Of a stretch of 38,065 bases of DNA, positions 1-38,065 are shown piece by piece. Position 1 is the stretch's first letter. Every line of letters begins with the position of its first letter. The DNA is taken from the IMG/VR virus record IMGVR_UViG_3300025087_000200, positions 1 to 38,065 of that record; one strand, 5' to 3'. The notes below the pieces were generated by a model. That model made no database searches and had not been told where the DNA came from. It saw nothing but the letters and a program-made list of their open reading frames with translations. Made by a program: the position numbers and the translations under genes. Origin of the DNA: a virus.

Positions 1-158
1 CTATACCCTGACAAAGCAGATGAAAGCGGACTGGCGTTCTTTATTCCAACGGACTTTGAAGCGTGACCGTGAATTGATTTTGACGGGTGAAATCATCGGT
101 GCTAATTATGACGCATTGCAGACGAACCGCAAGGCTATCATTGACCTGTTCAAACCGG
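1..158. repeat. Left copy of the 158-bp terminal repeat
   Basis: These bases match 37908-38065 except at position 32 (T here, G at 37939). The tail gene that starts at 37267 reads through the right end and, if the ends are overlaid, continues in the same frame here. The simplest reading is an assembly overlap of a circular or circularly permuted genome. A true short terminal repeat is less likely because the repeat lies inside a coding sequence. Confidence 0.93.
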
Positions 159-1765
159 ATTACGTGACGGGTGATCAGGACGTGACCATCATGTATCAGG
201 GGACTACGAGCGCCGGATTGCCAGCAAGTGAAACGGTGTTCTTACGGGTAAGAATGCGAAGCGATGGTATGCTTGGCAACTGGAATAAACCGACACAAGA
301 GAACCTAGCTTTGATATTTGAAGCGTATGACGATTTGTATATGGACGGGGATAACGCGGCGGTGCTTGGTACTTCGTCAACATTAGCAAACGCTGATTAT
401 ATCGTTTATCAGGACACAGACGGTATCTGGTATAGTATGGCAGGGGTGACGGGCGTAGTTTATACAATTGCACAACATCCTATTACAAAAGTTATTTATA
501 TCGGCGGTGATTTTGATAACGCTGGCAGTGATGGTGCTGCTGATAATCTGGCAATGTGGAACGGAAACGCGTGGGTTAGTGTTGTAGCCGGCATAGTTGG
601 CATTGTATATGCTTTAAAATTTGACGCCTCTGGAAATTTATACATCGGTGGTGATTTTGACGACTTAGGAGATGCAAATGGCGACAATATTGTTATGTGG
701 AATGGTACAGCGGTATCTAGTTTAGGAACTGGGTTAAATGATCCGTGCGGATCATTTGCAATTGATTCAAATGGTTATTTATATGTTGGTGGTGATTTTA
801 CGCTTGCTGGAGGAGTCGCCAATACTGTACATATTGCAAAATGGGACGGGGCTGTCTGGACACCTTTATCAACGGGGTTATCGTCTGGTGTTGGTGGTAT
901 TGCTATTGACAAAGACGATAATTTATATATCGTTGGAAACTTTACAAATGCTGGTGATGCTAACGGTGACTATATTGTTAAATGGACTGGTTCGGCTTGG
1001 GTAAGTTTAGGAACTGGCAGTAATGCCCCATTAAATGCGGCTATATTAGATGAGGCTGGCAATTTATATGTTGGTGGACAATGTACGACTTTAGGTGGAG
1101 TAACAGTTGGATATTGGGGGCGCTGGAATGGTCAAAAATGGGAAGCATTAGGAAGTGGTTTTAACGGAAATGTACATGAATTATTAAAATTTAATAATTT
1201 AATTTATATAACTGGTGCTTTTACATCAGCTGGAAATGTTACATTGTCAGACCGCGTTGCTATTTATTTAGGAAATGGAATTTACAGTCCATTAGATATA
1301 AACCTACCAGGAACACCCACGGTTTATGGTTTACTATTTGACCATCGTTATAATCTCTATATTGGATATGACACGTCATCAGCTACTAACGACGCAGAAG
1401 TGGCATACGGTATAACGCCTGTAGTCGGTGGTGGCACTGCAACACAGCCAAAGATTGTAATCACAGGGGCAGGAATATTGCGCCAAATAAAGAACTTCAC
1501 AAACGGTGACGCGGTTTATTTCAACAATTTCACTCTGCTATCCAATGAAGTCATCACGCTTGATTTCGACAAGGGGATATTTACATCAAGTTTCAGGGGC
1601 AATATTCTAACGTATATATTGGAAGGAATATCAACGCTGAATTTCAAGTTAGACCCTGGCACAAACAGAATAGCGACATTCATAGACGGGACAACAGACG
1701 CCAACACTAAAGCAATTATGACATGGAAAACGCGTTACTGGAGCATCGACGAGGCTAAACGATGA
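1..1765 (+). CDS. Distal tail protein with beta-propeller, C-terminal part
   Basis: This is the 3' part of the gene whose 5' part is 37267-38065. Closing the circle gives one frame of about 801 residues, so the ATG at 20 is internal. The piece starts with Dit-like sequence (RTLKRDRELILTGEIIG). It then has about six or seven beta-propeller blades, roughly codons 135-460, marked by recurring NLYIGGDF-, IAKWDG- and W-S-L-G-TG-like motifs. The last 110 residues are typical of siphovirus tail-component C-termini, with a late PGTNRI turn and a Trp-rich end. Dit links the tail tube to the baseplate. The propeller may bind host surface glycans. The gene overlaps the next one by 4 bases (ATGA). The Dit call is strong; the ligand is inferred. 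Confidence 0.85.
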   Translation, partial: YTLTKQMKADWRSLFQRTLKRDRELILTGEIIGANYDALQTNRKAIIDLFKPDYVTGDQDVTIMYQGTTSAGLPASETVFLRVRMRSDGMLGNWNKPTQENLALIFEAYDDLYMDGDNAAVLGTSSTLANADYIVYQDTDGIWYSMAGVTGVVYTIAQHPITKVIYIGGDFDNAGSDGAADNLAMWNGNAWVSVVAGIVGIVYALKFDASGNLYIGGDFDDLGDANGDNIVMWNGTAVSSLGTGLNDPCGSFAIDSNGYLYVGGDFTLAGGVANTVHIAKWDGAVWTPLSTGLSSGVGGIAIDKDDNLYIVGNFTNAGDANGDYIVKWTGSAWVSLGTGSNAPLNAAILDEAGNLYVGGQCTTLGGVTVGYWGRWNGQKWEALGSGFNGNVHELLKFNNLIYITGAFTSAGNVTLSDRVAIYLGNGIYSPLDINLPGTPTVYGLLFDHRYNLYIGYDTSSATNDAEVAYGITPVVGGGTATQPKIVITGAGILRQIKNFTNGDAVYFNNFTLLSNEVITLDFDKGIFTSSFRGNILTYILEGISTLNFKLDPGTNRIATFIDGTTDANTKAIMTWKTRYWSIDEAKR

Positions 1766-2901
1766 TAGACTACGAGATAATCCGTTATACTTCCGCAGGC
1801 GTTCCGATTGACAATTTCACCCTATCAGAGATAAGCACGTTTAGCCTTGCCTATGGTGATATGACAGTAGGGGCTTTGGTGCTACAAATGCCCCGGGCAG
1901 GACGAAGCCCGAACGATTTCGAGAAAGACCAGATCCTAGAGGTATATAGAATTGTAAACGGCGTTAAATATCTTGAGGGTGAACGAGCCTGGTTTATCCG
2001 ACGGCGTGACTTCTTTGAGAACGAACAAGGGCTGGAATCAATCCTGCTTACATGCTATGACGCCAACTATTTATTAGACAGCCGGATAATCGCTTATTAT
2101 GCCAATTCAGCTTATGCGGATAAGGCTGATTATTCCGACGATATGTTGAAGGCGCTTGTCTATGAGAACGTTGGCGCTGGTTGTGTTGTGTACAATTCAG
2201 TCAGTGATATTGATACCTCTAGAATATTATCAGGGTTGACAGTACAGGGTGATTTTAGTTTAGCACCGTCCATCACTAAACAATTCGCATGGGAAAAACT
2301 AAAGCCAAACCTTGATGAAATATGTGGGCAGTCACGCGAAGCAGGGACGTATCTGACTTATGACATGGTTAGAACTGGACGGGCAACATTTGAATTTCGT
2401 ACTTACACAGGGCAACGGGGCAACGATTACACAGGAACCAATCGCAAGGTTGTCAGTAAAGACTTTGGAAATCTAATCAATCCGGTTTTGACGTTCGATG
2501 ACGAAAACGAACGCAACTATGGATATGTCACAGGAACGGGGATTGAAGCTGCCCGAACCATCGAGATAGTGTCAGACACTGACCGCATAAATGCATCACC
2601 CTGGAATCGACGGGAACTACAGGTGTACGCGGCTTATCTATCGGCTGATAGCACCAGCGCACATTTAGCGGCGCAAGGCAACGCGGCTTTGTATGAGTTT
2701 CGTCCTAAGATACAACTGACAGGCGAAATCAGCGAAACGGAGAACTTCAGATATGGGATTGATTTTGGATTTGGTGACAAGCTGATTGGTACATATCTGG
2801 GTTATACCTTAGACGTTCATCTTGACAAGATTATGATAACCGTTAATCCATCTGGTGAACAATTTGAAACGTTGGCATTGAGAATCAGAGGTGAATCATG
2901 A
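1762..2901 (+). CDS. Baseplate hub / tail-tip (Gp37-like) protein
   Basis: A 379-residue protein that resembles siphovirus ReqiPepy6 Gp37-like and Tal-type tail-tip proteins. The N-terminal half has a beta-rich start (IDYEIIRYTSAGVPIDNF) and the segment GERAWFIRRRDFFENEQG, which leads into a 'tCYDANYLLDSRIIAYYA' motif characteristic of this family. The family normally forms the trimeric hub below Dit and carries or holds host-penetrating domains. No enzymatic domain is visible. It begins inside the stop of the Dit gene (ATGA) and overlaps the next gene by 4 bases, so it belongs to the tail operon. The assignment rests on motif memory plus position directly after Dit. Confidence 0.75.
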   Translation: MIDYEIIRYTSAGVPIDNFTLSEISTFSLAYGDMTVGALVLQMPRAGRSPNDFEKDQILEVYRIVNGVKYLEGERAWFIRRRDFFENEQGLESILLTCYDANYLLDSRIIAYYANSAYADKADYSDDMLKALVYENVGAGCVVYNSVSDIDTSRILSGLTVQGDFSLAPSITKQFAWEKLKPNLDEICGQSREAGTYLTYDMVRTGRATFEFRTYTGQRGNDYTGTNRKVVSKDFGNLINPVLTFDDENERNYGYVTGTGIEAARTIEIVSDTDRINASPWNRRELQVYAAYLSADSTSAHLAAQGNAALYEFRPKIQLTGEISETENFRYGIDFGFGDKLIGTYLGYTLDVHLDKIMITVNPSGEQFETLALRIRGES

Positions 2902-3470
2902 GCGCTGAATTATTGAACCGTATTAGAAACCTTGAAAAGCGTATAGAGCGATTAGGAGAACGTCCAGCACCTTTTCTTGAAGACTTACGATTTCCAGCAA
3001 CACCAGGGCAGCAAAATCCAGCGGTAGCAAAGCCAGATTATGACTTTACTAATCTTGGGTTTTTATTTGACGCTGGTTCGGTTGAATCAATTTATATTAT
3101 CGCACAAATGCCACATGATTGGGTTGCCGGTGGAATCATTTACCCACATGTTCATTGGATGCCGACTACAACAAATACTGGTAGTGTCGTATGGACGATA
3201 GGATATAAATGGACAAATATTGATGACGCTGATGCTGGATCTGTTTTATATCCAACCGTTACACAGGCTGGAAATGGTACAGCTTATGTTCACCAGGTTG
3301 CAGACATCACCGCGATTGATGGGACGGGTAAAACATCTTCGTCAATTTTAAGTATTGGATTATTCAGAAATGCGACTGATGGGGCGGATACCTACACGGG
3401 TGATGCACTATTAAAAGAATTTGATATTCACTATATGAAAAACCCGTCAAAGTCTTATTGGACAGTATGA
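2898..3470 (+). CDS. Tail fibre / receptor-binding-like protein
   Basis: A 190-residue protein with a short N-terminal coiled coil (LLNRIRNLEKRIERLGE, residues 4-20). A beta-rich C-terminal domain follows, containing HVHWMPTT and a GTGKTSSSI stretch; the latter is not a Walker motif in context. The coiled-coil plus beta-domain layout and the place after the hub suggest a trimeric tip or fibre protein. It starts at an ATGA overlap with the hub gene. No catalytic motif is seen, and the exact role is inferred from position. Confidence 0.6.
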   Translation: MSAELLNRIRNLEKRIERLGERPAPFLEDLRFPATPGQQNPAVAKPDYDFTNLGFLFDAGSVESIYIIAQMPHDWVAGGIIYPHVHWMPTTTNTGSVVWTIGYKWTNIDDADAGSVLYPTVTQAGNGTAYVHQVADITAIDGTGKTSSSILSIGLFRNATDGADTYTGDALLKEFDIHYMKNPSKSYWTV

Positions 3471-3658
3471 AGTTTAGTTATACAGATTCCAGTTATGTAA
3501 ACTGGACATGGTCACGGATGCTAACAAAGACGATTGTAGTATGGAGGAGAAATGAAACTAAAACTATTGCTAGTGTTTATCGGTGTTGTTGTGATACTGC
3601 TAATGGCAGGATTGGAGATAGTACAGGGCGACGACGTTGGTTATCCCGTACCAATTGA
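3467..3658 (+). CDS. Possible small overlapping gene
   Basis: A 63-codon frame starting at an ATGA overlap with the fibre gene. Its first 30 residues (KFSYTDSSYVNWTWSRM) fill the otherwise empty gap before 3552. The second half overlaps the next gene in another frame and turns Arg/Cys-rich, so only the first part looks protein-like. No good ribosome-binding site precedes it. It may be real, a remnant, or chance. Confidence 0.25.
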   Translation: MKFSYTDSSYVNWTWSRMLTKTIVVWRRNETKTIASVYRCCCDTANGRIGDSTGRRRWLSRTN

Positions 3659-3932
3659 CGAAGGCTATCCGATAGATTACGGTTATCCGGTTCCGATTGA
3701 ATATAGTTATCCAGAACCAGCATATCCATCACCTATAGACGAAGGCTATCCATTTTATGTTCCCGTTCCTGTTGTTGGTTATCCCGTAGAACCTGAACCC
3801 GTCAACAATCCGGTAATTCCAGATAGTTCGATTGAACAGCTTGAGCCTATCGAACCGCAATATGTGAACGGGCGCAACCTATGGCAGGAGATTGTGTATC
3901 AGTTTAGCAGACTGTTGGAGCTAATGAAATGA
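3552..3932 (+). CDS. Gly-Tyr-Pro-rich exported protein
   Basis: A 126-residue protein of unknown function. Residues 1-26 form a signal peptide or membrane anchor (LLLVFIGVVVILLMAGL). Residues 30-85 are a low-complexity stretch with repeated GYP/YPxP units, such as GYPVPIDEGYP and GYPVPIE. The end is a short amphipathic helix (WQEIVYQFSRLLELM). A strong GGAGGAG Shine-Dalgarno sits just before the ATG. It lies between fibre and glycosidase genes, so it could act at the cell envelope during lysis (a spanin-like topology is conceivable) or on the virion. Proline and tyrosine repeats are also found in wall-interacting proteins. Function is not known. Confidence 0.7.
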   Translation: MKLKLLLVFIGVVVILLMAGLEIVQGDDVGYPVPIDEGYPIDYGYPVPIEYSYPEPAYPSPIDEGYPFYVPVPVVGYPVEPEPVNNPVIPDSSIEQLEPIEPQYVNGRNLWQEIVYQFSRLLELMK

Positions 3933-4645
3933 AAAAAGGTTTCAACGTTAATTCACACTTAGATTTAGTGCCAGCTTACTACGATATTGTTTATATAAAC
4001 GCAATGTATGGCAAGGTTGTTGACCCTATGTCTATAAAATATTGGGATGCTACCAACGCACTCAAGCGTGGACTTATTCATCAGCCTGTATTGAGTGTAA
4101 CAAATGATGTGAACGAGAATGCCAGCGCGTTTCTTGGATTGCTCAATGACTTATCTTATTCAGGGTGGAATAATGGTATTCCATTGATGGTAGATGTTTG
4201 GAAGGCACCTAAAGATTTTATGTACAATCTCGATCATATACGACAACACGGTATCTATATTACTCAATACTATAAACCAACATTGAAACCATTATTGAGA
4301 GTGATTGTCAGTGAATGGGAGAAGTGGTATGAGAGTAATGCAACAGAAACAATGCGGTTGCTCAATGATTACAGAATTATGTTATGTCAACCAGGAGCAT
4401 TGAAACCAGAAAAACTTTCAGGAATTGGAGTATCTGATTGGTGGGAATATGATTGGGGATTGTACGCGCACGACCCGGAAACAATCTATGACGGGGTTGT
4501 AGATTTACCTGACCCGATTGAAGAGCCAGAACCGGAGCCCGAACCATTGCCAGTTGTAATAGGTGAACAAACCGTAATCAGGAAATGGAAAATCAGCTTA
4601 TTCGGTGGATTGATAAAAGGCACAATCGAGGCGGTCGATGAATGA
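3929..4645 (+). CDS. Glycosidase-fold protein, possibly a degenerate GH25
   Basis: A 238-residue protein. It has TIM-barrel-like alternation (DIVYINAMYG, IPLMVDVWKAP, GIYITQYYKP, SDWWEYDWGLYAHD) and then a Pro-Glu linker (EEPEPEPEP, near residues 198-210) leading to a short C-terminal domain. The gene lies directly before a GH25 lysozyme and the two may be related, but the DxE catalytic pattern of GH25 is not clear here. It may bind rather than cut wall glycan. It starts at an ATGA overlap with the preceding gene and overlaps the lysozyme start by 8 bases. The fold call is an inference. Confidence 0.5.
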   Translation: MKKGFNVNSHLDLVPAYYDIVYINAMYGKVVDPMSIKYWDATNALKRGLIHQPVLSVTNDVNENASAFLGLLNDLSYSGWNNGIPLMVDVWKAPKDFMYNLDHIRQHGIYITQYYKPTLKPLLRVIVSEWEKWYESNATETMRLLNDYRIMLCQPGALKPEKLSGIGVSDWWEYDWGLYAHDPETIYDGVVDLPDPIEEPEPEPEPLPVVIGEQTVIRKWKISLFGGLIKGTIEAVDE

Positions 4646-5552
4646 AATATTCTTACCGCTTGTTATGAATGAGTTTGTAGTAGCAGAGGAGGAGGATAAT
4701 ATGAAACCAATTGTAGATATTAGCTACTGGCAGCAAGGCATTGATTACGATAAGTTTGCAGCCGGTATCAGCGGTGCAATTCTACGCGGTGCATACGGGA
4801 TCTGGAAAGATACCATGTTTGAAACGCACTACAAAGAATTACATGCACGGGGCGTGCCACTTGGAAGCTATCACTATATTATCGGGAACTATACCGGATT
4901 AGCGCAAGCGGACGTATTCAACCAGGCTATTTCTGGCAAGGAATTAAAACTAGGATTGTGGGATGACGTTGAAGATAGGGGCGTGACTACGGGATTATCT
5001 GCAAAAGTCGTGACTGAATATCACGGGAATATTGAAACGCTGGCACGTCGTAAAGTTGGCATTTATACGGGTGTGTATGCGTGGTCTGAAATCATGGGTA
5101 GTCAGTCGATGATTTATTCAGACCGTCCTTTGTGGATTGCACATTATGGCGTGACACAGCCAAGTTTACCAAGATATAGTGCCTGGACGAAATGGATATT
5201 ATGGCAGTGGTCAAGCAAAGGTAGAATTGACGGCTATTATTCTGATATTGACATGGATGTTTTCAATGGCACTGAAGAAGAATACAGAAAGTATTTCATT
5301 CTGAATGAAATCATTCCAACACCTCCACCCGTCATACCATCACCAGGTGTGATACTACCATCACTAAAGGTGATAAAAAACGTCTATGTCAGGACTACTC
5401 CTAGCCAGGCAATCAAAGAAATTGCAACCCGTTACCCTGGGGAAGTAGTCAAGGTATTGGAAATCAAGTCTTTCAATCCGGTATCAGTCTGGGTTCGTGA
5501 CGAACGCGGCTGGTCAGCTGTTGTACATTACGGCGTTAGGTACATGGAATAA
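4638..5552 (+). CDS. GH25 lysozyme endolysin with C-terminal SH3-like domain
   Basis: A muramidase that cuts the MurNAc-GlcNAc bond of peptidoglycan. The GH25 domain, about residues 24-215, begins with VDISYWQ, has GSYHYIIG and the catalytic-region pattern LGLWDDVED, and ends with WQWSSKGRIDGYYSDIDMDVF, all family signatures. A Pro-rich linker (TPPPVIPSPG) leads to a bacterial SH3-like domain (VYVRTTPS...GEVVKVLEI...W-V-R-D) that would bind the wall. Two starts are possible. The ATG at 4638 gives a 21-residue leader containing FLPLVMN. The ATG at 4701 has a much stronger GAGGAGGAGG site and starts exactly at the enzyme domain. The gene acts in host lysis or at the tail tip. Confidence 0.9.
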   Translation: MNEIFLPLVMNEFVVAEEEDNMKPIVDISYWQQGIDYDKFAAGISGAILRGAYGIWKDTMFETHYKELHARGVPLGSYHYIIGNYTGLAQADVFNQAISGKELKLGLWDDVEDRGVTTGLSAKVVTEYHGNIETLARRKVGIYTGVYAWSEIMGSQSMIYSDRPLWIAHYGVTQPSLPRYSAWTKWILWQWSSKGRIDGYYSDIDMDVFNGTEEEYRKYFILNEIIPTPPPVIPSPGVILPSLKVIKNVYVRTTPSQAIKEIATRYPGEVVKVLEIKSFNPVSVWVRDERGWSAVVHYGVRYME

Positions 5553-5604
5553 CAACCAATAATTAGTCTAAACCTAATTATCGTAGTATAGAATAGGGGC
5601 AACA

Positions 5605-6432
5605 TTGTCAAAAGCCAAAACAATACTAGCAATAATAGCAGATACACAAATTGGAAGTAGTACGGCTTTAGCACCACCAGAATTTAAAATACATAATAGA
5701 TCAACGGACGAAATACAAACAGTTCACCATAACCGACTTCAATCTTGGATATGGGAAAATTGGGTTGATTATTGGGACTATGTTAAATTTTTAGCAGAAT
5801 GGACAAGTAAGCGTAAACGCAAGCATAGAATAATTGTCGCGCACGTCGGAGATGTTATTGATGGTAATCACCATGGCACTTTGCAGATTATTCAGGACGT
5901 TGGAGATCAGGTCATTGTTGCCATGAATATTCTACAACCCATTGTTGATATTAGTGATGCCTTTTTTGGTGTGATTGGTACTGAAGCACATGCAGGAAAT
6001 TCAGGATCAGACGAAATTAGTATTTATAAAAATCTTGGCGTGACTGAGTACGGGCAAAATATAATGCTTGAGATTGACGGAAAACTTCACGACTTTGCAC
6101 ACCATGGTAGAACGGGGCAAAGACCATGGACTAGCACGGCAGCGAGTATCGGAGTTGAAGTCATGCTGGATTGTGGTCAACAGGGAATACCCTATCCCGA
6201 TTATATATGGCGCGGTCACAAGCACAATATTGACGATAGCGGTGATCGATTAGAAGGGACAAGGGTTATCTGCTTGCCATCATGGCAGCTTAAAACCAGC
6301 TTTACTCATAGACTTGTTGCAAACCGTACACGCTCCGACATTGGCGGTTACATCGTCGACGGTGGATTGGTTGACAATTCACGGGCAAGGTATAAGGGGC
6401 AACCGGATCAACGAAGGATTATAAAACCATGA
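5605..6432 (+). CDS. Calcineurin-like metallophosphoesterase
   Basis: A 275-residue protein with the two-metal phosphoesterase motifs in order: ADTQIG near residue 12, GDVIDGNHHG near 82, GTEAH near 124 (a variant of GNHD), DFAHHG near 163, and RGHKHN near 204. The substrate could be a phosphodiester in nucleic acid or a nucleotide. Phages often carry such enzymes without a known role. Translation appears to start at TTG, with AGGGG upstream; no in-frame ATG fits the N-terminal beta strand. It sits after the lysozyme, with a 52-base gap, and overlaps the next gene by ATGA. Confidence 0.82.
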   Translation: MSKAKTILAIIADTQIGSSTALAPPEFKIHNRSTDEIQTVHHNRLQSWIWENWVDYWDYVKFLAEWTSKRKRKHRIIVAHVGDVIDGNHHGTLQIIQDVGDQVIVAMNILQPIVDISDAFFGVIGTEAHAGNSGSDEISIYKNLGVTEYGQNIMLEIDGKLHDFAHHGRTGQRPWTSTAASIGVEVMLDCGQQGIPYPDYIWRGHKHNIDDSGDRLEGTRVICLPSWQLKTSFTHRLVANRTRSDIGGYIVDGGLVDNSRARYKGQPDQRRIIKP

Positions 6433-6647
6433 CAGAAAACGAATTACTTCAGGAACTTGCAAAAGAATTACTAATTGAACCAGTACAAACATACGAAGTC
6501 ACAGCGCAAAGTTTATCAAAACAAATTGGTATTAGTGTACGTGGTGCATTAGATATATTACAACAAAAGGAACGCGAAGGCCTGTTAATCAGCCGTTGGG
6601 CTAGGGGTGACAAAGGCAGGCGATTATTAGCATTTCGCAAACCGTAG
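6429..6647 (+). CDS. Small winged-helix DNA-binding protein
   Basis: A 72-residue protein with a helix-turn-helix (TAQSLSKQIGISVRGALDILQQKEREG, residues 25-51) followed by a basic wing (LISRWARGDKGRRLLAFRKP). It is the last gene of the tail/lysis operon and overlaps the phosphoesterase stop. Directly downstream lie a palindrome and the promoter of the large RNA, so it could regulate that promoter. That link is inferred from position only. Confidence 0.72.
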   Translation: MTENELLQELAKELLIEPVQTYEVTAQSLSKQIGISVRGALDILQQKEREGLLISRWARGDKGRRLLAFRKP

Positions 6648-6674
6648 CTATCATCCCTCTCTCCTCCTCTCTGC

Positions 6675-6700
6675 ACCGCTCACAGAACATCGTGGGCGGT
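6675..6700 (+). terminator. Hairpin at the end of the tail/lysis operon
   Basis: ACCGCTC (6675-6681) pairs with GGGCGGT (6694-6700), seven pairs including one G-T, around a 12-base loop. It follows the last stop codon by 28 bases. There is no T-run after it, so it is a weak intrinsic terminator or an mRNA 3'-end stabiliser. Confidence 0.4.
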
Positions 6701-6712
6701 TGCAATTAACCA

Positions 6713-6729
6713 GGGTACAATCTGTACCC
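6713..6729. promoter_or_regulatory. Perfect palindrome, likely operator
   Basis: GGGTACA-ATC-TGTACCC is a perfect 7-bp inverted repeat with a 3-bp spacer. It ends only 3 bp before the -35 box of the promoter at 6733. The half-site GTACCC recurs just after the predicted transcription start (6773-6778). The placement suits a dimeric regulator. The winged-helix protein encoded just upstream is one candidate, by position only. Confidence 0.6.
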
Positions 6730-6732
6730 CTA

Positions 6733-6761
6733 TTGACATCATAGAACGATTGTGATACTAT
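6733..6761 (+). promoter_or_regulatory. Strong sigma-70-type promoter
   Basis: TTGACA (6733-6738), a 17-bp spacer, then TACTAT (6756-6761). The spacer contains TAGAACGATTGTG, which also occurs in the capsid-operon promoter at 28892. Predicted start is near 6768. No credible gene follows before the terminator at 7164, so it drives a non-coding RNA. Confidence 0.85.
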
Positions 6762-6929
6762 ATTTGTAACAGTACCCGGCACGCCTCTGCTCGTATGAGG
6801 ACGCTCATAAAAGCACTGCGGACCGAGTTGGGTCGTTATGGCAGCAGATTTGAACTCATGAAGGCAGGTCTAACGATCAGCAGCAAGGCTTAAGACTTGT
6901 GGGTTCCTTCGTTCAAAATGTTGTCAACT

Positions 6930-7021
6930 TGGTGTGGCTTTGGTGTTATGGGCTAACACTACGCCGGATAGACTGGTGAGTATCCAGACAACGTATTCAG
7001 GTTCGACTCCTGACGCACCTA
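6930..7021 (+). other. tRNA-like cloverleaf inside the large RNA
   Basis: A closing stem GGTGTG/CGCACC (6931-6936 with 7014-7019) encloses three arms. The D-position arm has 8 bp and a 5-nt loop (6941-6961). The anticodon-position arm has 5 bp and a 10-nt loop (6966-6985). The third is a textbook T-arm, TCAGG-TTCGACT-CCTGA (6997-7013). The first two arms do not fit a normal tRNA, no anticodon can be read, and no CCA is encoded. It is either a tRNA mimic or a decayed tRNA absorbed into the larger RNA. Confidence 0.5.
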
Positions 7022-7163
7022 CCCCCTCAATCGCTTCGGTGGTTGAGTGCTACCCGAGAGGGTACGCGTCTCTGCTCTGCTGGAATAATAGTTGTGTACA
7101 GACTACCAGCATCAGAATTACGGATCTGAAATATGGCTAATCCATAAAGTAGGATTCACCCAG

Positions 7164-7193
7164 TCAGCCCCACATGACGGGGCTGATTTTGTT
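7164..7193 (+). terminator. Intrinsic terminator of the large RNA
   Basis: TCAGCCCC (7164-7171) pairs with GGGGCTGA (7179-7186) around a 7-nt loop and is followed by TTTTGTT. It is a strong rho-independent terminator. Confidence 0.88.
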
Positions 7194-7790
7194 AATGTCT
7201 ATTATCCTTTACAAGGTGTATTACCACTTACACGTTAAAACGATAATACAGCTTACACCTTATTACTTCTTTTTGTATGTGCAAACAATACAAAACTGTA
7301 TACTATATGACAACGAAAAGAAGCCGTCCTACTATCAGAACGATTACATGGTAATTTTGTCCTGCGTGTAAGAAGGTAACTTATCATAATTGATAATATA
7401 ATGCAATCAGATTGCCGAATTGTACAGCCAAAGTGCATAGTAAAACCTGTCCAAAGTGCATAGTTGTCATGTCGCATTTTCGCGGTTTTTAATACATGAG
7501 CATGTTGTCATGTAAAGATTTTTGATTATTTGCGATATAAGATGAGCATTGTTGTAACATCATTCTATCAAGGAAACTTGTTATCGTTTTTTCACTCCAG
7601 GAAGGAAATATTGACGCGTTCCCAATCTGCAATTTATTACCGATAATCGCGATAATTCGATAGTATCATGCCACATATTGCACATTGTTCCTTCGTGTTC
7701 TGTGTAGATTATCACGGATTACGTTTGTAATTTGTGAAGTGAAATGATGCTACAATCCTGCTAGGTTGAAAATAATCGCTCAAAAAACGC
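7194..7790. other. Gene-free AT-rich stretch with repeats
   Basis: No frame with a plausible start site and composition is seen on either strand for about 600 bp. It lies between the ends of two converging transcription units. It holds the inverted repeat TTATCA-TAAT-TGATAA (7381-7396), two 14-bp direct repeats (7428-7464), a repeated GTTGTCATGT (within 7462-7515), two ATGAGCAT(T)GTTGT copies around 7495-7560, and a CGATAATCGCGATAAT stretch near 7640. It could be a replication, packaging or partition site. Nothing decisive is visible. Confidence 0.6.
7428..7464. repeat. Two 14-bp direct repeats
   Basis: CCAAAGTGCATAGT occurs exactly at 7428-7441 and 7451-7464, a period of 23 bp (about two helical turns). 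This spacing would place bound proteins on the same face of the DNA, as in iterons or tandem operators. Confidence 0.7.
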
Positions 7791-7825
7791 AAAATAAAAG
7801 GATTAGCGTTATTGACTAATCCTTT
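7791..7825 (-). terminator. Terminator of the leftward operon
   Basis: A 10-bp perfect inverted repeat, AAAGGATTAG (7797-7806) with CTAATCCTTT (7816-7825). On the minus strand it is followed by TTTTATTTTG. It lies about 30 bp beyond the last leftward stop codon. Confidence 0.85.
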
Positions 7826-7855
7826 ATTGTAAAATCGCTGAAATGGCTGTTTTTT

Positions 7856-7999
7856 TTATCCGTAATATGTATCGTCCTTTTTTCCAAAGTTATCGCCACG
7901 TGCCGCCGCCTGACATATCGCGATTATGAACACACCGAATAGTGTACCGACAAACAAGCCGATAACAAACCAGGTGAAGCCAATCCAGAAGGGGGTCAT
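7856..7999 (-). CDS. Small single-span membrane protein (47 aa)
   Basis: A 47-residue protein whose first 30 residues are a membrane span (FWIGFTWFVIGLFVGTLFG...). A short polar tail ending GKKDDTYYG follows. It is the last gene of the leftward operon and starts at an ATGA overlap with the gene before it, which supports real translation. Function unknown; such early membrane peptides can affect host envelope or superinfection. Confidence 0.68.
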   Translation of the reverse strand: MTPFWIGFTWFVIGLFVGTLFGVFIIAICQAAARGDNFGKKDDTYYG

Positions 8000-8577
8000 G
8001 CGTCACCGTCCTTTGGGGGTTGAGATAGGGGTCGCCAATAAGTAATTGCATCAAACATTCCAGCAATTCTTAAACAACTTGCATCGTTATACCATTTATA
8101 TAAATCATTATTTTTAAAGTAGTATTTAGTAAAAACAAACCTTTTATTTCTTAAATAATATCCTGCGTAATAATAATCATCTTCTACTGGCAACCTCTCG
8201 CTCACGGGTATCCACCTTTGCTCGGCTTCCAGTTCTTGCACACGTGATTGGAGACGGGCGATTTCGTCAAGGGCTTTGGGGTAGTTATTACAGGCATCGG
8301 CAATATATTTTGCGTTCGCTATTCCTTCGTCCTTTGACACAGAACCATAAGTTATTTGCTCCATATACGTTTCAAATCTTCCCTCGATTGAACCTCCTAT
8401 ACGTCTTATACTAGGGTAATCATCTCCCCAATCACCAATGGTTGCTTTAGCAACACAATCAATTTTGTTCGATATTTGACCACACTTTCCACAATCACAG
8501 GCTTTCCACGGAAGTGGAGAAATACGGTTTAGCAATTCTCTTGATTCCTCAATCCATTCAGGTGTAAATTCAGTCAT
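7996..8577 (-). CDS. Ead/Ea22-like protein with C-terminal DUF551
   Basis: A 193-residue protein starting at the ATG at 8577, which overlaps the previous stop by 4 bases and has a GGAGGTGA site. The N-terminal half (WIEESRELLNRISPLPWKAC, a CxCGKCG cluster, then YIADACNNYPKALDEIARLQ) matches the Ead/Ea22 pattern of lambdoid early proteins. A coiled coil leads to a DUF551 domain beginning RWIPVSERLPVEDDYYYAGY and ending ITYWRPLSQPP. Neither domain has a known activity. A longer frame upstream lacks support. Confidence 0.75.
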   Translation of the reverse strand: MTEFTPEWIEESRELLNRISPLPWKACDCGKCGQISNKIDCVAKATIGDWGDDYPSIRRIGGSIEGRFETYMEQITYGSVSKDEGIANAKYIADACNNYPKALDEIARLQSRVQELEAEQRWIPVSERLPVEDDYYYAGYYLRNKRFVFTKYYFKNNDLYKWYNDASCLRIAGMFDAITYWRPLSQPPKDGDA

Positions 8578-8903
8578 CACTTCACCTCCACATACTTTAT
8601 ACGCTTGCCACATGACGGGCAATGTCTAAATTCTGGATGTGTTGCATGGTATCCACAGTTTTCTGGTGAGTTATACATTTTTCGACCATCAAAATCATGG
8701 AGTACCCACTCGCACACATCCTCAACAACAAGCGGACACCATGAGGGGCGTGTAGCATTCTCAGTATGTTCTGTCACATCTTTGCAACTAGCAGAACATA
8801 TAATAATATCGTAACCGCCCCTAGATACCGATGGTCTTTTAATAGTGCAATCATCACAACCATATTCCGGTATCTCATCCACTACAATCTTGATTACATT
8901 CAT
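8577..8903 (-). CDS. Cys-rich zinc-ribbon protein
   Basis: A 108-residue protein starting at 8903, where GGAGGGAGAG precedes the ATG. It has several Cys pairs (GCDDC, a final HCPSCGKR ribbon) and probably binds zinc. The N-terminal IKIVVDEIP and central RPSWCPL stretches recur in the plus-strand gene at 16298-16537, so the two are paralogues. It overlaps both neighbours by 4 bases. Function unknown. Confidence 0.72.
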   Translation of the reverse strand: MNVIKIVVDEIPEYGCDDCTIKRPSVSRGGYDIIICSASCKDVTEHTENATRPSWCPLVVEDVCEWVLHDFDGRKMYNSPENCGYHATHPEFRHCPSCGKRIKYVEVK

Positions 8904-9094
8904 CTCTCCCTCCACTTTCCCATATTCAACAGGTGAATAAATTGCAGCCGACACATGTGGTCAGGCGCCTTGAATTGTACAAACTCATTCGCCAGCCGTT
9001 CAAAGTCTGCCAGCCTTGCGTCCAGGTAATCGCGCTCATGCTCCAGTTCCGTTATCCTGTCAGTCTGTCTGATTGCGTGCCAAAGTTTTACCAT
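8900..9094 (-). CDS. Small coiled-coil protein
   Basis: A 64-residue protein, mostly helical, with a coiled coil (TDRITELEHERDYLDARLADFERL, residues 11-34). It overlaps its neighbours by 4 and 7 bases in the leftward operon. Function not recognised. Confidence 0.6.
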   Translation of the reverse strand: MVKLWHAIRQTDRITELEHERDYLDARLADFERLANEFVQFKAPDHMCRLQFIHLLNMGKWRER

Positions 9095-9294
9095 GTTGTC
9101 ACCATTCTCCCTGAAGTAAAATCATACGCTGTTGTCGCGTGTCGTTCATCTTCAATCATCTGCTTAGCGCTGGTGTGGGTTGTGCGTAATTCTACCAGCT
9201 TGCAACCGTTACATTGTGGTGTACCAATTTTGACACAATGTTCCTGATAGTCAGGGGTAAATAAGATACGGGCGTGGGTGCAGCGGTGTTGCAT
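9088..9294 (-). CDS. Small Cys-containing protein
   Basis: A 68-residue protein of unknown function. It has a CNGC pair near residue 28 and His/Cys residues at the N-terminus (QHRCTH), which could bind a metal. GGAG lies 8 bases before the ATG. It is tightly packed in the operon, 8 bases after the gene before it and overlapping the next. Confidence 0.6.
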   Translation of the reverse strand: MQHRCTHARILFTPDYQEHCVKIGTPQCNGCKLVELRTTHTSAKQMIEDERHATTAYDFTSGRMVTTW

Positions 9295-9302
9295 AATATC
9301 TC

Positions 9303-9671
9303 CTACCAGCTTGATTGATAATAGATTTTGTCAAGGTTATAACGCTTCAAAACTTCCTCTATTTTTGTTTTGGTAAATTCAAGGTAATCAAAATAATATT
9401 CGTCATAATCTTGACCGCCAAAGAAAAAGCCTTGTATTGTTGGTAATAATTTTGGTGCTTTGTTATGATCTTCCAAAACATCGGTAACAATGGTTAATAA
9501 TTTTTGTAGATCGTCATTTGTTACTTTTATTGGTTGGCACTCATCAACACCATCGGCACAATTTACGACAAACCAGTTGTGGATCCAGTTAGCCTTGCGC
9601 CAGTAAACCAGCTCAAAATCATCAATGTTTTTTTCATCAACTTGTAAATATAAACTCATGTCTAATCCCAT
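9303..9671 (-). CDS. Conserved phage protein of the MGLDMxL type
   Basis: A 122-residue protein. The N-terminus MGLDMSLYL and the motif YWRKANWIHNWFV belong to a group of acidic phage proteins of unknown function that I recognise from many siphophages. The rest is acidic and aromatic (GGQDYDEYYFDYLEF). An AGAGGA site precedes the ATG. No activity is known. Confidence 0.7.
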   Translation of the reverse strand: MGLDMSLYLQVDEKNIDDFELVYWRKANWIHNWFVVNCADGVDECQPIKVTNDDLQKLLTIVTDVLEDHNKAPKLLPTIQGFFFGGQDYDEYYFDYLEFTKTKIEEVLKRYNLDKIYYQSSW

Positions 9672-9719
9672 TTCATCAATCCTCTCTCTGCGTGTTGGAT
9701 GCGGCAGCCCCCATCATAA

Positions 9720-10400
9720 TTATTGTCGTGATTCTAATATCACTTTAATTGCATCCAGCTTCAATTGGTGCTCTTCGTGTTTCTCATGGCTCATGCCGTT
9801 CTTTTCCATGGCTTTGGTGATTGCGTTCCCCATGTGGGATAATGTCTTTGTGTCAATGTCACCGTATCTGACACCGTCTTTATTCGTCACGGCTTCGGCT
9901 GTTTCAACTGTCATGCTATTCTTGACAATTCCGCCTAATTCTTTGGCGGCTTCGACAAGTGTGGTTGGTTGCGGTTTCGCCTGTTGTTTCGGTTCTGACT
10001 TTGGCGCAGGATTGCTGTCACCGTCTTCGTCCGCGTACATTCCAAGAATTGACGCTAAAGAATAGCGGCGGAGATAAGTGATAAGAGAACCGGCTACTTG
10101 AGCTTGCGACATTCCTTTTCCTTCTCCAACTGGTAGCCACGCGGTTGATTCCAACCATTCGCCGGAATTGTGCATCAGTACGGTTGTGACGCCAACGTTG
10201 CTGTTATCAGTTGATACAAGCTGGCTGACTGATAAGCCATTCTTGCCTAGTATCGGCTTCGACGTGCTAATGATTGCGCCTAAGTCAGCATACTTGTTTT
10301 TCAGGAACGGGTTTGTCGCGTTGAATTGCACCGCTGGCATTTCCGCTTGTGCTTGTGCTAATGCACCTGCTAACAACTTGATTGATTCTGATTTTTCCAT
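9720..10400 (-). CDS. ERF-family single-strand annealing protein
   Basis: A 226-residue recombinase. It anneals complementary single strands in phage recombination and can help circularise or replicate the genome. Residues 1-125 carry the ERF signature: QAEMPAVQFNATNPFLKNKYADL, then LSVSQLV, and later AQVAGSLITYLRRYSLASILGMYADEDGD. The C-terminal part after a Pro/Lys linker is variable. The start at 10400 has GGAG five bases upstream and matches the usual ERF start; a longer frame from 10493 is His/Asn-rich and unlikely. No exonuclease partner is recognised next to it. Confidence 0.88.
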   Translation of the reverse strand: MEKSESIKLLAGALAQAQAEMPAVQFNATNPFLKNKYADLGAIISTSKPILGKNGLSVSQLVSTDNSNVGVTTVLMHNSGEWLESTAWLPVGEGKGMSQAQVAGSLITYLRRYSLASILGMYADEDGDSNPAPKSEPKQQAKPQPTTLVEAAKELGGIVKNSMTVETAEAVTNKDGVRYGDIDTKTLSHMGNAITKAMEKNGMSHEKHEEHQLKLDAIKVILESRQ

Positions 10401-10429
10401 CTCTACTCCTTCGCTAACATATCTGCTAA

Positions 10430-10486
10430 TTACGCCATTATGGCGGTGGTTCCGAACACTAACATGATTATGATTTCTACTGGCAT
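10430..10486 (-). CDS. Possible 18-aa membrane micropeptide
   Basis: An 18-codon frame (PVEIIIMLVFGTTAIMA after Met) preceded by an AGAGGTGA site at good spacing. The product would be almost entirely one hydrophobic helix. It fills the gap before the ERF gene in an operon that holds two other tiny membrane proteins. It could equally be chance. Confidence 0.35.
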   Translation of the reverse strand: MPVEIIIMLVFGTTAIMA

Positions 10487-10543
10487 GATTCACCTCTTAA
10501 TTCTATTATAAGGATTTTTAGAACGATTGCTAGACATTATGTT

Positions 10544-10642
10544 CTATTTATTCTCACGTCGCAAATATCCTACCACGCTCGCGATTGTCAGCAATACGAT
10601 GATTGCTAGTGTACCGTTTACCAAGATGTTGATTGTTGTCAT
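10544..10642 (-). CDS. Small single-span membrane protein (32 aa)
   Basis: A 32-residue protein with one membrane span (INILVNGTLAIIVLLTIASV) and a basic tail (GYLRRENK), suggesting N-out/C-in. Its ATG overlaps the stop of the preceding gene (ATGA), and GAGGTGA lies just upstream. Function unknown. Confidence 0.6.
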   Translation of the reverse strand: MTTINILVNGTLAIIVLLTIASVVGYLRRENK

Positions 10643-10947
10643 GCGTCACCTCGTCTTAGTTCACTTGTCATCATGTCCCACTCCAACGCCGGATTGTATT
10701 CCGGTTCTACATCCGGCAAGCAGTCACCTGGCCCGAACGGGTCAACGTTCAGCATGTCGTGAAGCTCGTCCAGTAGCACATCAGCGCGGGCTATGGCTTC
10801 GTTTGTTCGTGCGGTGCGCTCTGCCAGTCTGCCGAACGGGTCGTAGCCTTCACGTACTTTGCCGCCTTCGATAATCCAGTTCACCATCCAGGGTGTCAGC
10901 TCAATTTCCTTGTCGTAGTCGTCGGTTGCTTCGTTATATAATTGCAT
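10639..10947 (-). CDS. First gene of the leftward operon, unknown
   Basis: A 102-residue acidic protein with no family I recognise. It looks largely helical (PWMVNWIIEGGKVREGYDPFGRLAERTARTNEAIARA). AAAGGAG lies upstream of the ATG, and the promoter at 10976-11003 is only about 30 bp away. Being first behind a strong promoter suggests an early, highly made product. Confidence 0.7.
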   Translation of the reverse strand: MQLYNEATDDYDKEIELTPWMVNWIIEGGKVREGYDPFGRLAERTARTNEAIARADVLLDELHDMLNVDPFGPGDCLPDVEPEYNPALEWDMMTSELRRGDA

Positions 10948-10975
10948 CTCAATCTCCTTTGTTATCGTTATATAG

Positions 10976-11003
10976 ATTATACAACATTTGGGGTGTATGT
11001 CAA
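10976..11003 (-). promoter_or_regulatory. Leftward early promoter
   Basis: On the minus strand: TTGACA (11003-10998), a 16-bp spacer, and TATAAT (10981-10976), with TGTTG just before the -10. Both boxes are consensus. It drives the leftward operon and faces away from the promoter at 11053. Confidence 0.88.
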
Positions 11004-11011
11004 TAGGGAAT

Positions 11012-11034
11012 TACGATATTCTTAAATATTCGTA
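11012..11034. promoter_or_regulatory. Imperfect palindrome between divergent promoters
   Basis: TACGATATT (11012-11020) and AATATTCGTA (11025-11034) form an inverted repeat with one unpaired base. It lies in the 49-bp gap between two opposed -35 boxes, where an operator would control both directions. Half-sites are AT-rich apart from the TACGA ends. Confidence 0.55.
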
Positions 11035-11052
11035 TCAATTAGTTTATTGCTA

Positions 11053-11080
11053 TTGACATTTAGAAATTGTGTGCTATTAT
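11053..11080 (+). promoter_or_regulatory. Rightward early promoter
   Basis: TTGACA (11053-11058), a 16-bp spacer with TTTAGAAATTGTGTGC, and TATTAT (11075-11080). The TAGAA and TGTGC elements are shared with the promoters at 6733, 17252 and 28892. It drives the replication operon. Confidence 0.85.
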
Positions 11081-11099
11081 TATATTGGAGGTAACAACT

Positions 11100-11276
11100 A
11101 TGAAACAACTGATAGCACAAATATTTGAATTGATACATATATATTTTCGCAACAAACGCATTATAAAGATGCGTGCCAGTGGAATGACGCACCAAGATAT
11201 AGCTGACAGGGTACATTTGACGAAAGCCAGAGTACACATGATTGTGAAACGGTATGAGGAGCTACATAATGTCTGA
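11100..11276 (+). CDS. Small helix-turn-helix protein
   Basis: A 58-residue protein with a sigma-region-4/resolvase-type HTH: IIKMRASGMTHQDIADRVHLTKARVHMIVKRY (residues 20-51). It begins at the ATG with GGAGG seven bases upstream and is the first gene after the rightward early promoter, a place often held by a Cro-type regulator. It is the best candidate to bind the palindrome at 11012-11034. It overlaps the HNH gene by 8 bases. Confidence 0.75.
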   Translation: MKQLIAQIFELIHIYFRNKRIIKMRASGMTHQDIADRVHLTKARVHMIVKRYEELHNV

Positions 11277-11625
11277 TTATGCCGATAGTTTAGGAACCCT
11301 ACTGGCTGATTTTTGGATTGAAAACAGAGCGATAAAAGAAGAACAATACACATTTACATTACGACCTGATTATAAAGAATATATCAAGTCCCCTGAGTGG
11401 AAAGCCAAAGCAAAAACCTATAAAGAAAAAGCCGGGTGGCGGTGCCAGATGTGCAATGAACCCGGGAACGGTAAAACCCTAAATGCACACCACCGGACAT
11501 ATTCAACTTTAGGTAATGAGGATAATGATGTAATTGTATTATGTCGGAAGTGTCACGCTAAGTTTCACGATGTAGAAATACACGAGGATAACAATGATCT
11601 ACAAAATAGCGGTATCGAGTTTTAA
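11269..11625 (+). CDS. HNH endonuclease
   Basis: A 118-residue protein. The HNH/zinc motif spans residues 58-105: WRCQMCNE, then LNAHHRTYS, then VIVLCRKCHAKFH, giving the two CxxC knuckles and the catalytic His pair. The SPEWKAKAKTYKEKAGWRC lead-in is typical of phage HNH proteins. The start at 11269 has GAGGAG upstream. The target is unknown. It is not next to the terminase, so it is more likely a nickase or nuclease of early genes than a packaging helper. Confidence 0.82.
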   Translation: MSDYADSLGTLLADFWIENRAIKEEQYTFTLRPDYKEYIKSPEWKAKAKTYKEKAGWRCQMCNEPGNGKTLNAHHRTYSTLGNEDNDVIVLCRKCHAKFHDVEIHEDNNDLQNSGIEF

Positions 11626-12475
11626 GCTAGATAAGAAGATTCCCCAGGGTTCTGACATGTGGTCAAAGTTTAACGCGTCATTCGTTAACTTTGAGCTTGA
11701 GCAAAAAAATATCATGGCAGCTATCTACCTGGGGAGATCCATTACCACACAACACAAGAATAACTGGAGGACATCTGAAAATTATATTTGTGGTCAACAC
11801 ATTGGACTTGATTTCGACACCGGCGATAAAAGCAGCTCACTTGAACAATTATCACGGGATAAGTTTATAGCCAAGTATGCTTCATTTTTGTACACGACGA
11901 TAAGCCATAAACCAGAGGAACCCAGGTCACGGGTGATATTTCTTCTAGATCAACCAATCATGCAGGCCAAGAATTATACGATGGCTGCCAGTGCTTTGTT
12001 GTGGCTATTTGGCACCGCTGACAGACAATGTAAAGATGCTGTACGATTTTTCTATGGTTCCCAGGGGTGCGAGTTTTACAAGATCAATCAAGTGTTACCT
12101 GTTGATGTTATAAAGAAAATCATCCAGAATTATAAAGACAGTGGGGATAATGAGCGACGGTTGACGGTTAGAAAAAACTATCTGGCACCGGCTTCACAAA
12201 AAGAGGTACAGGACGCCTTGCGATTGATTCCACCATGGGGCATTGCATATGATGAATGGGTTCAAGTGCTAATGGGTATTCATTCTGAATTTGGGGACGC
12301 TGGTTACAATCTGGCTGAAAGTTGGGCCGACGGTAAGCAGGGTGAAGTAGAGCGAAAGTGGAAATCATTCCACGACAAAGGCAGCGAAGGCAGCGCGGTT
12401 ACGATTGCGACGTTGTTCAGCATTGCTAAAAGATTTGGCTGGGTTAAATCGCATGAATCTCTTGACATTCAATAA
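11594..12475 (+). CDS. Primase with PriCT-2 domain (AEP-like)
   Basis: A 293-residue protein. The N-terminal half resembles an archaeo-eukaryotic primase/polymerase core, with GLDFDTGD (residues 73-80, a DxD metal motif) and SRVIFLLD. The C-terminal part (about 205-285) is a PriCT-2-type domain: LRLIPPWGIAYDEWVQVLMGIHSEFGD, AESWADG, WKSFHDKGS, ATLFSIAKRFGW. Such proteins make primers in phage or plasmid replication. The gene overlaps the HNH gene by 32 bases. The promoter for the next transcript lies over its last codons. Confidence 0.78.
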   Translation: MIYKIAVSSFKLDKKIPQGSDMWSKFNASFVNFELEQKNIMAAIYLGRSITTQHKNNWRTSENYICGQHIGLDFDTGDKSSSLEQLSRDKFIAKYASFLYTTISHKPEEPRSRVIFLLDQPIMQAKNYTMAASALLWLFGTADRQCKDAVRFFYGSQGCEFYKINQVLPVDVIKKIIQNYKDSGDNERRLTVRKNYLAPASQKEVQDALRLIPPWGIAYDEWVQVLMGIHSEFGDAGYNLAESWADGKQGEVERKWKSFHDKGSEGSAVTIATLFSIAKRFGWVKSHESLDIQ

Positions 12476-12489
12476 AAAGGTTGTATAAT
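12462..12489 (+). promoter_or_regulatory. Promoter of the initiator leader RNA
   Basis: TTGACA (12462-12467), a 16-bp spacer, and TATAAT (12484-12489), both perfect consensus, with GGTTG before the -10. It overlaps the end of the primase gene. Predicted start is near 12496. Confidence 0.9.
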
Positions 12490-12495
12490 ATGAAA

Positions 12496-12616
12496 TATAA
12501 CAAACACAGTCCGCAAGCTGTAATATGATCCAAGTAGACCACTTTAGGGTGTGTCTGTGTAATGCTACACTTGGATAGCACTTGCGGACACGGGCACAAC
12601 CCAAAGTGGTTTTTTT
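12496..12616 (+). ncRNA. Structured leader RNA with pseudoknot or switch
   Basis: About 120 nt between a perfect promoter and a T-run, upstream of the initiator gene. Two nested stems are seen: GTCCGCAAG/CTTGCGGAC (12509-12517 with 12581-12589) and ATCCAAGT/ACTTGGAT (12528-12535 with 12569-12576). The sequence in their apical loop, 12539-12553, also pairs with 12595-12609 to form the terminator stem. Both foldings together make a pseudoknot; otherwise they compete. The element could be a phage attenuator, a ligand or protein sensor, or a free small RNA. No known class recognised. Confidence 0.72.
12539..12616 (+). terminator. Terminator stem that crosses the leader hairpin
   Basis: CCACTTT and GGGT/GTG (12539-12553) pair with CAC/ACCC and AAAGTGG (12595-12609), 14 pairs with single-base bulges, then TTTTTTT (12610-12616). 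The loop of about 41 nt contains the 3' strands of both leader stems. Read-through would be needed for transcription of the initiator gene at 12637 from this promoter. Confidence 0.7.
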
Positions 12617-12636
12617 ATCTAAAACACGGAGAAATA

Positions 12637-13449
12637 ATGGCAACCAACGGAAACGACATACAAATAGAACAAGGCGAGTTTACCAGGGTTCATAATGCAA
12701 TATTTGATGCATTATCAAAAGCAAGGTTATCTGGTGCAGAGTTTCGCTGTGTTTTATTTTTATTCAGGAAAACATACGGTTGGAATAAAAAGGAGGATAT
12801 TATAAGTTTAAGCCAGTGGGCAGAGGGAACCGATAGCAAAAGACAACATGTATTAAAACCATTGAAATCATTGATTGAAAAAAAGATAATTTATAAGCGA
12901 TTAGACAAAGGACAAATACCAACTTACGGATTTAATAAATACATCGAACAATGGATTGGTATAGAATCTAATGCTGAAAGAGGAGATAGATTCAATAAAA
13001 ACGAAGTGTTACCTACACAGGTTACTGTAACCAAAGCAGGTAACAGCACTGTAACCAAAGCAGGTAACAGAGGTGTTACGCAAATAGGTAACAACAAAAG
13101 ACAAGTTAAAGACATACTTAAAAACAAGGTTCCCGAACATCAAATTTATTTTGGAGCACTGGCACAATTATGCAAATTGGATATGAAACTAAAAGCAGGA
13201 CAAATTGGAAAAACAACTAAAGCACTTATGAAAGCTGAATATACAATAGATGATTTAAAAGGTTTTGAATCCTGGTGGTATAAGAATGATTTTAGGGGAC
13301 AAAAGAACGAACCGCCAACACTTCAACAAACAGTGGATAAAATATATCAATATAAAGTTGAAAGAGAAAAACTAAAACCAAAAAACCGCGAAGTTGTAAA
13401 AGGTGATTATAGAATATGGGGCGGTGGAATAGAGGAAGTACAAACATGA
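12637..13449 (+). CDS. Replication initiator, phage O-protein type
   Basis: A 270-residue protein that would bind the origin and load the helicase. Residues 5-105 form the phage replication protein O N-terminal (winged-helix) domain: GEFTRVHNAIFDALSKARLSGAEFRCVLFL, FRKTYGWNKKEDIISLSQWA, then LKSLIEKKIIYKR. Residues 124-153 are encoded by iteron DNA and read as repeated VTKAGN units. The C-terminal part may contact the helicase made by the next gene. The start at 12637 has GGAG close upstream; an earlier in-frame codon at 12562 lies inside the leader RNA and is unlikely. It overlaps the helicase start by ATGA. Confidence 0.87.
   Translation: MATNGNDIQIEQGEFTRVHNAIFDALSKARLSGAEFRCVLFLFRKTYGWNKKEDIISLSQWAEGTDSKRQHVLKPLKSLIEKKIIYKRLDKGQIPTYGFNKYIEQWIGIESNAERGDRFNKNEVLPTQVTVTKAGNSTVTKAGNRGVTQIGNNKRQVKDILKNKVPEHQIYFGALAQLCKLDMKLKAGQIGKTTKALMKAEYTIDDLKGFESWWYKNDFRGQKNEPPTLQQTVDKIYQYKVEREKLKPKNREVVKGDYRIWGGGIEEVQT
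13006..13092. repeat. Iterons inside the initiator gene; likely replication origin
   Basis: Four related 20-bp units lie at 13006-13025, 13025-13044, 13049-13068 and 13073-13092. The second and third are identical (CTGTAACCAAAGCAGGTAAC), and the last three are spaced exactly 24 bp. Each has GTWAC at both ends. Downstream DNA is A-rich. Phage lambda has its origin as four iterons in the O gene, and this arrangement matches. Confidence 0.8.
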
Positions 13450-14465
13450 ATCCAGAAATCGTACAATATGAAGTTTTGGCTAAAGAATTATTGCGGCGGT
13501 GCATGGCAGAGGACGAGCCGGAAGAATTGCGCCGGTGGTTATCCGAAATGTTGGCACGCATGGGAGCCGGCGAAGAGGACGCTATTTTGAAGTGGGTTGA
13601 TTCGTTCGATTTTACCAGTAAGATTATTGAGGACTACGAAAAGATAGCCAACACGCCTGAAAGTTTACGGCGCGATTTATCATGGCCGTGGCAATCATGG
13701 AATAATATTATAGATCCACTTGAGGACGGGATGCTAGGATTGGTTACAGCTCCAGACGGGGCCGGGAAAACAATCTACGCTGAATCAATCGCCGAACACT
13801 GGGCAGCACATAAAAACAGGGTGGTATTTGTCCACTATGAACTAAACCGCAAACTAATGATGTTGCGGAGAACGTCACGTCATACAGGAATTACACCCAG
13901 GGACATAAAAAGCGGTAAGTTGAATCCATTGCAGAAACAAAAAATTGACGAAGTAAAACCGCGCTTGCTGAAATGGGAAGGGTATATTTCATATCTCCAC
14001 ACCCCAGGCTGGACTATGGAGCGAACCATTACAGAACTGCGGAGGTTAGTCAATGAGGATGAATGTGACGTGGTGGTATTGGACTACCTCGAAAAGGCGT
14101 CTGCTTCAAAGCGGCAATTACAAATGTTCGGCACCAACATATACCAGCGCGAAGCCGACAACGTAGAACAAATAAAAACGTTTGCAGAGATGACAAGCAT
14201 TCCGGTATTGATGGTTGCACAAATGAGCAAGGAAGGCAAGCAAACATCATTTGAAAATGTTGACAGGTCAAGTGTCAGGGGAGCTGGTGAAAAAAGCGAC
14301 AAGTCAAACCTGGTGGTATTGTTACGACGTGATCGAATTGAGAATGGATATTCAAATATTGTTGATGTTCTGGTGGATAAAAACACTATGGGATCAACGG
14401 GTGTATTCAAACAGATTATGCAACCTGAATATTTTCGGGTTGGCGATTTAGAGAGAGGAGCATAA
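13446..14465 (+). CDS. DnaB-type replicative helicase / RecA-fold ATPase
   Basis: A 339-residue protein that would unwind DNA at the fork. It has a short N-terminal helical part and then a RecA-fold core: a Walker A variant APDGAGKT near residue 109, VVFVHYELN, a Walker B strand CDVVVLDYLE, IPVLMVAQMSKEG (motif 3), and SVRGAGEKSDKSNLVVLLRRDR. The order and spacing fit DnaB/DnaB-like phage helicases. The start is the ATG overlapping the initiator's stop. Neighbours primase, initiator and origin make a compact replication module. Confidence 0.83.
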   Translation: MNPEIVQYEVLAKELLRRCMAEDEPEELRRWLSEMLARMGAGEEDAILKWVDSFDFTSKIIEDYEKIANTPESLRRDLSWPWQSWNNIIDPLEDGMLGLVTAPDGAGKTIYAESIAEHWAAHKNRVVFVHYELNRKLMMLRRTSRHTGITPRDIKSGKLNPLQKQKIDEVKPRLLKWEGYISYLHTPGWTMERTITELRRLVNEDECDVVVLDYLEKASASKRQLQMFGTNIYQREADNVEQIKTFAEMTSIPVLMVAQMSKEGKQTSFENVDRSSVRGAGEKSDKSNLVVLLRRDRIENGYSNIVDVLVDKNTMGSTGVFKQIMQPEYFRVGDLERGA

Positions 14466-14466
14466 A

Positions 14467-14622
14467 ATGACATGGTACGAAGCACGAACCAAAGCCGAAT
14501 TGGAATACAAGCAGGCTGTACGGGAATGGAAGCAGGACGACACCCAACGCAACCGCGACCGGGTGAAGATAAAGCAGGCGTTATTAGAAGGGCTACAGAG
14601 GAATTATCGGAGGACAGGATGA
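14467..14622 (+). CDS. Small basic helical protein (51 aa)
   Basis: A 51-residue charged, helical protein (WYEARTKAELEYKQAVREWKQ) with no recognised family. It starts 1 base after the helicase stop, with GAGAGGAG upstream, and overlaps the next gene by ATGA, which supports coding. Confidence 0.65.
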   Translation: MTWYEARTKAELEYKQAVREWKQDDTQRNRDRVKIKQALLEGLQRNYRRTG

Positions 14623-14798
14623 CCGAACCACTACCAACCTATGACGTATTTAACCCTGACGATTACATCAACCTGTTATTACAGCGGATAGACACCATGT
14701 GTGACATGATCGACCAACTGCGACAAGAGCGGACGATGCTACTGTTGCAACGTGACGAGATGCTGAAAAAGATTGGAGAGAATGATGATACGCTATAA
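14619..14798 (+). CDS. Small acidic coiled-coil protein (59 aa)
   Basis: A 59-residue protein whose second half is a coiled coil (LLLQRIDTMCDMIDQLRQER). GGAGGACAGG sits just before its ATG. The same frame is open further upstream, but that part overlaps the 51-aa gene and reads Arg/Pro-rich, so it is excluded. Function unknown. Confidence 0.62.
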   Translation: MTEPLPTYDVFNPDDYINLLLQRIDTMCDMIDQLRQERTMLLLQRDEMLKKIGENDDTL

Positions 14799-15084
14799 CG
14801 ACAAATACAATGCTGATTACAAATTCAAGCGTGAGATGTATCGCGACAAGACAACGCTAGTCGGCGAAATGGCAGGCTACGACGAGCAGGACATGAACGA
14901 GGCTATCGAGGCAACCTACCAGAAACTTGAGCCACATGACAGGGTAATAATCGACGGGATGCTGAACATGCTGCAAAACTACGCGGACGAACGAGGGCGG
15001 CGCGGATTTGGCGATATGTCGCGCAAGGAACTGCTAGTGAAACTAGGCTTGTGGCTGGCAGAACGAAAAAAGGAAGTGAAGTGA
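14785..15084 (+). CDS. Unknown replication-operon protein (99 aa)
   Basis: A 99-residue charged helical protein (MNEAIEATYQKLEPHDRVIIDG, LNMLQNYADERGRRGFG, ELLVKLGLWLAERKKE). Two adjacent ATGs exist; 14785 has the better spacing (6 bases) from GGAG. The C-terminal half resembles small phage proteins of unknown role. It overlaps both neighbours. Confidence 0.65.
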   Translation: MIRYNDKYNADYKFKREMYRDKTTLVGEMAGYDEQDMNEAIEATYQKLEPHDRVIIDGMLNMLQNYADERGRRGFGDMSRKELLVKLGLWLAERKKEVK

Positions 15085-15509
15085 TGGAAAAATATTATTT
15101 AACTGATTGTATGGATTGTCATCGAACATTTACTTCCCAACAAGAAGGCGTTAGATTGTGTCCTTATTGTGAAACAAGAAATATTACAACTGACACAGTT
15201 AGGATGACTGAAAACAAGGCATTGAAAGGATTTGATGAAATGTTACAGCCGATATATTTAGAGGATGAATCTGTAAGACTATTACGAGAAGATAACTTAA
15301 AATATCAACAAGAAATCGTACAATTAGAATATAAGTCGAAAAAGCTACTAAAAAAATATAAGTATTGGAAAACACAAGCTAAGACATTACGGAAAGGTAT
15401 GCAACAAATTAAATTTGATAACTATATTGAAGACCATATAGCCAAAGAATACGCAACAAAATTTCTTGACGAATATTATCTGAATGAATTAAAGGCGGTG
15501 AAGAATTGA
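15084..15509 (+). CDS. Zinc-ribbon plus coiled-coil protein
   Basis: A 141-residue protein. The N-terminus holds two Cys pairs (TDCMDCHRTF, RLCPYCETRN) that form a treble or ribbon zinc site at residues 8-31. A long Lys-rich coiled coil follows (LLREDNLKYQQEIVQLEYK, KKLLKKYKYWKTQAKTLRK). The start overlaps the previous stop by one base. It may bind nucleic acid; this is inferred from composition. AT-richer than its neighbours. Confidence 0.65.
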   Translation: MEKYYLTDCMDCHRTFTSQQEGVRLCPYCETRNITTDTVRMTENKALKGFDEMLQPIYLEDESVRLLREDNLKYQQEIVQLEYKSKKLLKKYKYWKTQAKTLRKGMQQIKFDNYIEDHIAKEYATKFLDEYYLNELKAVKN

Positions 15510-15676
15510 AACAACAGCAATCACCCGTCAATGTTGTATTTGTTATGGACGGAAAATCGGAGCGTCCGAGAATACGCGTCGAAATCGGCACGTGGTTTGA
15601 CTGCGAAATTATGCCGCCTGAGATATTCTTTAAGCTGTGTAGCGAGTGGTGGAGCAATCGCGAAATTGCATCTTGA
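15506..15676 (+). CDS. Small protein with TTG start (56 aa)
   Basis: A 56-residue frame from a TTG that overlaps the preceding stop by 3 bases, with GGCGGTG upstream. The product (VNVVFVMDGKSERPRIRVEIG, WFDCEIMPPEIFFKLCSEWW) looks like a compact beta-alpha protein. The promoter at 15673 overlaps its last codons. Function unknown. Confidence 0.55.
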   Translation: MKQQQSPVNVVFVMDGKSERPRIRVEIGTWFDCEIMPPEIFFKLCSEWWSNREIAS

Positions 15677-15701
15677 AATTGTGCCGGGAAAGTTGTATAG
15701 T
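15673..15701 (+). promoter_or_regulatory. Promoter before the VRR-NUC gene
   Basis: TTGAAA (15673-15678), 17-bp spacer, TATAGT (15696-15701) with AGTTG before the -10. It resembles the promoter at 27134 (TTGAAA, 17 bp, GTTGTATAAT). Confidence 0.7.
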
Positions 15702-15719
15702 GATAAGTGAGGTGATGAG

Positions 15720-16301
15720 ATGAAAACAGCCGAACAAATGATGTGCGAGTGGATGCAATCACAGCTTAAGGATAACCAGACGTTTACCATCAACAGCGAG
15801 CAATACCTGGAGATATACAACTGGTACCAGGAAGTCGAATTAGCTTCGCATAATAAGTGTTGGCATATTGGGGGCGCATTTACAGGCGAAGATGCACCGG
15901 ACAAGATTATAGAATGGACAGGAAACGATGACAGAATTGATATGCCTGATTTGTACAATGATGTAACTTGGCGACCTGGTACAGATTTGCCTTTTGCAAA
16001 ATGGACGGGAAATGAGGAAACAATGCGATATGCAAAACGTGTGGACGGCAATCACCACGAGATAATTCAAGGATTGCGCGATTGTGGCTACAAAGTCAAA
16101 GATACGTCAAAATATGGCGACGGGTTCCCGGATTGTATCGTAGCAGGCGGCGGACGTGTTGTCATGCTGGAAATCAAGCAGGGCAGCGCGAAATTGACGG
16201 ACGCGGAGAAGGACTTCCACGAAGCGTTTTACGGTTTAGGGCTTCACGTTGTCAGGACGCTTGAGGATGCAATCAAGATTATGGAGCGTGAACGGATATG
16301 A
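15720..16301 (+). CDS. VRR-NUC-type nuclease
   Basis: A 193-residue protein. The C-terminal 85 residues match the VRR-NUC restriction-like nuclease fold: HHEIIQGLRDCGYKVKDTSKYGDGFPDCIVAGGGRVVMLEIKQG, with the D...ExK catalytic pattern at DCIV and LEIKQG, then LTDAEKDFHEAF. Such enzymes act on branched or flapped DNA, for example Holliday junctions. The N-terminal 100 residues are Trp/Asp-rich and unrecognised (WHIGGAF, DDRIDMPDLY). GAGGTGATGAG precedes the ATG. It heads a small late-early operon. Confidence 0.8.
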   Translation: MKTAEQMMCEWMQSQLKDNQTFTINSEQYLEIYNWYQEVELASHNKCWHIGGAFTGEDAPDKIIEWTGNDDRIDMPDLYNDVTWRPGTDLPFAKWTGNEETMRYAKRVDGNHHEIIQGLRDCGYKVKDTSKYGDGFPDCIVAGGGRVVMLEIKQGSAKLTDAEKDFHEAFYGLGLHVVRTLEDAIKIMERERI

Positions 16302-16537
16302 AAATCTACAAAGTGTTAGTTGATGAATTGCCGATAGCGTGTGGTAGCCGTACTGGTAAGCACGATCCAAAGCCTTGTGATTTTTTTATGGTTGCTAATC
16401 CGTTGTGGTGTTTTGTTACGGATAAAAGTATCGAAGAAAATAACAATCCTTATGAATCACGCCCCTCATGGTGTCCGTTGCAAGCTGTCCCTATGTGGGA
16501 AGCGTCATATTCTGAAAGTGGGATTATAAAGCCATGA
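16298..16537 (+). CDS. Small Cys-containing protein, paralogue of the 8903 gene
   Basis: A 79-residue protein that shares a VLVDELP start and RPSWCPL with the minus-strand gene 8577-8903. The two genes also share an 18-bp identical DNA stretch over RPSWCP. It lacks the C-terminal zinc ribbon of the paralogue. It overlaps both neighbours by ATGA. Function unknown. Confidence 0.65.
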   Translation: MKIYKVLVDELPIACGSRTGKHDPKPCDFFMVANPLWCFVTDKSIEENNNPYESRPSWCPLQAVPMWEASYSESGIIKP

Positions 16538-16665
16538 AAAAGCGTAAACCAGACGAATTCCCCACTATGTTTTTAATAATTACGATTATTATCACATGGT
16601 TAACGTTGCTTTGGGCGATGTGGTACAGGTTGCGCGTGATTGAATTAGTTTGCAGGAGAGGATAA
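16534..16665 (+). CDS. Small single-span membrane protein (43 aa)
   Basis: A 43-residue protein with a basic N-terminus (MKKRKPDEF), one span (MFLIITIIITWLTLLWAMW) and a basic C-terminus. It overlaps the previous stop by ATGA and the next start by one base. Unknown role. Confidence 0.6.
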   Translation: MKKRKPDEFPTMFLIITIIITWLTLLWAMWYRLRVIELVCRRG

Positions 16666-16832
16666 TGAAAATATATTGTTATCCAGATAGAAAAATTGTA
16701 AGACCATCATTTAATATTGATTTAAAAAGCTTCTATAAAAGCATATGGTTTTTTTGGTGGTTGATTACTTGGAGCTTTGAATTTGGACGCATTGAGCATT
16801 TTAGTATTGGTTTTTATTTGCGAGGTGAATAA
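16665..16832 (+). CDS. Small aromatic-rich protein (55 aa)
   Basis: A 55-residue protein with a hydrophobic Trp/Phe-rich centre (SIWFFWWLITWSFEFG) that may be membrane-associated. GGAGAGG precedes the ATG. AT-rich codons. Unknown. Confidence 0.55.
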   Translation: MKIYCYPDRKIVRPSFNIDLKSFYKSIWFFWWLITWSFEFGRIEHFSIGFYLRGE

Positions 16833-16999
16833 TGCCAGAATCAATCGGTGAGCTCGTGTTATGTGCTGAGGGGCAACGCCTGTATGACGAATATAATATG
16901 ATGTTCGACAACGAAAATAATTCAGAGGATGACATGCTGGACGCGTGGGACGCGTATTATAATCACCGGATGGAATGTTCGGATTGTGGGTATAGATGA
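16832..16999 (+). CDS. Small acidic protein (55 aa)
   Basis: A 55-residue acidic protein (DEYNMMFDNENNSEDDMLDAW) ending in a CSDCGYR pair. It overlaps the previous stop by one base and has GAGGTG upstream. Highly acidic small early phage proteins sometimes mimic DNA; that is only a possibility here. Confidence 0.55.
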   Translation: MPESIGELVLCAEGQRLYDEYNMMFDNENNSEDDMLDAWDAYYNHRMECSDCGYR

Positions 17000-17000
17000 C

Positions 17001-17219
17001 ATGGGTAATCGCTTCGTTGAGGACAGACTGGAGAAGGCTAATATATCGTTCTCCGAGATGTGGGGCAGCGAACACGAGGGGCGATTCTGGAAACGCAAGT
17101 TATCCAAAGCAAGGCGACGGGCGGCAAGGCGATTGTGCAAGTACGGTGAGGATAACTTGCGCAAAGTCGAACGAGGACTAGAGGGGATTGAAAGAATGTG
17201 TAACTGGAAGAATTGGTAA
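17001..17219 (+). CDS. Small basic protein (72 aa)
   Basis: A 72-residue protein rich in Lys/Arg (FWKRKLSKARRRAARRLCKYGE). The start is uncertain: ATG at 17001 or a GTG at 16986 in the same frame. An alternative frame from 16996 has odd composition. It may bind nucleic acid. It is the last gene before the tnpB promoter. Confidence 0.5.
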   Translation: MGNRFVEDRLEKANISFSEMWGSEHEGRFWKRKLSKARRRAARRLCKYGEDNLRKVERGLEGIERMCNWKNW

Positions 17220-17251
17220 TCTTAACAATTCCGGCAATTACAGATTATCTA

Positions 17252-17280
17252 TTGACAACATAGAATAAATGTGCTAATGT
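17252..17280 (+). promoter_or_regulatory. Promoter before tnpB
   Basis: TTGACA (17252-17257), 17-bp spacer with ATAGAA, TAATGT (17275-17280) preceded by TGTGC. It matches the phage's own TATTGACA/TGTGC promoter set, and TATCTATTGACA is shared exactly with the capsid promoter at 28892. Confidence 0.75.
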
Positions 17281-17319
17281 TATTTTGAGTAAAAGCAATT
17301 TATAGTGTTGGAGAAAATA

Positions 17320-18384
17320 ATGATATTAACCTATAAGGTTAAGCACAACACAGATTTATCAACAGAACTGTCAAAAGCACGACAAGTTGCTGATTTTGCT
17401 ATTAATAACAGGGATAAATTATCTAGTAAATGGGTAAAACATTTTGGGCTTAAATCTGCTATTTCTAATCAAATATTGAGAAAATATGGAAAAAATAAAA
17501 AATGTAAATCTGTACAATCAGTTAAGTTAATAATTCCTAATCAATGTATAAAAATAATAGATAAACGAATTAGAGTAATTCCACTAAATATAAATCTAAA
17601 ATTAGATAAGGAATTTGAAAAAGTTAATTTAATCGAAATGGATGAAAAATATGCTTACATTTCTGTAACCATTAAAGAACAAGAAACATTTAAACCAATT
17701 AACCATATTGGCGTTGATTTAAATGCAACAAGTCATTGTGCGGTAGTAGCCATCAAGGAAACAGGCAAGGTATTTAAACTTGGTAAGTCAGCTCAACACC
17801 AACATAATAAATATAAATTTATTAGACGCGATCTACAGAAAAAAGGTAAATATAAAAAAGTTAAACAAATTAAAAATCGTGAAAACAGAATAATTACAGA
17901 TATAAATCACAAGATATCTAGATTTATAGTTAATCAAGCTGTTTCAAATAAGGCTAGTATAAATCTAGAAAATTTAAACAATGTTAGAAAAAATAAAAAC
18001 CATAAAAAATCCTTTAATCATACCCTCCACACTTGGAGCTTTTATCAACTAAAACAATTTATAAAATATAAGGCAACTCTTGCGGGTGTGACATTATCCT
18101 TAATTGATCCAGCTTATACGAGCAAATGTTGCTCTATTTGTGGGACTATTGGAGATAGAAAAGGTAAATATTTTAAGTGCTCACATTGTGGTCACGTAGA
18201 ACATGCTGATGTAAATGCGGCTTTTAATATAGCGTTTCCATCTCAAAGTATTGTTCAATTGCAAGCAGAAAGAGATGCTTGTAAGGGGAACTCTGATATC
18301 CCCCAAGGCGCTCCGTTAATAAGCCAAACGACACTAAAAATCCAACAATTGAAAAACAGTGGATATGTCAGCCTCCGGAGGTAA
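17320..18384 (+). CDS. tnpB: TnpB-type RNA-guided nuclease (IS200/IS605 OrfB family)
   Basis: A 354-residue protein. The RuvC-like core is intact: HIGVDLNATSHC (motif I Asp), INLENLNNVRK (motif II Glu) and HADVNAAFNIA (motif III Asp). A zinc finger lies between II and III (SKCCSICG...FKCSHCGH). TnpB proteins cut DNA guided by an omega-RNA encoded over their 3' end. No TnpA lies nearby, so it cannot move itself by the usual route. The region is AT-richer than its flanks, a sign of transfer. GGAG lies six bases before the ATG. It has a phage-like promoter and so may serve the phage, for example as homing or anti-competitor nuclease. Family and active site are clear; the role is inferred. Confidence 0.9.
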   Translation: MILTYKVKHNTDLSTELSKARQVADFAINNRDKLSSKWVKHFGLKSAISNQILRKYGKNKKCKSVQSVKLIIPNQCIKIIDKRIRVIPLNINLKLDKEFEKVNLIEMDEKYAYISVTIKEQETFKPINHIGVDLNATSHCAVVAIKETGKVFKLGKSAQHQHNKYKFIRRDLQKKGKYKKVKQIKNRENRIITDINHKISRFIVNQAVSNKASINLENLNNVRKNKNHKKSFNHTLHTWSFYQLKQFIKYKATLAGVTLSLIDPAYTSKCCSICGTIGDRKGKYFKCSHCGHVEHADVNAAFNIAFPSQSIVQLQAERDACKGNSDIPQGAPLISQTTLKIQQLKNSGYVSLRR

Positions 18385-18440
18385 ATATGTTATCGGTATT
18401 TTTAGGTTTAAATTCAAATTTTGTTTTTGAATGGAAAGGA
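18250..18440 (+). ncRNA. Possible omega-RNA region at the tnpB 3' end
   Basis: In this family the guide RNA scaffold overlaps the tnpB 3' end and runs past the stop. Here short stems are seen: GGGGA/TCCCC (18285-18303), a CCTCCGGAGG palindrome at the stop (near 18373-18382), and ATTCAAA/TTTGAAT near 18412-18432. The right boundary, and hence the guide, cannot be set from sequence alone. Confidence 0.3.
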
Positions 18441-18448
18441 TAAATATA

Positions 18449-18808
18449 ATGTCAGTCTTAGGAATTTTAGCAATAATTTTCTTGTTGTCGTTTCTTGTCG
18501 AAGCGATGGTTGAATATATCTTTGGCAAGCTGTTTGATCACGTGCCAGTGTTGGTGCCTTATAAATGGCTGTTGCAGTATGTGGCTTTGGGCTTTGGCGT
18601 TTTGGGCGCGTTTATATATAAGTTTGACGTTATCAGTCTGTTGTCAATCTGGTTGGAAACGCCAATAGAAATACACCCGTTCGGGATTACCATCACAGGA
18701 CTTGCCATTGGTAGGGGTAGTAATTTCATTCACGACCTGATTAAGAAATTCTTCCAACAAGATCCACTGGTGACCAACAACACCGTATATAACACAGTCA
18801 CGAAATAA
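18449..18808 (+). CDS. Holin-like membrane protein
   Basis: A 119-residue protein with two or three membrane spans (GILAIIFLLSFLVEAMVEY, LLQYVALGFGVLGAFIY, and a weaker GITITGLAIGRGSNF). A charged tail follows. Size and topology fit a holin, which would open the inner membrane for the lysozyme at 4638. The ATG at 18449 is preferred to the one at 18431, which overlaps the ribosome-binding site AAAGGA. Placed after tnpB and before another membrane protein. Confidence 0.6.
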   Translation: MSVLGILAIIFLLSFLVEAMVEYIFGKLFDHVPVLVPYKWLLQYVALGFGVLGAFIYKFDVISLLSIWLETPIEIHPFGITITGLAIGRGSNFIHDLIKKFFQQDPLVTNNTVYNTVTK

Positions 18809-18817
18809 GGGGGCGAC

Positions 18818-19129
18818 ATGGATGCTGCAACAATTGCAAGCCTTATTAACTTTGGCAGCGCGGGGGCTGTTATTGTCGTCGTTATCATCTTCCTGAATTA
18901 CATCGGGAAAAGGGACGCAGAGTGGCGCGATTTTTTTACCGTCTTAAACAAAAATAACGTGGAGGACTTGGGCAAACTTACCAGGGCCATTGAAAGTATG
19001 AGCATTTCTGTTTTTAAGTTGGGGGATAGCTTGAAAGAACATGATGACCACGTGGAATCAAGAATAAAAGAAGTCACAGCAGCGGCACGCAAACGCAGCG
19101 CTAAACCAAAGGCGGTAGATAATGGGTGA
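18818..19129 (+). CDS. Single-span membrane protein, possible holin partner
   Basis: A 103-residue protein with an N-terminal span (GSAGAVIVVVIIFLNYIG) and then a helical, charged cytoplasmic part ending in a basic tail (ARKRSAKPK). This shape is common for second holin or antiholin genes. GGGGG lies before the ATG. Just downstream an 18-codon frame (19122-19178) overlaps the stop, with no other support. Confidence 0.5.
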   Translation: MDAATIASLINFGSAGAVIVVVIIFLNYIGKRDAEWRDFFTVLNKNNVEDLGKLTRAIESMSISVFKLGDSLKEHDDHVESRIKEVTAAARKRSAKPKAVDNG

Positions 19130-19180
19130 CAATCCAATGCGACCACGATTAGCGATAAAGCAGGGGAGAGGAGTGTAACG

Positions 19181-20440
19181 ATGACAAGTAAAAGCAGATT
19201 GTTGATGATACTACAAACTAATCCGTATTTTCAGAAATTAAAAACACTATTTGGCGCGAATCTTATAGCATATTATCCAATGTGGGAAGAATCAGGAACA
19301 ACCGTTACAGACATTTCTGGAAATGCTAGAAATGGTGTCTACGATACCGTTACACTTAATTCAACCAGATCAAAGTTTAATAAACCATCTCCACTATTTA
19401 ATGGTGATGGGTTTGCTAATGTATATTCAGCATCGTTAGTTAGCGCATTTACTCCAAACACATTAACCATAGGTGGATGGTACAAGGCAAAAACCATGAA
19501 TACTTTTTATGATGGTGCGGTCGGTAATCCATTTAGATTTTTAGTAGATGCAAATAACTATGTTGACTTATTAAAACAATCATCGGCTGAACAACTATCA
19601 TTTAGATTTAAGTCGGGTGCGGTTGCCGTAAAAACATTAAACTTTTATGGTGCTACAAATAACTGGTTTTTTTGGTGCATTACTGTTGACAAAGCAAATG
19701 ATTTAGTATCAATTTATATTAATAATAAAAAAATAACAACACTAGATACTCTTGGCATTTGGGCTGGTAGTGTTGCAGAAGCATCAGCATGTTTTGGAGC
19801 AGCAAACACAACAAAAGCAAACCCGTTGATTGGATATTTAAGCGATTGTTTTATTGCGTCACGGGTTGCAACAGACGCAGAAATTGTAGCTTTATCCAAA
19901 AACTTACCGCAAAATACATTAACTATACTTGGCGATAGCATCTCTGTTAAGAGTGATACAAGTTATACAACGCTTATATTAAGTGAACTTACAACATATT
20001 TCAACAGAAACAGGGCGGTTGCTTCTATGGGCGTAGTAGCAGGAGCGTCAAATTTAGCAGCACAAGCAACAGCAGCAGCTTCTGATGATGCAGATATTAT
20101 TATTATCCAGCTTGGTTCTAATGATGATAATGCTGGCAATATGGGGACACTACAAACTGCTTATGAAGATGGAATCATTGCATTAAAAGCAAGTAATACA
20201 AACGCAACAATCTATGCTATGAACGTTCTCAAAAGATGGGCTAATCAGACAGACGGGGCAGAGGTTGACAAATCCAACATTCGTACAGCAATTGCAGCAG
20301 CCTGTACCGCTCAAGGTATTACGTGTTGGGACACTTACACAACCCCGTGGATTGCACAAGACGAAACAAGTGATGGCATACATCCAACAGCAGCAGGACA
20401 CGCAAAGATAGCAGCCGAAGTTTTGGCAAGACTACCATAA
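19181..20440 (+). CDS. LamG-like plus SGNH/GDSL esterase domain protein
   Basis: A 419-residue protein. Residues 20-225 look like a concanavalin/LamG sandwich: AYYPMWEESGTTVTDISGN, NGDGFANV, TIGGWYKA, then GYLSDCFIASRVATDAEI. Residues 245-419 are an SGNH hydrolase: GDSIS (nucleophile Ser), IIIQLGSNDD (Gly/Asn block), and DGIHPTAAGHAKIA (Asp-x-x-His). This pair could bind and deacetylate or de-esterify a host surface polysaccharide. It sits between lysis-like genes and the terminase, away from the tail genes. Confidence 0.8.
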   Translation: MTSKSRLLMILQTNPYFQKLKTLFGANLIAYYPMWEESGTTVTDISGNARNGVYDTVTLNSTRSKFNKPSPLFNGDGFANVYSASLVSAFTPNTLTIGGWYKAKTMNTFYDGAVGNPFRFLVDANNYVDLLKQSSAEQLSFRFKSGAVAVKTLNFYGATNNWFFWCITVDKANDLVSIYINNKKITTLDTLGIWAGSVAEASACFGAANTTKANPLIGYLSDCFIASRVATDAEIVALSKNLPQNTLTILGDSISVKSDTSYTTLILSELTTYFNRNRAVASMGVVAGASNLAAQATAAASDDADIIIIQLGSNDDNAGNMGTLQTAYEDGIIALKASNTNATIYAMNVLKRWANQTDGAEVDKSNIRTAIAAACTAQGITCWDTYTTPWIAQDETSDGIHPTAAGHAKIAAEVLARLP

Positions 20441-20452
20441 AGGAGCACACAA

Positions 20453-20815
20453 ATGGCATACAACGATTTCGCAAGATTAGACGCAGTGGTGGAAGCCACA
20501 ATCGCAAACGAGGCAAGCCTTTCAGGGGCAGTCAACTTAGGCAAGATGACGCTGGTATCAATCCAGTCAACGTCTGACTTAGAGGGCGCGGCTTATACAT
20601 TTCAGGGCAGTCTGGACGGTGTGACATACGCCAATATGTACGACGAAACAGGAACAGAAGTCAACATTCCATTCAGTGAAGCGCGGCTTGTGACCATCAC
20701 CAACCCGAACATATTTCACGGCAAGCAGTACATCAAAGTCCGCACGGGTACGGCTGCCAGTGCAACGGCGCAAACGGGTGACATCACAATCAAGTTGGGA
20801 TTAGTGGCGATATAG
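20453..20815 (+). CDS. Beta-rich structural-type protein
   Basis: A 120-residue protein with alternating beta strands (MTLVSIQSTSDLEGAAYTFQ, GSLDGVTYANMYD, QYIKVRTGTAASATAQ). It resembles small phage decoration or fibre proteins but no family is certain. AAGGAG precedes the ATG. It overlaps the next start by one base. Confidence 0.55.
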   Translation: MAYNDFARLDAVVEATIANEASLSGAVNLGKMTLVSIQSTSDLEGAAYTFQGSLDGVTYANMYDETGTEVNIPFSEARLVTITNPNIFHGKQYIKVRTGTAASATAQTGDITIKLGLVAI

Positions 20816-20994
20816 TGGACGAACCGTTAGCGGTTGAATTTGAAGCAGAACTACGACAAATAAAATCAATGGTTGATCACAGTTTTAACGTTACAATCAA
20901 CGTACCAGAATACTGCTTAGAACAAGTTCAACACATGATGGGACACCTGGGTGATTTGGTTAGTATAGTGGCTGTTTTTGAAGAAAAGCAGTAG
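20815..20994 (+). CDS. Small protein with GTG start (59 aa)
   Basis: A 59-residue acidic helical protein (EFEAELRQIKSMVDHSF, LEQVQHMMGHLGDLVSIVAVFEE). The GTG overlaps the previous stop. No family recognised. Confidence 0.5.
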   Translation: MDEPLAVEFEAELRQIKSMVDHSFNVTINVPEYCLEQVQHMMGHLGDLVSIVAVFEEKQ

Positions 20995-21025
20995 CAAAAC
21001 TGACAGGGTGCCTTTAAGGAACAAA

Positions 21026-21409
21026 ATGAAAAAACAAGACTTAGTAGATGCAATCCATAAATACAACGGGAATATATCAGCAATAGCCCGGGCCTTTGGC
21101 ATTACAAGGTCGGCTATTTATGATTACATTGAAAAGCGTCCAGAACTAAAAGACATTATTCAAGACGAACGGGAATCAATATTAGATGACGCTGAAAGTG
21201 AATTGTTTAAACAGGCGAAGCGCGGAAATTTATCAGCGTTGATATTCTTCTTGAAGACACAAGGTAAAAAACGTGGATATGTCGAGCGGTCTGAAATAAC
21301 AGGTAGTGAAGGAGCAGCGATCAGAGTTGAATATATCAACACCCCTTATCCAATTACAGGCGTTTCATCCAGAACAAGCAAAGATTTACAAGAACCTAAA
21401 GAGGTTTAA
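21026..21409 (+). CDS. terS: Terminase small subunit
   Basis: A 127-residue protein that would recognise the packaging site. The N-terminal helix-turn-helix (LVDAIHKYNGNISAIARAFGITRSAIYDYIEKRPEL) and the later AKRGNLSALIFFLKTQGKKRGYVER are typical of small terminase subunits. The start at 21026 has AAGGA upstream; the frame is open further back, but that part overlaps the 59-aa gene. It directly precedes, and overlaps by 104 bases, the large subunit. Confidence 0.85.
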   Translation: MKKQDLVDAIHKYNGNISAIARAFGITRSAIYDYIEKRPELKDIIQDERESILDDAESELFKQAKRGNLSALIFFLKTQGKKRGYVERSEITGSEGAAIRVEYINTPYPITGVSSRTSKDLQEPKEV

Positions 21410-22550
21410 CGTGCTAAATTGTGGACGGCGTTTCGGGAAGGATATTATCCAGAGAAACTATGCAAGCGAGGGTTTGCTATCAGGCGAACCCGTTGCATGG
21501 TATGAGCCTGAATATAAAAGCCTTATGGAAAACTGGAATTGGTTCGTAGACACATTTTATCCAATCACAAAAGATAAAAGCGAAGTCGAAAAACGAATCG
21601 ATTTGGTTACGGGTGGATATATTGAAATGTGGTCATTACAGGATAAGGACGCATCCAGAGGGCGACATTATAAACGAGCATTGGTAAACGAAGCCGCAAA
21701 AGTAAAAGACCTTGAATATTCATGGAATGCTGTAATCCGTATTACGTTGGCTGATTTGCAAGGCAGCGCAATGATAGGTAGCACACCTAAAGGATTGAAT
21801 TATTTCAAGACAATGTATGATAGGGGTATGGATAATTTACAAAATGAGTGGGCTTCATTCCACAAAACAACGTATGACAACCCATATATTGCAAGGTCTG
21901 AAATAGAGGAACTAAAGAACACGCTACCTGAAATTATATTCAATCAAGAAATTCTAGCAGAGTTTATCAATTCAGAGGGCGCGGTATTTCGTAGGGTTCA
22001 AGAAGCTGTAAAAATGGAAGATCCATTAGACGAACCGCAACCGAACCGGCAATATATCGCAGGTGTGGACGTTGCGGCAAGCATCGACTATACCGTCGTG
22101 TCTGTTATGGATGTCATGTCAAAGCAGCTTGTTTATATGGACAGGTTCAACCGCGTTGATTACAGCGTGTTAGAAGACAGGCTATATTCACTATATCACC
22201 GCTGGAATTTAGATGTTATCAAGATTGAAGCCAACAGCATAGGGCAGCCGGTTATTGATCACCTTGAAAACAAGGGCATGAACATCATTCCATTTATGAC
22301 CACCAGCGCGACAAAGCAGCCGTTGATTATGAATCTTCAATCAGCGTTCGAACATGGGGATATTGGAATTTACAATTACCCTGTATTAATAGGGGAATTA
22401 TTATCATTTGAGAGCAAGCGTTCACCGTCGGGGTCATTCAGTTATTCAGCACCAGACGGATTACATGACGACACAGTAATGTCTTTGGCTTTGGCATGGG
22501 ACTGCATCGGCGGCAATGACTGGTCAATCGCAACCAGTGGGAGGTATTAG
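21306..22550 (+). CDS. terL: Terminase large subunit
   Basis: A 414-residue packaging motor. The ATPase has NVLNCGRRFGKD (Walker A variant, residues 36-47) and RALVNEAAKV (Walker B region). The nuclease has GVDVAASIDYTVV (first metal Asp), IKIEANSIGQ, and LHDDTVMSLALAWD (late Asp pair). Translation seems to start at a GTG at 21306, 104 bases inside terS in another frame, because the conserved FHPEQAKIYKNLKRFNVLNCG lead-in is encoded there. It ends one base into the portal start. Confidence 0.92.
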   Translation: MKEQRSELNISTPLIQLQAFHPEQAKIYKNLKRFNVLNCGRRFGKDIIQRNYASEGLLSGEPVAWYEPEYKSLMENWNWFVDTFYPITKDKSEVEKRIDLVTGGYIEMWSLQDKDASRGRHYKRALVNEAAKVKDLEYSWNAVIRITLADLQGSAMIGSTPKGLNYFKTMYDRGMDNLQNEWASFHKTTYDNPYIARSEIEELKNTLPEIIFNQEILAEFINSEGAVFRRVQEAVKMEDPLDEPQPNRQYIAGVDVAASIDYTVVSVMDVMSKQLVYMDRFNRVDYSVLEDRLYSLYHRWNLDVIKIEANSIGQPVIDHLENKGMNIIPFMTTSATKQPLIMNLQSAFEHGDIGIYNYPVLIGELLSFESKRSPSGSFSYSAPDGLHDDTVMSLALAWDCIGGNDWSIATSGRY

Positions 22551-24079
22551 TGGCACATAAACAAAACGTACTAACATTATTCGACGGGGCAAAGTCAATC
22601 AATGCCTGGAATGTTGACGACCTGACAGGCTGGACGTTGACCAGTGAAAAGCAGAACTCAGCGGAATCGTTCTTTTTCCGGCGCGTCCCCTGGTTGTATT
22701 CAGCGGTTATGATGCGTTCTGGTGAAGTCGCCAACATGTCATTCGACATCAAACAGAATGATAAGGTGTATGAAACATCGACGAACTACCAGAACAAGCT
22801 TAAATTCCTACCTATGCCACAATCGCTATTCCTGAAGCTGATGGTTAGTAAGTTGATGACAGGCAAGGCGTATTTGCTGATTGAAGCCAACAAGAACGGG
22901 TATGTCCAGAACCTGAAATACCTGGTGCCAACTACCATCGAGGAAGAATATAACGATATTGGGGAGTTGAAATCATATAAGCGGACACTGCCAACCCAGA
23001 CATTGCACATTGAGCCGAAGTTTATCATCCCATTCTACGAACCTGATTACATGAGTGAAGTCGGGGCTGGTGAAATAAGTCCTGCAAAAGCAGCGTTGAT
23101 GAGCGCTGGAATCCTGTTCAATATTGATGATTTTGTGGGTAACTTTTTCAAGCGTGGTGCAATCAAGGCGACTATCTTCACAACGTTAGGATTTAGCAGA
23201 CAGGAAGCCGAGAAAATGGCTGACTGGTTGTCTGACAAGGTTGAAGGCATCAAGAACGCGTGGGCTAATCTGGTATTGAAGGGTGAAAACGTAAAGCCTG
23301 TTGTAATCGGCGAGGGGTTGGAATCGCTGAATAATGACAGCCTTACCAAGACACAACGGGAGAATATTACCGCGTGCCTGGGTATTCCTGAATCCTTGCT
23401 GTGGTCTGCGGCTGCTACAAACGACGTAAGACATGATGACCAGAAACAATTCTACACCGCAACTGTAATTCCTGATTGTAATTCGATTGCATCCGTGCTG
23501 AATAGCAAGTTGTTTACCGCTGAATGGAAACTACAGGGGTATAAGATTGATTTCCAATATGAGAGTCTTGACATATTCCAGGAAGACGCCAAATTTCAGG
23601 CGGAGGCTGTTGGTGCGTTCGTTACAAGCGGTGTGCCACTGCTTATGGCAATGGACTTAGTGGGCGTTGAGCTTACCGATGATATGCGACTGCAACTTGA
23701 GGAAATGGAAAAGAAAAAGAACGAAGTCACACCACCCCCACAATTGCCAGAGGCTACGCAACCGTCACAGGAAACAGACATAGAAGACCGGGAATCCGTG
23801 AACATGGAAGCGGCAAGCGAAATAGCAGCATGGCAGCGGAAATCTACAAAGGCGTTGAAATCCGGCAAGTCAGCGGTAGTGAAGTTTGAATCGGATGTAA
23901 TCCCTGAATGGCTTATGGATGAAATCAACCTTGAATTAGCGACGTGTCAGACAGTCGATGACATCAAGAGCGTGTTCGGTAAGAAGCGCGAGCAGGGGAT
24001 AAGTGAATTGGTAATTCAATTACGTGAGTTATTACAGGTGATAAATACACCTGAAACAATAGTAGAAAACAAGGAGTAA
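22550..24079 (+). CDS. Portal protein
   Basis: A 509-residue HK97-type portal, the dodecameric DNA gate of the head. Family marks include VPWLYSAVMMRSGEVANMSF near the start, LMTGKAYLLIEANKNG, ITACLGIPESLLWSAAATND near residue 280, and DIFQEDAKFQAEAVGAFV. The last 110 residues, after a Pro/Gln linker, are an extra domain of unknown role (IAAWQRKSTKALKSGKS). GTG start overlapping the terL stop. Confidence 0.9.
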   Translation: MAHKQNVLTLFDGAKSINAWNVDDLTGWTLTSEKQNSAESFFFRRVPWLYSAVMMRSGEVANMSFDIKQNDKVYETSTNYQNKLKFLPMPQSLFLKLMVSKLMTGKAYLLIEANKNGYVQNLKYLVPTTIEEEYNDIGELKSYKRTLPTQTLHIEPKFIIPFYEPDYMSEVGAGEISPAKAALMSAGILFNIDDFVGNFFKRGAIKATIFTTLGFSRQEAEKMADWLSDKVEGIKNAWANLVLKGENVKPVVIGEGLESLNNDSLTKTQRENITACLGIPESLLWSAAATNDVRHDDQKQFYTATVIPDCNSIASVLNSKLFTAEWKLQGYKIDFQYESLDIFQEDAKFQAEAVGAFVTSGVPLLMAMDLVGVELTDDMRLQLEEMEKKKNEVTPPPQLPEATQPSQETDIEDRESVNMEAASEIAAWQRKSTKALKSGKSAVVKFESDVIPEWLMDEINLELATCQTVDDIKSVFGKKREQGISELVIQLRELLQVINTPETIVENKE

Positions 24080-24082
24080 ACA

Positions 24083-24499
24083 ATGGCAACTTTTAACAAG
24101 TTCAACAGCTTTGTCGAAGCATTAGCGGAGAAAGCGCACAACCTGGGGAGCGATACCCTGAATGTGACATTCACGGCAGCGGCAGCCGCACCCGTGGCTA
24201 CTAATACCGTGTTGGGCGACCTGACACAAATAACATTGACTTATGTTGACAGTCAGGCCTTGACAATATCAACATCAGCGCAAACAGACGGAACCTATAA
24301 GCTGGTATTGGCTGACAAAACCGTAACCGCAACCGGCGGAACTGTTGGCCCGTTTCGTTATGTGGTTATCTACAATGACACAGCGGCATCCGACGAGCTT
24401 ATAGGCTGGTATGACTACGGTTCAGAAATCACATTAGCGGCTGGTGAAAGTCTGACAATAAACTTCGATGGTACAAACGGCGTATTGACGATAGCATAG
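24083..24499 (+). CDS. Small beta-rich virion-type protein
   Basis: A 138-residue protein, Ala/Thr-rich and beta-rich (LNVTFTAAAAAPVATNT, FRYVVIYNDTAASDELIGWYD, ESLTINFDGTNGVLTIA). The pattern recalls head decoration or tail-fibre tip proteins found next to portal genes. AAGGAG precedes the ATG by 7 bases. Role inferred from position and composition. Confidence 0.6.
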   Translation: MATFNKFNSFVEALAEKAHNLGSDTLNVTFTAAAAAPVATNTVLGDLTQITLTYVDSQALTISTSAQTDGTYKLVLADKTVTATGGTVGPFRYVVIYNDTAASDELIGWYDYGSEITLAAGESLTINFDGTNGVLTIA

Positions 24500-24506
24500 G
24501 ATAACT

Positions 24507-25841
24507 ATGGCACAATATGGACGCCCTGATGGTGACGTAACCACTACCGGCGTTGCTGGTGGTAATTATGCGAGCATTGACGAAATAACTCCGTCTGATG
24601 CTGATTTTATCTATGGGGCAGAGGCTACCGCTGTAACGTATGAATGCAGTCTAACGAACATTACCGACCCTGTTTCTGATACGGGTATTTCGTTCACGTA
24701 TCGGGTAGCAAAGCTAAATGGAACGACAACGGACGGAGCCGGTAACGCTGTTTATGTCACAACATATTTATACGAAGGTGCAACACTAAGGGCAAGTGAT
24801 ACACAAAAGACGCTGACAGATACCTGGACTGATTACACCTACAATTGTACAACAGCCGAATGTGACGCGCTATCCGATTTTACTGATTTACGGTTAAGAT
24901 TTGTCAGCCCGTCATCTGCCGGTAATGCGACAACAAGAAGGGCTATGGGATTGTCTTATGCTGTACTAACAGCACCAACCGCGCCCGTTGCACCATTAGA
25001 CGCAACTACACAAACATACACATTCACAGGAATAGCGGCAACCCTGACAGTTGCCCGTAAAGTAGATATAACAGCGGCTGAATTTATACTAACCGGAATT
25101 GACGCAACATTAGCCAAAACGATTGTATTACCTATCACGAAGACTGAATTTACCTTCACGGGTATTGCAGCAGGGTTTACAGTAGCACGCAAGATAGACA
25201 TTACTAAAGCAGAATTTACATTGACGGGCGTTGATTCTGTGTTAGCTAAGACTGTTATCATGCCTGCAACCGTCGCAGAATTTACACTAACAGGAACGGC
25301 AACCGGATTACTGGCAGCCAGAACACTTGGTATAACAGTCGGTGAATTTGTGCTAACAGGAATAGATACGGGGTTAACGAAGTCAATCATTATGCCAGCC
25401 GTAAAAGCTGAATATAGTTTGACGGGTATTGATGCTGGACTACTGGCAACCCGTAAATTTGATGCAACCAAAGCAGAGTACACGTATTCAGGAATTGATA
25501 CTGGATTATTAGCGTCCAGATTGTTGGCAGGCGCAACACAGACTTACAGCTTGACGGGAATTGATGTTGGATTGTTGGCAGCGTACACATTTACCGCTGA
25601 TAATACTACCTATGCTGTAACTGGCATTGATGTAGAATTGACGTATAATGAATCAGTTGGTGCTTATACCCTTGATGTGAGTTGTGGAGAATTTGAGATG
25701 ACATCGCGACGGTGTGACATCAATTTTAAATACCGCAAGGGATGGAATAGATTTAAACCCGTAACACCTGCGAAGATACACAAGCACAAAGCCAGAACTG
25801 ATGTAGTCCGTTTTGATGATGGAAGCTGGGAGGGTAGATGA
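24507..25841 (+). CDS. Protein with ten tandem 22-residue repeats
   Basis: A 444-residue protein. Residues 1-160 are a beta-domain (SFTYRVAKLNG, TWTDYTYNCTTAECDALS, LRLRFVSPS) like virion fibre or binding domains. Residues 166-380 are about ten repeats of [AT]E[FY]xLTGIDxGLxxxR-xxxxTK. A short basic, Cys-containing tail follows (KYRKGWNRFKPVTPAKIHKH). Proteins of this shape are seen in phages as fibrous head or tail decorations. It lies between portal and head-morphogenesis genes and overlaps the latter by ATGA. Confidence 0.75.
   Translation: MAQYGRPDGDVTTTGVAGGNYASIDEITPSDADFIYGAEATAVTYECSLTNITDPVSDTGISFTYRVAKLNGTTTDGAGNAVYVTTYLYEGATLRASDTQKTLTDTWTDYTYNCTTAECDALSDFTDLRLRFVSPSSAGNATTRRAMGLSYAVLTAPTAPVAPLDATTQTYTFTGIAATLTVARKVDITAAEFILTGIDATLAKTIVLPITKTEFTFTGIAAGFTVARKIDITKAEFTLTGVDSVLAKTVIMPATVAEFTLTGTATGLLAARTLGITVGEFVLTGIDTGLTKSIIMPAVKAEYSLTGIDAGLLATRKFDATKAEYTYSGIDTGLLASRLLAGATQTYSLTGIDVGLLAAYTFTADNTTYAVTGIDVELTYNESVGAYTLDVSCGEFEMTSRRCDINFKYRKGWNRFKPVTPAKIHKHKARTDVVRFDDGSWEGR
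25003..25645 (+). repeat. Tandem coding repeats
   Basis: About ten units of 63-69 bp encode the TGID-type repeats. They are diverged at DNA level (ACxGGxATTGATGC-like cores), and neighbouring units alternate between two subtypes (with and without an xxAR[KT] end), which suggests duplication of pairs. Confidence 0.7.
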
Positions 25842-26635
25842 ATCCAAAAACGATTGATACCATCGTAAAGATTGTTGATACATTGAAGGCGCAAGGGTGG
25901 AATGTTCCTCCAGATGTTGACGCTATGGCACGCCTGCAAAAGCTAAAGAAGCTACGTCAAAGCGGCGCGATAAAAGCAGACGTGATCAATCGTGACGAAA
26001 TAGAAGCGCGTCTGATTGCGGTTATCAGTAAGAACCAACGGGCGCAATTGAATAAACTATTGGAATTATTGGGCAATCCACCGCAACTATACAACGTACC
26101 AAATGAATTTTGGGAGAACGAAGGTCGAAAGCTACAACGTGACGTTGAACCTATTCTTATCGACATATATTTACAACAGGCTAAACTATTGATGGACGAA
26201 GTGCATATCGGTATTGATTGGGGAATGGTAAATGTCAACGCTGCCAGGTGGGCTAATAAATATACGTATGATTTAGTAAAAGGTATCACCAATACAACGC
26301 TGAAAGGACTTCAGGAAACGATACCGCAATTCTATGAGCAAGGTTGGAATTTAGGACAATTACGGACGTCACTAGAACGCTGGTATTCACCAGCACGCGC
26401 GGAGATGATAGCTATTACAGAAACCACCAGGGCAGCGTCCGAGGGAGAGCGGCAACTGGTCAGTGAGATCCAAAAAGAAACGGGCATTGAATTGATTGCA
26501 ATATGGAATACGTCAAACGATGACATAGTATGTGATATTTGCGGCCCTCGTAATGACCAACCGATAACAGATGGAATGTATCCTCCAGCCCATGTCGGGT
26601 GTAGATGTGAAGTATCTCACAGGTTGCCAGAATGA
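25838..26635 (+). CDS. Head morphogenesis protein (Mu F-like)
   Basis: A 265-residue minor head protein. The C-terminal motif is diagnostic of the phage Mu gpF/SPP1 gp7 family: IWNTSNDDIVCDICGPRNDQ then PPAHVGCRCEV (residues 225-262), preceded by ETTRAASEGERQL. Members sit inside the head and may be ejected with DNA. It follows the repeat gene and overlaps the next by ATGA. Confidence 0.87.
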   Translation: MNPKTIDTIVKIVDTLKAQGWNVPPDVDAMARLQKLKKLRQSGAIKADVINRDEIEARLIAVISKNQRAQLNKLLELLGNPPQLYNVPNEFWENEGRKLQRDVEPILIDIYLQQAKLLMDEVHIGIDWGMVNVNAARWANKYTYDLVKGITNTTLKGLQETIPQFYEQGWNLGQLRTSLERWYSPARAEMIAITETTRAASEGERQLVSEIQKETGIELIAIWNTSNDDIVCDICGPRNDQPITDGMYPPAHVGCRCEVSHRLPE

Positions 26636-27120
26636 CATACATCAAGATTGAAGGCGCGGAAGAACTAATAAAAAAGATTGACAACCTTGCCAGCATGACA
26701 AAAGTCAAGGGTGCAATCATGGCTGGTGCTTTAGAGCTTAAAGAAAAAATAGCGAAATATCCAGCTAAACGAACGTATAAGAATTGGCGATTATATGGTA
26801 ATAGTGACGCGGCTAAACGTATGCGAGCAGGGTTCTTTTATCATCTGAATAAAGGTGATATTGGTGTTCCTTACAGACGGGGGCAATCCAGTAAGAGTGA
26901 GAAACTAGGGCAATCATGGACTGCCAAGGCATCCGATAGTGGATTTACCGCAACCGTTGGCACGAGTGCAACATACGCAAGGTTAGTACAATCCAGCGAG
27001 GAGCAGACATCAGCGCACAAACAAACGGGGTGGATAACAGACAAGCAGGTAGTCATGTTATACGGCAAGAAGATTGCGGAAAAGGTGCTAAAGGCGATTG
27101 CCGACGTTCTGGCAAAATAG
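26632..27120 (+). CDS. HK97 gp10-like head-tail protein
   Basis: A 162-residue protein. The start IKIEGAEELIKKIDNLA and the later ATVGTSATYARLVQSSEEQ, then KKIAEKVLKAIADVL, fit the gp10-like tail-completion/neck family, though the middle (YPAKRTYKNWRLYG) is unusual. It overlaps the morphogenesis gene. The placement before the capsid gene is unusual for the family. Confidence 0.6.
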   Translation: MTYIKIEGAEELIKKIDNLASMTKVKGAIMAGALELKEKIAKYPAKRTYKNWRLYGNSDAAKRMRAGFFYHLNKGDIGVPYRRGQSSKSEKLGQSWTAKASDSGFTATVGTSATYARLVQSSEEQTSAHKQTGWITDKQVVMLYGKKIAEKVLKAIADVLAK

Positions 27121-27133
27121 ATAAATTGGGGTA

Positions 27134-27162
27134 TTGAAATCTATCCGCAAAAGTTGTATAAT
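27134..27162 (+). promoter_or_regulatory. Promoter before the methyltransferase gene
   Basis: TTGAAA (27134-27139), 17-bp spacer, TATAAT (27157-27162) preceded by AAGTTG. It gives the next genes their own transcript inside the structural operon. Confidence 0.8.
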
Positions 27163-27196
27163 CATATTATCTATGTGAGAGTAGAGAGGATATGAG

Positions 27197-27973
27197 ATGA
27201 CACTAATCAATCAACTTGACTTTGAGCAGTTAACACAATGCCCCATCTGCAAGGGTACAGACATACCAACAATGTACCAGATTAACTACCGCGACTTAGG
27301 CATGATACACGCTTCAATCTGTCAGGATTGCGGCTTGAACTTCCTGAATCCACGCATGACGGACGAACAAACTATACAATACTACAGCGGACTGTACAGG
27401 GACACTATCCTTGAGAACGAGAACGGTATCAACCAGAACGACTTAAAGAACCAACACGCCCGGGCAATCGTCCAGGTGAATACCATCAAGCAGCATTTGA
27501 CGGGACTGCATTCTAACCTTGAGATTGGTTCGTCGGCTGGCTACTTGCTGGATAGATTGCATATCGAGTGCGACTTTGAGTATTGCGTCGGTGTTGAGCC
27601 GGATGTCAGGTATCACAGCCTTGAACCAGCTTGTGATTATCGCATATATCAGGACATCAACGAAGTGCCACATCAACAATTCGACCTTATCACAATGTCA
27701 CACAGCCTTGAGCACATCAATCACCCGTTGGAGTACATGCAGAATATCATCGACAACTATACCCATGATAGTAGTCTGATTATGATTGAAGTCCCCAACA
27801 TGGATTATTACATGTGTTACGGGTTAGCACATCCGATAAACTTCACACAGGAAACGTTGAACGGGTTATTTTTACGGATGGGTTGCATACCGATTGGCAA
27901 TTATGTTCACGGATTAGGAACGTCTAACACGCGTAAATTCTTGATTGGATTATATCGGGTGGTAAAGGAGTAG
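27197..27973 (+). CDS. SAM-dependent methyltransferase with zinc-binding N-terminus
   Basis: A 258-residue enzyme. Residues 14-55 hold two Cys pairs (CPICKG...ICQDCGLNFLNPRMT) as in the zinc-binding N-domain of sugar C-methyltransferases and related methyltransf_23 proteins. The Rossmann core has NLEIGSSAGYLLDRL (SAM loop), VEPDVRY, and FDLITMSHSLEHINHPLEYM (motif post II). Its substrate may be a glycan on host or virion, or a small metabolite. It has its own promoter among head genes, so it looks like an inserted accessory gene. Confidence 0.8.
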   Translation: MTLINQLDFEQLTQCPICKGTDIPTMYQINYRDLGMIHASICQDCGLNFLNPRMTDEQTIQYYSGLYRDTILENENGINQNDLKNQHARAIVQVNTIKQHLTGLHSNLEIGSSAGYLLDRLHIECDFEYCVGVEPDVRYHSLEPACDYRIYQDINEVPHQQFDLITMSHSLEHINHPLEYMQNIIDNYTHDSSLIMIEVPNMDYYMCYGLAHPINFTQETLNGLFLRMGCIPIGNYVHGLGTSNTRKFLIGLYRVVKE

Positions 27974-27975
27974 AA

Positions 27976-28359
27976 ATGGGAAAAATGATTGTTTATATTG
28001 ATGCTAAAACGCTTCAGACAATGTTCACACAAGGCTGGAATATTGGGAAGAAATCATTTATTGAGTGTATCGAAGGCTTGCCAAAAGATGCTAAGTTTAT
28101 TGAATTTGAAAAACAGTATTATTTTGGCAGACAAGAAATCATGGCTATATTTGAGCATGAATCATTTGAAAACAAGGAAGGTGAAAAACTTCCATATATG
28201 AGTATTATCTATCATGAGATAATGAATCCTGAATATATATTCACAAATAAACTAAAATTCCTGCTATTCGGCGATGACTACACAGAGCACGTATCACCCG
28301 AAATGCTGACAGACGAAAAGCTGTTGGAAGCGGTCAGGATGTTGAAAGAGGTGTATTGA
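27976..28359 (+). CDS. Unknown protein (127 aa)
   Basis: A 127-residue acidic protein, not recognised. It starts 2 bases after the methyltransferase stop, so the two are probably translated together. Features: VYIDAKTLQTMFTQGWNIGK at the start and ISPEMLT/DEKLLEAVRMLKEV-like helices at the end. Confidence 0.6.
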   Translation: MGKMIVYIDAKTLQTMFTQGWNIGKKSFIECIEGLPKDAKFIEFEKQYYFGRQEIMAIFEHESFENKEGEKLPYMSIIYHEIMNPEYIFTNKLKFLLFGDDYTEHVSPEMLTDEKLLEAVRMLKEVY

Positions 28360-28586
28360 TGGATCAGGAACGTGAAACAGAAACAACATTTTTTGAATTA
28401 GTAAAAGAATATGCAAAACTAGAAGAGGCTTCCTCATCTTGGGACGGTATTGGTGAATATGTTATTATTATGCCTATTGGAAGATCGAGAAAATTATTAC
28501 AGCTTGCTAAAAAATCAAATCGTGTCGGGGTTCGTTCGTGGTTTAGAAAATCACAACCAAAACATTGTAGAGTAAGGCAAAGATGA
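28359..28586 (+). CDS. Small unknown protein (75 aa)
   Basis: A 75-residue protein with an acidic helical N-terminus (ETTFFELVKEYAKLEEAS) and a basic C-terminus (RSWFRKSQPKHCRVRQR). The AGAGGTGTATTGATGG around its start is repeated exactly at the next gene's start. Function unknown. Confidence 0.55.
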   Translation: MDQERETETTFFELVKEYAKLEEASSSWDGIGEYVIIMPIGRSRKLLQLAKKSNRVGVRSWFRKSQPKHCRVRQR

Positions 28587-28600
28587 ATAGAGGTGTATTG

Positions 28601-28747
28601 ATGGCAAAAAATTATAATCCTGTTGGTATATTAAACATGGGTAAAGAATTAAAAATTGATAAGTGTTATAGATGTGGCGAAAATCCTGTTTATGAAGGAT
28701 ATGTTACTTGTAAATCTTGTATTGCAGATACGCTTATTTTTAGTTAA
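28601..28747 (+). CDS. Small zinc-ribbon protein, possibly truncated (48 aa)
   Basis: A 48-residue protein with two Cys pairs (KCYRCGENP, VTCKSCIAD) that form a zinc ribbon. GAGGTG lies upstream. After the TAA at 28745 the same frame continues with protein-like sequence for 38 more codons to 28864 (TILGTIFFDNFKPKEWEDII). So the gene may have been cut by a recent stop mutation, or the stop may be read through. Confidence 0.55.
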   Translation: MAKNYNPVGILNMGKELKIDKCYRCGENPVYEGYVTCKSCIADTLIFS

Positions 28748-28891
28748 GATGTAGCAGTAACAATTTTAGGAACAATCTTTTTTGATAATTTCAAACCTAA
28801 AGAATGGGAAGATATAATCAAAGAAAGACTTTGGTATTGGTTTATGAAGTCTATCCAATCTTAAAAAATCGCACCAATTCCATTTTATCTA

Positions 28892-28920
28892 TTGACAAGT
28901 TAGAACGATTGTGCTAGTAT
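28892..28920 (+). promoter_or_regulatory. Promoter of the capsid operon
   Basis: TTGACA (28892-28897), 17-bp spacer containing TAGAACGATTGTGC, TAGTAT (28915-28920). The spacer element is the same as in the promoter of the 425-nt RNA. Confidence 0.85.
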
Positions 28921-28926
28921 GCTAAT

Positions 28927-29065
28927 AATTCAATATCTGGTGTCAGGATAGCTTATAGGCTAGGGGACTAGCGACAAGCGAAAAGGACACAAACAAAGCG
29001 CATTAGGCTTGTAAGCGGCGCAGGTAACTTTATACCTGCGCCAAATTTATTTTAAGGAGCTAAAC
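28927..29065 (+). ncRNA. Structured 5' leader of the capsid gene
   Basis: About 140 nt of untranslated leader. It has a 5-bp hairpin GCTAG-GGGA-CTAGC (GNRA-type loop), a possible ACAAGC/GCTTGT pairing around it, and a 10-bp GC-rich hairpin GGCGCAGGTA/TACCTGCGCC (29017-29042) that ends about 20 bases before the ATG. The last hairpin is followed by AAATTTATTTT, so it could terminate, but it may instead stabilise the capsid mRNA. No known riboswitch recognised. Confidence 0.55.
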
Positions 29066-30826
29066 ATGAATGATGACAAGAACGAAACCCACATGATGAC
29101 AGATGGTGTTGTCTATATGGGTGACGCGGTGAAAGCAACACGTACAGCCGACGGGGTAAAACTTGCCGGATATTTAGTGCGCTTCACAAACGAAAATGAG
29201 CCAGATTTGACAGGTGATTATTTCGAGAAAGATACCGACTTCGACATTGACGAATTTCCAATCAAGAAATCGACGTACTTCAATCATGGCTTTGATGACC
29301 ACTTCAAACGACAAAAGCTAGGCAAGGCAACATTATCTATGGATGACTTTGGCATTTGGGCAGAAACAATCGTCCAGGAACGTGACGAATACGAAAAGTT
29401 TATCACGGAGCTTGCAGATCAAGGCAAGTTGGGCTGGTCATCCGGTTCTGTTGGTCATCTTATCGAGCGCAAACAACTGAACGAAGAAATCTACAAAATC
29501 ACATACTGGCCAATCGCAGAAGCGTCATTGACACACACACCAGCCGAGTTTAGAAATTCAGTTATACCGATTAAGTCCCTGATGAAACAACAGCCAGAGG
29601 TGTCAGAGAATAGTGACACAGTGCAGGACGTGAAATCAGAACCAATCGTCGAAACACAATCAATCATACAAAACATTGAGAAAGAGGAACACACAATGGA
29701 AAAAGAAGAACTCCAAGCATTGATTGACGCCACTACAAAATCAGCAATTGAGGAATATCGCAAGTCCGAACCTGCCGTAAAGTCAGAGAGCGTCACAGTT
29801 GTAAAGGATGAAGCAGATCAGCCGTTTAAAACAGCCGGGGAATTTTTCAAGGCCGTCAAAAATGCTGCTCTGTATCCATCCAGTCAGGACGTGCGTTTAT
29901 TGCCGTTGAAAGCAGCCACGGGCATGAGCGAAGGAACCCCTGCTGATGGTGGGTACTTAGTACCTACTAACTACGCTGGTGGAATCGTTGAGCGTATGTA
30001 TCAGTTAGGCAAAGTCATCAACCGCGTATCGAAAGATTCAATCAGCGGAAACAACATGACATACTTTGCCGTTGACGAATCCAGCCGCGCTTCAACCCGT
30101 CAGGGTGGAATCTTAGGCTACTGGTTAGCAGAAGCAGGAACCAAAACATCCAGCAAGCCAGCATTTCGCCAGGTTGATTTGAAGCTCAAGAAAGTTGCCG
30201 CGTTAGCTTATGCAACCGACGAATTATTGAGTGACGTGAAAGCGTTGGAATCATGGCTTAACCGAACCGTACCAAATGAATTGATCTTCCAATCCGAAGA
30301 TGCAATCTTCAACGGTAACGGCGTCGCGAAACCCCTGGGTATTATGCAGTCACCTGCTTTGGTGTCACCGCTTCGTCTTGATGCCAGCAAAGTACAATTA
30401 GCTGACATTCTTACCATGTGGTCGCGTCGTTGGGCTGGTGTAGATGATTATGCCTGGTTTATCAATCAGGATGTAACTCCACAGTTATATCAGATTGGTA
30501 GCACCTACCAGAATCTTTACATGCCACAAGGTTTTGCAGGAAACCCGTTCGCTACATTGATGGGAAAACCTATCATCGAAGTTGAATACGCTCAAACAAT
30601 GGGAACCACAGGCGACATCGTGTTAGCCGCAATGAGCCAGTATCAAGCGATTGATAAGGGTATCGAATCCGCTTCAAGTATTCACGTCGCCTTTACCAGT
30701 GACCAGACTTGTTTCAGATTCGTTTATCGTATCGACGGCGCTCCGATGTGGAATAGTGCATTGACCCCATTCAAGGGCAGCAATACACAATCCCCATTCG
30801 TTTCATTAGCTACCGCATCTTCATAA
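29066..30826 (+). CDS. Prohead protease fused to major capsid protein
   Basis: A 586-residue fusion. Residues 15-172 are an HK97-type prohead serine protease: VKLAGYLVRFTNENE, FNHGFDD (catalytic His), KLGWSSGSVGH (catalytic Ser), then WPIAEASLTHTPAEFRN. Residues 200-245 are an acidic helical linker like a scaffold delta domain. Residues 255-586 are an HK97-fold major capsid protein: GTPADGGYLVPTNYAGGIVERM, ELIFQSEDAIFNGNG, GKPIIEVEYAQT and ALTPFKG. An internal ATG at 29696 with its own GAGG eight bases upstream would yield the capsid part alone (376 residues). AAGGAG precedes the main start. Confidence 0.9.
   Translation: MNDDKNETHMMTDGVVYMGDAVKATRTADGVKLAGYLVRFTNENEPDLTGDYFEKDTDFDIDEFPIKKSTYFNHGFDDHFKRQKLGKATLSMDDFGIWAETIVQERDEYEKFITELADQGKLGWSSGSVGHLIERKQLNEEIYKITYWPIAEASLTHTPAEFRNSVIPIKSLMKQQPEVSENSDTVQDVKSEPIVETQSIIQNIEKEEHTMEKEELQALIDATTKSAIEEYRKSEPAVKSESVTVVKDEADQPFKTAGEFFKAVKNAALYPSSQDVRLLPLKAATGMSEGTPADGGYLVPTNYAGGIVERMYQLGKVINRVSKDSISGNNMTYFAVDESSRASTRQGGILGYWLAEAGTKTSSKPAFRQVDLKLKKVAALAYATDELLSDVKALESWLNRTVPNELIFQSEDAIFNGNGVAKPLGIMQSPALVSPLRLDASKVQLADILTMWSRRWAGVDDYAWFINQDVTPQLYQIGSTYQNLYMPQGFAGNPFATLMGKPIIEVEYAQTMGTTGDIVLAAMSQYQAIDKGIESASSIHVAFTSDQTCFRFVYRIDGAPMWNSALTPFKGSNTQSPFVSLATASS
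29684..29698 (+). promoter_or_regulatory. Internal ribosome-binding site and start in the capsid gene
   Basis: GAGG (29684-29687), 8 bases, then an in-frame ATG (29696-29698), codon 211, at MEKEELQAL. It lies just after the protease domain and at the start of the linker, so internal initiation would make excess scaffold/capsid without protease. Confidence 0.6.
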
Positions 30827-30838
30827 CAGGAGGACATA

Positions 30839-31327
30839 ATGAATATCTTAGACTTTAATTTAGTGCCAGGCGTCCAGCCTGTTGACACCGCCGCAACCGC
30901 GTTAACTACACAATTCATTGATTGTAAAACCGCTCACCAAGTGGCTTTTATTATCAGTGCTGGTGTGTTGACCGCTTCCGCCGATGACACTATCACCGTA
31001 ACCGTAACCGCCGCAACCGTACAGGCTGGCACTTCCGCCGTTGCAATTCCGTTCAAGTATCGCTTGAGTGGAGCCGTTGCCGCGAACTCCCTGGGTGCTT
31101 TGACCGCCGCAACTTCAGCCGGATACGCCCCGTTATCTTCAGCTTTGACAGGAAATATGCTGTTAGCTGTTGTTGACGTTGACGAAATTCCAGGTGGTGC
31201 GGAGTCGGATGCACGCTGGATCAACTGCGTGCTTACACCATCAGCCGGAAACAGTGTTGCATTGTTATCAGCCGTCGCACTTGTAGCACCACGTTACAAG
31301 CAGGCTACCTTCGTATCAACTACATAA
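30839..31327 (+). CDS. Head decoration-like protein
   Basis: A 162-residue Ala/Thr-rich beta protein directly after the capsid gene, with AGGAGG before the ATG. Sequence such as TITVTVTAATVQAGTSAVAIPFKYRLSG and LAVVDVDEIPGGAESDARW fits a virion surface or head protein found in this position in several siphophages. GC-rich repeated GCC codons. Not tied to a named family. Confidence 0.65.
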   Translation: MNILDFNLVPGVQPVDTAATALTTQFIDCKTAHQVAFIISAGVLTASADDTITVTVTAATVQAGTSAVAIPFKYRLSGAVAANSLGALTAATSAGYAPLSSALTGNMLLAVVDVDEIPGGAESDARWINCVLTPSAGNSVALLSAVALVAPRYKQATFVSTT

Positions 31328-31347
31328 TTTGACGATTGTTCTGTAAC

Positions 31348-31373
31348 GGGGGTGGGTGGTTAATCCCACCCCC
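31348..31373 (+). terminator. GC-rich hairpin after the capsid genes
   Basis: GGGGGTGGG (31348-31356) pairs with CCCACCCCC (31365-31373), nine perfect G/C-rich pairs. No T-run follows. It could partly stop or protect the capsid transcript so that capsid mRNA exceeds the downstream neck and tail mRNA. Confidence 0.6.
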
Positions 31374-31393
31374 TAACAACTTTGGAGAGAGAG

Positions 31394-32524
31394 ATGAGCA
31401 GAAAATTAGCAATCGTGGGGACGCATCCAGCAACAAGGAATAACGCCCCATTCGATGACCCAAGTGTTGATATTTGGGTATTCAACGAGTCACCAATGGC
31501 AACTAAAGAATATTATCCCAACGAACCGGATCGACAATGGTGCAAACGTTGGGACGCGTGCATTCAGCTACATAAACCCGAAGTATATAAGAGCCTTCAA
31601 AACTGGGTGAATCCGAAACACTGGGAATGGCTACAGCGCGAACATGGCGATAAGGTTATTTATATGCAGGACGTGGACGAAAACGTCCCAAACAGCCGGA
31701 AATACCCATTAGACGAAATCGTAGCCACAATACCAGGGGCAAACCTGAAATGGTTCACAGCTTCGGTATCATACGCGTTGGCGCTGGCAATCTATCAGGG
31801 CTATGAAGAAATAGGGCTGTACGGCTTAGATATGGAATCTAATACAGAGTACGGGTATCAGCTAATGAATTTTGTTTATTGGATTGGTATCGCATACGGA
31901 CGGGGAATCAACCTGTATGAGATTTGCAATAAAAAATACTTCAGTGAAAAATTATACGGTTATGAAGGGGAGATCCAGATTGACCGTGAACATTTTAGTA
32001 AACGCTTTGCGGAATTACTGACACTATGGCGCGACAAGGAAAAGGAATCTGGTAAGTTACGCAGTCGCGTTACAGATGCAATATTAGAGCATAAATATCC
32101 AAATGTAATTCCACTAACCCTACAATGGCGAAGTATTGCAATTGACGCTGGTAGATTCAGCGGTGCAATGCAGGAAGCTGAAAACTACAGCAAACGTGAA
32201 GACATGATTAGCAGACAGGAATTTGAACGTAGAGCAGCACAAGCAGCCAAAGACGGGGAAGAGCAAAAAGCTTTGATGTATCTAATGGCTGGTAAGGCTG
32301 AATACGTATTCAACGCATGGCAACAGACGGGGCAATATCAACCGCTTGAGCAATTGCGAAAGTTTATCGAGCAGGAATTAAAGCTTGCTTATAACGTCGG
32401 TGCGTTACATGGCGCGTATCAGGAGAACCTTGAATATATCGCCGAATACGACAACCGATTAGAAGCCGCTGGTGGTGTTAGAACGCTATCGGCTATGACA
32501 GGAGAAAGTAAAGATGGTAGCTAA
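31394..32524 (+). CDS. Glycosyltransferase-like / phage hypothetical protein
   Basis: A 376-residue protein. The N-terminus KLAIVGTHPATRNNAPFDDP, IWVFNESP and the later TASVSYALALAIYQGYEEIGLYGLDME resemble nucleotide-sugar-handling proteins of the DUF115/GT-like kind seen in head-gene clusters of many phages. The C-terminal third is helical (QEFERRAAQAAKDGEEQ, LEQLRKFIEQELKLAYN). It may modify capsid or host glycan, or act structurally. Start at the ATG 31394, directly after GAGAGAG; a TTG 12 bases earlier is less likely. Confidence 0.6.
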   Translation: MSRKLAIVGTHPATRNNAPFDDPSVDIWVFNESPMATKEYYPNEPDRQWCKRWDACIQLHKPEVYKSLQNWVNPKHWEWLQREHGDKVIYMQDVDENVPNSRKYPLDEIVATIPGANLKWFTASVSYALALAIYQGYEEIGLYGLDMESNTEYGYQLMNFVYWIGIAYGRGINLYEICNKKYFSEKLYGYEGEIQIDREHFSKRFAELLTLWRDKEKESGKLRSRVTDAILEHKYPNVIPLTLQWRSIAIDAGRFSGAMQEAENYSKREDMISRQEFERRAAQAAKDGEEQKALMYLMAGKAEYVFNAWQQTGQYQPLEQLRKFIEQELKLAYNVGALHGAYQENLEYIAEYDNRLEAAGGVRTLSAMTGESKDGS

Positions 32525-32738
32525 ACGAAAGCCGATTGTAAAACCAATCGAACCACAAGTAGAAATACAACCAGAACAACAGGAAGAAATAATCGAGGAA
32601 ATCGAAGTAATCAAACCACACAATCTTGTTATCCCTGACAAGATGTACGAGCGTATGCACAACATCGGCAATGACGCGTATTGGTTACGGATGATTGAAC
32701 TACATATTGAAACAATGATGACAAGATTCCATCAGTAA
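32514..32738 (+). CDS. Small acidic Pro/Glu-rich protein (74 aa)
   Basis: A 74-residue protein with a low-complexity Glu/Ile/Pro start (EPQVEIQPEQQEEIIEEIE) and a short helical end (DAYWLRMIELHIETMMTRF). It overlaps the previous gene by 11 bases and sits before the connector genes. Function unknown. Confidence 0.5.
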   Translation: MVAKRKPIVKPIEPQVEIQPEQQEEIIEEIEVIKPHNLVIPDKMYERMHNIGNDAYWLRMIELHIETMMTRFHQ

Positions 32739-32748
32739 GAGGTAAAAC

Positions 32749-33570
32749 ATGGCACTTGAAAACAGCTATGCAACGTTGACAGAATTACTGGCATTTATGC
32801 CGAATAGTACCAATACTGATACAAGTATGGGGAATAACGCATTAATGGCAGCGTCAAGGGCAATCGACAAACAGACGGGGACGTACTTTTTCCCACAAGT
32901 CAAAACGAACCTGTATGACACACCCACTAAAGATAAGCTGAATTTATACGATGACTTGCTGGAAATAACCACGCTTACCAACGGTGACGCAACAGAAATC
33001 ACGTCAACATACTATAAGTTATATCCGTATAACAGCTATCCAAAATGGATGATAAAGCTGAATCCGTTTGGCAATGTCTGGTTTGAAACGTCCTCCACGT
33101 GGGATGAAATGGCTGCTATTCAGGTGCTAGGATTTTGGGGCTTCCATGATAACTACACGCGCGCGTGGACGAGCGAAACAACCTTATCGGCGGCTGTTGC
33201 CACTACAGCAATAACAACGATTAGCGCGTCCGCTGATTTTGATTTTGAAGTAGGGCATATCATCAGGATTGATAACGAGATTATGCAAGTATCGGCGGTG
33301 GATGCGTCAACCGTTGATACCCTGACAGTCATTCGTGGCTGGAATGGTAGCACGGCTGCGACGCATCTAATCAGTACAGCAATCAAAGTATGGCGTCCTG
33401 TTGAGGATATAAAACGAGCGTGTCTTATTCAGGCGGCAAGGTTCTTACGTAGAAGTGAGGCACCCTTCGGTACTGTTGGCGGTGGTGAAATGGGAGCCGA
33501 ACAAATGACATTACCAAAACTTGACCCTGATGTGCAAACGATTATCAATCCTTATAGGAGTCAATTCTAA
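32749..33570 (+). CDS. Head-tail connector (gp6-like) with an inserted beta-domain
   Basis: A 273-residue neck protein. The N-terminal part (ATLTELLAFMPN, AASRAIDKQTGTYFFP, LNLYDDLLEITTLTNG) and the C-terminal helix (DIKRACLIQAARFLRRSEAPFG) are those of HK97 gp6-type adaptors. About 80 residues between them (TTAITTISASADFDFEVGHI, IRIDNEIMQVSAVDAST) form an insert typical of some siphophage adaptors. It connects portal to tail. One-base overlap with the next gene. Confidence 0.75.
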   Translation: MALENSYATLTELLAFMPNSTNTDTSMGNNALMAASRAIDKQTGTYFFPQVKTNLYDTPTKDKLNLYDDLLEITTLTNGDATEITSTYYKLYPYNSYPKWMIKLNPFGNVWFETSSTWDEMAAIQVLGFWGFHDNYTRAWTSETTLSAAVATTAITTISASADFDFEVGHIIRIDNEIMQVSAVDASTVDTLTVIRGWNGSTAATHLISTAIKVWRPVEDIKRACLIQAARFLRRSEAPFGTVGGGEMGAEQMTLPKLDPDVQTIINPYRSQF

Positions 33571-33797
33571 TGAATAATTTGGCAAGAATACAAATAGACG
33601 CTAGTTATTTAAAAGAAGTATTACACATGCCTTCATACGCTGAAATAAAACAAATTCAGATTTGTGGTGATTATTTTAATAAGTCTATTGAAATAACCGT
33701 TGAATCTATAGACCTTTTGGAAGTAAAAGAAGGTGAAAAGATTCCGTTATTACAACCAATAATTCATCAAATAAATTGGGACTGGAATCAGAAATGA
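33570..33797 (+). CDS. Small neck-region protein (75 aa)
   Basis: A 75-residue protein (QIQICGDYFNKSIEITVESIDLLEV). It resembles no family I can name. The AT-rich gene lies between connector and tail-completion genes, overlapping both. Confidence 0.5.
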   Translation: MNNLARIQIDASYLKEVLHMPSYAEIKQIQICGDYFNKSIEITVESIDLLEVKEGEKIPLLQPIIHQINWDWNQK

Positions 33798-34195
33798 CAA
33801 TATTGGCAGGTATCACATGGCTACAAAGCCAACTACGAACGATTACGGGTATCAAGTCCGCGCCGGATTACCCTGGTGGAGGAATATTGCCTATCATCAT
33901 AACGCATCTTGACACAGGCGATATTCTACCAGGCAATCCTTTAGGTGCAAATCGAGAGCTAAATCAAATCATGGTGGAATTGCACGTTTCCCAGGGTGGC
34001 AATGATACCGAGTCTTTTAAGGTTCTGGAAACACTACACCCGTTAGTTGTCGCAAAGCTGATTAGCGATTACACACTTAATGGGAACGTGGACACATTCG
34101 AGAACGTAACATTTTCGACATTACGGGGAACGCTGGACGCCGTGCCAGTAATATCGCGTATTTATACATTAAACAACGTAAAAGTAATTAGTTAA
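33794..34195 (+). CDS. Tail completion / neck protein
   Basis: A 133-residue protein with a beta-alpha pattern (ILPIIITHLDTGDILPG, IMVELHVSQGGNDTES, FKVLETLHPLVVAKL, then VISRIYTLNNVKVIS). It sits just before the tail tube gene, where the tail terminator or completion protein is encoded in siphophages. The ATGA overlap with the previous gene fixes the start. Confidence 0.6.
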   Translation: MTILAGITWLQSQLRTITGIKSAPDYPGGGILPIIITHLDTGDILPGNPLGANRELNQIMVELHVSQGGNDTESFKVLETLHPLVVAKLISDYTLNGNVDTFENVTFSTLRGTLDAVPVISRIYTLNNVKVIS

Positions 34196-34208
34196 AGGAG
34201 TAAATAAT

Positions 34209-35216
34209 ATGGGCGCAAAATGGGCTAGAAAAATACAATGGGGCACGGAGGTATCATCGGCAATCGGTACGAAAGTCGCTGCCACTTCCATTGTCCGAGG
34301 TGTTGGCGTGTTCGAGGATGATGACGTTCACAATCGGCACGTTGAAGATGTCAACCTTATCAATGGGACTACTGACAGTTATGTAGCGCGTCGGGGCGGC
34401 AAATTATCCATGGACTTCGATCCGATTTCATTCGAGCAGATTACAGACGTTCTGCAATGTGGAATCGTTGAAGCAACCGCAAGCGTTGATGGTGCTGGTA
34501 CTGGTCAAATTTGGGTATATCCGTTCCCGACGGCGTCAAGTCCGTCTGTGAGTGGTAAGTCACTAGAATTTGGTGATGACGCTGGTGCAGAGGTTATGGA
34601 TTATTCAATTGCACAATCCATAACGCTGACAGGTTCTCCGCAAAGTCAATATACCTGCAATGTAAACTGGTACGGTAGGAAACAAGATCCGCAAGCGTTC
34701 ACAGCCTTGACATCTTCGTCGATTCCAGTTGTCAATCCGATGCTGTTCGGTAAGACTAAACTATACATTGACGCGATTGGTGGGACTATAGGATCAACCC
34801 TGATTGATTGTACAGTCTTAGGGTTGACGCTGAATATTGACTTCGGGTTAACGCCGAAATGGTGTGCACGTGGATCACTTGAATTTGGTTCGATTGTACG
34901 GACTGCATTTGTACCACGTCTGACAATGTCACTTGAATACAACACTACATCAATCGCGGAGAAAGTATTCTTCAGGGCTGGCACTGCACGGAAAATCAGA
35001 TTGACAATCGAGGGCGCGTCTGTTGCAACCGCTGGCACGACTTACACCTACAAAACGTTTAACCTTGATTTGGCTGGATATTTTGAGCGCGTATCAGGTG
35101 TTGGAGAACTTGACGGTAACAATACCATTGATTTTGAGTTTGTTGGTGCTTACAGTGACACCGCCGGAATCTTTGGTGAGATTATCGTAGTCAACGAACT
35201 GGCAACAATACCGTAA
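34209..35216 (+). CDS. Major tail (tube) protein
   Basis: A 335-residue beta-rich protein before the tail chaperones, as expected for the tail tube. Marks: ARKIQWGTEVSSAIGTKVAA at the N-terminus, ARRGGKLSMDFDPISFEQ, and SITLTGSPQSQYTCNVNWYG. It is longer than the roughly 150-250 residues common for the family, so it may carry an extra surface domain near the C-terminus (GASVATAGTTYTYKTFNLDL). Confidence 0.8.
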   Translation: MGAKWARKIQWGTEVSSAIGTKVAATSIVRGVGVFEDDDVHNRHVEDVNLINGTTDSYVARRGGKLSMDFDPISFEQITDVLQCGIVEATASVDGAGTGQIWVYPFPTASSPSVSGKSLEFGDDAGAEVMDYSIAQSITLTGSPQSQYTCNVNWYGRKQDPQAFTALTSSSIPVVNPMLFGKTKLYIDAIGGTIGSTLIDCTVLGLTLNIDFGLTPKWCARGSLEFGSIVRTAFVPRLTMSLEYNTTSIAEKVFFRAGTARKIRLTIEGASVATAGTTYTYKTFNLDLAGYFERVSGVGELDGNNTIDFEFVGAYSDTAGIFGEIIVVNELATIP

Positions 35217-35234
35217 ACCTGGGAGAGGTGAAGG

Positions 35235-35471
35235 ATGATAATTAACAAAATATTAGGTAGACATATCATGTTATACGAGTCTGAAAAAGAAGCTAACGAC
35301 GATAAAAAAGGATTCACGTACATGATTGGCAACATTAACGCAGCCATAAAAGCGGGCATTATCACAGAACTGGAAAGCGTCGAAGACCTTGAGCCACACG
35401 AAATCATTGACATATCGAACCAGTTGACCGCTGCGTTGAACAAGTCCATTAAGCCCGACACAAAAAACTAA
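35235..35471 (+). CDS. Tail assembly chaperone (gpG-like)
   Basis: A 78-residue acidic protein in the position of lambda gpG, between tube and tape measure. It ends with the codons ACA AAA AAC TAA. The slippery A-AAA-AAC before the stop would let a fraction of ribosomes shift -1 and continue into the next frame, giving a G-T type fusion of about 172 residues. GGAGAGG precedes the ATG. Confidence 0.85.
   Translation: MIINKILGRHIMLYESEKEANDDKKGFTYMIGNINAAIKAGIITELESVEDLEPHEIIDISNQLTAALNKSIKPDTKN
35462..35468 (+). promoter_or_regulatory. Programmed -1 frameshift site
   Basis: A-AAA-AAC in the exact phase XXXYYYZ, directly followed by the zero-frame stop TAA. After slipping, translation enters CTA-ATC-ATG and the downstream frame. 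A GC-rich pair, GGCGG near 35476 with CCGCC near 35512-35520, may form a downstream stimulator. Confidence 0.85.
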
Positions 35472-35752
35472 TCATGGCGGTGGTGGAGTATGCCGATAAA
35501 AAAAGACAGACGCCGCCGCCTGAATTAGAACTTGGCTGGAATATGCGCGCCTTTGGTGGATTACCAGAACCAGGGGGGCAGCTTGACCAGCCCGTCGAAT
35601 TGATGAAACGTATCAGGATTGCTTTGGATATTGAGAGCCTTTGGAATACATTCAAACGAATCAAACCAGGCGCATTCATTGACTGGAAACATAACAACCC
35701 TGATGACTGGAATACGATTAACTACATAAAGGAGCTGATGCGAAATGGCTGA
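35469..35752 (+). CDS. Tail chaperone C-terminal part (T-like), made by frameshift
   Basis: The downstream frame encodes LI, then MAVVEYADKK and on to about 92 residues rich in Pro and Trp (PPPELELGWNMRAFGG, WKHNNPDDWNTINYIKEL). By analogy with lambda gpGT, the fusion with 35235-35468 brings the tape measure to the tube subunits. An ATG at 35474 exists but has no clear ribosome site, so frameshifting is the likelier route. Overlaps the tape-measure start by 8 bases. Confidence 0.8.
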
Positions 35753-37259
35753 TCAAAAAGTAAAGATTGTCGTAAGTGCTGAAGATAAGGCATCGGCTGA
35801 ATTAAAAAAAGTCAATAAAGAAATCGATGGAATGGGTGAGAAATCCAAGAAGTCAGGCAATGTTCTAAAGGGTACATTCACCGAAATGAACTCCATGCTA
35901 ATGGTTGCAGAACAGGCATATCAAGCATTGAGCGCCGTCATCAAAGAAACTGTAGGGGTAACGGTTGACTATGCCGCGGAGGTTAGGGATTTACAGCGTG
36001 CCAGTGGAATGAGCGCCGAAGAAACGTCGAAAATCATTCAAGTATTTGATGACATGGATGTCAGTGCTGAAACGCTAACAATGTCACTTCGTAAAATGTC
36101 ACAAGAAGGTATCACATTCTCCGTTGATAAAATGGCGGAAATGAGTGACGAATATTTGAAACTTGCCGCTGGTTCAGAACGAAATAAGTACCTGTTGGAT
36201 AACTTTGGACGCGCTGGACTTGAAATGGGAAAGGCTTTGGAAATCGGTAGCGATGCTATAAAACAGATGGCTGATGAAATGGACGGTTCACTTATCCTGA
36301 CACAGGAAAACGTTGATGCTGCCAGAGAATATGAAATAGCAATGGATACACTAAACGATACTGTTATGGGGGTAAAAATATCTATCGGCAATGAACTGGT
36401 TCCCGTAATGGTTAAATTAGCAGACACGCTAACCATGGTGATGACTGCCCAAGATAAAGTAAATGACGTTACAGAAGAACACGTCGATAATATTATTTAT
36501 ACAACTAAAAGCTATGAAGAATACAGCGATGAAATAAATAGATTACTAAAATTACTTGGCACTGGTGCTTGGACTACAGACGTATTATCCGAAGCTGAAT
36601 GGGAATTAGCAAGGGCTGTGCAATATGCAACAGAACAATCATCCGGCCTTGTTGATATGAACGAAAAATTAAAGGTATCAACTGAAGACGTTACAGAAGA
36701 AACTAATAACACAGTTGATGCAATGAAAAAGTATAACGAACAATTGGTATTCCAAATTGCAAGTGAAGGATTATCAGCGGACGCAGCTTTAGAATTAGCT
36801 TATGCAATGGGACTTGTTGACCAATCTACAGTTTATGCTACTGAAAAAATAGCAACCTACGCACAAATGTTAGAGAATAAAACAATATCACAAGCAACAT
36901 ATACTGCATTAGTGGCAGGATTAGCAGCCGCACTTGATGGAATGCCTTCGGATGTGAATATAGATCTATGGTTGAAGATACATGACTATGATAAATTTCA
37001 ACATGTCGCTAACGCAATCGGGGCAGGTAGTGTTGGTGTTGGTGATGATAGTCCAATCATGGAAGCCGCAGGCGGTCCCGTTCGTCCCGGACAAACCGTC
37101 GTCGTCGGCGAAAGCGGTCCAGAAATACTACAGATGGGACAAAACGGGGGACACATCTACCCGACAAACGTTACCAATAATTTTAACTTAGGCGTCACGA
37201 CATTACAGAACGCTAACAGCATACAGACAGCATTTGCAATCATGCAGGCTATGGCATAG
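35745..37259 (+). CDS. Tail tape measure protein
   Basis: A 504-residue protein. The start (DQKVKIVVSAEDKASAELKKV) and the end (GGPVRPGQTVVVGESGPEIL, then PTNVTNNFNLGV) are those of tape measures. The middle is helical (YAAEVRDLQRASGMSAEETSK). Using about 0.15 nm per residue, a tail of roughly 75 nm would be expected, which is short for a siphophage. GGAG precedes the ATG by about 10 bases. Confidence 0.87.
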   Translation: MADQKVKIVVSAEDKASAELKKVNKEIDGMGEKSKKSGNVLKGTFTEMNSMLMVAEQAYQALSAVIKETVGVTVDYAAEVRDLQRASGMSAEETSKIIQVFDDMDVSAETLTMSLRKMSQEGITFSVDKMAEMSDEYLKLAAGSERNKYLLDNFGRAGLEMGKALEIGSDAIKQMADEMDGSLILTQENVDAAREYEIAMDTLNDTVMGVKISIGNELVPVMVKLADTLTMVMTAQDKVNDVTEEHVDNIIYTTKSYEEYSDEINRLLKLLGTGAWTTDVLSEAEWELARAVQYATEQSSGLVDMNEKLKVSTEDVTEETNNTVDAMKKYNEQLVFQIASEGLSADAALELAYAMGLVDQSTVYATEKIATYAQMLENKTISQATYTALVAGLAAALDGMPSDVNIDLWLKIHDYDKFQHVANAIGAGSVGVGDDSPIMEAAGGPVRPGQTVVVGESGPEILQMGQNGGHIYPTNVTNNFNLGVTTLQNANSIQTAFAIMQAMA

Positions 37260-37266
37260 GTGAATT

Positions 37267-38065
37267 ATGACACTTGAATATCTGAATCTACACGTAGTAA
37301 AACCAACTAAAACCACTGACACCAATCTGGTGACGAACCCGTCCTTTGAATTGAACACAACGGGCTGGACTGTTGTAGCATCCGCGGCAAGTGCTGACAC
37401 TTCAACCGCAAAGCGTGGCTATCAATCGCTTTGTGTGACTTGCACAACAGCGGTTTATTCCGGTGTTTATTTCGGCAATATTGCTGTAACTGATACTAAT
37501 ACTTATACATTTAGCGTTGATGTAAAGGGCGCTAACGGTATTCCATATACAATAAACGTTCGTGACACATCTGCTAATTTATTAAGCACTGAAACAACGT
37601 TCACAGGTACAGGCTACTGGAATAGACATGTATGCACTTATACCGCAACTGCAACCGAATCAATAATGCTTTTTATCCTGAAAAATAATAACGAAAGCAT
37701 ACTACCGTTTTATATCGACGGTGTTCAATTTGAATTAGAGCCAGAACAAACCACCTACTTCGACGGGGATAGTGAGGATTGTTACTGGACGGGACAGGCG
37801 CACGCAAGCACGAGCGTAAGACTTGCCACATCAAGGCACGGTGGGACGCTGGTTGACTTGTCTGATTATATGCACCTGTCATCATTTATGGGATTGGGCA
37901 TGTCACCCTATACCCTGACAAAGCAGATGAAAGCGGACGGGCGTTCTTTATTCCAACGGACTTTGAAGCGTGACCGTGAATTGATTTTGACGGGTGAAAT
38001 CATCGGTGCTAATTATGACGCATTGCAGACGAACCGCAAGGCTATCATTGACCTGTTCAAACCGG
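37267..38065 (+). CDS. Distal tail protein with inserted sugar-binding-like domain, N-terminal part
   Basis: The 5' part of the gene that continues at base 159 after closing the circle; it runs off the window. Residues 1-16 start the Dit fold. A carbohydrate-binding-like beta-sandwich follows (TNLVTNPSFELNTTGWTVVA, AKRGYQSLCVTC, YWNRHVCTYTATATES, FYIDGVQFELEPEQTTYFDG; residues 20-165). Dit sequence then returns (LVDLSDYMHLSSFMG, TLKRDRELILTGEIIG). This domain resembles CBM4/9-type modules common in tail proteins. With the propeller the full protein has two candidate binding modules. Confidence 0.87.
   Translation, partial: MTLEYLNLHVVKPTKTTDTNLVTNPSFELNTTGWTVVASAASADTSTAKRGYQSLCVTCTTAVYSGVYFGNIAVTDTNTYTFSVDVKGANGIPYTINVRDTSANLLSTETTFTGTGYWNRHVCTYTATATESIMLFILKNNNESILPFYIDGVQFELEPEQTTYFDGDSEDCYWTGQAHASTSVRLATSRHGGTLVDLSDYMHLSSFMGLGMSPYTLTKQMKADGRSLFQRTLKRDRELILTGEIIGANYDALQTNRKAIIDLFKP
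37908..38065. repeat. Right copy of the 158-bp terminal repeat
   Basis: Matches 1-158 except at 37939 (G here, T at 32). The difference changes one codon, GGG (Gly) here and TGG (Trp) at the left end. Confidence 0.93.

Follow-up and report, generated by a model that had tools for sequence, protein, structure and literature searches.

An intergenic stretch at positions 6768-7193 of a 38-kb virus record raises the question of what RNA the phage makes there, and what that RNA would be for. The window, i.e., the whole 38,065-nt stretch of DNA that was analysed, contains genes for HK97-type capsid, portal, terminase, and endolysin. The RNA unit is located 3' of the endolysin gene (4638) and two + strand genes (5605 and 6429). 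The earlier note had described it as a discrete, highly structured, tRNA-linked noncoding phage transcript with its own promoter and terminator, possibly a new class. The features assigned to the locus are as follows.

6733 to 6761, + strand: promoter, TTGACA-17-TACTAT with TG before the -10 element, found by consensus scan (10/12 matches)
6772 to 6835, + strand: 5' domain, consisting of an ACCCGGC/GTTGGGT helix, an asymmetric loop (A against GACCGA), an inner CGC/GCG helix, and a hairpin
6840 to 6930, + strand: DUF3800-VII RNA (RF02967), divergent and without AAGCGC; 45.1 bits with Rfam against a cut-off of 36.2
6931 to 7019, + strand: tRNA-like element, with an acceptor stem (6931-6936 with 7014-7019) and a T arm (6997-7013); the bottom half is not that of a tRNA
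7026 to 7047, + strand: hairpin with a CUUCGG loop, from the fold of 7020-7070; kept in L138 and L086
7048 to 7067, + strand: hairpin with a GNRA (GAGA) loop, from the same fold; CCCGTGAGGG in L138 and L086
7068 to 7161, + strand: 3' domain, with the stem TGCTGG/CCAGCA, a CTAAT-loop hairpin at 7132-7146, and then GTAGGATTCACCC
7162 to 7188, + strand: intrinsic terminator, 10 pairs followed by a T tract; kept in relatives

Most of the general description in the earlier note stands. The consensus promoter and the strong terminator are both present, and the terminator region (7150-7195) folds with a z of -3.74. The 428-nt strand folds at -151.2 kcal/mol, with a z of -3.16 against shuffles, which agrees with a highly structured RNA. 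The submodules with strong z are the hairpin pair at 7020-7070 (z -3.37), which contains the UUCG and GNRA loops noted earlier, and the terminator. The remaining submodules are moderate to weak.

The promoter contains the block AGAACGATTGTG, which recurs at 28902. Near-identical promoter blocks are observed at 28892 of the window, upstream of the capsid gene, and at 5107 of the related phage locus L086, and looser ones at 11053 and 17252 of the window. The similar blocks at 28892, 11053, and 17252 indicate repeated use of this promoter type by the phage. At 28892-29055, the ~100 nt that follow the block are structured (z -4.5), and the capsid gene at 29066 is immediately preceded by a strong GC hairpin, GGCGCAGGTAACTTTATACCTGCGCC. 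This is possibly a second small RNA or a leader of the capsid gene. A copy of the block is also located just upstream of a TnpB-like gene (17252-18384), whose protein has a Cas12f1-like/TnpB zinc-binding domain (PF07282). The stretch from the RNA terminator to the convergent early genes (7200-7860, ~660 bases) shows no convincing gene, several inverted repeats, and patchy conservation in relatives.

The transcript could in principle serve a small protein or a downstream gene. A 68-aa open frame does exist at 6934-7140, but an in-frame TGA breaks its homologous stretch in three relatives (L138, L141, and L086), and the frame overlaps the tRNA top half and the hairpins. Coding potential of this frame was thus ruled out, in line with the earlier statement that there is no credible coding frame. 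A leader function is opposed by the terminator at 7162 and by the lack of a + strand gene close downstream. It is very improbable that either a small protein or a leader is the point of the transcript.

The claim of a new class fared differently. The earlier note had proposed an Rfam search and had named a hit to a known family as evidence against its claim; the search of the whole window gave exactly one match, DUF3800-VII at 6840-6930, which spans the full RF02967 model (1-90). These 90 nt in the middle of the unit are a member of the DUF3800-VII family, and novelty is lost for them. It survives in part for the 5' domain, the hairpin block, and the 3' domain, none of which matches Rfam, and where its basis is a small set of closely related phages. 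The RNA is indeed neither GOLLD nor ROOL, since Rfam matched it to neither of them, be it at the cut-off or with E relaxed to 5. The blastn search of the RNA locus against 50,697 phage records gave no match.

The window copy of DUF3800-VII keeps 27 of the 29 family pairs at 44% identity, and 14 of them are changed on both sides relative to the consensus. When the partners were slid by up to four positions, at most 14 pairs were left, and 5000 mononucleotide shuffles gave at most 21. Fitting the alignment to the structure biases the pair count upwards, but the gap to the controls is large. The pair plan was taken from Rfam; a structure from RNAalifold on a MAFFT alignment was poor (12 pairs) and was set aside. 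The junction blocks AGGC, GCAGC, and GTGGGNTCCT of the three-way junction are kept. The AAGCGC motif 5' of the junction, a feature derived in this analysis and outside the Rfam membership rule, is near-invariant in the 28 sequences collected, and the window has a short bulge instead. With 45.1 bits against 61-77 bits, the window copy is the lowest-scoring and most divergent member among those collected. A nearby DUF3800 gene is the usual context of this RNA, though not required by Rfam, and no PF12686 (DUF3800) gene was found in the 38-kb window record.

Directly abutting the 3' end of DUF3800-VII is the tRNA-like element. Its acceptor stem (GGTGTG/CGCACC, 6 bp) and its perfect T arm (TCAGGTTCGACTCCTGA) resemble those of a tRNA. 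The cloverleaf reported earlier is reduced to these two parts, as neither ARAGORN nor the Rfam tRNA model (RF00005) calls a tRNA in the window element, and the whole element folds no better than shuffles (z -0.6 to -0.9). The elements in L086 and L146 share the acceptor (TTGGTGTG/CACACCAA) and the T stem, and their bottom halves are unrelated and of different length. These tRNA-top-half elements (L086 5748-5880 and L146 11320-11460) are about 120-130 nt in all and are not called as tRNAs either. The tRNA top half also brought a tmRNA into consideration, an idea that was dropped because ARAGORN detected none in either the window or its relatives and Rfam gave no match in the window.

Relatives of the locus were found via the 72-aa and 275-aa neighbour genes and via RNA patterns. 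In the slot occupied in the window by DUF3800-VII and the tRNA-like element, they hold tRNA-Thr(UGU) or nothing. L138 and L141 have the 5' domain, hairpins, 3' domain, and terminator, with no insert. In L082, a related 5' domain is followed by tRNA-Thr(UGU) and the 3' end, and L083 has tRNA-Thr, hairpins, and the 3' domain. L146 has the 5' domain, a tRNA-like element, an open frame, and tRNA-Thr. In L145 and L147, the 5' domain is followed by a terminator. L086 has two tandem transcripts, one with the 5' domain and the other with a tRNA-like element, tRNA-Thr, and the hairpin pair of the window. The L086 locus (5011-6154) is duplicated in tandem, each copy having its own promoter and terminator and different modules. 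No close relative carries DUF3800-VII, which in this phage clade is observed only in the window sequence.

In the alignment of the 5' domain (window, L138, L086, L145, L146, and L082), 98.3% of cells are paired. Among these six sequences, one pair occurs as GC, CG, and AU, and the covariation score was reached by 9 of 500 shuffles. The 3' domain is common to the window, L082, L083, and L138; the stem of its CTAAT hairpin is TATGG/CCATA in three phages and CGGG/CCCG in L083. A conserved probable pseudoknot is seen in the 3' domain of L083 (7160-7240), formed by a CTCTAGC/GCTGGAG hairpin whose loop GGAC would pair with a downstream GTCC. It is also found in L138 and is absent from the window version. 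A resemblance to RNase P in L083 (GGAGGAAAGTCC) was dropped, as Rfam gave no match at E up to 5.

The locus is therefore disfavoured as one 425-nt unit, since its modules occur apart; it is a phage noncoding transcript of exchangeable structured modules. The link to tRNA claimed in the earlier note is borne out by the relatives, which carry tRNA-Thr at the same locus (L082, L083, L086, and L146).

Two readings of this architecture were weighed. The modules may fold into one ornate GOLLD/ROOL-like RNA in which DUF3800-VII and the tRNA are variable domains. The shared 5' and 3' domains flanking a variable insert with tRNA are consistent with it, and GOLLD also has tRNAs in its linker (PMC12286853). 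It is nevertheless unlikely, because the 5' domain stands alone before a terminator in L145 and L147, L086 has the hairpin and terminator modules in separate places, and there is no GOLLD or ROOL match. Alternatively, the locus may supply or mature tRNAs, with processing hairpins and degenerate tRNAs, and DUF3800-VII would serve RNA processing or stability and not anti-defence. The tRNA-Thr genes of the four relatives and the tRNA top half directly 3' of DUF3800-VII point in this direction. We consider it improbable, as the window retains no functional tRNA and DUF3800-VII at loci elsewhere is tied to the DUF3800 gene, with no link to tRNAs.

The DUF3800-VII family was reportedly first described by Weinberg and colleagues in 2017, and no role was assigned to DUF3800-linked RNAs in the literature searched. 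The RNA pattern gave 25 bacterial loci, 23 of them credible, from Verrucomicrobiota, Burkholderiales, and a few others. These loci were found by the pattern on the RNA alone, so that DUF3800 genes without the RNA are outside every count. In 16 of the 23 credible loci, a convergent DUF3800 ORF is located just beyond the RNA, some of the ORFs being cut by the locus end. Four loci (L103, L104, L109, and L113) have only a C-terminal piece of the gene, and no DUF3800 gene was seen at L105, L111, and L115. As for the virus collection, an initial, loose pattern scan yielded 79 loci, most of them chance matches; five passed a stem filter, and L069 was recovered as a sixth with the Rfam model. The contigs L039, L063, and L132 contain the RNA and a convergent DUF3800 gene. 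The PF12686 gene is absent from the whole records L042, L062, and L069 (27-42 kb), and the 6.6-kb fragment L006 likewise contains no DUF3800 gene; other records, too, may be incomplete. L042 and L062 keep the last codons of the gene. At L042/L062, L103, L104, L109, and L113, where at most a C-terminal remnant of the gene is left, the RNA is nevertheless intact. The RNAs from L063 and L132 gave no match against phages, and that from L063 none against plasmids. A packaging RNA was raised by the position of the L006 RNA upstream of a terminase; other loci give no support.

The predicted structure of the L132 DUF3800 protein (mean pLDDT 72) has RNase HII as its best match (E 3.7e-5), in agreement with a published RNase H fold of a DUF3800 domain (PMC10910872). 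PADLOC gave no match for the two DUF3800 proteins tested.

Several DUF3800-VII loci are inside or beside restriction-modification, PrrC, or AIPR genes. L107 (486-7854) shows the order hsdM-hsdS-DUF3800-RNA-hsdR, and L124 (513-5446) the order PrrC-RhuM-DUF3800-RNA-hsdM; both are inside type I restriction-modification loci. Type IIG enzymes adjoin the pair in L119, L123, and L127, a type III system is found in L106, and AIPR in L118. The neighbours in L110 and L121 are PADLOC candidates, and S24 repressors are near the pair in two prophage contigs (L039 and L063). The neighbourhood control, which consisted of ten proteins only, gave two partial ATPase-type hits.

Protein-RNA pairs in defence neighbourhoods, together with solitary RNA copies in phages, would fit RNA mimicry. 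The DUF3800 protein and its RNA may form a defence or toxin-antitoxin pair, and the phage would make a solitary copy of DUF3800-VII during infection. Because the tRNA-like element abuts its 3' end, RNase P cleavage there could free the RNA from its precursor. The freed copy might then use the conserved three-way junction to bind the DUF3800 protein of the host and keep it inactive. Our tentative preference, somewhat short of an even chance, is that the solitary, altered, defence-linked RNA carried in this array of noncoding RNA cassettes counters a host DUF3800 system as a decoy or antidote. The wider proposal, that DUF3800 proteins and DUF3800-VII constitute an undescribed ribonucleoprotein defence, to which phages answer with a solitary altered RNA in a tRNA-swapped cassette site, is somewhat less probable.

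The points counted for the decoy are the RF02967 match, the 27 of 29 pairs kept with 14 changed on both sides, the modular relatives with tRNA-Thr in the slot, the lack of a DUF3800 gene in the window, the convergent DUF3800 gene at most loci elsewhere, the defence neighbours, the RNase HII fold match, the RNA loci without gene, and the precedents of RNA mimicry by phages. The loss of AAGCGC and the status as the most divergent copy count against it, and a decaying remnant would show the same. The main rival is a neutral remnant: a DUF3800 gene and its RNA would once have been acquired and the gene lost, leaving the RNA as a passenger beside useful modules. Gene loss with the RNA staying is seen at the loci with C-terminal remnants, and the low score of the window copy and its single occurrence in the phage clade point the same way. 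Against this, the window has no trace of a DUF3800 gene, decay would not leave 27 of 29 pairs intact though 56% of positions differ, and the RNA belongs to a unit with a promoter and a terminator of its own, at a site that otherwise holds tRNA-Thr. A passenger is therefore rather unlikely, though a serious contender.

That one such family occurs among restriction and abortive-infection genes, next to an RNase-HII-like protein, and also solo in phages makes orphan RNAs open to testing as partners in defence and counter-defence. Related phage backbones that swap tRNA-Thr for DUF3800-VII RNA at the cassette locus also provide a natural experiment.

The window RNA can be compared with several known systems. 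Like other members of RF02967, it is above the cut-off in sequence and structure and has the junction blocks; unlike the usual DUF3800-VII, it is without a DUF3800 gene and AAGCGC and lies within a longer transcript beside a tRNA top half. Like GOLLD and ROOL (PMC12286853), it is a phage RNA that lies near tRNAs and combines a conserved portion with a variable one able to hold a tRNA, but it has no Rfam match to them and is about 425 nt, split into modules that occur apart. Phage tRNAs can evade tRNA-cutting defences (PMC10264068 and PMC11555353), and the tRNA-Thr in the same slot of sister phages would therefore agree with an anti-defence reading. The relatives hold tRNA-Thr(UGU) in the cassette position, whereas neither ARAGORN nor RF00005 recognises a functional tRNA in the window element. 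Racrs are RNA anti-CRISPRs, solitary repeat units acting against CRISPR-Cas (PMC10651486). The window RNA is not a CRISPR repeat and its interaction with a host protein is a proposed one, but it is likewise a solitary phage copy of a structured RNA used by a host system. The pseudo-ToxI RNA of phage PhiTE mimics the RNA partner and acts against ToxN of ToxIN (PMC3475682). The RNA and protein families are different here and the decoy function of the window RNA is putative, but the proposed logic is the same: the phage bears the RNA counterpart of a bacterial protein as a solitary copy.
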